Shown here: piece after piece, positions 1-64,000 of the stretch | Position numbering within the stretch: the first letter of the stretch is position 1 | How the letters are laid out: every line of letters begins with the position of its first letter | From: Candidatus Peribacteria bacterium | Lineage (GTDB): Bacteria > Patescibacteriota > Gracilibacteria > UBA1369 > LOWO2-01-FULL-3 | Reading direction: 5' to 3' | Assembly (NCBI GenBank): GCA_943357285.1 | Contig: CALRGJ010000001.1 | Span: forward strand, 62,001-126,000 | DNA length: 64,000 nt | Made by a program: the position numbers and the translations under genes | The notes under the pieces: generated by a model | Database searches by the model: none | What the model was told of the DNA's origin: nothing | The model's input: only the letters and a program-made list of their open reading frames with translations

Positions 1-723
1 ACACCTGACAATACGGTAATTGCAGTAGTGGGAAATGTAGATCATAAACAAGTAGTGGAGTTGATTGGTAAATATTTCGAGATGGAAGCCGGTGAAAAAG
101 CTTATGAATTCAAGGCTATTGAGAATATGGATGGTGGAAAGTTGTATTTGAAAGAAAAAAAGACGGAGCAGGCTCATATTGCTGTTGGTTTCCCTGGATA
201 TAAGGAAGATCACAAAGATCATTGGGCTCTTAAGCTTTTATCGGTGATTCTTGGAGGAAATATGAGTAGCAGAATGTTCCTTGGCGTGAGAGAGGCAAAG
301 GGTCTTTCTTATTACATTCATACTTCTACTGATAATTACATGGATGGTGGTGTGATTGTGACTAATGCCGGGGTGGATTTGCTTAGAATCGATGAGGCGA
401 TTGAAGGTGTGATTAATGAATATAGAAGAGTGAAAGAGGAAAATGTACCGGCCGCTGAATTAAAAAAGGCTAAATCTTATTTGAAAGGTAAGATGGTGTT
501 GAGTTTGGAAGATTCCGAGGAATTCGCCCATTTATTGGCTAAATACGAACTTTTGCACGGAACAGTAAGAGATCCAGAAGAGATTATGAAATTGATTGAT
601 AAAGTAACAGTGGAAGATGTGAGAAGGGTAGCGGAAGATTTATTCCAAGAAGATAAGATGAAATTGGCTGTGATAGGACCTTACGATGATAGAGAGAGAT
701 TTTTGAAGTTGCTCAAGTATTAG
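1..723 (+). CDS. M16-family zinc peptidase, C-terminal part (5' end outside window)
   Basis: The reading frame is open from base 1 (Thr-Pro-Asp-Asn...), so the gene begins upstream and only about 240 C-terminal residues are visible. It matches the inactive C-terminal lobe of insulinase/pitrilysin (M16) peptidases: a VVGNVDH strand-turn, the GGNMSSRMF segment, then REAKGLSYYI, which is the region that helps bind substrate. The zinc site (HXXEH) lies in the missing N-terminal lobe and cannot be checked. Family members degrade peptides or process precursors; which applies here is unknown. It ends in TAG just before a GC-rich inverted repeat. Confidence 0.88.
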   Translation, partial: TPDNTVIAVVGNVDHKQVVELIGKYFEMEAGEKAYEFKAIENMDGGKLYLKEKKTEQAHIAVGFPGYKEDHKDHWALKLLSVILGGNMSSRMFLGVREAKGLSYYIHTSTDNYMDGGVIVTNAGVDLLRIDEAIEGVINEYRRVKEENVPAAELKKAKSYLKGKMVLSLEDSEEFAHLLAKYELLHGTVRDPEEIMKLIDKVTVEDVRRVAEDLFQEDKMKLAVIGPYDDRERFLKLLKY

Positions 724-839
724 GCGGGTCCTGCCTGACAGGTGTCACTGTGTTTTCTAGAAACTGCTCGAGTATTTGCTGCGCAAAAACTCTGCGCGTT
801 GTTTCGTCGAAAACAAGTAACACACTGTCAGTCTCCCGC
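724..839. repeat. GC-rich imperfect inverted repeat, possible structured RNA or terminator
   Basis: Matching arms close a region of about 115 bases: GCGGG (724-728) with CCCGC (835-839), CTGACAG (735-741) with CTGTCAG (825-831), then GTGTT/AACAC and inner GAAAC/GTTTC pairs. The core has two GCGC blocks around AAAAACTCT. There is no T-run, so it is not a classical terminator. It looks like a folded transcript end or a small palindromic element. No ORF fits it convincingly. Confidence 0.45.
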
Positions 840-856
840 CTTTCCCTTACAGCTGC

Positions 857-885
857 TTGATAAAAAGGCTGTTTTTTGGTATAAT
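857..885 (+). promoter_or_regulatory. Sigma-70-type promoter for the 909-2450 gene
   Basis: TTGATA (857-862), a 17-base spacer and a perfect TATAAT (880-885). Transcription would start near 892, leaving an A-rich leader of about 17 bases without a Shine-Dalgarno motif before the ATG at 909. Confidence 0.8.
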
Positions 886-908
886 GTTGAGAAATAAAAA
901 CAAAAACT

Positions 909-2450
909 ATGGCTACAGAAATTACACCAGAACAGCAACCGGCATTTGAGAAAATGAAGACTGAAGGAGGATTTAAGAATTCCGACGGTAGTTTTTTCAA
1001 TGTATCTACTGGAGAATATTCCGATGGTAAGAGTAGTAGCCAGTTGAGTCCTGAAGATGCTTTTGAATTTAGAAAGGAAGGATATACGCCACTTAAGGAG
1101 GCTCAAGTTGTTGCTGCGGCTGCTGTGAAAGATGTCGGAAAGGTGGAAACTAAAACTACAACCGGGGAATCTGTTACAGGCCTACGTACTATTGTGGAAT
1201 TAGATGCTCTAAAGTCTAAATTGGGAACGAAAATGTCCCCATTGGGTGATGCACTTGCTGTTAATGGAAATCCATTTTCTGGAAGTTTAGATTTAGATAA
1301 GGATTTTAATTTGAATACGGTAAAAGCTGTTGTTACTCCAGCTTTGGCGAATATTTTTAGCAGTAAGGCTGATGTGGTTATTAATTTATATAATTCCAAT
1401 TTGAGTGATGGTGAATTGCCTTTAGCTCCTCAGGATGCGATTAAGTTGTTAACCGATATTTATACTGAGGCTGCATTGAAATCTGTAAGATCGTCTTTTA
1501 AAGCCACTTATCCAAACTATGTAGCTTTTAAGAATTCTTTGAGTGCTGGAAAATCTTATAAATTTACTTACGATATATCTGTCGATAAAAATTCAGTCTT
1601 TACTTCTACTATTAAGCCGGATGCAGATCCAGCAAATCAGTTTTTGCCTGAATATACAGCTTATGACAAGATTAATCCGAAGCCAGTAGAGCTCACTCCT
1701 TCTGAAGTAAAATTGAATGAAAGAGCTAAGAATTTTAAAAATTCTGGAGTTGGAAGATTTTTGGGTGCGATGGGTGTGATTAATGTGGGTGAAGCTGTTG
1801 AAGGTGAGACAAAGGAGCAAGCAGAGGCTCGTGAAACTAAGGCTTATGCTGAAGCTCTAAATGGAAGTAATTTTATTGCTCAGTTTTTTATTTATTTTAT
1901 GGGAGGATCAGCGATGCTGGCAGATGGTGGTGCTTCGATTAAAGATACTCTTTCCGGTTTGGATCCAAAATTCCAGGCGGTTGTAAAAGGTATTGAGGCC
2001 AAGGTGCCAAAAATGATGGCAAAAATGGCGGAAGATCCTAAGTATAGAACTCCAGAGGATGAGCTCGAGGCTGCGAAAACTGAACCTGTTAAGGCTGAAG
2101 ATTTTGCAAAGATTCTTTCTGGAGAAAAAGCTCAGCCGGAGAAAACTATAAAATTAAGTGATAAGTATGATGCTGGAGAAACTGGCTTAACTATTACTCT
2201 TAAAGATGGTGCAGAAATGATTATTCCTGAGGGAACATCTATTAGAATTAAAGATAAATCTGAGCCTAAAAGAGCTGAGGATAAGAAGCCTAGATCTTTC
2301 ACTTCTACTATTACTGTGACAGGTGAATTACCTGTTGGTACTAAGTTTAATAGCAAGGTCGTGTTTGAAAAACCAGGTGATAAAGCAGCTACAGCTAAAA
2401 AGGAAGCTGAAAAACCAGCTCCAGATACTAACGAGAAACCTGCAAGCTAA
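909..2450 (+). CDS. Hypothetical acidic protein, 513 aa
   Basis: Not recognised. It has its own strong promoter and a terminator after it, so it is probably a single-gene transcript. The first 90 residues are polar and Ser/Glu-rich; the middle (about 90-270) is mixed and could be globular. A hydrophobic stretch near residues 318-332 (FIAQFFIYFMGG) is the only membrane-like segment. The C-terminal 130 residues are charged, rich in Lys, Glu and Pro, with an even run (about 415-490) that could be a small beta domain, followed by a PAPDTNEKPAS tail. No signal peptide is seen. No catalytic motif is visible. Confidence 0.75.
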   Translation: MATEITPEQQPAFEKMKTEGGFKNSDGSFFNVSTGEYSDGKSSSQLSPEDAFEFRKEGYTPLKEAQVVAAAAVKDVGKVETKTTTGESVTGLRTIVELDALKSKLGTKMSPLGDALAVNGNPFSGSLDLDKDFNLNTVKAVVTPALANIFSSKADVVINLYNSNLSDGELPLAPQDAIKLLTDIYTEAALKSVRSSFKATYPNYVAFKNSLSAGKSYKFTYDISVDKNSVFTSTIKPDADPANQFLPEYTAYDKINPKPVELTPSEVKLNERAKNFKNSGVGRFLGAMGVINVGEAVEGETKEQAEARETKAYAEALNGSNFIAQFFIYFMGGSAMLADGGASIKDTLSGLDPKFQAVVKGIEAKVPKMMAKMAEDPKYRTPEDELEAAKTEPVKAEDFAKILSGEKAQPEKTIKLSDKYDAGETGLTITLKDGAEMIIPEGTSIRIKDKSEPKRAEDKKPRSFTSTITVTGELPVGTKFNSKVVFEKPGDKAATAKKEAEKPAPDTNEKPAS

Positions 2451-2471
2451 TTTGGCTTGTTTCGCTTAGAG

Positions 2472-2499
2472 GCATGGGCTAGAATGGCCCTGCTTTTTT
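2472..2499 (+). terminator. Intrinsic terminator after the 909-2450 gene
   Basis: GCATGGGC and GCCCTGC pair with one bulged T around a TAGAATG loop, followed by six T. It separates the hypothetical gene from ndk 25 bases downstream. Confidence 0.8.
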
Positions 2500-2523
2500 C
2501 AGTATATCCTTAACTTTTTTTAT

Positions 2524-3003
2524 ATGGCGAAAGTAAATGAACAAACATTGATTTTGATCAAGCCAGATGCTATTCAGCGCGGTTTGGTTGGTGAAATCGT
2601 TACACGTTTTGAACGCAAAGGTTTGAAATTGGTTGGTATGAAAATGATGGCTTTGAACGAAGCTGTTTTGCGTGAACATTATGCGCATATTGCTGATAAG
2701 CCTTTCTTCCCTGGTGTTGCTAAATTTATGCAAAGCACTCCTGTTGTAGCTATGTGTTGGCAAGGTTTACAGGTGGTAGATGCAGTTAGAAAAATCACTG
2801 GTATCACTAAGGCTCGTGAAGCTGAAGCTGGTTCAATTCGTGGAGATTTAGCTATGAGCGTTGCTTGTAACGTAATCCATGCTTCTGACACTGTTGAAAA
2901 TGCAGAAAAAGAAGTTAAGAGATTCTTCAAAGATGACGAAATTCATTCTTACGATAAATCTGAATATACTCATGTATATGCAGAAGACGAGAGGGCTGTT
3001 TAA
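2524..3003 (+). CDS. ndk: Nucleoside diphosphate kinase
   Basis: Transfers the gamma phosphate of ATP to NDPs through a phosphohistidine. All family landmarks are present: TLILIKPDAIQRG near the N-terminus, the Kpn-loop region, and the active-site block CNVIHASD with catalytic His at about residue 119. At 159 aa it is slightly longer than the usual 140-150 because of an acidic C-terminal tail. It heads a run of pentose-phosphate/PRPP genes, which suits nucleotide supply. The ATG is preceded by a T-rich stretch with no ribosome-binding motif. Confidence 0.96.
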   Translation: MAKVNEQTLILIKPDAIQRGLVGEIVTRFERKGLKLVGMKMMALNEAVLREHYAHIADKPFFPGVAKFMQSTPVVAMCWQGLQVVDAVRKITGITKAREAEAGSIRGDLAMSVACNVIHASDTVENAEKEVKRFFKDDEIHSYDKSEYTHVYAEDERAV

Positions 3004-3014
3004 TTAGAAAATTC

Positions 3015-3866
3015 ATGAATATAAGGGAGCTGGAACAAAAAGCTGCGCAAATCCGATTGAGTACTCTGGAAACTTTGCATAAAGGTGGTCAGGGATACGT
3101 AGGGAGTTGTATGTCAGTTGTTGAAATTCTAGTCTCTCTTTATTATGGAGAACTTTTTGGTCAAAAACAGGTAATGAAATATAATCCTAAAATTCCCGGA
3201 GCAAAAGATCAGGATTTTTTGATTTTATCCAAGGGTCATGCGGTGGCTGTACAGTATGCTATTCTTGCGGATCTTGGTTTCTTTGATAAATCAGAATTAA
3301 ATTTTTTGGGAAAACCGGGGGCGATGCTCAAAAATCGTCCTTCATCAAAAGTTCCCGGAATTAGTGCTTCAATGCTGTCTTATGGTCATGGGCTTTCTGT
3401 GGCTTTGGGATTGGCTTTGTCTTTGAGAATGGAAAAGACAAATCAGAAAGTTTTTGCAGTACTTGGAGATGGAGAATTGGCGAATGGCCAAGTATGGGAA
3501 GCGGCAATGATGGCATCAAAATATAAACTAAATAATTTGGTGGCTTTTGTGGATAATAATAAAGTGCAATCTGGACATTTGCTTCAGGTGGAAAATTTGC
3601 AGAGCAAGTTTGATTCATTTGGTTGGCAGGTAATTCAGGTAACAGATGGTCATGATTGTGATCAGATTTTGAATGCATTACAGAAAGCAGAGACGTTTAC
3701 TAGAAAGCCTATCTGTATTTGGTGTCATACTATTGTTGGCAAAGGTGTAGATTTTGCAGAGAGAAAGGCTAATTACCAAGGAGCGACATTGAGTGATAAT
3801 GAAATGTCGGCAATTATTCCAAAACTTAAGAGAATTTATGAACAGTACGTTACTCAAATTAGGTAA
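3015..3866 (+). CDS. Transketolase, N-terminal (thiamine pyrophosphate) subunit
   Basis: 283 aa, the expected size for the TPP-binding half of a split transketolase. The cofactor motif runs from GDGELANGQVWEAA to FVDNN (about residues 155-182), and the substrate-side segment LSKGHAVAVQYAIL is clear. It moves two-carbon units between sugar phosphates in the non-oxidative pentose phosphate pathway. It lies 11 bases after ndk and overlaps the gene for the partner subunit. Confidence 0.93.
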   Translation: MNIRELEQKAAQIRLSTLETLHKGGQGYVGSCMSVVEILVSLYYGELFGQKQVMKYNPKIPGAKDQDFLILSKGHAVAVQYAILADLGFFDKSELNFLGKPGAMLKNRPSSKVPGISASMLSYGHGLSVALGLALSLRMEKTNQKVFAVLGDGELANGQVWEAAMMASKYKLNNLVAFVDNNKVQSGHLLQVENLQSKFDSFGWQVIQVTDGHDCDQILNALQKAETFTRKPICIWCHTIVGKGVDFAERKANYQGATLSDNEMSAIIPKLKRIYEQYVTQIR

Positions 3867-4290
3867 GCATTTTAAGAACATTGTTGTTCTTGATACTGGA
3901 TCAGTAAGAAATTCTGATTGCGAGGAATTTATTAAATTTTTCGGTGAAAGATATTTCAATTTTGGTTTAGCGGAGTCAAATATGATTTCTGCTGCTGCCG
4001 GATTTGCGATTGCCGGAAAGACTCCGGTGATTTTTGGTAGTGCAAGGTTTCTTTTGAGTACGGCTTTTGATCAGGTTTATAATGATATTTGTATTCCAAA
4101 TTTGAATGTGAAAATTGTGGGTCTTGTCGCTCACTCCGAGCGACACGGAGCCTTAGCCTCGGGTGACGGTGAGGTGGATATGGAGTTGGTGAAAATTCTG
4201 CCAAATCTCAAAGTAGAAGATGGTGATTTTGCCGTTTTGGAAAAGATGATGGGTGAATATGGTCCGGCCTATTTGAGGGTTGCGGTCTAG
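3838..4290 (+). CDS. Transketolase, C-terminal subunit, short form (pyrimidine-binding domain only)
   Basis: Start chosen at ATG 3838 (MNSTLLKLGKHFKN), overlapping the N-terminal subunit by 29 bases; an earlier in-frame ATG at 3793 lies deeper in that gene. The 150 aa match the pyrimidine-binding domain of transketolase: the block RYFNFGLAESNMISAAAG carries the catalytic Glu that activates TPP. Family partners are about 310 aa with a further transketolase_C domain; here the protein stops at GPAYLRVAV, so that domain is missing. A GC-rich palindrome (GTCGCT/AGCGAC, 4126-4144) lies in the coding region where the family usually has a conserved loop, and the protein there reads HSERHGALASGDGEVD. 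It may be a minimal subunit or one whose last domain is encoded elsewhere. Confidence 0.85.
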   Translation: MNSTLLKLGKHFKNIVVLDTGSVRNSDCEEFIKFFGERYFNFGLAESNMISAAAGFAIAGKTPVIFGSARFLLSTAFDQVYNDICIPNLNVKIVGLVAHSERHGALASGDGEVDMELVKILPNLKVEDGDFAVLEKMMGEYGPAYLRVAV

Positions 4291-4343
4291 TGTGATATTA
4301 TTGTATCCGATCTTGATGATTGAAATTATTAAAAAAAGATTTT

Positions 4344-5291
4344 ATGAAAGAGTTTCCAATTAAAATTTTTTCTGGCACTTCTCATCCAGAATTAGCTAAG
4401 GAAATAGCTAAAGAGCTCGGATTACCGCTTTCAGAAATGCTTATTTCAAGGTTTGCTTGTAAAGAAATTTACGCAAAACCGACAGAAACTGTACGTGGTA
4501 CTGATGTATTTGTGGTTCAAACAGGAAGTGAAAATGTGAATGAAGATTTGATGGAACTTTTTATCATGCTTGATTCTTTGAAGAGATCTTTTGCAGGAAG
4601 AATTCATGTAGTGATGCCTCATTATGGTTATGCGAGACAAGATCGTGTAGCTACTCCACGTGAGCCAATTTCTGCAAAACTCATTGCTGATCTTATTTCT
4701 ACAGCTGGGGCAGATCATCTTATTACAATGAAACTTCATAGTGATCAAGAACAAGGATTTTTCAACTTTCCGGTAGATAATGTAAATACAGAAAGACTTT
4801 TTGCTGACTACTTTCTTAAGAAAAAATTGAAAGATGTGGTAGTGGTTTCTCCAGATGCAGGAGGAGCAAAAGATGCGAAGAAATTTGCGGATTTAATTGG
4901 TGCGGAATTAGCAATTATTCATAAGACAAGACCTGCACATAATAAAGCTCAGGTGATGCATGTAGTAGGTGATGTAGAGGGCAAAACTTGTGTGATTTAC
5001 GATGATTTGATTGATACAGCAGGAAGCGTGACTGCTGCTATTACAGCTTTACGATCTATGAAAGCCGGTAAAGATATTTATTTGGCAGCTACTCATGCGG
5101 TGTTTTCCGATCCTGCAACTGAGAGATTCAAAGAAGCTGGATTTAAAGAAGTAGTGGTTTCAAATTCGATTCCAATTACAGACAGAAAAATGTTTAAGGG
5201 TTTGAAAGTTTTGTCAGTGGCTCCACTATTGGCAAAGATTATTAGAAATGTTCACGAGGCTAGGTCAGTAACCACAGCATTAATTAACTAA
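4344..5291 (+). CDS. prs: Ribose-phosphate pyrophosphokinase (PRPP synthetase)
   Basis: Makes PRPP from ribose-5-phosphate and ATP, feeding the pyr genes further along. Visible landmarks: the flexible loop region VVMPHYGYARQDR, the pyrophosphate and ribose-5-phosphate loops VVVSPDAGGAKDAKKFA, and the PRPP-binding signature VIYDDLIDTAGS. An upstream in-frame TTG exists at 4320, but the ATG at 4344 gives 315 aa, the usual size. It is followed 6 bases later by rpiB, consistent with one operon from ndk to rpe. Confidence 0.95.
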   Translation: MKEFPIKIFSGTSHPELAKEIAKELGLPLSEMLISRFACKEIYAKPTETVRGTDVFVVQTGSENVNEDLMELFIMLDSLKRSFAGRIHVVMPHYGYARQDRVATPREPISAKLIADLISTAGADHLITMKLHSDQEQGFFNFPVDNVNTERLFADYFLKKKLKDVVVVSPDAGGAKDAKKFADLIGAELAIIHKTRPAHNKAQVMHVVGDVEGKTCVIYDDLIDTAGSVTAAITALRSMKAGKDIYLAATHAVFSDPATERFKEAGFKEVVVSNSIPITDRKMFKGLKVLSVAPLLAKIIRNVHEARSVTTALIN

Positions 5292-5297
5292 AAAATT

Positions 5298-5753
5298 ATG
5301 TTTGGAGATAAAGAAAAACAGTTGGTATATATTGGTAGCGATCATGCAGGTTTTAAGATGAAGGAACAATTGCATAAGCATCTTCAAGAAGCAGGTTTTG
5401 ATGCCACCGACTTAGGAACTTTTACAGAGGATTCTTGTGATTATCCGGATATTGCTAGAGAAGTGTCTGAAAAGGTAAAAGAGCATGAGGGATCATTGGG
5501 AATTTTGATGTGTGGTACAGGAATTGGCATGTCTATGGCAGCAAATAAGATGCGTGGAATTAGAGCGGCAATGGTTACTGATGAAAATATGGCCGAGATG
5601 AGCCGTAAACATAATAATGCGAATGTTCTTTGTATGGGGGCGAGAATTAGCACTCCTGAAATGATTGTTAAAATGACAGATAAGTTTTTAGCTACTACTT
5701 TTGACTCTGAAGAGAGACATGCAAGAAGAGTACAAAAAATTGATGAATTATAA
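5298..5753 (+). CDS. rpiB: Ribose-5-phosphate isomerase B
   Basis: Interconverts ribulose-5-phosphate and ribose-5-phosphate. The 151-aa protein carries the RpiB signatures YIGSDHAGF at the start, CGTGIGMSMAANK with the catalytic Cys, and SRKHNNANVL. It sits between prs and rpe, completing the non-oxidative pentose phosphate set. Confidence 0.95.
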   Translation: MFGDKEKQLVYIGSDHAGFKMKEQLHKHLQEAGFDATDLGTFTEDSCDYPDIAREVSEKVKEHEGSLGILMCGTGIGMSMAANKMRGIRAAMVTDENMAEMSRKHNNANVLCMGARISTPEMIVKMTDKFLATTFDSEERHARRVQKIDEL

Positions 5754-5760
5754 TCTGAAA

Positions 5761-6414
5761 ATGTCTAAAAAAGTACAAATTGCCCCGTCTATTTTATCAG
5801 CAGATTTTGGTAAGCTATCAGCAGAAATTGCTGAGATAGAACCATATTCCGATAGAATTCATTTTGATGTGATGGATGGAAACTTTGTGCCAAATATTAG
5901 TTTTGGTGCGCCGATTTTGAAATGGGTGCAAACGAAATTACCGATAGATGTTCATTTGATGATAGCGCGTCCTTGGCTTTACTTGGAGGATTTTGCGAAG
6001 TCTGGAGGTGACCTGATTATTATACATTCTGAAGCGTGTGCGAAGAGTGGAAAATTTACGATGGCGAATGTTTTGAAAATGATTAAGAAATTGGGAGTAA
6101 AGACTGGTGTTTCTATTAAGCCAAAAACTCCAGTTAGTGTTTTGAAAAATGTTTTGGGTCTTTTGGATCAGGTTTTGATTATGACGGTGGAGCCAGGTTT
6201 TGGCGGACAATCTTTCATGCCTAAGATGGTGGGAAAAATTGGGCAATTACGAAAAATGGGATTCAAGGGAGATATTGCAATTGATGGTGGAATTAATGCC
6301 GAAACTGGAAAAATTTGTGCCGAAGCCGGTGCGGATATTTTAATTGCCGGTAATTATATTTTTGGGGCGAAGGATAGGGTGAAGGCGGCGAAGAGTTTAA
6401 CCTTCTTTAGCTAA
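5761..6414 (+). CDS. rpe: Ribulose-phosphate 3-epimerase
   Basis: A TIM-barrel enzyme interconverting ribulose- and xylulose-5-phosphate. Motifs in order: APSILSADF, HFDVMDGNFVPN (metal and catalytic Asp), DVHLMI, MTVEPGFGGQSF (catalytic loop) and IAIDGGINAET. The ATG at 5761 begins MSKKVQIAPSIL; in-frame ATGs further upstream lie inside rpiB and would add unrelated residues. 217 aa is normal. Its last 18 bases overlap the end of the convergent HD-domain gene. Confidence 0.95.
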   Translation: MSKKVQIAPSILSADFGKLSAEIAEIEPYSDRIHFDVMDGNFVPNISFGAPILKWVQTKLPIDVHLMIARPWLYLEDFAKSGGDLIIIHSEACAKSGKFTMANVLKMIKKLGVKTGVSIKPKTPVSVLKNVLGLLDQVLIMTVEPGFGGQSFMPKMVGKIGQLRKMGFKGDIAIDGGINAETGKICAEAGADILIAGNYIFGAKDRVKAAKSLTFFS

Positions 6415-8094
6415 AAGTTCTCTATTGTGCTCCATTACGGCTTGGATTTTTGCAGGTACTTGGAAGCGTATTACTTCTACTTGCCATTGTTTTAGTTTTT
6501 CCATGTATTGTCTATCTGTATCTTCTATTTCTTCCGGATGAGTGGTCATGAGATGTTCGTATCCTTTTAGTGTTGTATCAATACAACGTGGTAGGGCGTT
6601 GTAGAGTGGATGAGTAGTATTATTGTGGTCTAGCATTGCCCAGGCGATGACTCTGGAAGTTGTGCTGCGAAGCATGTTGCGTTGTTTTTCAGGCTTCATT
6701 TTGCCTACTGATAGAATATTATTTGCTCTATCTTCTAGCTTCATGATTAAGGCAACTTGTCTGCTTTCCGCTCCATGCATGGAGTTTAGACGCATAAGGA
6801 AGGCGGTGGATTTGTTTTCTTTCTCGTCGCTTTCTTCCGGGAATTCTTTAAATGTTTTGCTCTCTTTATCCGGTTTTTCTGATTTCCATCCTCTATATTT
6901 TCCAGGAGTAATACCTAAAATTTTCATTGTGATGTCTCTACCAGGAAGCGATTGCTGTACAGCTGTGGATTTTTCCTCATCTGTCCATTCTATATTATGA
7001 CTTAGTAGTCTTAGTACTTCTTGTACTGTTTTAAATACGTCCGGCTTGAGAAGGTTTAGGACTTTTTCTTTTATTTTATCGCGAGTGGTATCCGGACTAT
7101 TAAATCCACTTTTTATTTTTGGATCCAAGCTGGTGTCATAGACATCGGCCAGTCTTTTGAGATAACCATTTTCTCCAAAAAGATCTTCCATTTTTAAATC
7201 CGTGTCCTCGATCACATCATGAATAGGCCCTACTAAAGCTATTATTACGGCTAGATTGGCCATTCCCTTATCTAGAGTGTAGGGGATAACATCGAGAGAT
7301 GTAGCATGAGTTACGTCCATGCCGTGAATGATGTAAGGGAGTTTTTCAGTTTTTCTCATGCGCCCTTTTTCTTGGCCATGATGAGCAGCTTTTCCAACGG
7401 CAATACCTTGGTGAGCTGCGTCTATGTATCTTAGATAGCGATTTCTTTCTACTATTTCACCGCGATGTGGATGGTCTTTTGGTAGGACATAATCTTCAGC
7501 AGTTTTTTCTTCAGGTTTTTTGTCAGGTGCACTTTCGAGAAGCATTTCGTAATATAGGCGAAGTGAAACAATATATTTTTTCGTGGTTTCATAGAGAGCT
7601 TTTCGAAGGGCTTTTTCTTCTCTTTTCCAACTTCTTAGTTCGCGGTTCTCTGAGGAATTTTCCACCATGGCGCGTACACCATTTCTTAATCTGGGAATCA
7701 TTCTCACTTTTGAATTTTCAACTATTTCGTTTGAGTATTCGCCGAGATGATCGACAGGGGCTCCGGTTGTCCATTTTAGTTCTAAATCTTCACAGGTTTC
7801 ATAAAATTCAAAGTAGTTTGCTTCTACCGATTTCCAGATATCTCTAATTCTTGCTCTATGTTCTATGGGAATAGAATGTTGAATGACGTCGTACTCTAAG
7901 CGCATCGGAATGTCTAAATATTTTTTTTCAATATCTAGAATGTAAGCATTCTCATCGTTGAAAGAGGCAACGTCTTCTGGTTGAAATGGATATCTTTGCT
8001 GAAGTATTCCGGCATAACCGGCTTTGAGCATGGCATCTTCATCATCTCTTTCGGAGGTGTCACTATCTATTTTGTGCGGGTCTCTATCTGTCAT
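6397..8094 (-). CDS. SpoT-like HD-domain hydrolase with long flanking extensions
   Basis: 565 aa. Residues about 225-300 and 445-462 match the (p)ppGpp hydrolase domain of RelA/SpoT proteins: AAHHGQ, RKTEKLPYIIHGMDV, then IHDVIEDTD (the HD pair at 292-293), LFGENG, and the downstream MKLEDRANNI with the metal-ligand Asp near 455. There is no synthetase, TGS or ACT domain. The first 220 residues are a charged, helical region not recognised; the insertion at about 300-440 is longer than in SpoT. An open frame extends upstream into the tRNA gene, so the ATG at 8094 (MTDRDPHKID) was chosen; it sits about 20 bases after a predicted promoter. Likely an alarmone or nucleotide phosphohydrolase; the substrate is inferred. 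Confidence 0.72.
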   Translation of the reverse strand: MTDRDPHKIDSDTSERDDEDAMLKAGYAGILQQRYPFQPEDVASFNDENAYILDIEKKYLDIPMRLEYDVIQHSIPIEHRARIRDIWKSVEANYFEFYETCEDLELKWTTGAPVDHLGEYSNEIVENSKVRMIPRLRNGVRAMVENSSENRELRSWKREEKALRKALYETTKKYIVSLRLYYEMLLESAPDKKPEEKTAEDYVLPKDHPHRGEIVERNRYLRYIDAAHQGIAVGKAAHHGQEKGRMRKTEKLPYIIHGMDVTHATSLDVIPYTLDKGMANLAVIIALVGPIHDVIEDTDLKMEDLFGENGYLKRLADVYDTSLDPKIKSGFNSPDTTRDKIKEKVLNLLKPDVFKTVQEVLRLLSHNIEWTDEEKSTAVQQSLPGRDITMKILGITPGKYRGWKSEKPDKESKTFKEFPEESDEKENKSTAFLMRLNSMHGAESRQVALIMKLEDRANNILSVGKMKPEKQRNMLRSTTSRVIAWAMLDHNNTTHPLYNALPRCIDTTLKGYEHLMTTHPEEIEDTDRQYMEKLKQWQVEVIRFQVPAKIQAVMEHNRELLAKEG

Positions 8095-8113
8095 ATAATA
8101 TGCAAAAGGCTTA

Positions 8114-8142
8114 ATTTTGGCACTAATAAGACGTTTTGTCAA
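8114..8142 (-). promoter_or_regulatory. Promoter between tRNA-Arg and the HD-domain gene
   Basis: Reading the minus strand: TTGACA (8142-8137), 17-base spacer, CAAAAT (8119-8114). The start point would be near 8108, about 14 bases before the chosen ATG. Confidence 0.55.
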
Positions 8143-8175
8143 ACCTATTCTATACCTCTTTAGTCTGAATTGAAA

Positions 8176-8252
8176 TGGTGCGCCCGACAGGAGTCGAACC
8201 TGTGACCCCCAGCTCCGCAAGCTGATGCTCTATCCATCTGAGCTACGAGCGC
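8176..8252 (-). tRNA. tRNA-Arg, anticodon GCG
   Basis: A full cloverleaf can be folded: acceptor GCGCTCG/CGGGCGC, D-arm GCTC/GAGC, anticodon stem TCAGC/GCTGG with loop TTGCGGA, T-arm ACAGG-TTCGACT-CCTGT, and an encoded CCA (8178-8176). The loop places GCG at positions 34-36, reading CGC/CGU arginine codons. Most bacteria read these with an ACG tRNA modified to inosine, so GCG is unusual. Confidence 0.95.
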
Positions 8253-8316
8253 ACGTGAAGGTGTTTGCCTTTGAAGGCCCGCCAATAGTAATAGAAAAGC
8301 CATTTTTAGGCAAGTT

Positions 8317-9144
8317 CTAGATGTTTTTGAAGATGTTTAGGGTCTCTTGGTGGATCTTGTTGTTGCTGCCAAAAATGTCTGCGCCAAAGAGGTCTATTTG
8401 ATTACCGTTGGTGTCGGTGACAGTTCCTCCGGCTTCTTCGATTATTAGAGCTCCAGCGGCGATATCCCAAGGTTTGAGACCAAATTCCCAATATCCTTCA
8501 AAACGACCAGCTGCTACGTAGCAAAGGTCCAATGAAGCGGCCCCGAGTCTGCGTATTGCCTGGCAATGTCCCATCATGGCATTGAAGTATGGAAGATTTA
8601 TTCCTTGGTTTTTATAGGGGAACCCTGTAGCGAAAAGTCCGTTTTTTACTTCGTTGATTTTTGTGACTTGGATTTTTTTATCGTTCATATAGGCTCCCTC
8701 GCCTTTTGTAGCGGAAAAAAGTTCATTCATTCCTGGTGCGTATACTACGCCGACAATTAATTCACCGGTAAGATATTGAAAGTTCTTAGATTTTTCTTTT
8801 TTTGATAATTTGAAGAGACCGATAGAGACGGCATATTCCTTTAATTGATGAGCATAATTAGTGGTGCCGTCGATTGGATCTACAAGCCAAATATATTCAG
8901 AATCGGCATAGTCGCTAAAGTCTGATTTGCGAATAAAACTGGATTCTTCGCCGATAATTGCGTGGTCGGGATAGGCTTTGTTTATTTCTTTTATAATCAT
9001 TTCTTCCGAAGCACGGTCAGCATTGGTGACTAAATCATTTTTACCTTTCTCTTCAATAATTAGGCCTTTTTTTTGTTCGGCTAAAACATATTTCCCAGCT
9101 TTTTTTGCTGTTTTGATGGCAAATTTGAGGAGGTCTTTGTACAT
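8317..9144 (-). CDS. suhB: Inositol monophosphatase family phosphatase
   Basis: 275 aa with the full metal-binding set of the family: IIGEES, WLVDPIDGTTNYAH (residues about 85-99) and LKPWDIAAGALIIEEAGG near the C-terminus. Members hydrolyse inositol-1-phosphate or related sugar phosphates and some act on 3'-phosphoadenosine nucleotides; the exact substrate cannot be read from sequence, so the symbol is a family label. The ATG is only 6 bases after a -10 box. Confidence 0.88.
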   Translation of the reverse strand: MYKDLLKFAIKTAKKAGKYVLAEQKKGLIIEEKGKNDLVTNADRASEEMIIKEINKAYPDHAIIGEESSFIRKSDFSDYADSEYIWLVDPIDGTTNYAHQLKEYAVSIGLFKLSKKEKSKNFQYLTGELIVGVVYAPGMNELFSATKGEGAYMNDKKIQVTKINEVKNGLFATGFPYKNQGINLPYFNAMMGHCQAIRRLGAASLDLCYVAAGRFEGYWEFGLKPWDIAAGALIIEEAGGTVTDTNGNQIDLFGADIFGSNNKIHQETLNIFKNI

Positions 9145-9150
9145 GAGTTT

Positions 9151-9178
9151 ATAATAATCGATAATGATTTTTATTCAA
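9151..9178 (-). promoter_or_regulatory. Promoter of the inositol-phosphatase gene, likely leaderless
   Basis: Minus strand: TTGAAT (9178-9173), 16-base spacer, TATTAT (9156-9151), then six bases (AAACTC) and the ATG at 9144. The normal distance from -10 to start point would put transcription initiation at or next to the A of the ATG. Confidence 0.6.
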
Positions 9179-9265
9179 AGAGCTGTTTTAAAAGGTGAAT
9201 TTAAGGGCATAAACTAGACGAGCAAAGCAATGCATGGTATCATCCTCAGGCTGTTTTCAGAAATT

Positions 9266-11248
9266 ATGAAAAAATTTGTACTTAAATCACCGATGCAACC
9301 GAAGGGCGATCAGCCTGCGGCAATTAAGGCATTGTGTGCTGGATTAAATAAAGGAGAACAATTTCAGACACTACTCGGAGTTACCGGTTCCGGTAAAACT
9401 TTTACGATGGCGAAAGTAGTGGAGGAATTGCAGAGACCTACTATTGTGCTTGCTCATAATAAAACTTTGGCGGCGCAGCTTTGTAGTGAGTTTCAGGAAT
9501 TTTTTCCGGATAATGCGGTGAGTTATTTTGTTTCATATTATGATTATTATCAACCGGAAGCGTATTTGCCTTCTACTGATACTTATATTGAAAAGGATGC
9601 TTCAATTAATGAAGAAATTGAGAAGTTTAGACATGCGGCTACAGTGAACTTACTTACTCGTAAGGATGTTTTGATTGTGGCTTCTGTGTCATGTATTTAC
9701 GGCCTTGGTTCTGTGGATGATTACCAGACTTTGGCGAGAACAATTACGGTAGGTGATAGTATTCCTCGTGATCACTTGTTGCGTCAATTGACGGAGATTC
9801 AATATACCCGTTCGGCAATGGAATTTAAGAATGGTATGTTCCATGTGCTTGGTGATACGGTGGAAGTTTTTCCTCCGGATAGAGATACGGTTTTTAGAAT
9901 CGAATTTTTTGGTGATGATGTAGATGCGATTTCAGAAGTGGATTCTTTTACCGGTGAATTAAAAAATGAATTAAAGAGCATCACTATATTTCCGGCGAAA
10001 CATGATGTTACAACAAAAGATAAGATAGAAAGAGCTATTGCCGGAATTAGAGCGGACATGGAACTTCGTCATGCGGAGCTATTGAAACAGGGTCGTAATA
10101 TTGAAGCTGAGAGAATTAGAACTCGTACAGAATATGATATAGAAATTTTGCAGGAAACTGGATATTGCAGCGGTATTGAGAACTATACTCGTTACTTGGC
10201 CGGTAAACTTCCTGGAGAACCACCTACAACTTTGATGGATTATTTACCGAAGGATTTCTTGTTGTTTATTGATGAGTCCCATATGACAGTTCCTCAAATT
10301 GGAGGTATGCATAATGGAAATTTTTCTCGTAAACAAACTTTGATTGAACACGGTTTCCGTTTACCTTCAGCTCATGATAATAGACCTTTGAAATTTGATG
10401 AGTTTGAAAAGTATATGAACAATACTGTTTTCGTTTCTGCTACTCCTGGAAAATATGAGGATGCGCATACTCCAAAGCATGGAATTGTGGAGCAGGTGGT
10501 AAGACCTACAGGGCTTGTGGATCCGGAAATTTCAGTGCGTCCAATTGCCGGACAAATTGAGGATTTGATGAAGGAAATTACTGCGCGTGTCGTAAAAGGT
10601 GATCGTGTGCTTATTACTACTTTGACTAAACGTGGCGCAGAAGATCTTACTGAATTTTTGTCTGATGCGGATATTCGCGTGAAATATTTACATTCAGATA
10701 TTGATACTTTAGAGAGAATTGAAATTTTGCGTGATCTACGTCTTGGAAAATTTGATGTGCTTGTGGGTATTAACTTATTGCGTGAAGGTTTGGATTTGCC
10801 GGAGGTGAGTCTTGTGGCAATTCTTGATGCTGATAAAGAAGGATTCTTGAGAAGTGCGAGTGCGCTCATTCAGACAGTTGGTCGTTGTGCCCGTAATGTG
10901 AATGGATATGTGATCATGTATGCGGACAAGATGACTGATGCGATGAAGAAGGCGATTGGAGAAACAAGCAGACGTCGCGCTAAACAAATTACTTACAATA
11001 CTGAGCACGGAATTACTCCTGAAACAATCGTGAAAGCAGTTAAGGATATTAGTCAGTTTGGTGGAAAGAAGAAGGGCAAGAAAGGAGATAGAGATCTCGA
11101 TTTAAAGAAAATGCCTAGGGATGAAATGGAGAGAATGATTAAGGTGATGGAAGCAAAGATGGATTTGGCTAGTCAGAATTTAGAATTCGAAAAAGCTGCA
11201 GAGATTAGAGATGAAATTGAGAATATGAAAGAAGAGTTGGGTATGTAG
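9266..11248 (+). CDS. uvrB: Excinuclease ABC subunit B
   Basis: DNA damage recognition helicase of nucleotide excision repair, working with UvrA and UvrC. Visible: Walker A GVTGSGKT, the beta-hairpin segment YYDYYQPEAYLPSTDTYIEK that grips DNA, the DEAD-like box FIDESHM, helicase motifs near the C-terminal half (LHSDIDTLERIEIL, GINLLREGLDLPEVSLVAI, QTVGRCARN), and a C-terminal UVR motif (LEFEKAAEIRDEIENMKEEL). The ATG at 9266 gives MKKFVLKSPMQPKGDQPAAI, matching the family start; 660 aa is normal. An upstream in-frame ATG at 9230 would add 12 unrelated residues. Confidence 0.97.
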   Translation: MKKFVLKSPMQPKGDQPAAIKALCAGLNKGEQFQTLLGVTGSGKTFTMAKVVEELQRPTIVLAHNKTLAAQLCSEFQEFFPDNAVSYFVSYYDYYQPEAYLPSTDTYIEKDASINEEIEKFRHAATVNLLTRKDVLIVASVSCIYGLGSVDDYQTLARTITVGDSIPRDHLLRQLTEIQYTRSAMEFKNGMFHVLGDTVEVFPPDRDTVFRIEFFGDDVDAISEVDSFTGELKNELKSITIFPAKHDVTTKDKIERAIAGIRADMELRHAELLKQGRNIEAERIRTRTEYDIEILQETGYCSGIENYTRYLAGKLPGEPPTTLMDYLPKDFLLFIDESHMTVPQIGGMHNGNFSRKQTLIEHGFRLPSAHDNRPLKFDEFEKYMNNTVFVSATPGKYEDAHTPKHGIVEQVVRPTGLVDPEISVRPIAGQIEDLMKEITARVVKGDRVLITTLTKRGAEDLTEFLSDADIRVKYLHSDIDTLERIEILRDLRLGKFDVLVGINLLREGLDLPEVSLVAILDADKEGFLRSASALIQTVGRCARNVNGYVIMYADKMTDAMKKAIGETSRRRAKQITYNTEHGITPETIVKAVKDISQFGGKKKGKKGDRDLDLKKMPRDEMERMIKVMEAKMDLASQNLEFEKAAEIRDEIENMKEELGM

Positions 11249-11250
11249 AA

Positions 11251-13026
11251 TTATAGTCCGCGTCCACCGCCACCTCCAAAACCACCTCCTGAAAATCCTC
11301 CACTGAATCCGCTGCCACCTCCCCAAGCGCCGTGTCCTCCCTGTCCACCTGGTTTGGTTGTGAGATTGTTTGTTGTAGAATTGGAAAAGCTATTTAGGCT
11401 GTTGGAGAACATAACCATATTGAAGTGGCTATAAGGACTCATAGGATAGTACCAAGAAGGGGGTTTGCTGAGAATTCCGTCGAAGGCGCGGGTCCATTTA
11501 TCTATGATTCCGAAGGCCATAGCGTAGGGTAGAAGTTTTTCGAAGAGAATGTTGTTTTGTTCTTGAAATTTCATTCTGTCTTTTTCGGCGGTGTTTATAT
11601 ATTCGTAAAGTCCCTTTAGTTCGTAATAAGTTTTTGTACCTTTGGTGGTTTTCCTTGGCATTATTGCTCCAAATAAAACGATAATTAATCCGGAAAGTGC
11701 GATTGAGAAAATTTGAAGAGGTGATTCTATGCTGGCGATAAAAAAGGCTACGAAGACCATTCCAAAGCCAATAAATTGATAGGTGGAGCGTACTGTTTCC
11801 GGATTGTGAGGAAAATAATCTCCATCAATTAGGGCTTCCATTACGGAATCAGTAATAGTAGGAACATGAGTGTAAAAACTATTGGCGAGGGCGGATATTT
11901 TTTTCTTTTGGCCCGGTTTATTTTGATTAAAAATTCCCAGAATAATTTCTTTTTCGAATTTTTTTTCTAGAAGACAGGGTTTTACTAATTCTAATTCGTA
12001 ATCTGTTTTTTTGCCGAAAAGCCCCGGATTTTCTATCTCTTTTATTTTAATATAGCCGCGAATTGCGTAGTCAATAATTGTAGCGGTAATATCTCTAGGA
12101 TCGAGTTTTTCATCTAGTATAGTTCCTGTCTCCGTAGGGGATAGACCTTTAGGAGGAATGAAGGTTGGAACAATGGTGTCGGATACTTTTTCATCATCAC
12201 GCCCGTGTTTGTACCAACGGAAAAACATAGTAAGAAAAACGACCAGAGGAAGGAAAATTATTAAATTATCTTTTACAAACCATATTACGATTTGGATGGT
12301 AGATGGGGGAGTGATTGTGCCTTTTGGTAGGCCAAAAACTACCGTCATTCCTTCATATGAATTGAGAGGTGATGTTGTCGAAATTGAAATTGTTTTTTCG
12401 TCTATTTTTTTGAATTCACAGTTGCGGTCTGTTGATCCATATGATCCTGTGAGGCAGGACACTTGAGGTGTTTCCGGTATGTTTATTGGTGAATGAATGG
12501 TCGTAGTTACTGATCTAGTCGGGACAGTCCATTCTGTTCCGTTGGCGTTCCAGTAAAATTCATCGTGGTCTTCGAAAGTATTGAAAACATTATCGATGTG
12601 ATAGTTAATGATGAATTTAGCTTCATTGTTCATTAAACTATCATCTTTCGTAGTCATTTGTACTTTGAGATATCCATTTTCTTTGGATGTTTTTCTATCC
12701 CATGGTTGTCCGTTTTCATCTATTGTTTTGATGATTTTTATTGGAGTGCTTCTGTTGTTTGTGAAATAGTATGGAATATCTCGTTCAATTCCTCTATGAG
12801 ATTCTTTGCTGAAGTCCGCTACGATTGTTTCGTTTATATCTGCGGAACTGTCCGTATTTAAATAGATGTCTGAGTTGAAAGATTTTATTTCCCAATTTTC
12901 TATTAGGTTTCCTTGATTATCGTAGGCTTGAATTATTTCATTGGGGTTTGTCTCAGCAAAAACTAAATCTGCCTGTAGAAACAGGAAAATCCCTAAGAAA
13001 AATGAGGCTTTTTGCTTTAATGTCAT
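11251..13026 (-). CDS. DUF2207 (YciQ-like) membrane protein with Gly-rich tail
   Basis: 591 aa. A signal-type hydrophobic N-terminus (about 5-24, ending VFAET), a large extracellular beta-rich DUF2207 domain (about 30-240), a transmembrane segment near 250-268, a cytoplasmic part, a pair of further membrane segments (about 420-460), and a Ser/Gly-rich tail GGGSGFSGGFSGGGFGGGGG. This order is typical of the family. It directly follows lemA with TAATG overlap, an arrangement seen often for LemA/DUF2207 pairs; the role is uncharacterised. It ends 2 bases from uvrB. Confidence 0.85.
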   Translation of the reverse strand: MTLKQKASFFLGIFLFLQADLVFAETNPNEIIQAYDNQGNLIENWEIKSFNSDIYLNTDSSADINETIVADFSKESHRGIERDIPYYFTNNRSTPIKIIKTIDENGQPWDRKTSKENGYLKVQMTTKDDSLMNNEAKFIINYHIDNVFNTFEDHDEFYWNANGTEWTVPTRSVTTTIHSPINIPETPQVSCLTGSYGSTDRNCEFKKIDEKTISISTTSPLNSYEGMTVVFGLPKGTITPPSTIQIVIWFVKDNLIIFLPLVVFLTMFFRWYKHGRDDEKVSDTIVPTFIPPKGLSPTETGTILDEKLDPRDITATIIDYAIRGYIKIKEIENPGLFGKKTDYELELVKPCLLEKKFEKEIILGIFNQNKPGQKKKISALANSFYTHVPTITDSVMEALIDGDYFPHNPETVRSTYQFIGFGMVFVAFFIASIESPLQIFSIALSGLIIVLFGAIMPRKTTKGTKTYYELKGLYEYINTAEKDRMKFQEQNNILFEKLLPYAMAFGIIDKWTRAFDGILSKPPSWYYPMSPYSHFNMVMFSNSLNSFSNSTTNNLTTKPGGQGGHGAWGGGSGFSGGFSGGGFGGGGGRGL

Positions 13027-13637
13027 TATTGCTTTGGTTGCTCTGGTGTCACAGGTGTCACAGGAGTTGCAGGAGTTGCTGGAGTCGGAGCTGGTGTGAA
13101 ACTTACTTTAACATTCTCTTTTTCTCCTTCGTTTGCCTGGAAAAATTCTTTTTTACTTAAACCTAGAGGTCCGGCAATAATGTTATTTGGGAATACTTCG
13201 AGTTTAGTATTGAGATCACGAACTGTAGCATTGTAATAACGACGAGAAAGCTGAATATGTTCTTCTATTTCAGCAAGAGTTCTTTGAAGATCCATGAAAT
13301 TTTGATTGGCTTTCAAATCAGGATAGCTTTCAGATAGAGCAAAAATTGTTTTCAAAGCTCCGGCCATCATATTCTCCGCTTGCTCTTTCTCCGGAAGAGT
13401 TTTTGCATTCATCGCAATATTACGAGCTTGGATTACTTTTTCTAAAGTTTGAGCTTCGTGTCCGGCATAACCTTTTACAGTTTCAACCAAGTTTGGTATT
13501 AAGTCATAACGTCTCTTGAGCTGAGTATCTATATCTGCCCAAGCTTCTTCAACTTTATTCTTTAGAGTAATTACTCCATTATAAACGCTTACAACCATTA
13601 CTGCTAAAACAGCTAGAATTAAAAGTGCGTAAATCAT
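13026..13637 (-). CDS. lemA: LemA family protein
   Basis: 203 aa. An N-terminal membrane helix (about 2-22), then the LemA helical core: VEEAWADIDTQLKRRYDLIPNLVE, YAGHEAQTLEKV and RRYYNATVRDLNTKLEVFPNNIIA. The last 25 residues are a Pro/Thr/Ala-rich repeat (PATPATPVTPVTPEQPKQ), not part of the usual core. The stop overlaps the DUF2207 start by one base. The function of LemA proteins in bacteria is not settled. Confidence 0.93.
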   Translation of the reverse strand: MIYALLILAVLAVMVVSVYNGVITLKNKVEEAWADIDTQLKRRYDLIPNLVETVKGYAGHEAQTLEKVIQARNIAMNAKTLPEKEQAENMMAGALKTIFALSESYPDLKANQNFMDLQRTLAEIEEHIQLSRRYYNATVRDLNTKLEVFPNNIIAGPLGLSKKEFFQANEGEKENVKVSFTPAPTPATPATPVTPVTPEQPKQ

Positions 13638-13698
13638 ATAGTCATTAAATATTTAATAATCTTATTTGATTCTACTAGTAATTGGATTTTTGGCAAAT

Positions 13699-14298
13699 CT
13701 ATAAGGATTTTTCTACTTCAGTCCAATTCACTACATTCCACCAAGCATTCATGTAGTCTGGGCGACGATTTTGGTAATTGAGATAGTAGGCATGTTCCCA
13801 AACGTCTAGTCCAAGAATTGGTTTTAAGCCTTCGGAAAGAGGGGAATCTTGATTTGCTGAAGAAGTGACGATTAGAGCTCCAGTCTTATCAATTGAAAGC
13901 CAAGCCCAGCCACTACCAAATCTATTTGCAGCTGCTGTGTTGAATTCTTCTTTGAATTTATCGAAGCTGCCAAATTTTGTCGTGATCATTTCTGCAAGTT
14001 TCCCGGATGGTTGTCCGCCGGCATTTGGAGCCATTATTTTCCAGAACATGGAGTGATTGTAGTGTCCTCCTCCGTGATTTTTTACAGCCGTCCTAATATC
14101 TTCCGGTACTGCATTTAGATCTTTTAGAAGTTCTTCAGCAGGTTTGTCAGCAAGTTCTGGATATTTAGAAAGAGCAGCATTTAATTTATCGATATAAGTT
14201 TGATGATGTTTAGTGTGGTGAATTTCCATTGTGCGTGCATCGATGTGTGGTTCTAGGGCGTCGTATGCGTATGGAAGGGCAGGAAGTGTGTGTGCCAT
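13699..14298 (-). CDS. sodA: Superoxide dismutase (Fe/Mn family)
   Basis: 199 aa, all four metal ligands in place: H27 ([11 protein letters not shown]), H82 ([11 protein letters not shown]), D165 and H169 ([12 protein letters not shown]). Gly77 with Gln150 (SSANQDSPL) is the pattern usual in Mn-preferring enzymes, though metal choice is hard to prove from sequence. No signal peptide, so cytoplasmic. An antioxidant enzyme is uncommon in strictly fermentative CPR bacteria and fits with the manganese importer at 16856. Confidence 0.95.
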
Positions 14299-14418
14299 AT
14301 CTGTTGTTGTTAATTAGTACGTCTATAGTCCAATTTAACATTATTTAGCATTTTTGGCTAAAAAATTTTTAAAGTCGGTGAATTCTTTGGATAGTTTTGT
14401 GGTGACTTTCTCTTTATA

Positions 14419-16224
14419 TTAGTTGAGGTAATTGGCTATTCTAATTACATCTGCAAATACGCCAGCTGCGGTGACTTCTGCTCCTGCGCCCGGTCCTTTG
14501 ATGACTAGTGGTCTTTCTAGGTATCGTGTGCTTGTAAATGAGACAATATTATCGCTTCCGGAAAGGGCGCTGAATGGGTGAGCTGAATCTACGGTCTCGA
14601 GTTTTACGCTGGCTTTTCCGTTTTCAATTTTTGCAATGTAGCAGAGTCTTTTCCCTTCTGTTTTTGCCTTGGCAAGTTTTTCTGAATAGTCGGAATTGTG
14701 GGTGGAAAGTTTTGAGAAAAATTCTTCTATGCTCGAAGTTTGTCTACAATCTTCCGGTACTAAATTTTCTACTGATATATCTTTCATTTCCAGTGGTAAT
14801 CCAATTTCTCTGGCGAGTATAAGTATTTTTCTGGCTGCATCAATTCCGTTTAAGTCATCTCTTGGGTCTGGTTCTGTATAGCCTTTTTGCTTGGTTTCTA
14901 GTACGACTTCGCTGAAAGCTTTTTCTCCTGTGAAGGAATTGAAAATGTAGCTAAGTGTACCTGAAAGTACCGCTTCTATTCTTATAATTTTGTCTCCACT
15001 GTAAAGAAGGTCATGTAGTGTATTGATTATAGGTAAACCAGCTCCAACATTTGTTTCGTATAGAAATTTGATGTTTGATTTTTTTGCGGTCTCTTTGAGT
15101 TTTAAGTAAGTTTTATAATCACCTGAATTGGCTTTTTTATTTGGGGTTACAATTGAAATACTGTTTCCAAGAATTTTTTCATAATTTTCGGTAATTTTTT
15201 CATTGCCTGTGCTATCTATGAAAATGCTGTTTGGCAGATTGAGTTTTATCATTTTTTCGACAAATTCTTCTGTAGTTGATGGTTCGCTATTTTCTAATGT
15301 TTCTTTCCAATTTTTTAAATCTATTCCGTCTTTATCAAAGAATGATTTTTTACTATTTGCGATGCCAATTAATTTTATTTCTAGGGATTGGTTTTGTTGA
15401 AGAGAGGCACTTTGTGCTTGAATTTGATCGAGTAGGGTAGAGCCGATTTGTCCGCAACCAATCATGAAAATATTTAGGGTTTTTGTTCCCGATAGAAAAA
15501 ATGCATCATGAATGGCGTTCAGAGCTTTTTCTTCATCAGTTTTACTTATTACTGTAGAAATGTTGAGCTCTGATGATCCTTGAGCAATGGCGGAAATATT
15601 TATGCCATTTTTTCCGAGAGCAGAAAATAGTTTGGCGGAGATACCAGGTGTGTGGCGCATGTTTTCGCCTACGATGGCGATGATAGAAAGATTTTTTTCG
15701 ATAAAGACTGGATCTATCTGATTGTTTTTTATTTCTTCTGAAAATTCTGATTCAATGGCGTTTTTTGCTTGTTCGGCTGAGTTTGGCTCTACGGCGAAGC
15801 AGATTGAGTGTTCGGAAGATGCCTGACTGATGAGAATGATGTTTATTTTTTCATTGGAAAGTGCGCCAAAAAGTCTTTTTGAAACTCCTGGTACTCCTAC
15901 CATTCCACTACCTTGTAAACGTAGAAGCGCGATGTCTGAAATAGAGGAAATTCCCTGGATGATGAAATTATGATTAGTTTTTTTGCTAATAACTGTTCCA
16001 GGGAAATCAGGATTTAGTTTATTTTTAATAACTATTGGAATGTTTTTTCTTTGGGCTTCTTGTATTACTGTTGGGTGAATTATTTTTACTCCGAAATGGC
16101 ACATTTCCATCGCTTCAATGTAACTTATTTCCTTGATTGGAAAGGCCTTTTTTACTTTTCTAGGATTGGCTGTCATTAGTCCATCTGTATCTGTCCATAT
16201 CTCTATTTTTTGAGAATTTTCCAT
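14419..16224 (-). CDS. thrA: Homoserine dehydrogenase with ACT domains and only the end of an aspartokinase domain (ThrA type)
   Basis: 601 aa; bifunctional ThrA is about 820. The protein starts at MENSQKIEIWTDTDGLMTANP, which matches the middle of ThrA (near residue 230 of the E. coli protein), so the KFGGTS kinase core is absent. What follows is colinear: the end of the kinase lobe, two ACT regulatory segments (about 95-245, including AIVGENMRHTPGISAKLF and INISAIAQGSSELNIS), the NAD(P)-binding IGCGQIGSTLL, and the dehydrogenase catalytic region (VTPNKKAN, ETNVGAGLPIINTL, GYTEPDPRDDLNGIDAARK). The frame is intact and preceded by a threonine attenuator, so the gene is probably expressed. A separate aspartokinase would have to be encoded elsewhere. 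It could also be a recent deletion derivative. Confidence 0.9.
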   Translation of the reverse strand: MENSQKIEIWTDTDGLMTANPRKVKKAFPIKEISYIEAMEMCHFGVKIIHPTVIQEAQRKNIPIVIKNKLNPDFPGTVISKKTNHNFIIQGISSISDIALLRLQGSGMVGVPGVSKRLFGALSNEKINIILISQASSEHSICFAVEPNSAEQAKNAIESEFSEEIKNNQIDPVFIEKNLSIIAIVGENMRHTPGISAKLFSALGKNGINISAIAQGSSELNISTVISKTDEEKALNAIHDAFFLSGTKTLNIFMIGCGQIGSTLLDQIQAQSASLQQNQSLEIKLIGIANSKKSFFDKDGIDLKNWKETLENSEPSTTEEFVEKMIKLNLPNSIFIDSTGNEKITENYEKILGNSISIVTPNKKANSGDYKTYLKLKETAKKSNIKFLYETNVGAGLPIINTLHDLLYSGDKIIRIEAVLSGTLSYIFNSFTGEKAFSEVVLETKQKGYTEPDPRDDLNGIDAARKILILAREIGLPLEMKDISVENLVPEDCRQTSSIEEFFSKLSTHNSDYSEKLAKAKTEGKRLCYIAKIENGKASVKLETVDSAHPFSALSGSDNIVSFTSTRYLERPLVIKGPGAGAEVTAAGVFADVIRIANYLN

Positions 16225-16234
16225 AATTTTGAGT

Positions 16235-16263
16235 AAAAAAATAACCGACTACTTTGGAGTCGG
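16235..16263 (-). terminator. Attenuator terminator upstream of thrA
   Basis: Minus strand: CCGACT (16263-16258), 7-base loop, AGTCGG (16250-16245), then TTATTTTTTT. It lies 29 bases after the leader peptide stop codon and 10 bases before the thrA ATG. Its 5' arm can instead pair upstream: TGGAGTC (16290-16284) with GACTCCA (16261-16255), extended by GTAAT (16280-16276) with ATTAC (16269-16265), forming an antiterminator. Confidence 0.9.
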
Positions 16264-16291
16264 TGTAATGAGTGTATTACCAAGACTCCAT

Positions 16292-16345
16292 CTACATAAT
16301 TGTAGTGGTTGTAGTAGTCGTGATAATTAGTGCGAACTTGTTCAT
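16292..16345 (-). CDS. Threonine-rich leader peptide of the thr attenuator
   Basis: A 17-residue ORF, MNKFALIITTTTTTTIM, ending in TAG, with seven consecutive Thr codons flanked by Ile codons. This is the composition of the enterobacterial thrL peptide. The codons sit on the first strand of a small hairpin (CTACA/TGTAG, 16305-16292) that competes with the antiterminator. Ribosome stalling at Thr codons when charged tRNA-Thr is low would free the antiterminator and allow thrA transcription. The likely transcription start is at or next to the ATG. Confidence 0.9.
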   Translation of the reverse strand: MNKFALIITTTTTTTIM

Positions 16346-16351
16346 GGCTTA

Positions 16352-16381
16352 TGTATAACAGAGAGAAGTTTAGAGTGTCAA
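16352..16381 (-). promoter_or_regulatory. Promoter of the thr leader
   Basis: Minus strand: perfect TTGACA (16381-16376), 17-base spacer, TTATAC (16358-16353), or 18 bases to TATACA (16357-16352). The -35 box overlaps the stop codon of the upstream mntR-like gene. The expected start point is 16346-16345, making the leader peptide mRNA nearly leaderless. Confidence 0.75.
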
Positions 16382-16758
16382 ATCTTTGGTTTGAATTTTT
16401 TGTCTTTGAGAAATTTTGCTGTTTGGCGGAGACGGTCTAGTGTTATTTGGCTTAGGCTGTGCTCGATTCCGTGGATATCTTTTTCTTGGATATTTTCTGG
16501 TATATCAAGAATTGTTAATAATTCAGCGAGAACTTCATGTCTCTCAGCTACTTTTTTGCCGATTTTTTTACCTTTCACTGTTAATTTGAGAGGTAAGTAT
16601 GGCTTATAGATTACGCATTCATCTTTTTCTAGACGTTGCATCATCTGGGTGACGGAAGGCTTGCTGAGTTTTAAAATCTTTGCGATATCTGATATGCGAA
16701 CTAAGCCTTGTTCTATGGTTAGTTTGTATATCGTTTCTAAATAATCTTCTTGTTCCAT
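16378..16758 (-). CDS. DtxR/MntR-family metal-dependent repressor
   Basis: 126 aa. N-terminal winged helix (QEDYLETIYKL, ISDIAKILKLSKPSVTQMMQRLEKD), then a dimerisation domain with metal ligands expected around ERHEVLAELL and HGIEHSLSQITLDRL. It lacks the C-terminal SH3-like domain of longer DtxR proteins, like MntR. It is divergent from mntH across 97 bases that contain a DtxR-type dyad, so it probably represses manganese uptake when Mn or Fe is plentiful. Ends in TGA. Confidence 0.88.
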   Translation of the reverse strand: MEQEDYLETIYKLTIEQGLVRISDIAKILKLSKPSVTQMMQRLEKDECVIYKPYLPLKLTVKGKKIGKKVAERHEVLAELLTILDIPENIQEKDIHGIEHSLSQITLDRLRQTAKFLKDKKFKPKI

Positions 16759-16786
16759 GTAGATATATTAACTTTAGATGTCGACA

Positions 16787-16815
16787 TTGACAAGGTGAAA
16801 GTAAGGGTGTATTAA
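16787..16815 (+). promoter_or_regulatory. Promoter of mntH
   Basis: TTGACA (16787-16792), 17-base spacer, TATTAA (16810-16815). The start point near 16822 falls inside the dyad at 16820-16835. Confidence 0.7.
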
Positions 16816-16819
16816 TAAA

Positions 16820-16835
16820 GTTAGTATAGCCTAAC
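16820..16835. promoter_or_regulatory. Probable MntR/DtxR operator
   Basis: A perfect dyad GTTAG-N6-CTAAC (GTTAGTATAGCCTAAC) resembling the core of the DtxR-type box TTAGGTTAGCCTAACC. It covers the predicted mntH start point, where a bound repressor would block transcription. Assignment to the neighbouring regulator is inference. Confidence 0.55.
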
Positions 16836-16855
16836 ATTTAGCCGTTACAGATACG

Positions 16856-18223
16856 ATGAAGAATTTTTTTAGATCTCAATCGGCTGATGAGCCAGTGTGG
16901 AGATTGCAAAATGGAAATCCGAGTTTATCAGAAGTAAATAGAACTATTCCTATTCCAAAAGGAGTGGGATTTTGGCGTAAAATGTTTGCCTTTGCCGGTC
17001 CTGGTTATTTGGTTGCGGTAGGGTATATGGATCCGGGAAATTGGGCTACAGATTTAGCCGGTGGATCGGCTTTTGGTTACACTTTGCTTAGTGTGATTCT
17101 GATCTCTAATCTTATGGCGATTTTGCTGCAGTCTTTATCTGCAAAATTGGGAATTGTGACAGGTAGAGATTTAGCACAGGCTTGTCGTGATCATTATTCT
17201 AAACCGGTGTCTTTCATTTTGTGGGTTTTGTGTGAGTTGGCAATTGCAGCTTGTGATTTGGCGGAGGTTATTGGTTCAGCCATAGCCTTGAATTTACTTT
17301 TTGGTATTCCTTTAGTTTGGGGTGTGTGTATTACATCTCTTGATGTATTATTGGTTTTATTTTTGCAGAATAAGGGTTTCAGATATATAGAGGCGCTTGT
17401 GGTTACTCTAGTGTTGACTGTGGGTGCGTGTTTCTTTGCTGAAATTATTTTCTCAAATCCGGCTATCGGGCCAGTGCTTGCAGGATTTGTTCCTTCTTTT
17501 GAGATTATCAAAAATCCAGAGATGCTTTTCATAGCAATTGGAATTTTGGGGGCTACGGTGATGCCACATAATCTTTATTTACACTCTTCTATAGTTCAGA
17601 CTCGTAAGTATGAATTGGATACTGAAGGTAAAAAGGAAGCGGTGAAATTCGCTACAATTGACTCTACTGTTGCTTTGATGTTTGCCCTATTTATTAATGC
17701 GGCAATTCTAATTGTTTCTGCTGCGACATTTTTTGCGAGTGGTCAGCATGAGGTAGCGGAAATTCAGCAGGCTTATCAATTGTTAACGCCTACTTTAGGT
17801 GTGGGAATTGCTAGTACACTTTTTGCGGTAGCTCTTTTGGCTTCGGGCCAGAATTCGACGCTTACGGGTACTCTTGCAGGTCAAATTGTTATGGAGGGTT
17901 TTTTGAATTTACGTTTACCTCCGTGGTTACGTCGTTTAATTACTAGACTTATTGCGATTGTACCAGCAGTGATTGTTACTATTCTTTATGGAGAGAGTGG
18001 AACTGCTAAATTGCTTATTTTGAGTCAGGTTATCTTGAGCTTGCAGTTGCCTTTTGCAATTGTGCCATTGATTATTTTCACGAATGATAAGAGAAAAATG
18101 GGTCAATTTGCTAATAAGACTTGGATTAAAGTTTTGGCATGGATTGTGGCAGCAATAATTATCACTTTGAATGTTAAACTGCTCGCTGATTTCTTTGGAA
18201 TTACCAGCTTAATATTTAATTAG
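16856..18223 (+). CDS. mntH: NRAMP-family divalent metal (manganese) transporter
   Basis: 455 aa, about eleven membrane helices. Metal-site motifs DPGNWATD in helix 1 and [10 protein letters not shown] in helix 6 are intact, as is the family signature [20 protein letters not shown]. Such proteins import Mn2+ or Fe2+ with protons. Divergent from a DtxR/MntR-type regulator, which supports manganese as substrate. It is followed 10 bases later by an argH remnant on the other strand. Confidence 0.94.
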
Positions 18224-18232
18224 AGGAGTGTT

Positions 18233-18447
18233 TTATAATTTAGAGAGACGATTTTTATAGTGCTGAATATCCAGATTCCCTGGGGCGCCTAGGCTTACTT
18301 TTGTTTTGAGGTTTTCTTTGCCTTTTGATAAGCGGTGAGAAAAGGTGTTTTCTTGTTTTTTGCGAGATCGATGGCGAGATCAGCGTGGCGACGGTGGCGG
18401 GAGTTTTATTGTTTTTGATGCTGGTGGTTTCGCGGATTTTTAGGGTT
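18233..18447 (-). pseudogene. argH: Remnant of the argH 3' end
   Basis: Reading the minus strand, the last 28 codons give KENLKTKVSLGAPGNLDI then QHYKNRLSKL-stop, matching the end of the intact ArgH at 21656 (KENLKTKISLGAPGNLDL, QHYRYRLDKI). A second piece, ADLAIDLAKNKKTPFLTAYQK, matches the segment just before it but in another frame; about 11 codons (MKLIKKEKIDV in the intact gene) are deleted and a frameshift follows. Weaker similarity continues to about 18447. It is clearly a decayed duplicate, placed on the other side of the 1047-aa gene from argH. Confidence 0.88.
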
Positions 18448-18474
18448 TAAGAAAGTCCGTTTTTGTGCTATAAT
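18446..18474 (+). promoter_or_regulatory. Promoter of the 1047-aa gene (extended -10)
   Basis: Perfect TATAAT (18469-18474) preceded by TGC, an extended -10; the -35 is weak (TTTAAG at 18446-18451). It lies at the outer edge of the argH remnant, 35 bases before the ATG at 18510. Confidence 0.65.
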
Positions 18475-18509
18475 TAAAAGATAGTTTGTTTGATAATCTT
18501 GATTGAAAA

Positions 18510-21500
18510 ATGTCTGATAATGAACCTAGAAAAGGAAATATTAAAAAGGGGGTGGAGTCGACCTTTGGCGCTTTGTATAGCGAAAAAGTTTATGGGAAGG
18601 GTGGATTTTTTGAAAAAACCGCAGACTTACATGATGCAGATCGTTTGAGAATGGAGAAAGAAATGGCGGAGCTCTTGGTTAAGATTGATGCTGAAATAGA
18701 TCAAAGTAAAAAAGAAGAACTTACAGGTCAGATTGATTCCATGTTGGCTACGGTTGAAGCGAACTCCGAATATGAAAAGTACAAGAGGTTAAACAATATG
18801 AATTATGGTGCTCCCAGGTTCATGAATGATTTTAAGGATTTTGCTGATGAGGAGTGGGCTTTTCGTTTTACACAATACCTTGCGGAAAACTTTGATAGAG
18901 GCTGGGTGGCTAGCGCTATCCTTAACCGTGTTTTGCCTTACCAATCTAAGTTTTTGGATAAGCCTTGGGCAAAGGAAATTTACTTATTATGTCTTGATGA
19001 GGAATGGAACGCATACCATGCTTTGAGTTTCTTACCGGTTTTTATTGATAAACCTTGGGCGCATGAAGTCTTGGAAAAGGTGGCAAAAATGACGGATAGG
19101 GGTTTTCTTGCGAATGCTCGTCTTTTGGAAAGTAAGGATTGGGGACGGAAGATTCTTGAGGTTAAGAAGAGAGAAGTATTGTCAAAGGCTGGTGCCGACA
19201 TCTCGTCATTCTACGTGCTTACTCAAGATTTTGATGGTTTTATAAATATGCCCTGGGCACAAAAATTTGTTCAAGATTATGTGCAAAAAGTTAGTGTGGC
19301 ACGAGAAAATAACATAAACGAGTTTGGTTCTTTTATTAAAAAGTGTATTCCGTATGCTTCTATCTTTCCTTGGGTTAGGGATTTTCTTTTTTGGGCCGCT
19401 GAGAATGTTCCAAAAAGTTTTCAATTTAATCTAGGGTTGATACCTAAAGATGCAAGCTATAGAGAGGATCTAATTAATGATCTTCTCCGGTTTTCTTTAG
19501 ATGAGCATCCGGATTATATTTTAAGCTGTGTTTATGAGGATGCTCTAAGTGAAAATTCTGAGCAATTTCAAAAGAAAGTCTTAAAACATAAAGAGATTAT
19601 TAAGGTTGCCGTTTTTAAGCTGCTTTTAAAGAAAAAAGACTTAGGTTTCATTATTTCATATTTGCAACTTTTTAAAGCTGAGCCTTGGGCGTCAAATGTG
19701 ATTTTGCAGGCATTGCGAGATTCTGAAGATACGCAAGTCGCCGATCATACTGTGCGCTCTTATGATTCATACAAGGATATACCTCAGGCATTGGATATTT
19801 TCAAAGAAGCCTGTTTTAAATGTCCCGAGGCAGTTTTTGATAGTTATGATTATGATCTGCCTATGAAAACGGCAAGTCCATTTTTGAAAGAACTTTTTGA
19901 AGTTCTACTTCAAAAAGATCATAAAAGGTATGTTTTGTTTGATGTGAAAAATATGGCGAAAATCTTGAGTCAACCCTTCGGTCCTGAATTTTTGACGCAT
20001 GCTTTGGAAGCTTATCCTGGCGAGATGAACTTGTCTAAGTTAGAAGTTGATTCACCTAACGCAGTAATTTCTTTTTTAAAAGCGGGAAAATCTTCTATTA
20101 TTAAAAGAATCTACGAGCTTTATGAATTCTATGCGAAAAACGAAATTATCCCCTCATATAGATGGGATGAGTTTTTTCTTGTGCCGGAGTTTGTTCAGGG
20201 GAATATGTCTCCTCAGGAATTCATTGATATAACAGGAGATCCTGGCAGATGTTTTGCAAAGCTTGTTGAGATTGGATCAGTCCGCCAGTCATCCATTCAT
20301 ACTCCGCGACTTCTTGAGGCTATGAGAGGGGCGAGTCTTAGGTTTGTTCGTAATATCAATGATTTACATAATGAATCAAACGAAGTGCGTTTTGCCGATG
20401 TCCAGAATTTCAATTCTCAATATCTTTATACTTTGATGGTCAATGGGGGGGAGGAAGTTTTTACTTCTACTTTTAACGGGCTTTACAACAGAATGAAAAA
20501 TGCTATATCTAACGAAAATATTTCTTTTCATGAGTTTTTGGATGCGCAATCTTTCACTGGGTTGATGGAATTCTTTAGACTTTGTTCCAGATATGGAAAA
20601 TTACCTGAAATGCTTCAGGGGTTTACTGATGAGCAGCAGCGGGATGTTTTTCAGAGACTTATTTCTAGTATAGAGGATTCGGATGATCCGATGCAGGATT
20701 CAGTTTCCTTGATAGAAATCGGTACACTTATTGATGATTCGAATTTGTTAAGATTCTTTCAGGATAAGATTGGTGAACGTTATGAGACACTAGTGAAATC
20801 TAATATGGAAAACAAGGATGATCTTCTTATCCTGTATCAGTTAATCGCGAGCTTTATTGGGAAAAAATCAAAAAATCCGTGGATTAAGGAAATGGTAAAA
20901 AAATATCCGATAAAAAAAACAAATACTATTCGTTCAAAAGATCTTTTCAACAAAAATCACGAAAATGTTCAGGAATATTTTTTCTATGATGATCGAGAGG
21001 CTGGTGAAAACCAACAATTATGGGATGGGCATAATTCCTTCAAAAGTTTTATCCAGTTTTATGGTGCAAAAGTGGAGTGGGATAGTGAGGGTAATATTAA
21101 AAAAATTTCTGATGGGAAGTATGGAGATTGGACTATCAAGGATTTTGACAGTTACGTTCTAATTTCCGGAGCTAAAGAAGGGAGGAAAATATCTATTTAT
21201 GCGAACAAGCCTGACAGTCCTGAGGGGAATGACGAAATCGAGAAAATTTTAAAAGATAAGAATGTAAAAACTCTTGTTGTTGTGCATAGAGGTCATAGTT
21301 ATCATGCGCCGGAAACAATTGCCAGAATTCCGGCTATTGCCAAGATTGTGAGTCTTGGTTCGTGCGGTGGCTATCAAAACATCGCGGATGTTCTGAAAAA
21401 TGCTCCAGAAGCTCATATTATTTCCACGAAAGGTACGGGAACAATGGCTATTAATGATCCTGTTTTTAGGGCGCTTAATAAGGCTATTTTGGACGGTAAG

Positions 21501-21653
21501 GATATATCATGGCCGGAATTTTGGTCGAGGATTACGCCTTTGGTTGAGGGCAATCCTAATTTTAAGGATTATGTGCCTCCACATCTAAATATGGGTGCTA
21601 TTTTTATAGCAATGTATAACAAGGCGATTGAAGAGGAGATGGCTAAAAAATAG
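18510..21653 (+). CDS. 1047-aa protein with PW-type helical repeats and a possible caspase-like C-terminal domain
   Basis: Not a recognised family. Residues about 105-400 hold degenerate repeats of about 30-40 residues centred on a PWA/PW motif (KPWAKEI near 152, KPWAHEV near 182, MPWAQKF near 248, FPWVRDF near 287, EPWASNV near 392), each followed by a helix, suggesting an alpha-solenoid. The middle (400-850) is helical and unrecognised. The C-terminal 180 residues look alpha/beta: strand LVVVHRGHSYHAPETI with H929, then AKIVSLGSCGGYQNI with C952. A His after one strand and a Cys after the next is the arrangement of clan CD (caspase, gingipain, CHAT) peptidases. No signal peptide or membrane helix. 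The stop lies 2 bases from convergent argH; the gene is bracketed by argH and an argH remnant, suggesting acquisition. Peptidase assignment is inference. Confidence 0.8.
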   Translation: MSDNEPRKGNIKKGVESTFGALYSEKVYGKGGFFEKTADLHDADRLRMEKEMAELLVKIDAEIDQSKKEELTGQIDSMLATVEANSEYEKYKRLNNMNYGAPRFMNDFKDFADEEWAFRFTQYLAENFDRGWVASAILNRVLPYQSKFLDKPWAKEIYLLCLDEEWNAYHALSFLPVFIDKPWAHEVLEKVAKMTDRGFLANARLLESKDWGRKILEVKKREVLSKAGADISSFYVLTQDFDGFINMPWAQKFVQDYVQKVSVARENNINEFGSFIKKCIPYASIFPWVRDFLFWAAENVPKSFQFNLGLIPKDASYREDLINDLLRFSLDEHPDYILSCVYEDALSENSEQFQKKVLKHKEIIKVAVFKLLLKKKDLGFIISYLQLFKAEPWASNVILQALRDSEDTQVADHTVRSYDSYKDIPQALDIFKEACFKCPEAVFDSYDYDLPMKTASPFLKELFEVLLQKDHKRYVLFDVKNMAKILSQPFGPEFLTHALEAYPGEMNLSKLEVDSPNAVISFLKAGKSSIIKRIYELYEFYAKNEIIPSYRWDEFFLVPEFVQGNMSPQEFIDITGDPGRCFAKLVEIGSVRQSSIHTPRLLEAMRGASLRFVRNINDLHNESNEVRFADVQNFNSQYLYTLMVNGGEEVFTSTFNGLYNRMKNAISNENISFHEFLDAQSFTGLMEFFRLCSRYGKLPEMLQGFTDEQQRDVFQRLISSIEDSDDPMQDSVSLIEIGTLIDDSNLLRFFQDKIGERYETLVKSNMENKDDLLILYQLIASFIGKKSKNPWIKEMVKKYPIKKTNTIRSKDLFNKNHENVQEYFFYDDREAGENQQLWDGHNSFKSFIQFYGAKVEWDSEGNIKKISDGKYGDWTIKDFDSYVLISGAKEGRKISIYANKPDSPEGNDEIEKILKDKNVKTLVVVHRGHSYHAPETIARIPAIAKIVSLGSCGGYQNIADVLKNAPEAHIISTKGTGTMAINDPVFRALNKAILDGKDISWPEFWSRITPLVEGNPNFKDYVPPHLNMGAIFIAMYNKAIEEEMAKK

Positions 21654-21655
21654 GT

Positions 21656-22945
21656 CTAGATTTTATCCAGGCGGTATCTGTAATGCTGGAGGTCCAGATT
21701 GCCGGGCGCGCCAAGACTGATCTTGGTTTTTAGGTTTTCTTTTACGTCGATTTTTTCTTTTTTGATGAGCTTCATAGCTTTCTGATAAGCCGTTCGGAAA
21801 GGCATCTTTTTATTCTTTGCAAGATTTATCGCCAAGTCGGCAGTGAAAATATTTTTATTTATTTTCTGCATAATAGATTCTTCTTTTGGAGTGATACCTT
21901 TGAGATAGAGGTCCACTACATCCAAACTATCCATCACAATATCTGTGCTTTCGAATAATGGTTTTTTGATGAGTTGAAGGTCGCGATTGTAGCCGGAAAT
22001 AAGACCTTTAACGAGATCTTTGATTTGTGATTGATTGTTTTGAACTACCGAATTAAATCCACGTAATAATTCCATGGCATCGAGATTTCTTTTTTGTGGC
22101 ATGATGCTGGAACCGGTGACGAGATTATTTTTCACTTCAAAGAAATTGAATTCTTGAGAAGTGAAAAGTAAAAGATCAGTCGCAAAACGGCTCAAGGTCA
22201 TCATTATCTGTGCCAAGCTTTCTAGGTAAATACTTTCAAATTTTCCACGGCTATTCTGGCAGTAGAGAGAATTTATTTGAACATGGCGGAATTTCATTTC
22301 TTTAGCGGTGAGTTCACGGTCCAGCATGAGCGATACTCCGAATCCGGCAGCGCTTCCCAGCGGATTTTTGTTGATATGCTGCATTGTGTAGTCTAGGAAG
22401 TCTATATCGTCCAATAGGCTCTCTAGAATGCTGCAGGCATAATGTCCAACACTAGAAAGCATGGCTTGCTGAGTGTGGCTGTAGCCTGGGAGTGGCATGC
22501 TTTGATATTTCTGGGCGAAGTCGAGAAACTCACGCGCGAGTTTTTTTGTCTTTGCACGTATCATTTTTAGATGATCTTTCATGTAGAGACGAAGTGCAGT
22601 GAGCACCTGATCATTACGGCTTCTACCAGTGTGAATTTTGAGTCCAAGTTTTTTAATTTTCTTGGTAAGATAATTTTCAATTACTGTATGGCAATCTTCA
22701 TCTTGAACTGTGATTTTCACACGGCCTTTCCTGAAATCTCTTTCGAGTCTATTTAGGCTGGAAAATATGCGGCGAATCTCTGCTGCTTTGAAAATTCCGA
22801 TCTGTTGTAGCCCTTTGGCATGAGCTTTTGTAGCTTGAATGTCGTAGGGCATTAATTTGGCATCGAGAATATAGTCCGTGCCGACGGTATATTTTTCAAC
22901 TAGGGGATGCAGAGAATTTCCTTTTTTTGCCCAGAGTTTAGCCAT
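21656..22945 (-). CDS. argH: Argininosuccinate lyase
   Basis: Last step of arginine synthesis: argininosuccinate to arginine and fumarate. 429 aa from the ATG at 22945 (MAKLWAKKG); an upstream in-frame start at 22966 would add seven residues. Fumarase/lyase-superfamily landmarks: HTGRSRNDQVLTALRLYM, PGYSHTQQAMLSSVGHYA and the signature loop GSSIMPQKRNLDAMELLRG with the catalytic Ser. Downstream of argG across 45 bases with two hairpins, so controlled by the same arginine leader. Confidence 0.96.
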   Translation of the reverse strand: MAKLWAKKGNSLHPLVEKYTVGTDYILDAKLMPYDIQATKAHAKGLQQIGIFKAAEIRRIFSSLNRLERDFRKGRVKITVQDEDCHTVIENYLTKKIKKLGLKIHTGRSRNDQVLTALRLYMKDHLKMIRAKTKKLAREFLDFAQKYQSMPLPGYSHTQQAMLSSVGHYACSILESLLDDIDFLDYTMQHINKNPLGSAAGFGVSLMLDRELTAKEMKFRHVQINSLYCQNSRGKFESIYLESLAQIMMTLSRFATDLLLFTSQEFNFFEVKNNLVTGSSIMPQKRNLDAMELLRGFNSVVQNNQSQIKDLVKGLISGYNRDLQLIKKPLFESTDIVMDSLDVVDLYLKGITPKEESIMQKINKNIFTADLAINLAKNKKMPFRTAYQKAMKLIKKEKIDVKENLKTKISLGAPGNLDLQHYRYRLDKI

Positions 22946-22953
22946 GATAAGGT

Positions 22954-23000
22954 GTTTGCTTCGCAAACTTTTTAATTAATATTTTGAACACTACGTGTTC
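22954..23000 (-). other. Two hairpins at the argG-argH junction
   Basis: GAACAC-TAC-GTGTTC (22986-23000) spans the argG stop codon; GTTTGC-TTC-GCAAAC (22954-22968) lies just before argH. Both have perfect six-base-pair stems. On the minus strand neither is followed by a T-run, so they are more likely processing or translation-coupling structures than terminators. Confidence 0.5.
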
Positions 23001-24259
23001 TGATTGTAAATATCTTTAGTAAGATTGTATGCAGTTTTTTGTGGTAAGTTCCAAAGCTCAATGAATCCAGCTGATGAATTCTGATTGAAAGAACTGTTCT
23101 TCATGAAAGTCGCTAGATTCTCATTGAATAGCGAATATTTCGACTTTACTGCTACCACGGAAACCTTGCCTTTGTAAAGCTCTACAGTCACAGTTCCGCA
23201 TACTTTTTTGTTTACACTATCGATGTAAGCGTTCAAATGATTCATCAATGGATGGAACCATTTTGCGCCGTAGCAAAGATAAGCCCACTTCTGGTCGATG
23301 GCTGTTTTGAATTCATTTTCATCTCTAGTGCAAACAAGTTTTTCAAGATTTTTGTGAGCTTGGATGAGAATTTCAGCAGCTGGCTCTTCGAAAATTCCTC
23401 TTACTTTGAGACCAACAACCCTATCTTCAACCAAGTGAGTAATACCAACGGCATGTTTAGCTCCGATTTGAGCGAGCATTTTAATGAGTTTCCAAAGAAC
23501 CATTTTCTCTCCATTTACAGCGGTTGGGAGACCTTCCTCAAATTCTATTTCTAGAATTTCTGATTGGTCTGGAGCATTCTTCGGAGTTTTGCAGTTGATC
23601 AAAATATTATCTAATGGTGGAATTTTGCTCATGCTTTCTATTTCTCCACCTTCGGCGCTGTCACCCCAAAGATTTTCATCGTAAGAATAAATTTTCGCTG
23701 CAGTTTGAGTGACTGGAATGCCGTGTTTTGCTGCATATTCCAATTCTTCTTCTCTGCCCATGCCCCATTCTCTTACCGGTGCAATTGTTTTTAATTGAGG
23801 GTCGAGAGTAGTGATATAGCCTTCGAACCTTACTTGGTCATTGCCTTTTCCAGTACATCCATGGGCAATTACTTGAGCGTTTTCTTGATGAGCGATGTCT
23901 ACACCAACTTTTGAAATGATGGCTCTGCCGAGTGGGCAAAATAGGTGATAGCCACCTTGGTAATCAGCGTTCGCCTTGATAGCTTTTGACAAATAATTAT
24001 TAGCAAATTCTTCTTTGGCATCAATTACATGTGCAGATACTGCTCCGAGTTTTAAGGCTTTTTCTTTGATTGGGCCGAAGTCTTCGTTTTGACCAATATC
24101 GATAGTGAGAGCAATGATTTCTGCTTGATATTCATCTTGAATCCATTTGAGCATTACGGATGTGTCGAGTCCTCCGGAGTAGAGAAGTACGGCCTTTTTA
24201 AACTCTCCTTTTTTTGCTTCGTGAGAAGCGACGGCTTGATATTTTGTAGTGTTTTGCAT
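22991..24259 (-). CDS. argG: Argininosuccinate synthase
   Basis: ATP-dependent joining of citrulline and aspartate. 422 aa: the PP-loop AVLLYSGGLDTSVML near residue 25, IALTIDIGQNEDF, HGCTGKGNDQVRFE and SYDENLWGDSAEGGEIE are all visible. First gene of argG-argH, directly after a leader peptide and intrinsic terminator, which argues for arginine-responsive control. No argF, argB or similar gene is nearby, so citrulline may come from outside or from genes elsewhere. Confidence 0.96.
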   Translation of the reverse strand: MQNTTKYQAVASHEAKKGEFKKAVLLYSGGLDTSVMLKWIQDEYQAEIIALTIDIGQNEDFGPIKEKALKLGAVSAHVIDAKEEFANNYLSKAIKANADYQGGYHLFCPLGRAIISKVGVDIAHQENAQVIAHGCTGKGNDQVRFEGYITTLDPQLKTIAPVREWGMGREEELEYAAKHGIPVTQTAAKIYSYDENLWGDSAEGGEIESMSKIPPLDNILINCKTPKNAPDQSEILEIEFEEGLPTAVNGEKMVLWKLIKMLAQIGAKHAVGITHLVEDRVVGLKVRGIFEEPAAEILIQAHKNLEKLVCTRDENEFKTAIDQKWAYLCYGAKWFHPLMNHLNAYIDSVNKKVCGTVTVELYKGKVSVVAVKSKYSLFNENLATFMKNSSFNQNSSAGFIELWNLPQKTAYNLTKDIYNQNT

Positions 24260-24291
24260 TGTGAGAAATTGTTAGTTTGTATGGTTTAAAT

Positions 24292-24319
24292 AAAAAAAGA
24301 CTTCATTTTTGTGAAGCCT
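24292..24319 (-). terminator. Attenuator terminator upstream of argG
   Basis: Minus strand: AGGCTTCA (24319-24312), loop CAAAAA, TGAAGTCT (24305-24298), then T-rich sequence. It ends 33 bases before the argG ATG. Competing pairings: GAAGCT (24361-24356) with GGCTTC (24318-24313), and a seven-pair TGTAGTT (24388-24382) with AACTACA (24326-24320) just upstream, which enclose a CGCAGC/GCTGCG hairpin. Confidence 0.88.
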
Positions 24320-24348
24320 TGTAGTTTGAATGATTATTTTTCATCAAA

Positions 24349-24414
24349 TCAACGCAGCTTCTGACGTAAGCGGCTGCGGCGAACTACACTTGTTGTAGAT
24401 GTTAATTTGATCAT
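24349..24414 (-). CDS. Arginine-rich leader peptide of the arg attenuator
   Basis: A 21-residue ORF starting MIKLTSTTS and ending VVRRSRLRQKLR then TGA. Five of the last ten codons are Arg (CGC CGC AGC CGC TTA CGT ... CGT). The Arg codons lie within the CGCAGC/GCTGCG hairpin and just before the antiterminator strand, the standard design of amino-acid attenuators. It has its own promoter at 24435-24463. Stalling at Arg codons would be expected to favour argG-argH transcription. Confidence 0.88.
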   Translation of the reverse strand: MIKLTSTTSVVRRSRLRQKLR

Positions 24415-24434
24415 GTAATTTTTATTACGATGTG

Positions 24435-24463
24435 AATGTATTCTTATATTTTTTTTGTGTCAA
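24435..24463 (-). promoter_or_regulatory. Promoter of the arg leader
   Basis: Minus strand: TTGACA (24463-24458), 17-base spacer, TACATT (24440-24435). Back to back with the promoter of the VIT-family gene on the other strand. Confidence 0.7.
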
Positions 24464-24492
24464 TTGCTTTATTTTTTTAATTTCTGGATAAT
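24464..24492 (+). promoter_or_regulatory. Promoter of the VIT-family gene, likely leaderless
   Basis: TTGCTT (24464-24469), 17-base spacer, GATAAT (24487-24492), then six bases and the ATG at 24499, placing the start point at the initiation codon. Confidence 0.6.
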
Positions 24493-24498
24493 CTAGTC

Positions 24499-25230
24499 AT
24501 GAGTAAAAAAGATGATGCTTTAGACAGAGAGGAACATTCCACTTCCAATGATTATAATTGGATAGCGGATTTTGTGTATGGAGGAATTGATGGGGCTATC
24601 ACTACGTTTGCTGTAGTAGCGGGTGTGGAAGGAGCTTCTCTTGCTGTTCCGATTATTGTGATTTTAGGTTTTGCTAATTTATTTGGAGATGGTTTTTCAA
24701 TGTCTGTAGGAAAGTATTTGAGTGATAAAGCTAATTTAGAACAGTACGAGAAAATTCGTCAGATTGAATTTAGACATTTGAAAGAAAAGACTGAGCATGA
24801 AATAGGTGAGGTGAGAGATATTATGAAAACTTACGGATTTAAAGGAAAAGATTTGGAGCGTGCGGTAGCTATTATTACTTCTAATCCTGATGGCTGGGTG
24901 GATTTGATGATGCGAAATGAATTTAATATGACGAATGAAAATGTAAATCCAATGAAGGGTGCCTTGATTACATTTTTCTCTTTTGTTGTTGTTGGTTTTA
25001 TTCCTTTGATTGGTTATACATTTAGATCTTTTGTTAGTTTTACTGATCAACAAATGTTTTATGTGACGGCTGTGACTACTTTGTGTGCTTTGTTTTTGGT
25101 TGGCACCGTGAAATCAAAATTCTCAATGCGTAATTGGTTTTTTTGTGGACTTGAAACTGCATTGGTAGGAGGAGTGGCAGCAACAATTGCTTATATGGTT
25201 GGCTATTTTATCAAGCAGTTAGTTGGTTAA
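24499..25230 (+). CDS. VIT1/CCC1-family iron/manganese transporter-like membrane protein
   Basis: 243 aa. The N-terminal segment WIADFVYGGIDGAITTFAVVAG and the following NLFGDGFSMSVGKYLSDKAN are the family's first helices. A charged cytoplasmic insert (about 85-145) matches the metal-binding hairpin of VIT proteins, then three C-terminal membrane helices. Relatives export or store Fe2+/Mn2+; direction and metal here are not shown. Single-gene transcript. Confidence 0.85.
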   Translation: MSKKDDALDREEHSTSNDYNWIADFVYGGIDGAITTFAVVAGVEGASLAVPIIVILGFANLFGDGFSMSVGKYLSDKANLEQYEKIRQIEFRHLKEKTEHEIGEVRDIMKTYGFKGKDLERAVAIITSNPDGWVDLMMRNEFNMTNENVNPMKGALITFFSFVVVGFIPLIGYTFRSFVSFTDQQMFYVTAVTTLCALFLVGTVKSKFSMRNWFFCGLETALVGGVAATIAYMVGYFIKQLVG

Positions 25231-25299
25231 TTTATTTGTAAATTTGATTAATTTTATTAAAGGCAATAAAATGTTTTTGATATTTATTAATTTTTTTTT

Positions 25300-25890
25300 A
25301 TGAAAATGTCTAAGAAGTTTTGGGCTTTAGTGCCGCTCGCGTTGTTAGTATTAACAGCTTGTGGATCTTCTGCTCCAGCTGAAAATTCTGCTGAGTCGTC
25401 AGTTAAAACTGATTTGAAGACTACGACAGTTGAACCGTTTGTTTCTAAGGAAGGTAATTTTAGCATTAATTTTCCTGGAAAGCCTGAGATAAGTTCAGAT
25501 AAAATTGATGGTGGCGAGGGTGGGTTTGATGCAACTATGACTTCATATAGCTATGCTCCAGATGATACTTTTGCATTTTTAGTGGCGTACACTGATATTA
25601 CTGTAGGAAAATTTTCGAAGGAAGAATCTAGAAATATTTTGAAGGATGAGCAAATTGGTGCGCTTGAATCTTTTGGAATTAAGGCTCCTGAAGAAGAGAA
25701 GGAGATGGATTATGACGCTAATAGTGCAGGTTTGAGATATAAGGCTAAGGGTGAGGATGGAACACATTTGGTTGCACAGACTTATTTTATTGGAAATAGA
25801 TTGTACCAAATCGAAATGTTAACTATGGACGCCTATCCTACTGATGAAGAAATCAAAAATTTCACAGGAACTTTTAAAGTTTTGAAATAG
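25300..25890 (+). CDS. Putative lipoprotein, 196 aa
   Basis: Signal peptide with lipobox: MKMSKKFWALVPLALLVLTACGSS, Cys at residue 21 predicted to be lipidated. A Ser/Thr-rich linker follows, then a domain of about 145 residues beginning FVSKEGNFSINFPGKPEIS, a pattern seen in small secreted proteins of unknown function (a strand-rich fold with YSYAPDDTFAFLVAYTDI). Anchored on the outer face of the membrane. No partner gene is evident; a strong terminator follows. Confidence 0.8.
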   Translation: MKMSKKFWALVPLALLVLTACGSSAPAENSAESSVKTDLKTTTVEPFVSKEGNFSINFPGKPEISSDKIDGGEGGFDATMTSYSYAPDDTFAFLVAYTDITVGKFSKEESRNILKDEQIGALESFGIKAPEEEKEMDYDANSAGLRYKAKGEDGTHLVAQTYFIGNRLYQIEMLTMDAYPTDEEIKNFTGTFKVLK

Positions 25891-25913
25891 AAAAACTAGT
25901 TGAAAAGATAGAA

Positions 25914-25941
25914 GGCTTAATCGAAGGATTGGGCCTTTTTT
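25914..25941 (+). terminator. Intrinsic terminator after the lipoprotein gene
   Basis: GGCTTAATC and GATTGGGCC form nine pairs (two G-U) around GAAG, followed by six T. It overlaps the last codon of the convergent gene at 25940. Confidence 0.85.
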
Positions 25942-28261
25942 ATAGAAGAGTATGAAGTTTTATAACGCTTGTTGGAGCGATAAGATTTAAATTCTCGAGG
26001 AATACGTCCGCGTATTTTTTGTTTGTTAAACGAATGTCAAAGATAATTACTTTTTTGAGATTGGCGTGGCTGCTCTTTAATCGATTGATAATTTTCTTAG
26101 TGGCTTTAACGGCTAGAGGAACTTGTAATTCCATGAAGGCGTTGGCGTAATTACGGCTTAGAGCAATAATTTTGGGATCACTTGGTGGATCAAAAGGAAT
26201 TTTATAAATAATTAGCGTATCAATGTCTTGATTTGGTTCGAAATTTTCCCAAATATGGGAAGTGACAAGAAGAACTGGTGGGGTAAGAGATTTTTTTTCC
26301 TTTATGTATCGTTCTTGTATTTTGCCTAAGGATCCAGCTAATTGAGGAAGGACGGGTACATTTTCTTTGCTTAACTGTAGTGTGGTAAGTTCCAAGTCTT
26401 TCTTTGCGCTGAAAAGCATCGCAATGTTTTGAGATTTTTCTTTGTAGTACTTTTCTATGAATCGCGGAATTTTATTTGGATCACTGCCGTCAGTGTCTTT
26501 GGTAATGTAAATTTCGATTTTTTCGTCTTTTGGATTGAGATCGTAAATTGGTAATTTCGAATCTAAGTTTCCGAGAGATTTTATGAAATTTCCATCGTCG
26601 TTAATGGTCACGCATTCGTCGATAATTTGGTAATTTTTTGCTTTGCTGAAGATGTTGTTTAGGTCTTCTTTGAGGGAAAAAGGAGCTTTGCGTATTACTA
26701 TATTTGATTGAGGATCTTTTTCTAGCCAAACCATATTGTTTGCTAAGTCTGGCTTGGAAAGAATGCCGTGTAAATTCTTCAAAAATGTTTTCCATTGTTT
26801 GAGTGAACCGGCAGTTTCTTCGTTTTTTACATTTACTAATTCTTGGGAAATTTCGATGACGTTATTTAAGCTATTTACGGCATCTATCCATTCTTTGGTT
26901 TGGAAAATATCAGTATTGATTGTGCTTTTTGCTCCATAAATACTCTGATCATTGTGTCTTTCGAAAATAATTCCAAGTAGACCAAATAGGATGGTGGTCT
27001 TGGTGATTAGAGTAGTGATAGTCAGATCACTAGGAAAATATTCTTCCAATGTTTTGAGAATATCTATTGCCGGTTCAAGCTTTAGATAAGTAGAAGCGTG
27101 AAAGTGAAGTGAGTTTAAAAAATTATCAAAGTCGATGAGAATTAATCTTTTGTTTTCCGGCGGATTTTCTATGAGTGCTTGATTGGTGTAGAGAGATGCT
27201 TTGTTTTTGCCTTTCTCAAGCGCTTTTTTGAAGAACGTCTCTTCTTCAGGGTTTGTGATGTTTTCGTCGATATTTACTTTGAGAATTGTGGTTCTTTCAT
27301 CGTGGAAAAGTGCGACTTCGCTTAAGAGTCCTGTCTGAGTTTGTTTGCTCCAGTTTAGGTATTTTAAAAGTGCGCTGATTTCGTAATTTTCAAAGAATGC
27401 TTTTTCGCTAAATCTCTTTAATCTTTGTAAAGAAACGTAGCTTTTGGCAACGTCTACTTTACTTACCTCGTCAGATATTTCGCTGTTTATTTTTCTGAAG
27501 GTTTGATAGGGAACAACTATGCAAGTGTCGCCATCTGCTTTCTCACAAAGTGTTTTAATTAAATTATCGTATGGTGGAATGAATTCGAAAAGTGCGGATT
27601 CTGTGCACTCAAGAATTTCGAGAGAATTCTCTGATGGTGTGAATTCTTTCGGCTCTTTTTTTGTAGATTTAGCCTCGGAATTTGGTTTGCTAGAGATGCT
27701 GGAAATTAGATCCTTCAGCGGCCAATTAGACTTTTGAGTTAGAGCTTTCATCTGTTCTAAAAGTTCCGGCTCAAGGTTTTCAAATTCTTTAATTAATTTC
27801 AAGAAGAGTTCCATAGCTGCGATGGAGTCGTCGAGGGCACGGTGTTTTTCGCAGTGTGTGAGATTTAATTTTTCGCTGAGAATTTCCAAACTGTATGAGG
27901 GCATGTTTGGTAAAAGAATTCCGCTGATTTCTTGAGTATCGTAGCTTGGATTTTTAATTTCAATTTTGTTCGCTTCTAGAAATGAGAGATCGAATTTTAT
28001 GTTGTGACCTATGATAGGGAGGTCGCCAATAAAGGCTTGTACTTCAGCTCTTTTATCTTCGAATGGGGGAGCGTCTTGAAGGTCTGAGTCTTTGATGTTC
28101 GTAATGTGTGTGATGATTTTTGGGAGAGTAACTCCAGGGTTTACAAAAAACTTCAGAGTTTCTTTTTCTCCTGTTAAATCAAATTTCACTGCACCAAACT
28201 CGATAATTTTATCGGTATTTGGATCAAAACCTGTGGTTTCTAAGTCGAGAGATACGAACAT
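25940..28261 (-). CDS. DnaQ-like exonuclease fused to a DinG-like helicase region lacking Walker A
   Basis: 773 aa from ATG 28261 (MFVSLDLETTGF). Residues 1-170 are a DEDDh 3'-5' exonuclease: SLDLETTGFDP (metal Asp/Glu), GHNIKFDLSFL and HRALDDSIAAM. The remaining 600 residues resemble the XPD/DinG helicase layout of DinG proteins fused to such exonucleases, including an end like theirs (IIYKIPFDPPSDPKIIALSR, QVPLAVKATKKIINRLKSSH, VIIFDIRLTNKKYADVFLENL). The place where Walker A should be reads LECTESALFEFIPPY, and no GKT/GKS exists anywhere, so ATP-driven unwinding is unlikely. Probably a nuclease with a degenerate helicase scaffold. An earlier in-frame start at 28291 is possible. Confidence 0.78.
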   Translation of the reverse strand: MFVSLDLETTGFDPNTDKIIEFGAVKFDLTGEKETLKFFVNPGVTLPKIITHITNIKDSDLQDAPPFEDKRAEVQAFIGDLPIIGHNIKFDLSFLEANKIEIKNPSYDTQEISGILLPNMPSYSLEILSEKLNLTHCEKHRALDDSIAAMELFLKLIKEFENLEPELLEQMKALTQKSNWPLKDLISSISSKPNSEAKSTKKEPKEFTPSENSLEILECTESALFEFIPPYDNLIKTLCEKADGDTCIVVPYQTFRKINSEISDEVSKVDVAKSYVSLQRLKRFSEKAFFENYEISALLKYLNWSKQTQTGLLSEVALFHDERTTILKVNIDENITNPEEETFFKKALEKGKNKASLYTNQALIENPPENKRLILIDFDNFLNSLHFHASTYLKLEPAIDILKTLEEYFPSDLTITTLITKTTILFGLLGIIFERHNDQSIYGAKSTINTDIFQTKEWIDAVNSLNNVIEISQELVNVKNEETAGSLKQWKTFLKNLHGILSKPDLANNMVWLEKDPQSNIVIRKAPFSLKEDLNNIFSKAKNYQIIDECVTINDDGNFIKSLGNLDSKLPIYDLNPKDEKIEIYITKDTDGSDPNKIPRFIEKYYKEKSQNIAMLFSAKKDLELTTLQLSKENVPVLPQLAGSLGKIQERYIKEKKSLTPPVLLVTSHIWENFEPNQDIDTLIIYKIPFDPPSDPKIIALSRNYANAFMELQVPLAVKATKKIINRLKSSHANLKKVIIFDIRLTNKKYADVFLENLNLIAPTSVIKLHTLL

Positions 28262-28373
28262 GCGAATATATTTATATTTAATAGTTAGCAATTTTGGCGA
28301 TTTATTACAAGTGTGAATATCTTTAGGTTAAATTGTTTCACAATATTATTAGACATGTGTCGAGAACAGAATT

Positions 28374-28401
28374 TTGACAATAAATTTAGTCCTGCTATAG
28401 T
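28374..28401 (+). promoter_or_regulatory. Promoter of ncRNA copy 1
   Basis: TTGACA (28374-28379), 16-base spacer, TATAGT (28396-28401) with TGC just before it (extended -10). The same promoter precedes copy 2 at 31118. The similarity between the two copies begins a few bases upstream of the -35. Confidence 0.8.
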
Positions 28402-28407
28402 GATGTG

Positions 28408-28793
28408 ATTTCAACAAAAAGAAATCAAATGCCCTAGAAAAGCAAAGTCGCTCATTAACACTCAAGAAAGTTCAAAACAAAAACAAAAAAATCTTGTCTT
28501 AGCGACGAGAGATGGAGTGAATGAAAAATGTCGTTCGCTCTTCTGTCCCCGCTAAGGGATGGTTCTCTGCCTTAGGTAGACAGCCGAAGCAGCTCAGACA
28601 GTTCTGAGCACCGTTCTGCTTCTAGCAATTCGTCTTCATTGACATTTCGTCTAGAGGAGCCCAGACGGCCGGTGGTGCGGCTGAAAACAACACTAAACCT
28701 TGGCTGGATGTAAAAACAAAAATAAAAGCTCCCAGTAAAAACAAAAATTTCTTACTGATTAAAACTTTCCCATCGATTCGTCGGTGGGTTTTT
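28408..28793 (+). ncRNA. Unrecognised structured RNA, copy 1 (about 386 nt)
   Basis: Bounded by a strong promoter and an intrinsic terminator (CCCATCGA-TTCG-TCGGTGGG then T-rich sequence, 28769-28793). No ORF of useful length. Stems also present in copy 2: TGATTTC/GAAATCA (28406-28427), GAGTGAATGA/TCGTTCGCTC (28515-28540), TCTGCC/GGTAGA (28566-28580), GCTCAG/CTGAGC with loop ACAGTT (28592-28609), CAGTAA/TTACTG (28733-28757). A 39-base block (28666-28704), ending in an A-rich run, is identical in both copies. It does not show RNase P, tmRNA, SRP or 6S signatures. Its 3' end lies 18 bases from the end of the convergent coiled-coil gene. Exact 5' end is predicted. Confidence 0.85.
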
Positions 28794-28811
28794 GGTATGT
28801 GGGGGAAGTTT

Positions 28812-30944
28812 TTATTTAGGTAATCCGTCTATAGTTCTTATGAATGCTTCAACTGCTTCTACCGGAATGTGATCACCATTTCCTTTTTCTTGTAAATCTT
28901 TAAGTGCTTTTACAATTTTTACTCTTGTATCATGTAGCCAAGAATCTTTTCCAAATTGTAGGTTTGTTAATGCATTGCGAAGCTCTCTTAATTTTGACTT
29001 TGGTAGTCCGTGTTGAGTGGTTCCTGCGTTTAGGGTGAGTGCTTTTGTCGCTGCATTTATCAATTCTTCGCTATTTCTGAAGTCAGTTTTTTCAATTTTT
29101 TTAATTGAGTCTTCAACTGGAGCAGGTTTAAGTTTTGGCGCTTGAGTTGGCGCAGCTGCTGTAGGGGTTTTTGGTGTTGGAGCTTGAGTTAAGGTTGGGG
29201 TTTGAACTGCAGCAGGTGTTGAACTAGTTGCTGATTCGAGAAGTTCATTTGCTATGCCAAGTTCCTCGGTTAAGCTTGTGACTTGTTGGGCTGATTGAGC
29301 TAGATCTTGTTGAGCTTTAATTAGAGCTGCATCTTTTGCCGCTAATTCTGCTCTTAATTGAGCTAGTTCTGGTGAATCTTTTTGCTCAGGTTGAGCAGGG
29401 GATTTTCTTGATTCTAGATCTTGAATTCTTCTGTCTTTTTCACGTACTTGTCTTTGTAAATCTGTAACTGTTGATGTAGTGCTAGCTAATTCCGTGGAAG
29501 CTCTTTTTAATCTCGCTAATTCTTCTGGGTGGATGGTTGCTAATCCATTCTGTCTTTGAAGTTGTTGTCTTAATGATCGAAGTTGCTCTTCTCCTCTTCT
29601 TATTGTTTCTTCTAAATTTTGGATGGTTGCTTTGTCTCTTGCTGAATCAACATCTACTCCACCTCTACCAGCTTTTCTCATGGCTGCACCTCTTGCTTCT
29701 TCAGCTTCAGCTGCTTGTTTTTTAGCTGCATCTAATTGTTTTTTCAGATTTGATTCAAATGATTTTGCTACACGGGCTTCTTCACGTGCAGTTCTGGATT
29801 CTTCTCTTGAGGTAGTAAGTTCAATCGTTTTTGCTTCCAATTTTGCTTCTAGTCTTTTTATTTCTGCTTCCGCTTTTTCTTTTCCTCTTTTTAGATCTTC
29901 TAATCCGCTTCCTTGTGCTGTTTCTGCGGATATTCTTAAAGATTCCTGAATGTCTAATTCTAGTTGAGCTACTTGGGTTTCAAGAGTTTTTTTATTTTCT
30001 TCAAGACTTGTGACTTTAGATTCGGCTTGTCCGGCTTTTTGATCTGCTTTTAAGGCTATTTCTTCTGCTTCTGAAAGTTGTCGTGTTAGTTCTTTAACTT
30101 TGCTTTCTGCATTTGCCGCTCTGGTTTCGGCAGCAGCAGTTTTTTCTCTTTCTCCTGATAATTCTCCTAGAGCTGCGCTTAATTCAGCTTCCAGTCTTGT
30201 GGCTTTAGCATTCGAAGTTTTAGTTTGTATTGCTTCTTTTTTTGGTGGAAAAAGATTTTTTCTAGTTTCGGCGTTGTCGAATATATTTACATATCCGTGG
30301 ATATCTCCAATTATGGCTACTCCATTGCGGATTTGAATTTTTACTTTTGAAGATTTTAATTCTTCGTTGATGGATTCAATTGCTGATGATATATCCGCTT
30401 CTTCGACATCTAAATATGCCGATAGGTTTACTAAAGGAATTCCTAAATATTGATCGACAATTAGTTCTAGTAATTCTGCTTTTTTGGAATATTGTGGTGG
30501 GATTTTTTCTCTTACTGCTTGGTGGAGTGCGAGTGTTGATGGGTGAACTGGTTGTCCTGATATCTGAATTCTAGTGTTGCAAAGAACTCTACTGACTACT
30601 GCGGCACTATTTTTTGGTGTTTCAGAAATTATATTGAGTCTACGTGTTCTAAATAGTTCTGATTTATTCAGATTGGTAATTTGTGCAGATGGAGCTGTTT
30701 TAGGGTTAGCTTCAGCAATATCTTTTATTTCAGCTTTAGTTAATCTAGGGAGTTCTTTTTCTGAAAAGGCTTTTAGATATGGCCTTCCTCCTTCATGGCT
30801 ATCTTTTAAAGCAGCTATTATTTCTTCTTTTGTGGCAAATTCAATGGCGTCTATTCTTGATTGGACTTCTGTATCTATGTCTTCTTGAGTAAGCTCATCT
30901 CCTGAAAGTGGATCTATTACTAATATTTCCTCTTGTTCTGCCAT
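28812..30944 (-). CDS. Coiled-coil protein, 710 aa
   Basis: Not recognised. Residues 1-60 are acidic; about 95-235 form a compact helical domain (LNIISETPKNSAAVVSRVL, KKAELLELIVDQYLGIPLVN, YLDVEEADISSAIESINEEL) that might bind protein or DNA. From about 245 to 520 the sequence is an almost continuous heptad pattern rich in Ala, Glu, Lys and Arg, a long coiled coil, followed by a Pro/Thr/Ala linker (about 575-625) and a C-terminal helical domain of about 85 residues. No signal peptide or membrane helix. It is flanked on both sides by copies of the same ncRNA, which act as direct repeats around it. SMC-like ATPase motifs are absent. Confidence 0.82.
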   Translation of the reverse strand: MAEQEEILVIDPLSGDELTQEDIDTEVQSRIDAIEFATKEEIIAALKDSHEGGRPYLKAFSEKELPRLTKAEIKDIAEANPKTAPSAQITNLNKSELFRTRRLNIISETPKNSAAVVSRVLCNTRIQISGQPVHPSTLALHQAVREKIPPQYSKKAELLELIVDQYLGIPLVNLSAYLDVEEADISSAIESINEELKSSKVKIQIRNGVAIIGDIHGYVNIFDNAETRKNLFPPKKEAIQTKTSNAKATRLEAELSAALGELSGEREKTAAAETRAANAESKVKELTRQLSEAEEIALKADQKAGQAESKVTSLEENKKTLETQVAQLELDIQESLRISAETAQGSGLEDLKRGKEKAEAEIKRLEAKLEAKTIELTTSREESRTAREEARVAKSFESNLKKQLDAAKKQAAEAEEARGAAMRKAGRGGVDVDSARDKATIQNLEETIRRGEEQLRSLRQQLQRQNGLATIHPEELARLKRASTELASTTSTVTDLQRQVREKDRRIQDLESRKSPAQPEQKDSPELAQLRAELAAKDAALIKAQQDLAQSAQQVTSLTEELGIANELLESATSSTPAAVQTPTLTQAPTPKTPTAAAPTQAPKLKPAPVEDSIKKIEKTDFRNSEELINAATKALTLNAGTTQHGLPKSKLRELRNALTNLQFGKDSWLHDTRVKIVKALKDLQEKGNGDHIPVEAVEAFIRTIDGLPK

Positions 30945-30971
30945 AAAATAAAAATTAATTTTAGGAGGTTG

Positions 30972-31000
30972 AAGATAGTTTTTGCTGGTCGAAATGTCAA
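30972..31000 (-). promoter_or_regulatory. Promoter of the coiled-coil gene
   Basis: Minus strand: TTGACA (31000-30995), 17-base spacer, TATCTT (30977-30972). Predicted start near 30965 leaves a leader of about 20 A/T-rich bases. The rest of 30945-31117 holds nothing else recognised. Confidence 0.65.
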
Positions 31001-31117
31001 AAGATAGGACTTGAAAGGTCTTGGAGAGTGTGGGGAAGTATTGGAAAGGATAAAATTTGCATATCTTTGGTAAATGTTGTTTTGCAATACTTTACCCTGT
31101 TCGTCCACTGCAGAATT

Positions 31118-31145
31118 TTGACAATAAACTCATTCCTGCTATAGT
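31118..31145 (+). promoter_or_regulatory. Promoter of ncRNA copy 2
   Basis: TTGACA (31118-31123), 16-base spacer, TATAGT (31140-31145) preceded by TGC, matching the promoter of copy 1. Confidence 0.8.
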
Positions 31146-31151
31146 GATGTG

Positions 31152-31529
31152 ATTTCAAAAGAAATCAAATGCCCTAGAAAAGCACCGCTCATTAACACTC
31201 AAGAACGTTCAAAACAAAAACAAAAAATCTCTCATAGCGATGAGAGCTGGAGTGAATGAAAAATATCGTTCGCTCTGCCTTCCTCGCTAAGGAATGGCGC
31301 TCCGCCCTAGGCGGACAGCCGAAGCTGCTCAGACAGTTCTGAGTACCGTCCTGCTTCTAGCAAGTCATCGTCATTGATACTTAGTCTATGAAGAGCCCAG
31401 GCGGCCGGTGGTGCGGCTGAAAACAACACTAAACCTTGGCCGGATTATAAAACAAAAATAAAAGCTCCCAGTAAAACAAAACGTCTTTGCTGTCTAAAAC
31501 TTTCCCACTGACTCGTTTAGTGGGTTTTT
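31152..31529 (+). ncRNA. Unrecognised structured RNA, copy 2 (about 378 nt)
   Basis: Second copy of the RNA at 28408, same strand. Stems keep pairing despite base changes: terminator CCCACTGA/TTAGTGGG (31504-31524) against CCCATCGA/TCGGTGGG; TCCGCC/GGCGGA (31301-31315) against TCTGCC/GGTAGA; CAGTAAA/TTTGCTG (31469-31492) against CAGTAA/TTACTG. The 5' hairpin TGATTTC/GAAATCA is kept while its loop shrinks from eight to four bases. The 39-base identical block is 31402-31440. It ends 24 bases from the end of convergent carA. Confidence 0.85.
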
Positions 31530-31552
31530 GGTATCTGGGGATAATTAATTTT

Positions 31553-32623
31553 TTATAACAGGTCTACGAATTGATCGAAGAATTTTGTTGTGTCTGTAGG
31601 ACCTGGAGTCGCTTCTGGGTGAAATTGGCAGGAGAAGAAGGGAAGTGTCTTGTGTTTGATTCCTTCTACTGTCTGGTCATTGGCGTTGCGGAGCCAAACT
31701 TGCCAGCCTGGTTTAAGGGTTTTTTCATCAACAGCGAAACCGTGATTTTGGCTGGTGATATAGCAGCGTTCAGTATCAACATCTATGCATGGTTGATTCT
31801 GAGAACGGTGACCGAATTTCAATTTGTAAGTTTTAGCACCAGTCGCGAGAGCCATAATTTGGCAGCCGAGACAGATTCCAAAAATTGGTTTTTTGAGAGC
31901 AATAGCTTTGCGGACAATAGCGTGAAGTTCTGTGAGCATAGAAGGATCGCCAGGACCATTAGACAAGAAAATTCCGTCGAACTTTTCGCCGGCAGCAATG
32001 AAATCATAATTCCAAGGAACTCTAACTACAGTGACGTCGCGATCGAGGAAATTACGTAGAATATTATTTTTCATACCACAATCTACGCAGATAATTCTCT
32101 TTTTTCCTTTTTCGTAAACTTTAGGTTTCTTGATGGAAACTTGATCAACTAGATTGTCGAGGTCGGGATTGTAAAATTCAGTGTCAGTAGCTTTTTCTGG
32201 AACAATTTTTCCGAGAATAGTACCTGTCTGACGGATTTTTTGAGTAAGAGCACGAGTGTCTATTCCGGTAATTGCTGGAATATTATTTTCTTTAAGCCAA
32301 GTGCTGAGAGATTTTTTTGCATCCCAGTGGCTGTAGTTTTCAGAGTATTCACTAACGATAAGTCCTTTGATGTGAATTTTTCCACTTTCAAATCTTTTTT
32401 CTACGCCGTCTTTGTCTTTGCCATCGGCACCAACTCCATAATTTCCAATAAGAGGATAGGTAAGAACCATAATCTGCCCTGTATAGGAAGGGTCAGAAAA
32501 GCTCTCCGGGTAGCCCATCATACCGGTATTGAAAACAACCTCTCCCGCAGACGCGACGTCTGCTCCGAAGCTTTCGCCAGTGAGGCGAGTGCCGTCTTTA
32601 AGGATAAGTGTGGCTTTTGGCAT
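31553..32623 (-). CDS. carA: Carbamoyl-phosphate synthase small (glutaminase) subunit
   Basis: Releases ammonia from glutamine for carbamoyl phosphate, the first step of pyrimidine (and arginine) synthesis. 356 aa: the CarA-specific N-terminal domain (NTGMMGYPESFSDPSYTGQ) and a class I glutamine amidotransferase domain with nucleophile Cys in PIFGICLGCQIMALA and the His-Glu pair in FFSCQFHPEATPGP. carB is not in this window. It is the last of a three-gene minus-strand run and lies opposite the pyr genes. Confidence 0.95.
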   Translation of the reverse strand: MPKATLILKDGTRLTGESFGADVASAGEVVFNTGMMGYPESFSDPSYTGQIMVLTYPLIGNYGVGADGKDKDGVEKRFESGKIHIKGLIVSEYSENYSHWDAKKSLSTWLKENNIPAITGIDTRALTQKIRQTGTILGKIVPEKATDTEFYNPDLDNLVDQVSIKKPKVYEKGKKRIICVDCGMKNNILRNFLDRDVTVVRVPWNYDFIAAGEKFDGIFLSNGPGDPSMLTELHAIVRKAIALKKPIFGICLGCQIMALATGAKTYKLKFGHRSQNQPCIDVDTERCYITSQNHGFAVDEKTLKPGWQVWLRNANDQTVEGIKHKTLPFFSCQFHPEATPGPTDTTKFFDQFVDLL

Positions 32624-32972
32624 GTGGTGATTTAATGAATGTTATCAAATCTTTGATGAATATTATCCAAATTAATACTGTAAGTCCATACCTACTGTAG
32701 TCTATGGCGGTAATAAGCCAGTCTTGAGAGGTGTATCTTGAGATGTAAACGAAAACATTTGTTGGATATATAGAAAGTCCTGTTATTGCCAAGCTGGTTA
32801 GTAATGAAAACATCAAATCTCCAAATTTTAAATTTTCTTTTTTGAATTTTTTAGAAAAAGTGCGGAGGATTTGCATGGCAGCTAAAACGGCGACGATTGC
32901 GAATGCTCCGGTAAAATAAAAAAGGGCTACTAGAATGATAGTTGAGAGTAGAGTGAGGGTGTTTTTATTCAT
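32598..32972 (-). CDS. Small membrane protein, 124 aa
   Basis: Not recognised. Mostly hydrophobic, with three or four predicted membrane helices (about 5-33, 50-66, 85-107) and a basic loop (RTFSKKFKKENLK) that would face the cytoplasm. Starts by a TAATG overlap with the preceding gene and overlaps the carA start by 26 bases, so the three are probably one transcript. No functional motif. Confidence 0.65.
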   Translation of the reverse strand: MNKNTLTLLSTIILVALFYFTGAFAIVAVLAAMQILRTFSKKFKKENLKFGDLMFSLLTSLAITGLSIYPTNVFVYISRYTSQDWLITAIDYSRYGLTVLIWIIFIKDLITFIKSPHAKSHTYP

Positions 32973-33406
32973 TACTTAATTTTGGTTAGGGAAAGAATCC
33001 TTGGTTTGTGTTCATCGGCTGTGGTTTGGGCGCGATACCAGTGATCTTCGCCATCGATGTCGACGGAAATTTCTACGGTGCTTTCGTTTACTTTTTTAAA
33101 TTCTTTTATTTTGTTGAATTTTTTTATTTCTTCGATGATTTTTTCTTTGTGCTTGGCTTTTTCATCAACCATTTTGTTGAGAATTTCCGGATTGCTACCA
33201 ATAAGAAAAGACATAATCATGCTGCCTGTATCGGAAGGAGCATCAGTTTTTCCCTTGCTCTTGTTTATAACTTTGAGGCGAAGCTTTAGAGAAAAATATA
33301 TAATGATTGCAGTGACAATTACGCCGCCTGCAATTGCAAAATAGTAGTATTTGTCTAGGTAGTTTCCTAGATTTCGCATTAGTTGATCTACATTATTGAT
33401 TTCCAT
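32972..33406 (-). CDS. Single-pass membrane protein, 144 aa
   Basis: Not recognised. One membrane helix (about 22-42, YYYFAIAGGVIVTAIIIYF) with a short outer N-terminus, then a basic, Lys-rich cytoplasmic part and a C-terminal segment with strand-like alternation (STVEISVDIDGEDHWYRAQT). First gene of the run leading into carA; divergent from pyrB across 66 bases. Confidence 0.65.
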   Translation of the reverse strand: MEINNVDQLMRNLGNYLDKYYYFAIAGGVIVTAIIIYFSLKLRLKVINKSKGKTDAPSDTGSMIMSFLIGSNPEILNKMVDEKAKHKEKIIEEIKKFNKIKEFKKVNESTVEISVDIDGEDHWYRAQTTADEHKPRILSLTKIK

Positions 33407-33472
33407 GTTTATTTTGGTTAGCTTTACAGATTCACTTTTTTATTTTAAAGTGTTTAGGATTAAAAAGAAAGC

Positions 33473-34390
33473 ATGAAATTTAAAGGCCAGCACATCTTGT
33501 CTACTCAGCAATTCGATAAGGAAGGATTGCTAAGTTTGTTTGCTGAAGCCAAGAAAATGGAGAAATTGGTGAAGAGCGGAAAGTTTGGAAAAGAAATGGA
33601 AGGCAAAATTCTTGCGACACTTTTTTATGAGCCTTCGACTAGAACTAGATTTAGTTTTGAAGCTGCGATGCTTAGACTTGGTGGAAGAGTGGTGAGCAAT
33701 GCAGATATGATGCAAACTTCTTCGGTGAGAAAATTGGAAACTTTGGAAGATACCGGAAAAGTCGTTTCTCAGATTGCCAATGTGATTGCAATGAGACATC
33801 CGGAAGCGGGATCGGTGAAAATTTTGGCAGAGCAAAGTGATGTGCCGGTGATAAATGCGGGAGATGGTTCGAATGAACATCCGACTCAGGCTTTGCTTGA
33901 TCTTTATACAATTTGGAAAGAATTCGGAAAGATTGATAGACTTACTATTGGAATGATTGGAGATTTGAAAAATAGCCGTGTGCAGCATTCTCAATTTGGA
34001 TTATTGAAACATTTTAAAGTGAAATTTGTCTTGGTTTCTCCTAAAGGATTGGAGATGCCGAGTGTGATTTTGAAGGAGATGGGTAGTGCTGCGAAAGTGG
34101 TGGCAACTCCAGAAGAAATGGTGAAAGAAGTGGATGTGATTAGCGTAAGTAGAATTCAAAAAGAAAGATTTGTGAGCGATAGAGAATACAAAAAATTTGT
34201 AGGAGTGTTTGTGGTAGATGCGGCGTTGATGAAGAAAGCTAAAAAACATGCGATTATTTTGCAGCCTTTACCGAGAGTGGAAGACATTGCTGTGGAAGTA
34301 GATACAGATCCGAGAGCGAGATATTTTCATCAAGTGGGAAATGGTGTGGCGGTGAGAATGGCGCTGTTGAAAAAGGTTTTGAATGGGTGA
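33473..34390 (+). CDS. pyrB: Aspartate carbamoyltransferase catalytic chain
   Basis: Joins carbamoyl phosphate and aspartate. 305 aa: carbamoyl-phosphate loop FYEPSTRTRFSFE, AMRHPEAGS, NEHPTQALLDLYTI, GDLKNSRVQHSQ and ILQPLPRVEDI are all present. Ends in TGA, which shows UGA is a stop codon here. No regulatory chain pyrI is seen. First of the plus-strand pyr run. Confidence 0.96.
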   Translation: MKFKGQHILSTQQFDKEGLLSLFAEAKKMEKLVKSGKFGKEMEGKILATLFYEPSTRTRFSFEAAMLRLGGRVVSNADMMQTSSVRKLETLEDTGKVVSQIANVIAMRHPEAGSVKILAEQSDVPVINAGDGSNEHPTQALLDLYTIWKEFGKIDRLTIGMIGDLKNSRVQHSQFGLLKHFKVKFVLVSPKGLEMPSVILKEMGSAAKVVATPEEMVKEVDVISVSRIQKERFVSDREYKKFVGVFVVDAALMKKAKKHAIILQPLPRVEDIAVEVDTDPRARYFHQVGNGVAVRMALLKKVLNG

Positions 34391-34497
34391 ATATGAATTT
34401 TGCAGATAGAAAACTGTCCCCATGAACATATCACAAATTAAGTTTAAATTGCGTCAATGAAGCAGAGGTGTGTAAATTAAAATGAATATCTTAAATC

Positions 34498-35883
34498 ATG
34501 ACAAAAATTCTTCTAAAAAATGGGCAGGTCGGATGCGCGCTAGGCCTGTACGATGCTGACGTTCTTATTGAAGATGGAAAGATTGTGAACACTTTTGATT
34601 GGGGACAGAAACATGAAGTGGATGAGACAATAGACTGTAAGGGAAAGATAATTTTGCCTGGGGTCATAGATGTGCATGTGCATTTGCGCGAGCCGGGCCA
34701 GAAATATAAAGAAGATTGGACTACTGGAACTAAAGCAGCTGTGGCTGGAGGAGTGACGACTATTTGTGACATGCCAAATAATGTTCCGCCGATTTTGACG
34801 GTGAAAGATTTGGAAGAAAAGAGAAAATTAGTAGCGAAGAAGGCGTATTGTAATTATGGCTTATACATGGGTTTTGACGGCAAGAATATTAGCGAAATTA
34901 ATAAGGCTGAAAATATTCCTGCAGTGAAAGTTTATGTGGCGAATTCGACTGGGAATATGGGTGTGGGCACTGAGACTATTGCCGAGCTTTTCAAGAAATG
35001 TAATAAGTTTATCGTAGCTCATGCGGAGGATGAAGGAATGATTAAAGAAAAAGCTTTAGAATATTTGGCTGAATATGGTGCGAGAATTGATGATGATGGA
35101 AAGCTTATTGTTCCAAAGGAATCTGAAATTGATCCGTCTGTTCATTCAAAAATAAGATCTGCTGATTGTGCGGCAAGTGCAGTGAAGTTTCTTTGTGAAT
35201 TAGCAAAAGAGAATGGCAAAAGATTGCATGTTGCTCATGTATCTAGCGATCAAGAATTGACGATGTTATTGGAATATCAGAATTTGGATGAAGCTGGTCA
35301 GCCACGCATTACTTGTGAAGTGGCGCCTCATCATTTATTGCTTTCTGATGACGATTATGCGACTTTTGGAAATTTGATAAAAGTGAATCCGCCGGTGAGA
35401 AGTAAGATGGATTTGTTTACAATGTGGAAGGCTTTGAAATTTGGTGAAGTTCATATTATTGCGACTGATCATGCACCGCACACTTTGGTAGAAAAGGAGC
35501 AAGGATATATGGATTGTCCATCTGGAATTCCGGAGCTCGATACTTTGTTGCCGATTTTGTTGAACGCGGTGAATGATGGAGGATTGGAGATGAAAGAAGT
35601 GGTGAAATTGTGTTGTGAAAGTCCGGCGAAAATTTTTGGCATGAAGAATAAAGGACAAGTAGAAGCTGGATTTGATGCGGATTTGGTGGTGGTGGATATG
35701 GAAAAAATGTTTGAAGTGAAAAATGAAAAATTGTTTACAAAATGTAAGTGGTCACCGTATGCTGGTAGCACTTTCAAAGGCTGTCCGGTGATGACATTTG
35801 TGAATGGAGAATTGGTTTATAAGAACGGAAAGATTGTGGGAAAAAAGGTGGGTAAGGAAGTGCAGTTTGAAAAAACGGTATAG
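34498..35883 (+). CDS. pyrC: Dihydroorotase
   Basis: Zinc amidohydrolase closing carbamoyl aspartate to dihydroorotate. 461 aa, the long (type I-like) form. Metal ligands in GVIDVHVHLREPG, a position for the carboxylated Lys in AVKVYVANSTG, His residues in IVAHAED and HVAHVSSD, and the catalytic Asp in ATDHAPHT. Separated from pyrB by about 107 bases that hold nothing recognised. Confidence 0.95.
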   Translation: MTKILLKNGQVGCALGLYDADVLIEDGKIVNTFDWGQKHEVDETIDCKGKIILPGVIDVHVHLREPGQKYKEDWTTGTKAAVAGGVTTICDMPNNVPPILTVKDLEEKRKLVAKKAYCNYGLYMGFDGKNISEINKAENIPAVKVYVANSTGNMGVGTETIAELFKKCNKFIVAHAEDEGMIKEKALEYLAEYGARIDDDGKLIVPKESEIDPSVHSKIRSADCAASAVKFLCELAKENGKRLHVAHVSSDQELTMLLEYQNLDEAGQPRITCEVAPHHLLLSDDDYATFGNLIKVNPPVRSKMDLFTMWKALKFGEVHIIATDHAPHTLVEKEQGYMDCPSGIPELDTLLPILLNAVNDGGLEMKEVVKLCCESPAKIFGMKNKGQVEAGFDADLVVVDMEKMFEVKNEKLFTKCKWSPYAGSTFKGCPVMTFVNGELVYKNGKIVGKKVGKEVQFEKTV

Positions 35884-35890
35884 AAATTGC

Positions 35891-35919
35891 TTGGCAAAGA
35901 AATCCGATTTGGTTAGAAT
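35891..35919 (+). promoter_or_regulatory. Promoter between pyrC and the 35940 gene
   Basis: TTGGCA (35891-35896), 17-base spacer, TAGAAT (35914-35919); start point near 35926, 14 bases before the ATG. It could drive the second half of the pyr cluster. Confidence 0.65.
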
Positions 35920-35939
35920 GCCTTCTTAACTTTACTTTT

Positions 35940-36455
35940 ATGGCTAAATTGAATGAAGGTTTAGAAGATGTAGGTCAATTGAGAGAGTTGGATCCGGATG
36001 TAGAGCAGAAGGATATTGCGGTTGCGATGATGTTTGTGTTTCCTCGTTTTAGCAATGGATTGATTCAAAAAAGTTCTGAGCATAGGATGGTTGAACATAA
36101 TGGAGAGAGATGTTTGGCTATTGCCGTTAAATTGAATGTTCCTTTATCAAATTTTCAATTAGATTTTTTGAGGGGAAAGTATCCCGAAGTTCTTCCTGGG
36201 TATCCAGACTGGTCTTTTCAACAGCAGGATGGTCTTTTGTACGTTGGTATTCCGATGAATTTAATTTCGAGTGTTGATGAGGGGATAGAGGAGCAATCAA
36301 TGGCTGAGTTTGGAAACTATGATGCTGATTTTCCTGAGATTGTTAGCGATAAAGATGCTGAAGCTATTGTTAAGGCTTTAATTGATGATTTTGGAAAAAC
36401 AACCGTTACTATTGATTTATCTGTGCTTAGGGATGGAGACTATTCTCGAGAATAG
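35940..36455 (+). CDS. Hypothetical acidic protein, 171 aa
   Basis: Not recognised. No signal peptide or membrane helix; strongly acidic, with a central segment that could be a small globular fold (IAVAMMFVFPRFSNGLIQ, LPGYPDWSFQQQDGLLYVGI). It has its own promoter and lies 51 bases before pyrD, so it may be co-transcribed with the pyr genes, but nothing ties it to pyrimidine metabolism. Confidence 0.65.
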   Translation: MAKLNEGLEDVGQLRELDPDVEQKDIAVAMMFVFPRFSNGLIQKSSEHRMVEHNGERCLAIAVKLNVPLSNFQLDFLRGKYPEVLPGYPDWSFQQQDGLLYVGIPMNLISSVDEGIEEQSMAEFGNYDADFPEIVSDKDAEAIVKALIDDFGKTTVTIDLSVLRDGDYSRE

Positions 36456-36506
36456 ATTTTTTTGTAAACTTCTGATAATCTCTTCAAGGAAAATAAATTT
36501 TTGGAC

Positions 36507-37424
36507 ATGGCAAATCTTGAAGTAAATTTTTGTGGAGTAAAGTTTAGGAATCCGACGGTGTTAGCTTCGGGAATTTTGGGTGTGACGGCGAGTTCGCTAA
36601 AAAATGTGATTAAAAAAGGTGCTGGTGGTGTGACGACAAAATCAATTTGGTTAAAGGAAAATGTGGGACATAAAAATCCTACAATGTATGGAACAGAGAA
36701 CTATTTTCTCAATGCGGTAGGGCTTTCTGATGCTGGAATGGAGAAGGCGGCACAAGAGACTTTCCCTGAATATAATAAGAAAAAGCCTGGTCCAATTATT
36801 GCGAATATTGTGGCGGGAAGTATTGAAGATTTTGGTGTGCTTGCGGAAGAAATTACAAAATGTGATCCGGATATTATTGAAGTAAATATTGCTTGTCCTA
36901 ATGTAGAAGATAGCCACGGTAAGCCATTTGCTTGTGTGGCTGGTGATGCCGCGGCGGTGACTCGCAAGGTGCGTGCTCATACGAAGAAGCCGATAATTAT
37001 TAAGCTGACTCCTAATGTTTTCAATATTGGTGAAATTGCTAAGGCTTGTGCTGATGCAGGGGCGGATGGATTTTGTGCGATCAATACACTTTATGGAATG
37101 GGAATTGATATCAATGTGCGTCGTCCGATTTTGACAAATAAATCTGGCGGATTATCTGGTCCGGGAATTAAGCCGGCGGCGGTGAAAGCTGTTTATGAAG
37201 TTTATAAAGCTACTGGTCTGCCAATTATTGGAACCGGTGGAATTATGACTGGTGAAGATGCGATTGAGATTATGATGGCGGGTGCGAGACTCGTGGGTAT
37301 GGGTACTATGGTCTACTATCGCGGGGCTGAAGGATTTGGAAAAGTAGCTAAAGAAATGGCTGAATGGTGCGATAAAAATGGCGTAAAAGATTTGGAAGAA
37401 ATTATTGGCTGCGTACACAATTAA
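36507..37424 (+). CDS. pyrD: Dihydroorotate dehydrogenase B, catalytic subunit (NAD-dependent type)
   Basis: FMN enzyme oxidising dihydroorotate to orotate. 305 aa from ATG 36507 (a TTG two codons earlier is less likely). The segment IIEVNIACPNVEDSHGKPFA carries the catalytic Cys that defines class 1B; FMN-site residues lie in IIIKLTPNV and the C-terminal IIGTGGIMTGEDAIEIMMAGA. Ten bases before the gene for its electron-transfer partner, PyrK, which supports class 1B. Confidence 0.95.
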   Translation: MANLEVNFCGVKFRNPTVLASGILGVTASSLKNVIKKGAGGVTTKSIWLKENVGHKNPTMYGTENYFLNAVGLSDAGMEKAAQETFPEYNKKKPGPIIANIVAGSIEDFGVLAEEITKCDPDIIEVNIACPNVEDSHGKPFACVAGDAAAVTRKVRAHTKKPIIIKLTPNVFNIGEIAKACADAGADGFCAINTLYGMGIDINVRRPILTNKSGGLSGPGIKPAAVKAVYEVYKATGLPIIGTGGIMTGEDAIEIMMAGARLVGMGTMVYYRGAEGFGKVAKEMAEWCDKNGVKDLEEIIGCVHN

Positions 37425-37434
37425 TTGAGCAACT

Positions 37435-38262
37435 ATGAATATTAAAAAATTTGATTCCAGGTTCGAGATCTTGCCGATTGCAAAGATTGTTCAGGAGAAT
37501 GAAATGACTAAGACTTTTGTGTTTAATTGTAGCCTTGGTGGTAAGCCGGGGCAGTTTCTGATGATGTGGATTCCGGGATTTGATGAGAAACCGATGTCTA
37601 TCGCCTTCGATGACGGCAAAGAATTTTGGGTGACGGTGTGTGCCGTCGGGCCTTTTTCTAAAAAATTACATGAATTGAAGGTGGGGGATAAGGTGGGCGT
37701 ACGTGGACCACTTGGAACTCATTATAAATTTAAAGCTGGAGAACATTTAGCTCTTGTAGCTGGTGGATACGGTGCAGCGCCTATGTATTTTGTGGCTCAT
37801 GAAGCGGTGAAAGCGAAGTGTGAGGTGGAATTTTTGATTGGAGCGAGAAATAAAGACTTACTTTTGTATGGTCAGAAAATTTTGGGACTGGGAGTGAATT
37901 TACATATTTCTACGGATGATGGTTCTGCTGGATTTAAAGGATATGTGACACAGGTTTTGGATAAAGTGATGGCAGAAAAAAAGATTAATCAGGTGTTTAC
38001 TTGTGGACCGGAAGTCATGATGAAAGTGGTGGGTACTGTAGCAGAAAAATATGAAGTGGATGCTTTTATGTCGATGGAGAAATATATGAAATGTGGAATC
38101 GGAGTTTGTGGACAATGTGCGATTGATGATAAGGGAGATCTTTGCTGCATAAAGGGACCGGTGATGAAGTGGAGTTATCTCAAAAAATTGCCTGAAATGG
38201 GCCAATATCATCGTGATGCTCAGGGACGTAAACATTATTTTTTTAAGCCAATGGCGAAGTAA
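37435..38262 (+). CDS. pyrK: Dihydroorotate dehydrogenase B, electron-transfer subunit
   Basis: Passes electrons from PyrD to NAD+. 275 aa: a ferredoxin-reductase-like FAD domain (about 1-105), an NAD-binding domain (LALVAGGYGAAPMYFVA, FTCGPEVMMKVV) and a C-terminal [2Fe-2S] site with four Cys in KCGIGVCGQCAIDDKGDLCC. It sits four bases before pyrE, in the usual order. Confidence 0.94.
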   Translation: MNIKKFDSRFEILPIAKIVQENEMTKTFVFNCSLGGKPGQFLMMWIPGFDEKPMSIAFDDGKEFWVTVCAVGPFSKKLHELKVGDKVGVRGPLGTHYKFKAGEHLALVAGGYGAAPMYFVAHEAVKAKCEVEFLIGARNKDLLLYGQKILGLGVNLHISTDDGSAGFKGYVTQVLDKVMAEKKINQVFTCGPEVMMKVVGTVAEKYEVDAFMSMEKYMKCGIGVCGQCAIDDKGDLCCIKGPVMKWSYLKKLPEMGQYHRDAQGRKHYFFKPMAK

Positions 38263-38265
38263 TTT

Positions 38266-38931
38266 ATGAAACAGTATAAAAAAGATTTTATAGAACTTTT
38301 GGTGAAGGCTCAGGCTTTGAAATTTGGAGAATTTACTTTGAAGAGTGGTCGCAAGGCTCCATATTTTTTGAACGTTGGAAGTTTTTATACCGGTGAATTA
38401 ATTAGTGAATTAGCTAGAGCTTATGCTCAGGCATTTATAGATTCCGGAGTAGAGGCTGAAGTCATTTTTGGTCCTGCCTATAAAGGAATTCCATTGTCGG
38501 TGGTAACGACAGCAGTGCTGCATTCCGAGTTCAAAAAAGAAGTTTCTTTTACCTTCAATCGTAAAGAAATGAAGGATCATGGAGAAGGAAAATTATTGGT
38601 AGGAGCTCCTCTTGGGGCGGAGACAAAAGTGCTTTTGATCGATGATGTGATTACAGCTGGTACGGCAATTCGTGAGACTTTAGAACTTTTGAAAACTAAT
38701 GGAAATCCAAAGGTTCTCGGAGTGTTGATTGCGATGAATAGAATGGAAAAAAATAATGATGGCAAAAATGCTTTAGAAGAAATTGAAAAAGCTGGGGTAA
38801 AAGTATTTTCAATCGTGACTCTAGATGAGGTGATTGAGGCTTTGTATGGCAAGGAAGTGAATGACCAAGTTTATATTGATGAATCAATGATGGAAAAAAT
38901 AAAAACTTATAGAGCTGAATACGGAGTGTAG
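38266..38931 (+). CDS. pyrE: Orotate phosphoribosyltransferase
   Basis: Adds PRPP-derived ribose phosphate to orotate. 221 aa: substrate loop FTLKSGRKAPYFLNVG, FGPAYKGIPLSV, a basic flexible loop (NRKEMKDHGEG) and the PRPP motif VLLIDDVITAGTAIRE. Links the pyr genes to prs at 4344. Confidence 0.95.
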   Translation: MKQYKKDFIELLVKAQALKFGEFTLKSGRKAPYFLNVGSFYTGELISELARAYAQAFIDSGVEAEVIFGPAYKGIPLSVVTTAVLHSEFKKEVSFTFNRKEMKDHGEGKLLVGAPLGAETKVLLIDDVITAGTAIRETLELLKTNGNPKVLGVLIAMNRMEKNNDGKNALEEIEKAGVKVFSIVTLDEVIEALYGKEVNDQVYIDESMMEKIKTYRAEYGV

Positions 38932-38951
38932 TATTCTTTAATAAACCGTGT

Positions 38952-40286
38952 ATGGATAAAGAAAAAAGTTATAAACCTACTGAGGCGCTTCCCGATAAAG
39001 ATAAAGTAAAAGGAAAGAGTAAAGTTGAAAGAAGTAATGTTTCTGATCCTTTGGCAAAAGAGGTTGTAGTAAGTCAAAGCCGTAAAGCTCTTATTGAGAA
39101 AAGTATTAATGATTTGCCGAAGTTAAAGGAGGTTTTGGATGGTGCGGAAAAAGTTGATCTTGAGCAATTGAGTGTTAGGGCTTTGATGAAATTGGAAAAG
39201 GCTTATCCCGGAATTTTGCTTTATGCGTTTACAGATGTAATTGGTTCAAAAGAGAAAATAGATTTTGCTAAATGGGAATTATATAAAAAGCCAGTTGAAG
39301 GTCTCCGATTGAAAATAGATTTTCATGGAAATCAGGATGCTTATGACAGAATTGGTGCTGGAGATTTGATGCCGGCTTCCGTTAGGGTGATCACAGTATC
39401 TCCGCTTGATTATAGGGGAAAGAATGCAAAGTACATGCAAAGAACTAGCACTAGAAGGTTGGGTTTGAAGGGTAATGCGGATATTGGTAGCGGTAATGCT
39501 AAAGGAAATTCAGGGAATGGATTTTTTGATCAATATGGTTATATGCCGATTTTTTCAGGTGATGAAATTGTGATAGGGGGTGTTGATAAGACTTTTGAAG
39601 ATAAATTTTCCAAAACAGATAAAGAAGGTAAAAAGGAATTGGATTATGATGCTTATGGCAAATCTGAAGAGGCGGTGGAGGATAAGAAATTTTTAGATAA
39701 ATTGGTGGAGAGCGATACTTTTTTGAAAGAAAGAGGCAATAAATTTTCAAGCGATTATGATGATGAAGATATTAAGAAAATTATTGAGAGATGTGATGGT
39801 AATCCTAAAGTGAAAGAGTTGGTGGAGATGGCCGTAGGCTTTGCAGCGGCATTAAAAAAATATCCAAAGAAATTCAAGGGTCCTTATGAGTATAGGGGAC
39901 ATGTGATTAAACATGCGGCGGATTGTGGAAAATGGATTGCTCAGCTTCGCAGAATGGCTGGATTTAATTCTGCTGGAGGTAGAGTGGTTTTTAATGGGCA
40001 ATCTCGTTATTCAGGTCGTGATTATCGTGGTCACGAGGCAAAACCAGAACAATTGAAAACTATGCTTAGACCAGGAGATTGGATCTGGTATTATAATGGA
40101 AATCAGTATTGGAGAGGATTACATAGCGCGATGTTCTTGGGTTGGAAAGATGAAGATAAAATGATTGCGGATTGTGCCAGTGGTGATGGAAATTTAAAAT
40201 GGCGTATACATAAGGATGGAACAAATTTGAATCCAAATGATCCTAATGGAAGGCCGGTAGTGTATATTAATAAACCGTTCGTATGA
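38952..40286 (+). CDS. Putative NlpC/P60-like cell-wall hydrolase with an N-terminal domain shared with 41268-42932
   Basis: 444 aa, no signal peptide. Residues about 115-210 hold a domain also found in the neighbouring serine hydrolase: GAGDLMPASV (135-144) and FDQYGYMPIFSG (192-203). The C-terminal 130 residues fit a papain-like NlpC/P60 fold: Cys325 in AADCGKWIAQL, RPGDWIWYY, and His391 in GLHSAMFLGW, the usual Cys-then-His order, followed by IADCASGDGN. Such enzymes cut peptide cross-links in peptidoglycan. It lies inside the pyr cluster and overlaps pyrF by ATGA, which shows co-translation rather than a metabolic link. Hydrolase activity is inferred from motifs. Confidence 0.7.
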   Translation: MDKEKSYKPTEALPDKDKVKGKSKVERSNVSDPLAKEVVVSQSRKALIEKSINDLPKLKEVLDGAEKVDLEQLSVRALMKLEKAYPGILLYAFTDVIGSKEKIDFAKWELYKKPVEGLRLKIDFHGNQDAYDRIGAGDLMPASVRVITVSPLDYRGKNAKYMQRTSTRRLGLKGNADIGSGNAKGNSGNGFFDQYGYMPIFSGDEIVIGGVDKTFEDKFSKTDKEGKKELDYDAYGKSEEAVEDKKFLDKLVESDTFLKERGNKFSSDYDDEDIKKIIERCDGNPKVKELVEMAVGFAAALKKYPKKFKGPYEYRGHVIKHAADCGKWIAQLRRMAGFNSAGGRVVFNGQSRYSGRDYRGHEAKPEQLKTMLRPGDWIWYYNGNQYWRGLHSAMFLGWKDEDKMIADCASGDGNLKWRIHKDGTNLNPNDPNGRPVVYINKPFV

Positions 40287-41251
40287 AAAACTTTGCAGAC
40301 AAATTGATAGAGGCAGTGAAGGCTAAGGGAAATGCTATTTGTGTGGGACTTGATCCACGTTTGGATAAGATCCCGGCTAGTATTGTGAATCGTGCTTTGG
40401 CATATACGGATGATGATGGACAACATCTTTCTCCTACAGCGGCTGCAGCAAAAGCTCTTTTTGATTTTAATAAAGGAATTATTGATGCAGTATTTGATCT
40501 TGTGCCAGTAGTGAAGCCCCAAATTGCATTTTATGAAATTTATGGAGCTGATGGAATTAAGGCTTATGTAGATACTTTGAGATATGCAAAATCAAAAGGT
40601 TTGCTGACTATTGCTGACGCGAAAAGAAATGATATTGGAACTACGGCTGAGGCTTATGCTCAGGCTTTTCTTGGCGAGGTGCAGATTTTTGAAGGTGATA
40701 ATGAAGTGGTGATGCCAATTTTTGAAGCGGATAGTATTACAATTAATCCTTATCTTGGTTGGGATGGAATTAAGCCATTTTTGGAAGAATGCAAAAAATA
40801 TGGAAAAGGAGTTTTCATTCTCGTGAAGACTTCAAATAAGAGCAGTGGTGATTTGCAGGATTTGATAATGCAGGACGTGGATAATAAGGGAGGACCTGGT
40901 AAAGCTTTGTATGAGATTGTAGGTCACTTGGTTGATAGCTGGGGAGCTGATGAAATTGGAGAGAATAATTATAATTTTGTAGGGGCTGTGGTTGGGGCGA
41001 CTTTCCCTGAGCAAGCAAAGAGACTTCGTGAAATTATGCCAAATACAATTTTCTTGGTGCCGGGTTATGGTGCTCAAGGAGCTGGAGCAGAAGATGTGAA
41101 GCCTTGTTTTAACGAAGATGGTTTAGGCGCGATTATAAATAATAGCCGCGGAATTATTTTTGCTTACGAAAAATTGGGAATGCTTCCGGATGCTTATGCT
41201 GAAGCGGCTAGAACTGCTGTGATGGAGATGAAAAAGGATTTAGAAGGCTAA
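40283..41251 (+). CDS. pyrF: Orotidine-5'-phosphate decarboxylase (long form)
   Basis: Final step to UMP. 322 aa, the longer group II type. Landmarks: ICVGLDPRLDKIP, FNKGIIDAV, VVKPQIAFYEIYG, the catalytic DAKRNDIGTTAEAYA, and a phosphate-binding stretch VPGYGAQGAGAEDVKP. Start overlaps the TGA of the upstream gene (ATGA). Confidence 0.95.
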   Translation: MKNFADKLIEAVKAKGNAICVGLDPRLDKIPASIVNRALAYTDDDGQHLSPTAAAAKALFDFNKGIIDAVFDLVPVVKPQIAFYEIYGADGIKAYVDTLRYAKSKGLLTIADAKRNDIGTTAEAYAQAFLGEVQIFEGDNEVVMPIFEADSITINPYLGWDGIKPFLEECKKYGKGVFILVKTSNKSSGDLQDLIMQDVDNKGGPGKALYEIVGHLVDSWGADEIGENNYNFVGAVVGATFPEQAKRLREIMPNTIFLVPGYGAQGAGAEDVKPCFNEDGLGAIINNSRGIIFAYEKLGMLPDAYAEAARTAVMEMKKDLEG

Positions 41252-41267
41252 ACATAAATCGTGAAAC

Positions 41268-42932
41268 TTAATTTCGTTTCCTTATTTCATCGCAAGCAAG
41301 TCTACCTATTTTCCTGATGCCTTCTTTTGCATGATTTCTGGTATCAAAATCCTTTACCATGACTATCATGACAAGTTTTTTAGCGCCGATGGTAAAGGTG
41401 GCTGCCAAATGTTCAACATTATATTTTGCACCTATGCTTTTTTCCAGTTGGCCACCTTTTTGCGCTACTTTTACATCTGTTGGAAGTGTTTTTGCGAGTG
41501 ATCCTGGACTTGCTGTGTCTGCGTTCATTTCCATTAAGTCCATGGCTGATGCCCAGCCGGCTGGAGCCTCTTTATTGATGGCAAGTGACATTATTTTTGT
41601 CATGTCGTTTGCAGAAGTCCAATTTTCTCCCGGTTTTCCACTATCCTTGTAAAATAAAAGACGGTTAAGTTGAGTGTCTTTCATGCCGAGTTCATGAATG
41701 CATTGATTTATCAATGGCATGCCAATATATCGGATGATTTCGTCGGTCGATTGATTATTGCTGTCTACGATCATTTTTTTGGCATGTTCTTGAAGTCGTG
41801 AAACATCTTCTTTGTTTACCCGTCCGTCTCTTACAGCTTTATGCAAAGCAAATAAAATAGGTACTTTGATGAGGGATGCTGGAGGGGTTGGTTTATCTTG
41901 GTTTATTTGAGTGAGATATTTTCCAGTGTCTGGATCGAAGATACTAACTGCAACAGTTCCACTCATATTTTCAGTAATTTTTTCTATTTCTTTCTGAAGA
42001 TCTGTTGTTAGTTTTTCGGATAGAGCTGAGGGAGATGCGGATGGTGCTGCTGTGGCTGCTGGAGCGGTGGCAGGTTTTTCTGCTGGTTGTGGTGTTTGGA
42101 TTTCACTTGGACCAGGAGCAGGTGATGTGTTTTGTGGTTCTGTATTTGGCGTTGCTGTTGTTGGTTGTTCCGATTGTGGTTCGGTGGTCGCAGGTTTAGT
42201 TTTCCTTTCTAGATGATTTTTTCTTTCTGCTTCAACGATTGTTTTATATTCTTCAGAACCTTCCTGTAAAAATTCTTTAGGTTCTATGGTGTAACCGCCG
42301 AAAATAGGGATGTAGCCGTTTTCGTCATAGTAACCAACTTTTCCATTATGAATTTCTCTTTTTCCTGTGCGGGTATTTCCCGATAGATCAGTAATGCTTG
42401 CACTGGAGACACTTGGTGGTAAAAGATGTCCAGCACCAAGACCAAATTTTACTTTGTGGTTGTTATCTAAATCATTTTTTACGACTAATACTTCTTTTTT
42501 AGATTCATTCTTTTTTATTTCCAAATAAGCTTTGGATAATTTTCCAAACTTTTTGTCATAATCTTCTGTTTTAATCCCCAACCATTCTGAATCGTTTTGC
42601 AAATCTTCAAGGGAGGTTTCATCACTTTCTGCTTTTTTGCGGATTTCTGTTAAATCTTTCTCTTCTACTTGGCTGGTTAGTGCTTCTTGATAGGATTTAG
42701 CATATTTCACTAATGATTCTTCTGTTTTGGTAAGGTCATCGCCAATATCATCACCCATTGTTTTAGTTTCTTTTTTAGCATCAACTTTTATGGGTTCTTT
42801 TTTTGTCTCTAAGTCTTTTCGGGGGTGAGCTTCTGCTCCTTCAGGTTCGCGTCTACCTCCTTCCGATGGCGCATCGAAAACTAGGAAAAATTCTTTAAAA
42901 ACACTGATTTTGACAGGCTTTTTTAAAAGCAT
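41268..42932 (-). CDS. Beta-lactamase-like serine hydrolase with shared N-terminal domain
   Basis: 554 aa. A charged N-terminal region (1-160) contains APSEGGRREPEGAEAHPRKD; the domain shared with 38952-40286 follows (GAGHLLPPSV at 166-175, YDENGYIPIFGG at 202-213); then a Pro/Thr-rich linker (about 245-300); then a class A beta-lactamase/D,D-peptidase fold: nucleophile Ser353 and Lys356 in PPASLIKVPILFALHKAV, an SNN triad near 391, and KGG near 492. No signal peptide is seen, odd for a wall enzyme. Could be a D,D-carboxypeptidase-like enzyme or a beta-lactamase relative. A strong promoter precedes it. Confidence 0.78.
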   Translation of the reverse strand: MLLKKPVKISVFKEFFLVFDAPSEGGRREPEGAEAHPRKDLETKKEPIKVDAKKETKTMGDDIGDDLTKTEESLVKYAKSYQEALTSQVEEKDLTEIRKKAESDETSLEDLQNDSEWLGIKTEDYDKKFGKLSKAYLEIKKNESKKEVLVVKNDLDNNHKVKFGLGAGHLLPPSVSSASITDLSGNTRTGKREIHNGKVGYYDENGYIPIFGGYTIEPKEFLQEGSEEYKTIVEAERKNHLERKTKPATTEPQSEQPTTATPNTEPQNTSPAPGPSEIQTPQPAEKPATAPAATAAPSASPSALSEKLTTDLQKEIEKITENMSGTVAVSIFDPDTGKYLTQINQDKPTPPASLIKVPILFALHKAVRDGRVNKEDVSRLQEHAKKMIVDSNNQSTDEIIRYIGMPLINQCIHELGMKDTQLNRLLFYKDSGKPGENWTSANDMTKIMSLAINKEAPAGWASAMDLMEMNADTASPGSLAKTLPTDVKVAQKGGQLEKSIGAKYNVEHLAATFTIGAKKLVMIVMVKDFDTRNHAKEGIRKIGRLACDEIRKRN

Positions 42933-42955
42933 AAATTATTAGAAATAATCCTCTA

Positions 42956-42984
42956 ATTATAGTCTATTTTTGCTTTTTATTCAA
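42956..42984 (-). promoter_or_regulatory. Promoter of the serine hydrolase gene
   Basis: Minus strand: TTGAAT (42984-42979), 17-base spacer, TATAAT (42961-42956). It overlaps the stop codon of the upstream rsmA gene. Confidence 0.75.
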
Positions 42985-43775
42985 TCTGTTAGACTAAGCC
43001 ATTCTTTTACTGAAAGAGTTTCTGGACGGCGATTTGAGGCTATGCCTGCTTTGGCCATTGTTTCTTTGTAGTCGGCGAGGGTATTGGAAAGCATTTTTCG
43101 ACGTTGGGAGAAAGCTTTTTTGGCTAGATTTAGGGCTTCTAGGGCTTTTTTTGTTTCAACGTAATTTTCATCTCCCGGTTTGTATACATCTATGTGAAGA
43201 ATGGCGGATTCTACTTTTGGTGCCGGATAAAAACATCCTGCTCCTACTTTCTTTACCAATTTAGCTTTGCCAAAAAGGGCTACCTGAAGGGATAAGACAG
43301 TCATGTCTGGATCAATGATGCAGATTTTTTCGGCGACTTCTCTTTGTACCAAGATGGTCATTGATTCAGGTTTTAGATCTGCTTGAAGGAAGAGATTTAT
43401 TAATGGGGAAGTGATGTTGTAGGGAATATTTGCCACTACTTTGTATTCTTTGAAACATGGACTGAAGTGTAGGGCATCCTGATTTAAAATTTGCACGTTT
43501 TTGTACGCTGAGAGCGTTTCTTTTAGAACAGGAAGTAAAGTGGTGTCTAACTCGAGGCAAGTCACTCTAGTGACGAGTTTTGCTAGCTCGTTTGTGAGTA
43601 CGCCAAGACCCGGACCAATTTCAATTACTTGTTCGGTGGGTTTGAGTTTGGCAGTTTCCACTATAGTCATCAAAATATCCTTATTTATCAGAAAGTTTTG
43701 GCCAAATTGTTTTTTTGCCCAGAGTCCGTGTTTTTCTAGAATAGTTTTGATGTCGGCAAGGTTGTAGAGTTCCAT
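42981..43775 (-). CDS. rsmA: 16S rRNA dimethyladenosine transferase
   Basis: Dimethylates two adjacent adenines near the 3' end of 16S rRNA. 264 aa: KKQFGQNFLINKDIL, SAM motif VIEIGPGLGVLT, LELDTTLLPVL, catalytic NIPYNITSPL, and a C-terminal helical domain with SQRRKML. Ends in TGA. Followed by a promoter for the gene downstream, so not necessarily co-transcribed with it. Confidence 0.96.
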   Translation of the reverse strand: MELYNLADIKTILEKHGLWAKKQFGQNFLINKDILMTIVETAKLKPTEQVIEIGPGLGVLTNELAKLVTRVTCLELDTTLLPVLKETLSAYKNVQILNQDALHFSPCFKEYKVVANIPYNITSPLINLFLQADLKPESMTILVQREVAEKICIIDPDMTVLSLQVALFGKAKLVKKVGAGCFYPAPKVESAILHIDVYKPGDENYVETKKALEALNLAKKAFSQRRKMLSNTLADYKETMAKAGIASNRRPETLSVKEWLSLTD

Positions 43776-43784
43776 GATGGGGGA

Positions 43785-44045
43785 TTAGTAGTCGAATCTG
43801 ATTAGTTTTAATTGAGTGCTTTTGCCGCTGATTATAGTGATTTGATCTTTTGGAATGCTTAGCTCCTTGCTGAGAAATTTTATTAATTCTTCGTTGGCTT
43901 TTCCTTTTTCCGGGACAGCTTTGATACGGATTTTTATGGTTTGTTCGCCACTATCATCCGTCATTATTTCTGTCACTTCATTCGTCGAGCTTTTCGGAAG
44001 GACTTTTATACGCAGGTATTTCTCTATGGGAATTGGTATTTTCAT
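43785..44045 (-). CDS. yggU: DUF167 (YggU) family protein
   Basis: 86 aa, matching the family core: LRIKVLPKSSTNEV, IKIRIKAVPEKGKANEELIKFLS, IPKDQITIISGKSTQLKLI. The role is unknown. It overlaps the end of the P-type-ATPase-like gene by 68 bases and lies 9 bases before rsmA. Confidence 0.85.
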   Translation of the reverse strand: MKIPIPIEKYLRIKVLPKSSTNEVTEIMTDDSGEQTIKIRIKAVPEKGKANEELIKFLSKELSIPKDQITIISGKSTQLKLIRFDY

Positions 44046-45813
44046 TTTTGTGAATATGGCGGAGAATTGCTTTATATAATTCTACAATCAGAAGGAAAAG
44101 GAAAGAGCTGAATATTATAACGGCAATTTCATTACTATTAAGGTCTGTGAGATTTAGAAATTTTTCTATAGCTGTGTAGCTGGTGAGAGTTCCTATTATT
44201 AATCCGCAAACTATAGTGGTGAGGATTAAATAAATATTTGAGAGTGTTTTGTTTCTGAAAATACTTTTTTCTTTATTACGAATTTCGAAAGCCATAATTA
44301 TTTGAATTGCTGTCAGCAAAATGAAAACCATAGTGCTTGATTTCGTGTAGGCAATGCTGTTTATAGTAATGTTTTCGCCTGGAATCCAGCCATAACGAAG
44401 CAAGCTCCAGAAATAAATTGCACCGATAATTAGGGAACTTAGTGTTCCGTAAATTAGCAGCTTTGGATTGAAAATTTTCTCCTGATTTATTATGTGAGAG
44501 TCGGATTTTTTATCGTTATTTATAGCTAGTTCCAAGATTATATTAATAAAAATATCGAGGATAATGATAAGAGAAAAAGATAGTGGGAAAGGTGCGCGTA
44601 AAATGAAAGCGGCCAGTAAAAGTCCTATTTCAGCCAATTTGCAATTGAGTGCGTGACTAATTAACTTTCCACGATTTTTGCGATTTTTGCGACTACGATC
44701 GATGTGTTCCAAAAGTTCTTTAATGCCATGGCCGTGTTTTTTACTCGCGAAAGTTGTGATTTCACCAATTTTTTCAAGTGTCTGAACTATTCTGTTACGA
44801 TGGTTAGGTTTTGTATCACAAAATACATAGTCCTTCTCTCTATTCATGAGCATTTTTTCAAATCTTTGATCATCTATATTATCGAGAGCTTCTCCATCAA
44901 TGGCTTCAAAATGGTTGGGATTGATTATTCTCATTTCGGTGGCTATGGCTACTGCTTTTTTTTCTTTTACACCTGAAATTATAATTATTTTAATCCTATT
45001 CTTTTTTATTTCTTCAATATATGGAATGAGTTCGCTATTAATATTCTCCACCAATCCTATTGAGCCCACTAAAACCATTTCTGTTTCGCAAAGTTGTTCG
45101 CTGTAATTTTCCAGACGTTTAATCGGCATCCCTTTATAGGCAAAAGCGATTACTTTTTGACCTTTTTTGTTCATCTTCTCGATGCGTTTCTTGAGTTTGT
45201 GACGGCGCTGGTGGTCAATAGGTTCCTTTTTTCCATTTACTAATTCACGAGTGCATTTTTCGAGAATTTTATATGGATTACCTTTGGTAAAAGCAAAAAT
45301 TTCCTTGGTTTTATTGTTTACTACAACAGTGGTGGAAATTTTTTTTTCGGGGTCGGAGTTTATTTTTGTAATTGCTTGATGTTCTTCACGAATTTTTTTG
45401 AGGTCTATGGCACAAGACTTGAATAAGTTTTCGCTTATTTCTTCAATATTTTTCATTTTTTCATAATGGCAAAAACAGGTGGTGATTGCCATTAAATTCA
45501 TGGCGTTTTCTTTCTGTAATTCAGTTCTTTTTACTTCTATTTCGATTTTGCTTTGGGTATCGAGAAGACTGAATTGATGGCTGTCTGAAACATTTGGGGC
45601 GGCACGGGCTTTGAATTTATCAAAGAAAACTGTTTTTACCTCTACTGGTTCTTTTGTAAGTACACCTGTAATTGGTGTGCAGATACTGGTAGTTCTTGAA
45701 AGTCTGCCGTTAAGCTTAAGATAAAATTTTGGAATGGTTAAAGATGCCGCTAAACTAATCGGAGCGACAGAGCCCAAAAGAGCCAAAATATTGAAGAGAA
45801 TTTCTTGATTCAT
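43978..45813 (-). CDS. Catalytically dead P-type ATPase-like protein (pseudoenzyme)
   Basis: 611 aa. Alignable by eye with the intact ATPase at 46523: ICTPITGVLTKEPVEV corresponds to ICSDKTGTLTLNEMTV, so the phosphorylated Asp is Pro47. The hinge motif TGDGVNDAP is replaced by ASKKHGHGIKELL. TM1-3 and the actuator domain are missing; it begins near TM4. The nucleotide-domain KGA motif survives as FAFTKGNPYKILEKC and four to six C-terminal membrane helices remain. A frame of more than 600 codons without a stop argues for selection, not decay. It cannot pump; it might regulate the intact paralogue, a guess. Confidence 0.8.
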   Translation of the reverse strand: MNQEILFNILALLGSVAPISLAASLTIPKFYLKLNGRLSRTTSICTPITGVLTKEPVEVKTVFFDKFKARAAPNVSDSHQFSLLDTQSKIEIEVKRTELQKENAMNLMAITTCFCHYEKMKNIEEISENLFKSCAIDLKKIREEHQAITKINSDPEKKISTTVVVNNKTKEIFAFTKGNPYKILEKCTRELVNGKKEPIDHQRRHKLKKRIEKMNKKGQKVIAFAYKGMPIKRLENYSEQLCETEMVLVGSIGLVENINSELIPYIEEIKKNRIKIIIISGVKEKKAVAIATEMRIINPNHFEAIDGEALDNIDDQRFEKMLMNREKDYVFCDTKPNHRNRIVQTLEKIGEITTFASKKHGHGIKELLEHIDRSRKNRKNRGKLISHALNCKLAEIGLLLAAFILRAPFPLSFSLIIILDIFINIILELAINNDKKSDSHIINQEKIFNPKLLIYGTLSSLIIGAIYFWSLLRYGWIPGENITINSIAYTKSSTMVFILLTAIQIIMAFEIRNKEKSIFRNKTLSNIYLILTTIVCGLIIGTLTSYTAIEKFLNLTDLNSNEIAVIIFSSFLFLLIVELYKAILRHIHKNENTNSHREIPAYKSPSEKLDE

Positions 45814-45816
45814 AAT

Positions 45817-46464
45817 TTAGGAAAGTTTGCTTTTGCGCCACTTGGCTATTTCTTTGTGATGGCCAGACATTAGGACATCCGGAACTTTCATCCCTAGAAA
45901 ATCTGCCGGGCGAGTGTAGTGAGGGTATTCTTTTTTGCGGTTGAGAGATTTTGAAAATGATTCTTCTTCGTGAGATTCAGCACGGCCCAGAACTCCTGGC
46001 AGTAGGCGAGCTACGGCATCTACAACTGTAATGGCTGGCAGTTCACCACCAGTAAGAACGTATTTGCCTATGGATAGTTCTTCATCCACTAGCGAGTCGA
46101 TAATTCTCTGATCGATGCCTTCATAGTGACCGCATAGAAGAATCATCCCTTTATGTTTTTTGCTGTATTGTTCTACTTTTGATTGAGAAAGAGTTTTTCC
46201 CCTAGGGCTGAGATAAATTACAGGGCCCTTATTGAGCTTTTTAACGTGTTTAATACAGTCATATAGTGGTTGTGGAGTCATTACCATCCCTGCACCACCG
46301 CCAAAAGGAAGGTCATCAACTTTATTGTGTTTGTCTTTGGTGAATTTGCGAATGTCGTGTGTGACAATCTTAATGATTTTCTTTTCTTGAGCACGTTTTA
46401 GTATGCTCGTATTGATGTACGAATCAAAGATATTTGGAAAAATTGTGAGAATGTCGAAACGCAT
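45817..46464 (-). CDS. trmD: tRNA (guanine-N1)-methyltransferase
   Basis: Methylates G37 of tRNAs to prevent frameshifting. 215 aa: MRFDILTIFPNIFDSY, DLPFGGGAGMVM, LLCGHYEGIDQR and the SAM-binding knot segment VLTGGELPAITVVDAVARLLPGVLG are classic TrmD. A TATAAT lies 6 bases before its ATG. Confidence 0.96.
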   Translation of the reverse strand: MRFDILTIFPNIFDSYINTSILKRAQEKKIIKIVTHDIRKFTKDKHNKVDDLPFGGGAGMVMTPQPLYDCIKHVKKLNKGPVIYLSPRGKTLSQSKVEQYSKKHKGMILLCGHYEGIDQRIIDSLVDEELSIGKYVLTGGELPAITVVDAVARLLPGVLGRAESHEEESFSKSLNRKKEYPHYTRPADFLGMKVPDVLMSGHHKEIAKWRKSKLS

Positions 46465-46470
46465 GCTCCG

Positions 46471-46476
46471 ATTATA
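46471..46476 (-). promoter_or_regulatory. -10 box of trmD, likely leaderless
   Basis: Perfect TATAAT on the minus strand, then six bases (CGGAGC) and the ATG at 46464. No good -35 is visible, so confidence is limited. The GGAG is only two bases from ATG, too close to act as a Shine-Dalgarno site. Confidence 0.45.
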
Positions 46477-46522
46477 TACGGGAATGTCTGAAAAATATAC
46501 TTTCTAATTTTTTAGATATTCC

Positions 46523-49129
46523 TTATTTTTTGAAAATTTTTCTAAGAAACTCTGTGATGATTGGAATAAGAAAGGCGCTCATGCTACAGATTGTTACTAT
46601 TACCCATTCCTTTAAACTTAAAGGAGTTGTTTTAAAAATCGTCTGAGCAAATGGCAGATAGATTATCAGTATTTGTAAAGCGAGAGAAAATATTACGGCT
46701 AGATTTAGGCTACCGTTTGAGAAATAGGAGAAAAAGTTTTTATTGTCCTTACCTTTGCATACGAATGCAAAAAATAATTCGAAAATTACTATTTCTGTGA
46801 ATATTAGTGTTCTGGCATGTGAGCCAATAGAGAGAATAGATGTGTCTATATTCATTGCAGAGTCTTCAGTGAGACCATAAAAATAGAGTATTAAGTTTAG
46901 TGTTGTTTGGATGGCTACCGTAACAATTATGATGTCACCAAATTTTTTAAACATGTTTTCCTCTTTTGGATGAGGGTTTTCTTTCATCAATCCTTTCGCG
47001 GCTTTTGATTGACCTAGTGCGAGGGCGGGAAAGGCATCTGTTGCGAGATTTATCCAAAGAATTTGTAAGGGCAGTATTGGTAGGGGAAAGCCCATAATGG
47101 TGACGAGGCCAACTATCATTACACCATTTAGGTTGGCTGCTAGCATGTACTTAATGAACGATAGTATATTGTTATAGATGCGTCGGCCTTCTTCTATAGT
47201 AGTAATTATAGTGCTGAAATTATCATCTTTGAGAATGATGTCTGCGACTTCTTTTGTGGCTTCTGTGCCTTTTATTCCCATGGCGATTCCTACATCGGCT
47301 TTTTTTAGTGCGGGCGCATCGTTGACTCCATCTCCTGTGACAGCGACAACTTCATTATTTTTTTGTAGTAGTTCAACCAAACGATATTTATGTTCCGGCT
47401 TGGTGCGCGCGAAAATTGAAGTTTTATATATTAATTTCAAAAGTTCAGCGTCATTCAATTTATCAATTTCATCTCCGGTTAGAACGTTGGTTATTTTTAG
47501 ACCAACACTTTTGCCGATGGCTTTTGCCGTAATTGGATTGTCTCCAGTAATAATTTTGATTTTTATTCCCGCTTGTTGAGCTATCATGATGGAATTCGCC
47601 ACTTCTTTTCTTGGGGGATCTATCATTCCTACCAGACCAACGAAAATTAATTTATCTTCAGTGAATTTCCCTTCAGATTCTTTGTAGGCAAACCCAAGAA
47701 CGCGCAAAGCTTCTTCAGCGTAGGAATTTGCTGTTTTTTCTATTAGTTGTTTGTCTTTTGAGGTGAGGGTGCGAATTTTTCCATTTATTGAAATGTGGCT
47801 GCATTTTTTGAGAATTTCCTCGAAAGCTCCTTTTGAAAAGACATATTTTTTATTGTTGATGAGATGAAGGGTACTCATCATTTTTCTATCTGAAGTGAAG
47901 GCTATTTCATCGAGCTTTTTGTGGGTTTTTGCTTGGTCAGCTTTGCGAGTAAGAATTTTTAAAGCAATTTCGGTTGGATCTCCAATAATATTTTTATCAA
48001 CGAAAGAGTTGTTACAATTTTCACAAATTTCTAAAAGTTTTTCATCTTCTTTTGTTTTTAGTGAGATCTTATTTGTCCAGTCATAGCCTACTCCTGTGAT
48101 GGTGGTTTCTTTAAAGTTGCTGAAGATTTTTTTTACGGTCATCTCGTTTAGGGTCAGAGTGCCGGTTTTGTCCGAGCAAATTACAGTAGTGGCTCCAAGT
48201 GTTTCTATGGCGTTCATTTTGCGGGCAATCGCATTCTTTTTAGCAAGTAATTGCACACCAACTGCTAACGTAAGAGTTACAATTATAGGCATGCCTTCTG
48301 GAATTGTGGAAACTCCAAGAGATACGGATACGAAAAGCATTTCATATGCTGAAATGTGTTTAAAATAGCCAATAATAAAAATGATTGCGATAAGGGTTAG
48401 GGTAATGACACCAATTTGTTTACCCAGATGGTCAAGCTGTGCGGATAGATGAGATTGCGTTTTTTCCTCTTTAGAGAGGAGATTGACGATTTTGCCGAAT
48501 TCAGTATTCATTCCTGTGCCAATAACTTTAGCTTTGCCTCGGCCATTTACTATTATGGTGCCTTTGAAAAGAAGTGAGGACTTTGGGATAGAAGAGGAGG
48601 ATGTTTTTAAATTCCGTACTACTTGAGTAGCAGCTTTTTTTTCGGTAGCAATACTTTCACCGGTGAGGATTGATTCGTCTGCTTTAAGTGAAAATGATTC
48701 TATTATTTCCAGATCGGCTGGAATTTTTTCTCCTTCGGATAAAAGAATAATATCTTCTGGAACGAGGTCGTGGATGGGAATTTCTTTTTCTGTGCTGTCT
48801 CTTATGACCACGCAGGTTTGAACTACGAGACTTTTTAGCGCTTTCACTGCATTCTCCGCTTTATATTCTTGTATAAAGCCAATAATTGCGTTTATTAGCA
48901 CGATTGTGAGAATAGCTATGCCATCAATCATTTCATTGAGATAAATTGAAATGAGGCCTGAAGCAATGAGTATGACGATGAGGAAGGAAGTGAATTGAGA
49001 GAGAAGAATTTTAAGGGCGGTGAATTCTCTTTTAGTTTTTATTTCGTTTGGGCCAAATTTCGCAAAATTAGCTGCGACTTGTGCAGAAGAAAGACCGGTT
49101 TCCAGGTAATTTTTGGTGAGTGTGGCCAT
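46523..49129 (-). CDS. P-type cation-transporting ATPase (P2A, calcium-type)
   Basis: 868 aa with the complete set: actuator TGES (156-159), TM4 PEGMPIIVTLTLAVG, phosphorylation site CSDKTGTLTLNEMTV (Asp320), nucleotide-domain KGAFEEILKKC, and hinge TGDGVNDAPALKKADVGIAMG, ending in six C-terminal helices. The TM6 segment LWINLATDAFPALALG is of the Ca2+/Mn2+-pump kind. Likely exports Ca2+ (or Mn2+); the ion is inferred. A dead paralogue lies 3 kb downstream on the same strand, after trmD. Confidence 0.92.
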   Translation of the reverse strand: MATLTKNYLETGLSSAQVAANFAKFGPNEIKTKREFTALKILLSQFTSFLIVILIASGLISIYLNEMIDGIAILTIVLINAIIGFIQEYKAENAVKALKSLVVQTCVVIRDSTEKEIPIHDLVPEDIILLSEGEKIPADLEIIESFSLKADESILTGESIATEKKAATQVVRNLKTSSSSIPKSSLLFKGTIIVNGRGKAKVIGTGMNTEFGKIVNLLSKEEKTQSHLSAQLDHLGKQIGVITLTLIAIIFIIGYFKHISAYEMLFVSVSLGVSTIPEGMPIIVTLTLAVGVQLLAKKNAIARKMNAIETLGATTVICSDKTGTLTLNEMTVKKIFSNFKETTITGVGYDWTNKISLKTKEDEKLLEICENCNNSFVDKNIIGDPTEIALKILTRKADQAKTHKKLDEIAFTSDRKMMSTLHLINNKKYVFSKGAFEEILKKCSHISINGKIRTLTSKDKQLIEKTANSYAEEALRVLGFAYKESEGKFTEDKLIFVGLVGMIDPPRKEVANSIMIAQQAGIKIKIITGDNPITAKAIGKSVGLKITNVLTGDEIDKLNDAELLKLIYKTSIFARTKPEHKYRLVELLQKNNEVVAVTGDGVNDAPALKKADVGIAMGIKGTEATKEVADIILKDDNFSTIITTIEEGRRIYNNILSFIKYMLAANLNGVMIVGLVTIMGFPLPILPLQILWINLATDAFPALALGQSKAAKGLMKENPHPKEENMFKKFGDIIIVTVAIQTTLNLILYFYGLTEDSAMNIDTSILSIGSHARTLIFTEIVIFELFFAFVCKGKDNKNFFSYFSNGSLNLAVIFSLALQILIIYLPFAQTIFKTTPLSLKEWVIVTICSMSAFLIPIITEFLRKIFKK

Positions 49130-49197
49130 AGGTGAGAGGGGATGTGCTTATATTAGCAAAGAAGAAGGGATTGTGGAAATGAATGAGATGAGCAGAC

Positions 49198-49226
49198 AAA
49201 AAAACAGCCTTCCGAGTGGAAAGCTG
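49198..49226 (-). terminator. Terminator of the ribosomal protein operon
   Basis: Minus strand: CAGCTTTCC and GGAAGGCTG form nine pairs (one G-U) around ACTC, followed by seven T. It lies 72 bases after the rpsI stop. Confidence 0.88.
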
Positions 49227-49257
49227 CTTTGTAATTTTTGAATGAAACCAATGCCTC

Positions 49258-49295
49258 GCCGCCTGGGGCGGCTCGCACTTGAGAGCTTCGCTCTC
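49258..49295. repeat. Two perfect hairpins between rpsI and its terminator
   Basis: GCCGCC-TGG-GGCGGC (49258-49272) and GAGAGC-TTC-GCTCTC (49281-49295). The second has the same GC-TTC-GC loop as the hairpin at 22954-22968. GC-rich against an AT-rich background; may protect the operon's 3' end or belong to a small palindromic family. Confidence 0.5.
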
Positions 49296-49298
49296 TGC

Positions 49299-49775
49299 TT
49301 AACGTTTGCTGAACTGTGGACCTTTACGAGCTCTCTTGAGACCGAACTTCTTGCGCTCTTTAATACGTGAATCACGTGTTAACATACCTGCTTTCTTTAG
49401 AGCAGCTTTGTTTAATGGATCGTAGATAAGAAGAGCTTTAGCAATACCATGACGGATAGCTTCAGCTTGTGAGCTGATACCACCACCTTGTACCTTTGCA
49501 ACGATATCAAAAGATTTAGCTGAACCAGTAAGTGTAAGTGGAGTTTTTAGAGTTCCAACCAAAGTTTTTACAGGAAGATATTCATTAACTGCTCTGCCAT
49601 TGATTGTAATTTCACCGCTACCTTTGAACATTTGTACTTTAGCGATTGAAGTCTTTCTCTTACCGCAAGCATAGTAATATTTTCCTTTTGGAGTAGCAGT
49701 AAGAGTAGGTTTTACCTCTTTTACTTCTTTCTCTTCTGTTGGTGTTGTGACTTTTGTAGTACGTTTTGTAGCCAT
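49299..49775 (-). CDS. rpsI: Ribosomal protein uS9
   Basis: 158 aa. The usual core starts at about residue 32 (YYYACGKRKTSIAKVQMF) and ends with the basic tail RARKGPQFSKR that reaches the decoding site. About 30 extra Lys/Thr/Glu-rich residues precede it. Last gene of the cluster, after rplM. Confidence 0.96.
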   Translation of the reverse strand: MATKRTTKVTTPTEEKEVKEVKPTLTATPKGKYYYACGKRKTSIAKVQMFKGSGEITINGRAVNEYLPVKTLVGTLKTPLTLTGSAKSFDIVAKVQGGGISSQAEAIRHGIAKALLIYDPLNKAALKKAGMLTRDSRIKERKKFGLKRARKGPQFSKR

Positions 49776-49812
49776 GGTATCAATTAACGATTAGCGATTA
49801 AAGAATTTACAA

Positions 49813-50244
49813 TTAAATTTCTAGAACTTCAGGTTGCTGTGCTTCGTGACCGTGCTCAGTACCTGTAAACAATTTGAGTTTTCTCATCATTTCATCACGT
49901 AGGTTGTTCTTTGGTAACATTCCTCTTACAGCTGCTATTACAACTCTCTCAGGATTTTTTCCAGAAAGAACTGTCTTAGCGTTTGGAGAAATAAGTCCAC
50001 CTGGATAACCAGTATGACGATCGTAAGTTTTGTCAGTAAGTTTTTTACCTGTAAGTTTCACTTTATCAACATTAGTGATGATAACGAAATCTCCGCAATC
50101 CATGTGTGGAGAGAATATAGGCTTATCTTTTCCTCTAAGTTTGTCAGCTACTTTTGTAGCGATTTTACCTAAAATCTGATCCTTGGCATCAATGATGTAC
50201 CATTTTCTTTGGATATCTACTTTTTTTACAATTGTTGTTTTCAT
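49813..50244 (-). CDS. rplM: Ribosomal protein uL13
   Basis: 143 aa: RKWYIIDAKDQILGKIATKVA, DCGDFVIITNVDKVKLTG, KTYDRHTGYPGGL and AVRGMLPKNNLRDEMMRKL are standard uL13 segments. Paired with rpsI as in most bacteria. Confidence 0.97.
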   Translation of the reverse strand: MKTTIVKKVDIQRKWYIIDAKDQILGKIATKVADKLRGKDKPIFSPHMDCGDFVIITNVDKVKLTGKKLTDKTYDRHTGYPGGLISPNAKTVLSGKNPERVVIAAVRGMLPKNNLRDEMMRKLKLFTGTEHGHEAQQPEVLEI

Positions 50245-50248
50245 TATA

Positions 50249-50602
50249 TTAGATTAATTCAAGTTGTACGACTGGAGCATTATCGCCTGTGCGATAACCT
50301 AGTTTTGTGATGCGTGTATAGCCAGAAGTCTTATCTTTGTACTTATCAGCTAATACTTCTAAAATTTTCTTAGAGCTATTTTCGTGATCTATAACACTCA
50401 TGATAAGTCTAATAGCTTCTCTCTTGTTTTCACCTTTTCCGTAGTTGATTAATCTTTCAACTAAAGGTTGAACTGCTCTAGCTTTTGCTGATGTAGTTTT
50501 GATTTTCTCGTAGATGATTACAGACATGGCTAGATTTTTCATCAAGGCCGTTGTATGACTTTTATCATTTCCGATTCTGACTTTCTTTACTTTATGACGC
50601 AT
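50249..50602 (-). CDS. rplQ: Ribosomal protein bL17
   Basis: 117 aa: MRHKVKKVRIGNDKSHTTALMKNLA and the end GYTRITKLGYRTGDNAPVVQLELI. Follows rpoA by 12 bases, the standard alpha-operon order. Confidence 0.97.
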   Translation of the reverse strand: MRHKVKKVRIGNDKSHTTALMKNLAMSVIIYEKIKTTSAKARAVQPLVERLINYGKGENKREAIRLIMSVIDHENSSKKILEVLADKYKDKTSGYTRITKLGYRTGDNAPVVQLELI

Positions 50603-50614
50603 GGTATGTGTAAA

Positions 50615-51589
50615 TTATTCTTCTGATAGTTTAAATCCCTTCTTCTCAAGCGCAGAAGCTACTTCTGTGAGTGCTTTCTTACCAAATCCTCTCAAGTTTG
50701 ACAACTTACTTTCTGTGCATTTAGACAATTGTTCGATTGAACCGATGCCGCCATTGATAAGTGCATTAAGAGTTCTTGGTGAGAAACCGAGAATTTCGAT
50801 AGGTGTATATGATTCTTGAGTAGGTTTGTTAGCTTCCTGTTCACGTTCCTTGTCCATGATAGATTTAACATCTGACATGTAATATTCTTCCACCATAGCA
50901 TTTTCAGCATTGAAGAAACCAAAGTATGATTGAAGAACGTTTGAAGCAAACTTGATTGCATCTTCTGGAGTGATAGCACCGTTTGTCTTCACTTCGAGAG
51001 TCATCTTGTCCAAGTTTGTAGCTTGTCCGACACGAGTTGCCTCAATATCGTAACGAACTTTTCTTACTGGAGAATAGATAGCATCCATCAAAATAATCTG
51101 TGGATCCTTCTCTTCTTTTTGTCTATGAGTTGCTGGTACGTAACCAACACCTTTTTCAATACGCATTTCAATCTTAACTTTTGTGCCTTTTTCTACTGTA
51201 CAGATATATTGATCTGGATTCATAATTTCTACTTCTGAAGGACACTTAACGTCTTTACCATAAATCTCTCCTGTCTTATTGATTTCAAGAACAGCAATAG
51301 ATAATTCTGGAGTAGTTTTCTTGATTTCTAGCAATTTCAAATTAAGAGTGATATCCATTACACTTTCTTTTACTCCAGGAATTGTGGAGTATTCATGACT
51401 GATGCCATCGATCTTAATACCAGATACACAAGCTCCTGGAAGGGAAGAAAGAAGGACACGACGTAGGGCATTACCAAGAGTTACGCCGTAGCCAGTTGGC
51501 AAAGGACTCAATGTGAAAATTGAGTGATTTGGACCGATGCTTTCAGCCTTGAGCTTAGGTATTCCTATGTCTTCTTGGATTTGATGCAT
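50615..51589 (-). CDS. rpoA: DNA-directed RNA polymerase alpha subunit
   Basis: 324 aa from ATG 51589 (MHQIQEDIGIPKLKAE). An in-frame ATG at 51697 overlaps the rpsD end and would add 36 atypical residues. N-terminal assembly domain with TLGNALRRVLLSSLPGACV; C-terminal DNA/activator-binding domain with FSPRTLNALINGGIGSIEQL and LSNLRGFGKKALTEV. Normal two-domain form. Confidence 0.96.
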   Translation of the reverse strand: MHQIQEDIGIPKLKAESIGPNHSIFTLSPLPTGYGVTLGNALRRVLLSSLPGACVSGIKIDGISHEYSTIPGVKESVMDITLNLKLLEIKKTTPELSIAVLEINKTGEIYGKDVKCPSEVEIMNPDQYICTVEKGTKVKIEMRIEKGVGYVPATHRQKEEKDPQIILMDAIYSPVRKVRYDIEATRVGQATNLDKMTLEVKTNGAITPEDAIKFASNVLQSYFGFFNAENAMVEEYYMSDVKSIMDKEREQEANKPTQESYTPIEILGFSPRTLNALINGGIGSIEQLSKCTESKLSNLRGFGKKALTEVASALEKKGFKLSEE

Positions 51590-51659
51590 TTGAATAATGT
51601 TATATGGTAGAAGTTGCGAAGTTGCACGAGGGGAAAATGCAAAGGCTACTTCGTCGCGA

Positions 51660-52274
51660 TTATTTAGAATAGTACTCAGTAATGAGCTGATGCTCAATTA
51701 TATTTTCGATATCGTCCTTGCCAGGTAGAGCAGTTATTTCGCCTGATAGATTAGCAAGGTCAACTTTCATCCATTTTGGAGCTTTAACTTTTTTCTCTTT
51801 TTTCGTAGATTCAAAAAGTTTTGATGTTTTCTTTTTAGCGCTTACTTCAAATTTATCGCCAACTTTTACGAGAATAGAAGGAGTGTTTACTCTTTTTCCG
51901 TTCAAACAGATAATACCGTGACTAACCATTTGTCTTCCTTGTGGTCTAGTTTCAGCTAATCCTGAGCGATACATAACATTATCTAATCTTTGTTCAATCA
52001 ATCCGAGATATTTAACACCGGTAACTTCATTAGTCTTAGAAGCCATTTCATAGTACTTGCGAGATTGTTTTTCACTTATTCCATACATAAAACGAGCTTT
52101 CTGTTTCTCTAAAAGCTGTCTGCTAAATTCAGACATCTGAGAAAAACGCTTCTGTCCATGTTGTCCAGGTTTATAGTTCTTTTTATTAAAAGCTTTTAGT
52201 TTGCTTTCACCATTTGTGAAAAGTACTACTCCTAATCTTCTTGATAAACGTGTTACTGGACCTGTGTATCTCAT
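51660..52274 (-). CDS. rpsD: Ribosomal protein uS4
   Basis: 204 aa: MRYTGPVTRLSRRLGVVL, YKPGQHGQKRFSQMSEFSRQL, and an S4 RNA-binding domain RLDNVMYRSGLAETRPQGRQ. It lacks the early zinc-binding Cys pair of some uS4 proteins. Between rpsK and rpoA as expected. Confidence 0.97.
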   Translation of the reverse strand: MRYTGPVTRLSRRLGVVLFTNGESKLKAFNKKNYKPGQHGQKRFSQMSEFSRQLLEKQKARFMYGISEKQSRKYYEMASKTNEVTGVKYLGLIEQRLDNVMYRSGLAETRPQGRQMVSHGIICLNGKRVNTPSILVKVGDKFEVSAKKKTSKLFESTKKEKKVKAPKWMKVDLANLSGEITALPGKDDIENIIEHQLITEYYSK

Positions 52275-52320
52275 GATATGTTATTAATTTTTTGGGATAT
52301 TGTTGTTTGCCTTGCGCGCT

Positions 52321-52800
52321 TTATACTCTTCTAGCTTTTTTCTTACGACAACCGTTGTGTGGAATTGGCGTAACGTCGTTGATAGAAATTAAATCAAGAC
52401 CGCTGCTAACTAAACCACGAACGGATTGTTCACGACCAGCACCAACGCCTTTGATATATACGTGAACTCTTTCCAAACCGTAAACCTTAGCTTTTTCAGC
52501 AGCATGTTCAGCAGAAATTTGCGCAGCATATGGAGTAGACTTTCTAGCTCCTTTAAATCCGCTTGATCCTGAACTGCTCCAAGAAAGAACGTTTCCGTTC
52601 TGCTCAGTGATAGTTACGATTGTGTTATTGTAAGATGCTTGAACATAAGCATTACCAACTTGTACATTACGTCTCTTGCCAGTTTTCTTTTTTACCACTT
52701 TTTTACCCTTGCCCTCTTCTTTAGAAGATTCTTTAGAGTCTTTTTTAGCTTCTGCCTTGTCAGCTGGAGCCTTATTCTGTTTTTTTAATTCTTCAGTCAT
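52321..52800 (-). CDS. rpsK: Ribosomal protein uS11
   Basis: 159 aa; the first 45 residues are a Lys/Glu-rich extension. The core is typical: [59 protein letters not shown] and [16 protein letters not shown]. Confidence 0.97.
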
Positions 52801-52808
52801 GGTTATTG

Positions 52809-53183
52809 TTATTTAGCTATGATTTTCTTGTTTGCAACTGTCTTGCGTTTACCCTTTCTTGTTCTGCAGTTGTATCTAGTACGTTGACCACGAACCGGTA
52901 AGCCTTTCTTGTGTCTGATTCCACGGTATGTTCCAATTTCCTGAAGTCTCTTAATGTCCATAGCGATCTTTCTTTTAAGATCACCCTCTGTAGCAAATCT
53001 AACAAGAATTTCACGAATAGAAGCAATTTCTGGTTCAGTTAGAACTTCAACTTTTTTATTAATATCAATTTTAGCTTCTTTGAGAATTTGTTTACTCAAA
53101 TTGCGTCCAACGCCGTAGATGGCTGTTAGGCCAATTTCAACGCGCTTTTCTTTCGGTAGATTTACTCCAGCAATACGTGCCAT
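52809..53183 (-). CDS. rpsM: Ribosomal protein uS13
   Basis: 124 aa: [22 protein letters not shown] at the start, helix-hairpin region [12 protein letters not shown], and the basic C-terminus [19 protein letters not shown] and [12 protein letters not shown] that contacts tRNA. Followed by rpsK. Confidence 0.97.
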
Positions 53184-53284
53184 GTGTAGTGATTGTTATT
53201 ATTTGTAAGCTTTGTGCTTACTGTTTTAGCTTAAACTCTAAGTAATCGGTATTCCAAGGGAATTCCGACTAGTAAGGATTTAAT

Positions 53285-53398
53285 TTAACCTTGTCTTTGT
53301 TTATGACGTTTATTCTCGCAGATAACGCGGATTACGTTTTTGCGACGGATAACCTGACACTTTTGACAAATCTTTTTTACTGATGCTTGTACTTTCAT
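53285..53398 (-). CDS. rpmJ: Ribosomal protein bL36
   Basis: 37 aa: [20 protein letters not shown], then [14 protein letters not shown]. The zinc ligands C11, C14, C27 and H32 are in place, so it is the zinc-binding form. Its ATG overlaps the infA TGA (ATGA). The 101 bases before rpsM (53184-53284) hold nothing recognised. Confidence 0.95.
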
Positions 53399-53625
53399 GA
53401 TTTTTTTCCGGTATGTCTGTAAGTTATTCGACCCTTTGTAAGGTCGTAAGTGCTAATCTCAACCGTAACGCGATCTCCAGGTAGAATTTTGATGTAATGC
53501 ATCCTCATTCTTCCTGATAAATGTGCAGTGATTAATCGGCCGTCGGCCAATTCAACCTTGAACTCTGTACTTGGTAGTGCCTCTGTTACTGTGCCCTCTA
53601 GTACGATAGCTTCTTCTTTGCCCAT
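53395..53625 (-). CDS. infA: Translation initiation factor IF-1
   Basis: 76 aa OB-fold: [57 protein letters not shown]. Start of the infA-rpmJ-rpsM segment, with a predicted promoter just upstream. Ends in TGA overlapping rpmJ. Confidence 0.97.
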
Positions 53626-53669
53626 TTAGATGCCCGTTTTGACGGTTTTTTTATAAAAAAAGCGTTTGG

Positions 53670-53698
53670 ATCTTACATTAGATAATACATCTGTGCAA
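53670..53698 (-). promoter_or_regulatory. Possible internal promoter of the infA-rpsI segment
   Basis: Minus strand: TTGCAC (53698-53693), 17-base spacer, TAAGAT (53675-53670), 44 bases before the infA ATG. An inverted repeat of T and A runs (T7-AT-A7) and a CCGT/ACGG hairpin lie in the leader. Confidence 0.5.
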
Positions 53699-53733
53699 GT
53701 GATTTTTCACTTTTCATGTAAAAAAAGTGTTTT

Positions 53734-54489
53734 CTAGTTTAATTCGGTTAATACTTCGCAGCCATCTTTAGTAATCAACAGCGTATTTTCGGCTTGTACT
53801 GCAGTAGAACCGTCCACTGTGACAATTGTCCAACCGTCTTTTAAAGTCTTCATTTTGCTTGTTCCGGAAGAGAAAATTGGCTCAATTGCGATGGTCATTC
53901 CGGCTTTTAATGTTGGGCCTTTATTTCCATCGAAGTAATTTGCGATAATTGGATCTTCGTGAAGTTTGCGTCCGACACCATGTCCGGTGAGGTCATAAAC
54001 TACGTGAAAACCCTCTTCTTCGATGGTTTCTTGGATAACCAAACTTAGTTCTCCAATGTGTACGCCAGGTTTTGCTAAATCTATAGCTTTTCCAAGAGCC
54101 TCATTGGCTGTTTTGATTAATCGTTTTTTTTCGTCGGAAATTTTACCAATACCCACAGAGCGAGCGGCGTCAGTGACCATGCCTTCATAAGTGACTCCAC
54201 AGTCTATGGTCAGTAGGTCTCCGTCTTGAAGAATTTCATCAGCGCGAGGAATTCCATGTACGATACGGTCATTTACAGCGGTGCAAAGTGTAGCAGGGAA
54301 GCCATGATAACCTTTGAAGGCGGGAATGGCGCCATTTTTTCTGATTAGATCTTCGGCAAAAGTATCGAGATCTTTTGTGGAAACTCCGATTTGCGCCATT
54401 TTGCTGCAAGCTTCGAGTACTTCGGCGAGAATTTTGCCGGAGATACGCATTAGTTCAATTTCTCTGTCTGTTTTAATTAGGATGGCCAT
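53734..54489 (-). CDS. map: Methionine aminopeptidase, type I
   Basis: 251 aa. Removes the N-terminal Met. Metal ligands in LTIDCGVTYEGMVTDAARSVG (two Asp), GHGVGRKLHEDP (His), AIEPIFS (Glu) and VQAENTLLIT (Glu). Substrate His lies in RIVHGIPRADE. Downstream of the 54562 gene, upstream of infA. Confidence 0.96.
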   Translation of the reverse strand: MAILIKTDREIELMRISGKILAEVLEACSKMAQIGVSTKDLDTFAEDLIRKNGAIPAFKGYHGFPATLCTAVNDRIVHGIPRADEILQDGDLLTIDCGVTYEGMVTDAARSVGIGKISDEKKRLIKTANEALGKAIDLAKPGVHIGELSLVIQETIEEEGFHVVYDLTGHGVGRKLHEDPIIANYFDGNKGPTLKAGMTIAIEPIFSSGTSKMKTLKDGWTIVTVDGSTAVQAENTLLITKDGCEVLTELN

Positions 54490-54561
54490 GTATGTGAAAT
54501 TAATCGAATTTTATTTGAGTGAAGTTTACATGAGGAGAAGGGGAAGGGCAAACAGTCATAT

Positions 54562-55023
54562 TTACACAGTCCATTTCATACTTTTTAATTTTGCCTCTAC
54601 CTGTTTTTTCTCATTTGCTGGAAAAAGTATAGTTAGTTGGCAAAATGTACTTAAATTCATCAAGATGAATCCAGAGTATATTTTTATTTTTTTAATCATA
54701 CTTTTGCCATATTCTGCTTTCATGTTTCCTGCGATGATACTTATTTTTTCTGGTGAAATATTATATTCAAGGTGTTTCAATCCTAATTTTTTTGCACGAA
54801 GATATGTAAAGAGAGGATCTGTGAAAACTATTAAAGCTAGTCCAATTAAAACGCCTGATATTATGGAAGTAATATCATATTGAAATAAAATTATGACTGT
54901 TGAAATTGCTAATATTGAAATTAATAAAAAAAGTCTAGCATGATTTTTGTAAAAAAAAGTTTTCAAAAAAGCTTTTAAATAAAATTTATATGTTGGTACA
55001 TATTTGAAATTTAGTTCTTCCAT
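54562..55023 (-). CDS. YcxB-like small membrane protein
   Basis: 153 aa. Two membrane helices (about 30-48 and 53-70) after a basic N-terminus, then a cytoplasmic domain of about 80 residues whose pattern (NISPEKISIIAGNMKAEYGK, FILMNLSTFCQLTILFPANE) resembles YcxB-type C-terminal domains. The segment is more AT-rich than adk and map on either side. It lies within the secY-adk-map-infA run, where bacteria normally have no such gene, suggesting a local insertion. Confidence 0.6.
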   Translation of the reverse strand: MEELNFKYVPTYKFYLKAFLKTFFYKNHARLFLLISILAISTVIILFQYDITSIISGVLIGLALIVFTDPLFTYLRAKKLGLKHLEYNISPEKISIIAGNMKAEYGKSMIKKIKIYSGFILMNLSTFCQLTILFPANEKKQVEAKLKSMKWTV

Positions 55024-55033
55024 ATTGATGAAT

Positions 55034-55663
55034 TTATTTTAATATCTTATCCAACGCTTCAAATGCCAACTTTTGTACTTCGTCGATGGCTGGTTCGCCG
55101 TCGATTTTAATCATGCCTTCTTGGTAGAGAGCGATGGCTGGGACAGTTTCGTCGCGGTAAGCTTTGAGGCGAGTTTGGATTGCTTCCGGATTATCGTCAG
55201 AACGAGTAATTAATTCACCGCCACAAGTACATTTATCGGCAGTGTAAGTGATTGGGTAAATTGTTTTACATACTTTGCAAAGACGGCGAGTAGTAAGTCT
55301 CTTGAGAGCGACTTCTTCTTTGATATCGAGAATTACTGCGCGATATGTGCGGCCATTTTTTTTGAGTAGGGCATTGAGTGACTCTGCTTGTTCTACTTTT
55401 CTTGGAATACCGTCAAAAAGGACATTGGTATTTGGTGGAAGTTTTGCTAAGAAGTCTTCTACTATTTCCATTACTACTTCATTTGGAACAAGATGTCCGG
55501 CTTCGATGATGGATTTTACTTTACGAGCAAGTTCACTGTCTTCTTGGGAAAGTGCGCGGAGAGCTCCACCGGTTTCAAAAATCTTAAGGTTGTATCTTTC
55601 GGCTAAAGATTTGCCAATAGTTCCTTTGCCTGCGCCTTGCATTCCAAAGAGTATAAGATCCAT
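55034..55663 (-). CDS. adk: Adenylate kinase
   Basis: 209 aa. ATP + AMP to 2 ADP. P-loop LILFGMQGAGKGT at the start, FDGIPRKVEQAE, and a zinc-type lid with four Cys (CKVCKTIYP ... KCTCGGEL). The P-loop carries Gln where Pro-Gly-Ala is commoner. Position after secY is standard. Confidence 0.95.
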   Translation of the reverse strand: MDLILFGMQGAGKGTIGKSLAERYNLKIFETGGALRALSQEDSELARKVKSIIEAGHLVPNEVVMEIVEDFLAKLPPNTNVLFDGIPRKVEQAESLNALLKKNGRTYRAVILDIKEEVALKRLTTRRLCKVCKTIYPITYTADKCTCGGELITRSDDNPEAIQTRLKAYRDETVPAIALYQEGMIKIDGEPAIDEVQKLAFEALDKILK

Positions 55664-55699
55664 AAGGTTGGGGGTTAGCCCGTCCGAAAGGTCGGGATA

Positions 55700-56998
55700 T
55701 TAGTAGAATTTCTTGTAATCGTGCATTACCATTTGAGCGTTGATTTGGCGTATAAGTTCCAAAACTACACCAACGATAATGATGATACCTGCACCAGAAA
55801 TAACTAGTGGTATTGAACCAAGTCCTGCTGAGCTTAAAATAAATTGAAGGAATACTGGTAATCCAGCAATGAATCCAAGGAAGAGAGCTCCGAAAAGAGT
55901 CAATCTGTTAGAAACATGCGCTAGGTATTCAGTTGTCTGTACACCTGGACGAATTCCTGGAATATAACCTCCACGTTTCTGAATATTCTCAGCAACCTTT
56001 TCTGGGTTGAAAGTGATTGATACGTAGAAGAATGTGAATGCTATTACTAGTAAGAAATAAACAATCATATAACCAAAGCTGTTTGGTTGGAATAGAGCAG
56101 TAAGATTGCTTCCAAGATGGCTTAACCATGGAGTTTTAGCATGGATAAGGAATTGACCTACGATGCCTGGGAAACTAACTAATGCGACAGCAAAGATGAT
56201 AGGAATCATACCTGCTTGATTGATACGAATAGGAAGGAAAGCTTGGTCGCTCTTGCTGCGAACTCCGCGTCCTGCGTATGTAAGTGGAATTTTTCTTTGT
56301 GCTTCTGTAACAAGAATTACGATAGTAACAAGTATAATTGTAAGTAGTGTAATTACTGCAAATGGAATAAGCTTGCTTTCATCGCCTTGAGCCAAGAATA
56401 AACCTTGTCCTACAACCTGTGGAATTCCAGAAACGATGCTCGCAAAAATCAATACAGAGATACCATTTCCGATACCCTTCTCGCTAATTTGTTCACCAAG
56501 CCAAACGAGAAGAAGTGTACCTGCAGAAATCGTAAGCATGATAGGAAGCATAGCAGCTAGACTTGTAGTGTTTTCAATTAATGGGATCTGGGATTGGCTA
56601 TTTAGGAGAATAATCATTCCATATGACTGCAAGAAAGCTAAAGGAAGAGTCAACCAACGAGTATAGGCGTTGATTCTCTTTTGACCGGCTTCACCTTCCT
56701 TAGAAAGGTTTTCAAGTTTCGGAACGATAACTGTTAATAGTTGTACTATTACTGAAGCATTGATATACGGAGAAATACCCATCAATACGATGGAGAAGTT
56801 TGCTGTGCTACCACCTGTAAGTAAGCTGAACATTTCTAGTAGCTGGTTGCGGTTTGCAACTGCTTTTAGAGCATCCATATTTGCTCCTGGAACAGTGATA
56901 TGTGCAAGGAATCTATATAGAATTACGATTCCAAGTGTGAATAAAATTTTATTGCGAAGGTCTTTAGAGTTCCAAATCTGGCTGAGGTATTTAAGCAT
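55700..56998 (-). CDS. secY: Protein translocase subunit SecY
   Basis: 432 aa, ten membrane helices. Landmarks: FTLGIVILYRFLAHITVPG, the plug-region start ILMGISPYINASVIVQLL, and SYGMIILLNSQSQIP; the cytoplasmic loop RKIPLTYAGRGVR and C-terminal end match SecY. The core of the Sec channel. Between rplO and adk. Confidence 0.97.
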   Translation of the reverse strand: MLKYLSQIWNSKDLRNKILFTLGIVILYRFLAHITVPGANMDALKAVANRNQLLEMFSLLTGGSTANFSIVLMGISPYINASVIVQLLTVIVPKLENLSKEGEAGQKRINAYTRWLTLPLAFLQSYGMIILLNSQSQIPLIENTTSLAAMLPIMLTISAGTLLLVWLGEQISEKGIGNGISVLIFASIVSGIPQVVGQGLFLAQGDESKLIPFAVITLLTIILVTIVILVTEAQRKIPLTYAGRGVRSKSDQAFLPIRINQAGMIPIIFAVALVSFPGIVGQFLIHAKTPWLSHLGSNLTALFQPNSFGYMIVYFLLVIAFTFFYVSITFNPEKVAENIQKRGGYIPGIRPGVQTTEYLAHVSNRLTLFGALFLGFIAGLPVFLQFILSSAGLGSIPLVISGAGIIIIVGVVLELIRQINAQMVMHDYKKFY

Positions 56999-57020
56999 TT
57001 TTTAGGTTTTCTAATAGGAT

Positions 57021-57509
57021 TTACGCACTTTTCTTTTCTGCCTTTGGCTTGTCTGCAAATGATGTGCTAGGTAAAATAATTACTTTACCTTTCTTAGCTT
57101 TGATAGCTTCGATAGCACTAGCAGAAGCTTTGCTTACAGTAATTGTAAGTGTTTTTTCCAACTCGCCATTTCCTAGAAGTTTAACAGGTTTGCTTTTCTT
57201 TGAAACCAACTTCTTAGCAAATAGAGAATCTAGATTAACTTCTGTATTATCATCAAAAACGTTTAAATCTCCAACATTTACGACTTGAAATTCCTGATGA
57301 TTTGGGTTCTTGAATCCTCTTAGTTTAGGCATACGGCGAAGCATTGTAGTCTGACCTCCTTCGAAACCAGGACGGATTTGACCACCACTACGAGCTGATT
57401 GACCTTTACCACCACGGCAACAGAAAGTTCCATGACCTGAGCCATTTCCACGACCAAGTAATTTTTTCTTTTTCTTTCCTAATTTACTGCTTAAATTGAA
57501 TAGAGTCAT
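57021..57509 (-). CDS. rplO: Ribosomal protein uL15
   Basis: 162 aa: LGRGNGSGHGTFCCRGGKGQ and FEGGQTTMLRRMPKLRGFKN are the conserved N-terminal RNA-binding segments. It starts 8 bases after rpsE; the L30 gene that usually lies between them is absent. Confidence 0.96.
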   Translation of the reverse strand: MTLFNLSSKLGKKKKKLLGRGNGSGHGTFCCRGGKGQSARSGGQIRPGFEGGQTTMLRRMPKLRGFKNPNHQEFQVVNVGDLNVFDDNTEVNLDSLFAKKLVSKKSKPVKLLGNGELEKTLTITVSKASASAIEAIKAKKGKVIILPSTSFADKPKAEKKSA

Positions 57510-57517
57510 TTGAATTA

Positions 57518-58150
57518 TTATTTAATTGTTTCATCTTTTTTCTCAACTTTCGGCGCTGGTGCTTTTACTGCAGGAGCTTTTGCTGCTGGAGTAGGAGCTT
57601 TAGCAGCAGCTGCTACAACTGGACTCTTGATTTGAATAGCTTTTTTGGCCGCTCTTCTTTCCATCATTGGAGTAGATCTCAACATTTTTAATGCTGCGAA
57701 TGCTGCCTTAGTATTGTTTAGTTTATTGTTTGTACCGAAAGATTTGCTCATTACATCTTTAACTCCTGCTAGAGCTAATACTTTACGAATTGTTCCACCG
57801 GCCATAAGTCCAGTACCCGGAACAGCTGGCATAAGAAGTAATTTTGAAGATTTCAACTTAAGCTTAACGCTGTGGGGGATAGTAGAACCATCCATAATGA
57901 TAGTCGTAAGATCCTTTTTAGCTTTATTGATAGCTTTTTGAATAGCTCCTTGAACTTCGTTTGATTTACCAACACCAACACCAACTTTTCCTTTTTTATT
58001 ACCAATAGCTACAGTAGCGCGGAAACGAAGTTTACGACCACCTTTAACTACACGAGTAACTCTGTCGATTTGAATCACTTCCTCTTCAAATTCTTTTGGT
58101 TCTCTCTTAACGAATCCACCTTTTTTATTGTTGTGTTCTGGTTTTGCCAT
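57518..58150 (-). CDS. rpsE: Ribosomal protein uS5
   Basis: 210 aa: VIQIDRVTRVVKGGRKLRFRA, GNKKGKVGVGVGKSNEVQGA, VPGTGLMAGGTIRKVLALAG and KSFGTNNKLN are diagnostic. The C-terminal 40 residues are an Ala/Pro/Lys-rich tail beyond the normal fold. Confidence 0.97.
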   Translation of the reverse strand: MAKPEHNNKKGGFVKREPKEFEEEVIQIDRVTRVVKGGRKLRFRATVAIGNKKGKVGVGVGKSNEVQGAIQKAINKAKKDLTTIIMDGSTIPHSVKLKLKSSKLLLMPAVPGTGLMAGGTIRKVLALAGVKDVMSKSFGTNNKLNNTKAAFAALKMLRSTPMMERRAAKKAIQIKSPVVAAAAKAPTPAAKAPAVKAPAPKVEKKDETIK

Positions 58151-58165
58151 GATAAGTTTAGTAAA

Positions 58166-58513
58166 TTAGAATTGTAGACCACCTGCACGAGCGCCGTCAG
58201 CCAAAGCTTTAACGCGTCCATGATATTTGTAACCGTTTCTATCGAATACAACTTTGTCGATTTTCTTTTCTTGTGCAAGTTTTGCAACTTCTGTACCTAC
58301 TTGCTTAGCTCTTTCACTCTTGTTGTCCTTGCCTTTCATTTTCATATCGGAAGCACTTGCCAACACCTTCTTAGTATCATCATTGATAACCTGAGCGTAG
58401 ATGTGAGTTAAGCTTCTGAAAACTACTAGTCTTGGTCTTTCAGCCGTACCAGAGATTCTTTTACGAATCTTGATGTGTCTGCGTAATCTTGTTTGTTCTT
58501 TCTTTTTAGACAT
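58166..58513 (-). CDS. rplR: Ribosomal protein uL18
   Basis: 115 aa: RIRKRISGTAERPRLVVFRS, HIYAQVINDDTKKVLASASD, and FDRNGYKYHGRVKALADGARA at the end. Binds 5S rRNA. Confidence 0.96.
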   Translation of the reverse strand: MSKKKEQTRLRRHIKIRKRISGTAERPRLVVFRSLTHIYAQVINDDTKKVLASASDMKMKGKDNKSERAKQVGTEVAKLAQEKKIDKVVFDRNGYKYHGRVKALADGARAGGLQF

Positions 58514-58597
58514 TATATTTGATGTAATATGTATAGAATTATTTTCGTAGTTTATTTCAATGCCTCACTTCGTTCGCTTTCGCGACTGCGTCGTGTG

Positions 58598-59167
58598 TTA
58601 TTTACCGCCTGTAGAACCAGCTCCTGCACCAGCAGCCTTACCAGCTTTTCTAGTGATTTTCTCTCCGAAGTAACGGATACCTTTACCTTTATATGGTTCA
58701 GGTTTTCTGTATGAACGGATTTTTGCTGCTACGTGTCCGATAACTTCTTTATCAATACCAGTAATAATGATGATATTCTTGTTTTCAGGATCTAGTTTGA
58801 ACTCGATTTCGTTTGGAGCTACGAATTCAATAGGGTGCGTGAATCCAAGAGTTAAGTTGATCTTATTCTTGTTTGGGTTTGCTTTGTAACCAACTCCAAC
58901 GATTTCCATTTTTCTTACGTAACCTTTAGTTACTCCTTCAACCATATTGTTGATAAGATTTCTTGTAAGACCGTGGATAGCTTTGTCAAATTTCTCGTTT
59001 CCTTCTCTGATTACAACGATATGATTATCTTGAACTTCGATTTTCATTTTTGGATGAAACTCTTTTTTTAGTTCTCCTTTTGGTCCTTTTATGGTTACGC
59101 TGTTTCCTTGAACTGTAGCTGTAACTCCGCCTGGGATGATAACTGGTTGTTTACCTACTCGTGACAT
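58598..59167 (-). CDS. rplF: Ribosomal protein uL6
   Basis: 189 aa from ATG 59167 (MSRVGKQPVIIPGGV); upstream in-frame residues lie inside rpsH. Conserved signature KPEPYKGKGIRYFGEKI. Ala/Gly-rich end. The 84 bases to rplR (58514-58597) are GC-rich at one end (TTCGCTTTCGCGACTGC) without a clear gene. Confidence 0.96.
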   Translation of the reverse strand: MSRVGKQPVIIPGGVTATVQGNSVTIKGPKGELKKEFHPKMKIEVQDNHIVVIREGNEKFDKAIHGLTRNLINNMVEGVTKGYVRKMEIVGVGYKANPNKNKINLTLGFTHPIEFVAPNEIEFKLDPENKNIIIITGIDKEVIGHVAAKIRSYRKPEPYKGKGIRYFGEKITRKAGKAAGAGAGSTGGK

Positions 59168-59178
59168 GATGAATTTGT

Positions 59179-59562
59179 TTAATATATTTCGCAGATAAGT
59201 TCTCCTCCTAATTTCTGTTTCTTCGCATCTGAATTTGTCATCAAGCCCTTGGAGGTAGAGAGAATACATAGCCCTAATCCGCTTTTTACAGCTTTGAGCT
59301 CAGTATTTTTGATGTAGATTCTTTGACCTGGCTTACTAACTCTTCTGAAAGTAAGATCGTTCACGTTATCTTTTAATACGATGTTTAAGATTTTGAATAC
59401 GCCTTGTTCTTCTGTTTCGTAATCTTCAATGAATCCGTGTTCTTTAAGAATTTTCACAACACTTTCTTTCATTTTTGAGTGACTTACACTTAGTTCTTCG
59501 TGATGAGCATTATAGCTGTTGCGAATTCTAGTTAGTAAGTCTGCTATTGGATCTGTATGCAT
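59179..59562 (-). CDS. rpsH: Ribosomal protein uS8
   Basis: 127 aa: DPIADLLTRIRNSYNAHHEE, KILKEHGFIEDY, and the ending GLGLCILSTSKGLMTNSDAK with GGELICEIY. Standard. Confidence 0.97.
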   Translation of the reverse strand: MHTDPIADLLTRIRNSYNAHHEELSVSHSKMKESVVKILKEHGFIEDYETEEQGVFKILNIVLKDNVNDLTFRRVSKPGQRIYIKNTELKAVKSGLGLCILSTSKGLMTNSDAKKQKLGGELICEIY

Positions 59563-59617
59563 GATAATGTTTTAATTTGGGGGGATAGTGTTTTAAGTAG
59601 GATTTTCACTTTTCGTC

Positions 59618-59842
59618 TTACCAAGATGATTTTGTGATTCCCATGATTTTGCCTTCTCTAGCCAATTCACGGAAGCAAATTCTGCAGATCTCAAATCTTC
59701 TCATGTAGCCGTTTACTCTTCCGCATAGTTTGCAACGATTGTAAGTACGTGTGCCGAGCTTAATTGTTTTGCCTTTTGCACGCGCAGCTGCAACCTTTTT
59801 CTTATTGCGAGTATTCTTGACTTTTAATGCTAATCTTGCCAT
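59618..59842 (-). CDS. rpsN: Ribosomal protein uS14, zinc-binding type
   Basis: 74 aa with two CXXC pairs ([22 protein letters not shown]) and the end [10 protein letters not shown]. The N-terminus is about 13 residues longer than the common 61-aa zinc form. Confidence 0.95.
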
Positions 59843-59850
59843 CTGTTAAT

Positions 59851-60411
59851 TTATTTTAGTGGTTTATTGAATGGGAATCCTAATGCTTTTAATAGTTCGT
59901 AGCCTTCTTTGTTATCTTTAGCACTAGTAGTGATATTAATTTCAAGACCGTGCAATTTGATAACATCGTCCGGGCTGATTTCAGGGAAAACGATATGTTC
60001 TTTGAAACCTACGTTATAGTTACCTCTGCCGTCGAAAGCTCTAGGAGAGATACCACGGAAATCTCTTACACGTGGGAAAACGATATTTACTAATTTATTA
60101 AGGAAGTCGTACATTCTTTTACCTCTCAAAGTTACTACTACACCCATTGGCTCATTCTGCTTGATCTTAAAGTTAGAAATCGCTTTCTTAGCTCTAGTAA
60201 CAATAGGCTTTTGACCACTGATCTTAGTAATATTCTCAACAATGTTTGAATAATCTTTATTGTGAGTCTTTGTGTATGTACCAATACCAGAATTAATAGT
60301 AACTCTAGTTACTTTTGGCACAGCCATAACACTCTTGATGCCCAATACTTCTTTAAGTTTTGGAGCAATCTCTTTCTTGAACTTGGTTTGTAAGTCTACT
60401 GCTTTTGTCAT
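59851..60411 (-). CDS. rplE: Ribosomal protein uL5
   Basis: 186 aa: MAVPKVTRVTINSGIGTY, ISGQKPIVTRAKKAISNFKI, VTLRGKRMYDFLNKLVNIVF, VRDFRGISPRAFDGRGNYN. Contacts 5S rRNA and the P-site tRNA. Confidence 0.97.
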   Translation of the reverse strand: MTKAVDLQTKFKKEIAPKLKEVLGIKSVMAVPKVTRVTINSGIGTYTKTHNKDYSNIVENITKISGQKPIVTRAKKAISNFKIKQNEPMGVVVTLRGKRMYDFLNKLVNIVFPRVRDFRGISPRAFDGRGNYNVGFKEHIVFPEISPDDVIKLHGLEINITTSAKDNKEGYELLKALGFPFNKPLK

Positions 60412-60417
60412 GGTATG

Positions 60418-60741
60418 TTATTTCTTAGATTCTTTATCGATTGATTCTTTACATTTCTTGCAAATACGCTGCTTCTTTCCTGTTGTAAGCTTCTTATATC
60501 CAACGCGTGTCATTTTTTCACAGCTTGGACAAAGTAACATTACATTAGAGATATGCATTGGAGCTTCGAACTGAACTCTTTCTCCAGCTCTTCCTTGCGT
60601 TTTTTTAATATGCTTTGTACGAATGTTTAATTTCTCTACAACAATTCTTTCTTGCTTGCTCAAGATTTTGGTAATTTTACCTTTTTTGCCTTTTTCTTTT
60701 CCGGCAATTACTACTACTTGGTCGTTATTTTTTAACTTCAT
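60418..60741 (-). CDS. rplX: Ribosomal protein uL24
   Basis: 107 aa: KOW motif NDQVVVIAGKEKGKKGKITK and IRTKHIKKTQ. Near the C-terminus two CXXC pairs (LLCPSCEKM ... RICKKCKES) form a zinc-ribbon-like end, as in many uL24 proteins. Confidence 0.95.
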   Translation of the reverse strand: MKLKNNDQVVVIAGKEKGKKGKITKILSKQERIVVEKLNIRTKHIKKTQGRAGERVQFEAPMHISNVMLLCPSCEKMTRVGYKKLTTGKKQRICKKCKESIDKESKK

Positions 60742-60754
60742 ATTATTTTATGTC

Positions 60755-61123
60755 TTAAAGTACTTCAGTTGCTTGAGAAATAATTTTCTGGAAACCTGTT
60801 TCGCGTAACTCTCTAGCTACTGGACCGAATACACGACTTCCTTTTGGTTGAGAATCTTTATCAACGATTACAACAGCGTTGTCATCGAAGCGAATAGATG
60901 AACCATCATCACGGTGATATTCTCTAACCTGACGAACGATAACAGCTCTTTCAACGCTCTTCTTCTTTACGATACCACGTGGACTTGCTTCCTTGATTGA
61001 AACAACGACAACTTGTCCGAGGTGAGCGTAACGAGCTCTAGTAGCTCCGAGAACTTTGATAACTCTAGCCATTTTAGCTCCAGTGTTATCTACTACTTTT
61101 AAATTTGTACCGAATTGAATCAT
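60755..61123 (-). CDS. rplN: Ribosomal protein uL14
   Basis: 122 aa: [38 protein letters not shown], and [14 protein letters not shown] in the slightly varied form [17 protein letters not shown]. Standard size. Confidence 0.97.
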
Positions 61124-61125
61124 TG

Positions 61126-61383
61126 TTATTTAGTTACTTTAGTAGTTTCTTTTGCTACTGGTTTTTCCAGTGTCCATCTCTTTAATTTGCTTAGAGGGCG
61201 TGTTTCGTAGAAAGTTACCTCTGTTCCAATTTCAAGTTTCTTATCTTCAGGATTGTGAACATGGAATTTTTTAGAAACCAAGAATCTCTTCTTATATTTT
61301 GGATGGTTCTTGTAAGTATTTACTACTACCACCAAGGTCTTAGTCTGTTTATTGCTGCTAACTGTACCTTTTTTTTCTCTCAT
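61126..61383 (-). CDS. rpsQ: Ribosomal protein uS17
   Basis: 85 aa from ATG 61383 ([20 protein letters not shown]); an upstream in-frame ATG lies inside rpmC. OB-fold core with [17 protein letters not shown] and [14 protein letters not shown]. Confidence 0.95.
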
Positions 61384-61393
61384 ATTGTTTAAA

Positions 61394-61585
61394 TTAGGCT
61401 TTTGGTGAATTAATGATTGTCTGAATTCTAGCAATTTGCTTTCTTGTCTCTTTCAACATGTGAGTATCTTTTGCCTGACCGTTCTTGACACTGAACTCTA
61501 GTCTAACTAGGTCATTTTGCAATTGAGATAGTTCTTCACTCAATTTCTTAGCATCTAATTTTAGTAATTCTTCTTGAGTTTTCAT
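61394..61585 (-). CDS. rpmC: Ribosomal protein uL29
   Basis: 63 aa: two-helix protein with LDAKKLSEELSQLQNDLVRL, FSVKNGQAKDTHMLKETRKQ and IARIQTI. Between rplP and rpsQ as usual. Confidence 0.94.
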   Translation of the reverse strand: MKTQEELLKLDAKKLSEELSQLQNDLVRLEFSVKNGQAKDTHMLKETRKQIARIQTIINSPKA

Positions 61586-61587
61586 AT

Positions 61588-62007
61588 TTATAAGTCGTTA
61601 CCGTTAACAAATTTACATACTACAGGGAGTTTATGACCAGCTAATCTCATAGCTTCTTTTGCAGTCTTTAGATCCACACCTTCCATCTCAAATATAATTC
61701 TTCCAGGCTTGATAGGACAAACGAATAATTCTGGGGAACCTTTACCTGATCCCATCGGAACCTCGGCAGCTTTCTTAGTAAGTGGTTTGTGTGGGAAAAT
61801 GTTGATCCAAATTTTGCCTCCGCGCTCTACGTATCTGCTCATACAACGACGAGCTGCTTCGATCTGACGAGCACTGATTTCACCTGAGCTTATAGCTTTT
61901 AAACCATAAGTTCCGAAGCTTAGCTGAGTACCGCGGTAAGAAATACCTTTAGTATCAGATCTACCTCTCTGCGCTTTCCTATATTTTTGCTTCTTTGGTT
62001 GTAACAT
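61588..62007 (-). CDS. rplP: Ribosomal protein uL16
   Basis: 139 aa: [56 protein letters not shown] and [16 protein letters not shown]. Complete and typical. Confidence 0.97.
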
Positions 62008-62009
62008 TT

Positions 62010-62690
62010 TTAAGCTTGTTTAATTTCTTCTAGATTCGCAGTCATTCTGTCTGTTAAGTCTTTTTTGAAGACATTACCTTTGTAGATCCAGCATTTGATA
62101 CCGATTTTTCCATAAGCTGTAAAAGCGGGAACAGATGCATAATCTATATCAGCACGGAATGTATGTAAAGGGATCTTACCTTTGCTGAAGAATTCGCTAC
62201 GTGAGATTTCAACTCCATTCAACCTTCCTCCTAGGTAAACTTTTGCTCCTAGAGCTCCGGCCTCAAGAATCTTGTCGATAGCCATCTTAGCTGCACGACG
62301 ATATGAAATTCTCTTTTCAACCTGTCTTGCAATATTGTCCGCAACAATTTTAGCGTCCAACATTGGTTTCTTGATCTCTTTAATATTTATAACGAATGTC
62401 TCTTTGAATTCTTTTGCTAAAGCCGCTTTCAATTTCTCAATAACTTCTCCACCGTGACCGATGATAACACCAGGCTTAGATGTATGAACGTTGATAATTA
62501 CTTTACCCTGAGTTCTCATGATTTCAATTTTTCCTAAACCTTCCGCATCGAGATTCTTGAAAATCAATTTCTCAATAGATAAGTCTTGGTGAAATAGTTT
62601 GCTGAATGTATGCTTTCCTGCATACCACTTAGTATTCCAATCATGGGTTATACCGAGTCTGATTACTTTTGGGTTTACTTTGTGACCCAT
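62010..62690 (-). CDS. rpsC: Ribosomal protein uS3
   Basis: 226 aa: [22 protein letters not shown] motif [20 protein letters not shown], and the C-terminal domain with [17 protein letters not shown] and [13 protein letters not shown]. Confidence 0.97.
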
Positions 62691-62703
62691 AGGGGTGAAA
62701 TTG

Positions 62704-63132
62704 TTATTTTTTAGATTTAGGTTTCTTAACTTTGATTTCAGTCGTATCTACAGATTCTGTCTCTTCAGTCTTTACTGTTTTAACCTTCGCAGCTTTTGTG
62801 CTCTGTCCTCTGCTTTCGAGTGTTACTCCAATATGAGCACATCTCTTAAGGATAGGATGAGAACGACCACGAGAGATTTTTACACCTCTTTTCAATGTTG
62901 ATCCTTCTGTTACTACTACCTCTTTAACGAATAAGTTGTCTTTATCTTGTTTGAAATTGTTCTCTGCGTTTGCTACAGCCGCTTCAATAACTTTCTTAAT
63001 AAGTGGAGCTGCTTTCTTTGTTGTAAATCTTAGAATATTGAGAGCATCCTCAACTTTTCTGTTGCGAACAAGGTCAGCTACTAAAGCTGCTTTCTTGCAG
63101 GAGATTCTAACTTGTCTTAGGATTGCTTTCAT
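62704..63132 (-). CDS. rplV: Ribosomal protein uL22
   Basis: 142 aa: VRISCKKAALVADLVRNRKV, AVANAENNF, and the tunnel-lining loop GSTLKRGVKISRGRSHPILK. A Lys/Thr/Glu-rich tail of about 35 residues follows. Confidence 0.96.
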   Translation of the reverse strand: MKAILRQVRISCKKAALVADLVRNRKVEDALNILRFTTKKAAPLIKKVIEAAVANAENNFKQDKDNLFVKEVVVTEGSTLKRGVKISRGRSHPILKRCAHIGVTLESRGQSTKAAKVKTVKTEETESVDTTEIKVKKPKSKK

Positions 63133-63186
63133 GATTACAGATTAAATTTGAGTAGTTATTTTTTTCATTCGACGACTTGCGGGGGA

Positions 63187-63483
63187 TTATCCGCCTGCAG
63201 GGGCTGGGGCGTCGCCTTTAGCGAGCTTACCACCGTGACCACGGAATGTCTTTGTTGGAGCGAATTCTCCAAGTTTGTGGCCAACCATATTTTCAGTTAC
63301 GAATACTGGGATAAATTGTTTTCCGTTGTGAACAGCAAATGTGTGTCCTACGAAATCCGGGCTAATATCTGAACTTCTCATCCATGTCTTAATCGGTTTT
63401 TTCTGACCAGCATTATTCATCGCTTCAACTTTTTTGATAAGTTTTGGGTCTAAATATGGTCCTTTTTTGCTACTTCTGCTCAT
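63187..63483 (-). CDS. rpsS: Ribosomal protein uS19
   Basis: 98 aa: [60 protein letters not shown]. Typical; precedes rplV. Confidence 0.97.
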
Positions 63484-63501
63484 ATTTGTGAGTTAATGTT
63501 T

Positions 63502-64000
63502 TTATCTTCTTCTGTCCTTAACAATCATACGATCTGTATATTTCCTTGTGCGAGTTTTATAACCAAGTGCTGGCATACCCCAAGGAGTTTTTGGATGAAT
63601 AAGACCGATAGATGTATGTCCCTTACCACCTCCGTGTGGATGGTCTTTCGGAATCATCGCTGTACCTGCTACTGTTGGCTTCCATCCCATATGACGTCTT
63701 CTACCAGCTGTACCGTAAACGATATTATTGTGATCGATGTTTCCAACTTGTCCAACGCTAGCGTAGCAGTCCTTGCTTACAAGTCTTACTTCACCAGATT
63801 GCATTTGGATCTGTGCATATTCGCCTTCGAGAGAAACTAACTTAATGCTAGCTCCTGCGCTGCGTCCCATTTGGCCACCTTTACCAGGCTTTAATTCAAT
63901 ATTATACATACTGAAACCAACTGGAATATGCTTAAGCATCATACGATTACCAACTTTAACCTTTCCTCTTTCCTTAGCAATGATTTCATCTCCAACCTTT
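63502..64000 (-). CDS. rplB: Ribosomal protein uL2, C-terminal part (5' end outside window)
   Basis: The frame is open to the window edge, giving about 166 residues of the roughly 275 expected. Visible: NIELKPGKGGQMGRSAGASI, and the peptidyl-transferase-centre segment AMIPKDHPHGGGKGHTSIGL with its conserved His. The S10 operon genes further upstream are not in the window. Confidence 0.95.
   Translation of the reverse strand, partial: KVGDEIIAKERGKVKVGNRMMLKHIPVGFSMYNIELKPGKGGQMGRSAGASIKLVSLEGEYAQIQMQSGEVRLVSKDCYASVGQVGNIDHNNIVYGTAGRRRHMGWKPTVAGTAMIPKDHPHGGGKGHTSIGLIHPKTPWGMPALGYKTRTRKYTDRMIVKDRRR

Follow-up and report, generated by a model that had tools for sequence, protein, structure and literature searches.

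The C-terminal part of a 1047-residue protein encoded in the window (the whole 64,000-nucleotide stretch of Candidatus Peribacteria DNA that was analysed) belongs to a hitherto undescribed protein family that is scattered across several bacterial phyla, and that this family is real and conserved is practically beyond doubt. Its members are probably cysteine-dependent enzymes, and the reading that we favour, with a probability of roughly 45%, is that of a peptidase acting like those of clan CD. It is proposed, more tentatively, that this is a new enzyme family in which an alpha/beta catalytic fold absent from the PDB, bearing an invariant D/D/H-R-G-H-S/C/N site, is set on helical repeats, and which has spread horizontally among Patescibacteria, Bacteroidota, Omnitrophota, Planctomycetota and Alphaproteobacteria.

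The gene is a complete open reading frame with an ATG start, 35 bp downstream of a promoter-like site, and occurs as a single copy in its own 1.21-Mb genome. By inspection, the protein lacks a signal peptide, and searches of Pfam, NCBIfam and PDB sequences gave no significant family match for its 1047 residues. The features of the gene and its flanks are the following:

18236..18384, - strand: frameshifted remnant of the 3' end of argH (residues 376-436) at the left flank of the insertion, from tblastn; a second, partial empty-site match
18321..21678, no strand: segment missing from the same-genus genome G002 (empty site), from blastn
18447..18474, + strand: promoter-like site TTAAGA-16-TATAAT with TG ahead of the -10, a consensus match only
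18510..21653, + strand: the gene, encoding a solenoid and a Cys/His domain
18849..20309, + strand: residues ~114-600, all-helical repeat region (solenoid), from the AlphaFold2 model, the PW excess and repeats in homologues
residues 152, 182, 248, 287 and 392: PWA/PW motifs in the repeat region
20316..20954, + strand: residues 603-815, conserved helical linker, always paired with the catalytic domain; pLDDT >90 throughout
20961..21650, + strand: residues 818-1047, alpha/beta domain, putatively catalytic
20991..20993, + strand: D828, invariant in the alignment, directly past the first strand
20997..21023, + strand: residues 830-838, a 9-residue insertion that splits the usual DxDG motif, in 3/92 members
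21024..21026, + strand: D839, invariant in the alignment, at the start of the first helix
21285..21299, + strand: H926-R-G-H929-S930, invariant pentapeptide at a strand end; H929 is the putative general base
21357..21371, + strand: G950-S-C952-G-G954, past the next strand; C952 is the putative nucleophile
21423..21440, + strand: S972-TKGT-G977, past the following strand; G977 is invariant
21453..21455, + strand: N982, invariant in the alignment including Azospirillum, at the start of the next helix

The unit shared by the family is a C-terminal module of about 445 residues (residues ~603-1047 here), while the part that precedes it varies among members. No family matching this module was found in Pfam, NCBIfam, PADLOC, PHROGs or the PDB. 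A protein search of relatives recovered the module in 7 other genomes among the 99 searched, an eighth giving a weak N-terminal match only. Scanning GTDB contigs with a single sequence as query returned nothing, and the alignment-based scan confirmed 144 places. The best 80 of these 144, which were kept, are mostly from Bacteroidota (Chitinophagales and relatives) and also include Patescibacteria lineages, Omnitrophota, Saganbacteria and one Phycisphaerales MAG; in addition, tblastn found homologues, annotated as hypothetical, on Azospirillum megaplasmids. In an even sample, the gene is present in 5/99 genomes of Bacteroidota and in 2/380 of Patescibacteria, the window's own included. Viral and phage collections hold no match to the gene family, and a phage or mobile-element protein was for this reason rejected. 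Bacteroidota often carry two paralogues in tandem, of ~1070 and ~710 aa (L041, L042, L043, L045, L047 and similar), each forming a clade of its own in the tree, where the window sequence sits on a long branch with two MAGs (L026 and L028) as the nearest rows by path. In the ~1070-aa paralogue, part of the helical linker is repeated in the N-terminal half. The module also occurs in giant Omnitrophota reading frames (L097 522-17246, at least 5575 aa, with an HD domain close to the cut C-terminus; L033 1-7200, at least 2400 aa), and a Peregrinibacteria MAG has two adjacent gene copies (L093 3456-9296).

The sequence-only reading had singled out VVVHRGHSYH (H929) and VSLGSCGGYQ (C952) in the C-terminal part and had made its case depend on the conservation of these two residues in homologues. 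Both motifs are present, the first also holding H926, and the conservation is borne out: none of the 102 aligned modules and none of four Azospirillum proteins departs from H926, H929 or C952, and the spacing between H929 and C952 is always 23 in the 102 modules. Invariant or nearly so in these modules are D828, D839, H926, R927, G928, H929, S930, G950, C952, G977, N982, W1005, Y1021 and P1024. The contig scan behind the best 80 of 144 places used VHRGHS as one of its two patterns, so that the conservation of the histidines there is partly selected; C952 is in neither pattern. Ten proteins chosen without the motif, by the search of relatives, show the same conserved residues, and the four Azospirillum homologues, with 23-29% identity and likewise free of motif selection, retain HRGHSYH and GSCGG and have lost K974.

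AlphaFold2 modelled residues 818-1047 from 92 sequences with a pLDDT of 94.6 and a pTM of 0.90. The model has a strand (818-825), a helix (839-849), a beta hairpin (882-899), a helix (906-916), a strand (923-927) followed by H929, a helix (930-937), a strand (946-949) followed by C952, a helix (954-964), a strand (969-973) and a helix (979-994), with more helices after. The order is therefore strand-helix-strand-helix-strand(His)-helix-strand(Cys)-helix-strand-helix, and the earlier proposal that H929 and C952 each follow a beta strand in the order of clan CD agrees with the model. The same cannot be said of the caspase-like fold that had been expected of this end of the protein: Foldseek against the PDB gave no match at E<=0.001 for the domain model, and no clan CD structure or caspase relative is among the 50 matches listed. 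Highest in score were Arf/Rab GTPases, peptidyl-tRNA hydrolase and carboxylases, none with a TM above 0.38, a likeness that is no more than a generic Rossmann-like one. A fold search of BFVD gave the same picture, and with the full-length model only unrelated solenoids were retrieved. Several known sites were also compared and rejected: a HAD phosphatase (DxDG motif), given that HAD motif IV is absent and there is no Pfam hit; an isochorismatase-like D-K-C triad, given that K974 comes after C952 and is replaced by Q or S in Azospirillum; an EF-hand reading of DxDGxxSF, given that position 12 has no Glu; and the beta-carbonic anhydrase family, given that the Cys is supplied by the following strand and CxDxR is lacking.

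In clan CD, a Gly adjoins the catalytic His, usually as His-Gly; the catalytic His is placed at the C-terminus of strand 3, and the catalytic Cys where strand 4 ends. The His-Gly pair is absent here, the invariant R-G928-H929-S930 having Gly before the His and Ser after it. Profiles of C14, CHAT, C25 and C11 were built from Bacteroidota genomes and compared with the family profile by hhalign. The family matched each of the four with a probability of 0-3.6%, against 89-93% (by mode) for C14 with CHAT and 76% for C14 with C11 as controls. P was 0.01-0.04 for C14, 0.03-0.05 for CHAT, 0.055 for C11 and 0.1-0.3 for C25. Nonetheless, the best alignment with C14, obtained blind, places H929 on the catalytic His of GHG and C952 on the catalytic Cys of DAC, and the two residues also pair in the printed CHAT alignment, whose column numbers are shifted by a constant 5. 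Against shuffled profiles, the scores for C14 and CHAT rank near the 95th percentile (such profiles equal them in ~5% of cases), certain decoy families do just as well, and motif-preserving shuffles aligned both residues in 18/150 cases for C14 and 4/150 for CHAT; the profile likeness to C14 and CHAT is therefore only suggestive. No Pfam peptidase model matches the protein, including CHAT PF12770, C14 PF00656, C11 PF03415 and C25 PF01364, and separase C50 (PF03568) is absent from the Pfam matches.

The core of clan CD is a six-stranded sheet (five strands parallel, one antiparallel) with five conserved helices (PMC4357240). The order of elements in the model fits this core, except that the extra strand takes the form of a hairpin ahead of strand 2 and that no strand 6 is predicted. 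Concern had been raised that a spacing of 23 is shorter than in most caspases. It is indeed short, but the concern is a mild one: the spacing is 26 in separase (H2003-C2029) and 42 in TPR-CHAT (H585-C627) (PMC9729208), and given the value of separase, a short spacing is not disqualifying. Of the proposed caspase/CHAT-type peptidase, the order of His and Cys after their strands has stood, whereas a caspase-like fold is not borne out, with no significant match from Foldseek, none to a Pfam peptidase model and profiles at the edge of chance. The family is kept out of clan CD because neither a similarity of fold nor the His-Gly feature was found; it is not provably a relative of caspases, and is better described as a new family of solenoid-linked cysteine hydrolases, possibly caspase-like. 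A set of invariant polar residues as large as this one (D, D, H, R, H, S, C, N) is unusual for a caspase and fits a more elaborate or metal-assisted active site.

Among known systems, TPR-CHAT (Csx29/Craspase) has the same helical-repeat N-terminal part and a C-terminal alpha/beta domain in which the His precedes the Cys, each past a strand, and the blind profile alignment pairs the catalytic strands; the family differs in having no Pfam match, a P of only ~0.03-0.05, the shorter spacing (23 versus 42) and no CRISPR or defence context, and in that most Bacteroidota members look exported. Separase (C50) shares the solenoid with a C-terminal Cys/His protease domain and has the nearest spacing (PMC9729208), but no sequence match was found, and 9hm7 comes no higher than rank 35 (E 0.034), surrounded by other solenoids. 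For metacaspases and caspases (C14), the pairing of H929 and C952 with the catalytic residues contrasts with a probability of 1-4%, the lack of GHG and of a Pfam hit, and a spacing that is about half. Gingipain (C25) and clostripain (C11) are clan CD peptidases that bacteria export, and both occur in Bacteroidota; nonetheless, C25 shows no profile relation and its catalytic residues are not aligned, and the profile P of C11 is only 0.055.

In a peptidase of this kind, C952, at a strand-turn-helix, would be the nucleophile and H929, one strand earlier, would activate it, as in the geometry of clan CD. The substrate would most likely be a protein, selected or held by the solenoid and cleaved by the C-terminal domain. 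The S1 regions of clan CD are alpha1/L1, L4 and L5 (PMC4357240). D828 and D839 are found where the first strand ends and the first helix starts, the place at which clan CD builds S1, and for this reason they are predicted to shape an acidic S1 pocket, with cleavage after Arg or Lys (P1). By a simple hydrophobicity test, a signal-peptide-like N-terminus is found in 57/76 Bacteroidota ORFs versus 4/21 others, and some Azospirillum proteins, as read from their sequences, look exported too. Given that most Bacteroidota members have such an N-terminus, which the window copy lacks, the Bacteroidota enzyme would mostly act outside the cytoplasm.

The N-terminal half had been described as an alpha-solenoid on account of spaced PWA/PW motifs, and this holds up well. 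PW occurs 6 times in the window protein versus 0.67 expected from composition, and PWA 4 times versus 0.04, with one of the six PW motifs (P790) outside the N-terminal half. In AlphaFold2, the N-terminal part is all helix, at a lower confidence (pLDDT 47-93 for residues ~114-600). In the homologues L019 and L020, (D/S)QPYAKE(I/V)LEKA recurs in 5-6 near-identical copies, 28-32 aa apart: the Peribacteria homologue L019 has DQPYAKEILEKA six times at 32-residue steps, and L020 has SQPYAKEVLEKA five times at 28-32-residue steps. At the DNA level, L019 has a 96-bp tandem array of 6.1 copies (8438-9022), and L020 has 180/84-bp tandem repeats (2454-2834) inside the homologous gene. The tandem repeats in these two genes suggest that the solenoid grows through recent duplication of units, and the PW motif is the mark of a true repeat. 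The self-comparison period of the window protein is not significant (best lag z 2.7 versus a 95% null of 3.3), because its repeat units are too diverged.

In the same-genus genome G002, whose ArgG is 99% identical, NRAMP lies directly beside argH; the window segment is missing and its flanks meet (L238 9127-9191). This empty site, together with the argH remnant left of the gene, indicates that the gene is most likely a horizontally acquired insertion beside argH. Two further genomes of the genus lack the gene and have other genes at that spot. Within the genus, the stretch from an MntR-like regulator (by inspection) to argH varies (window 16378-21656; L239 7900-10950; L240 7000-9000), the variants being NRAMP alone, NRAMP with the gene, two other genes, and a different NRAMP. 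Nearby, an aspartokinase/homoserine dehydrogenase ORF (window 14419-16224, - strand) matches profile positions 220-815 only; it has 601 aa in the window and 609 aa in G002 (L238 11196-13022), versus an 812-aa frame in G003 (L239 10936-13371), and its N-terminal kinase part seems to be lost or split in the window and in G002.

Several features would also suit a cysteine hydrolase or transferase with an alpha/beta fold unrelated to caspases, an explanation that we consider rather unlikely. C952 would then lie in a GxCxG nucleophile elbow, the substrate would be a small ester, an amide or part of the cell envelope, the solenoid would bind a partner or polymer, and the likeness to clan CD would be convergent. 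GSCGG, with a strand before C952 and a helix after it, fits the GxNuxG elbow pattern; clan CD is matched neither by fold nor by profile, and the polar residues and the export of most Bacteroidota members point the same way. However, no known hydrolase fold matches either, and in alpha/beta hydrolases the His comes after the nucleophile, while here it is 23 residues before. A metal-dependent enzyme is an improbable alternative, in which H926, H929, C952 and D828 would coordinate zinc or some other metal, with the "catalytic Cys" as a ligand. An HxxH with an invariant Cys and Asp at strand ends could form a mixed metal site, and a lone catalytic Cys is less common in the oxidising compartment to which export would lead; nonetheless, neither Pfam nor the PDB gives a significant match to a metal-site family, and a single Cys past a strand and ahead of a helix is typical of a nucleophile. 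Still more improbable is a non-catalytic scaffold or sensor, in which the invariant residues bind a ligand and activity was lost or never present. The large helical-repeat part, and the fact that no conserved genetic partner was found in the neighbourhoods, would be in line with it, but His, Cys, Asp and Asn are strictly kept over several phyla while the rest is at 23-30% identity, which is the pattern of an active site.

The conserved neighbours in Bacteroidota resemble, by inspection, glyA, PPK2, a hydrolase and a response regulator, and look like housekeeping genes. With PADLOC there was no credible match (best E 0.0024, in 1/92 members). The role in cell death or defence suggested by the sequence-only reading is thus left without support, and an anti-phage or cell-death protease is very improbable: its layout resembles TPR-CHAT (PMC9729208) and the gene is patchy and horizontally moved in Patescibacteria, but the PADLOC result, the absence from viral and phage collections, the glyA-, PPK2- and hydrolase-like neighbours and the signal-peptide-like N-termini of most Bacteroidota members all speak against it. 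On three Azospirillum megaplasmids (L211, L213, L214), the gene has a DUF1194 gene on one side and a LysE-family transporter on the other, in conserved order and close to eutBC. A linkage to NRAMP was also considered, given that this Mn-transporter gene adjoins the window gene and lies within 6 kb in five Chitinophagales loci; it was rejected as a coincidence because in 11 other genomes with both genes these are on different contigs or >650 kb apart.

With a Cys/His site that is strictly kept over several phyla but does not occur in Pfam, NCBIfam, PADLOC, PHROGs or the PDB, this family is a good target in the search for a new protease or hydrolase of bacteria. Should it prove caspase-like, the separase/CHAT layout would gain a relative that bears a solenoid, is mostly exported and has the shortest His-Cys spacing of those compared. 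The homologues in Azospirillum and Chitinophagaceae, the latter including a complete genome (CP075895.1), allow this to be tested outside uncultured lineages.
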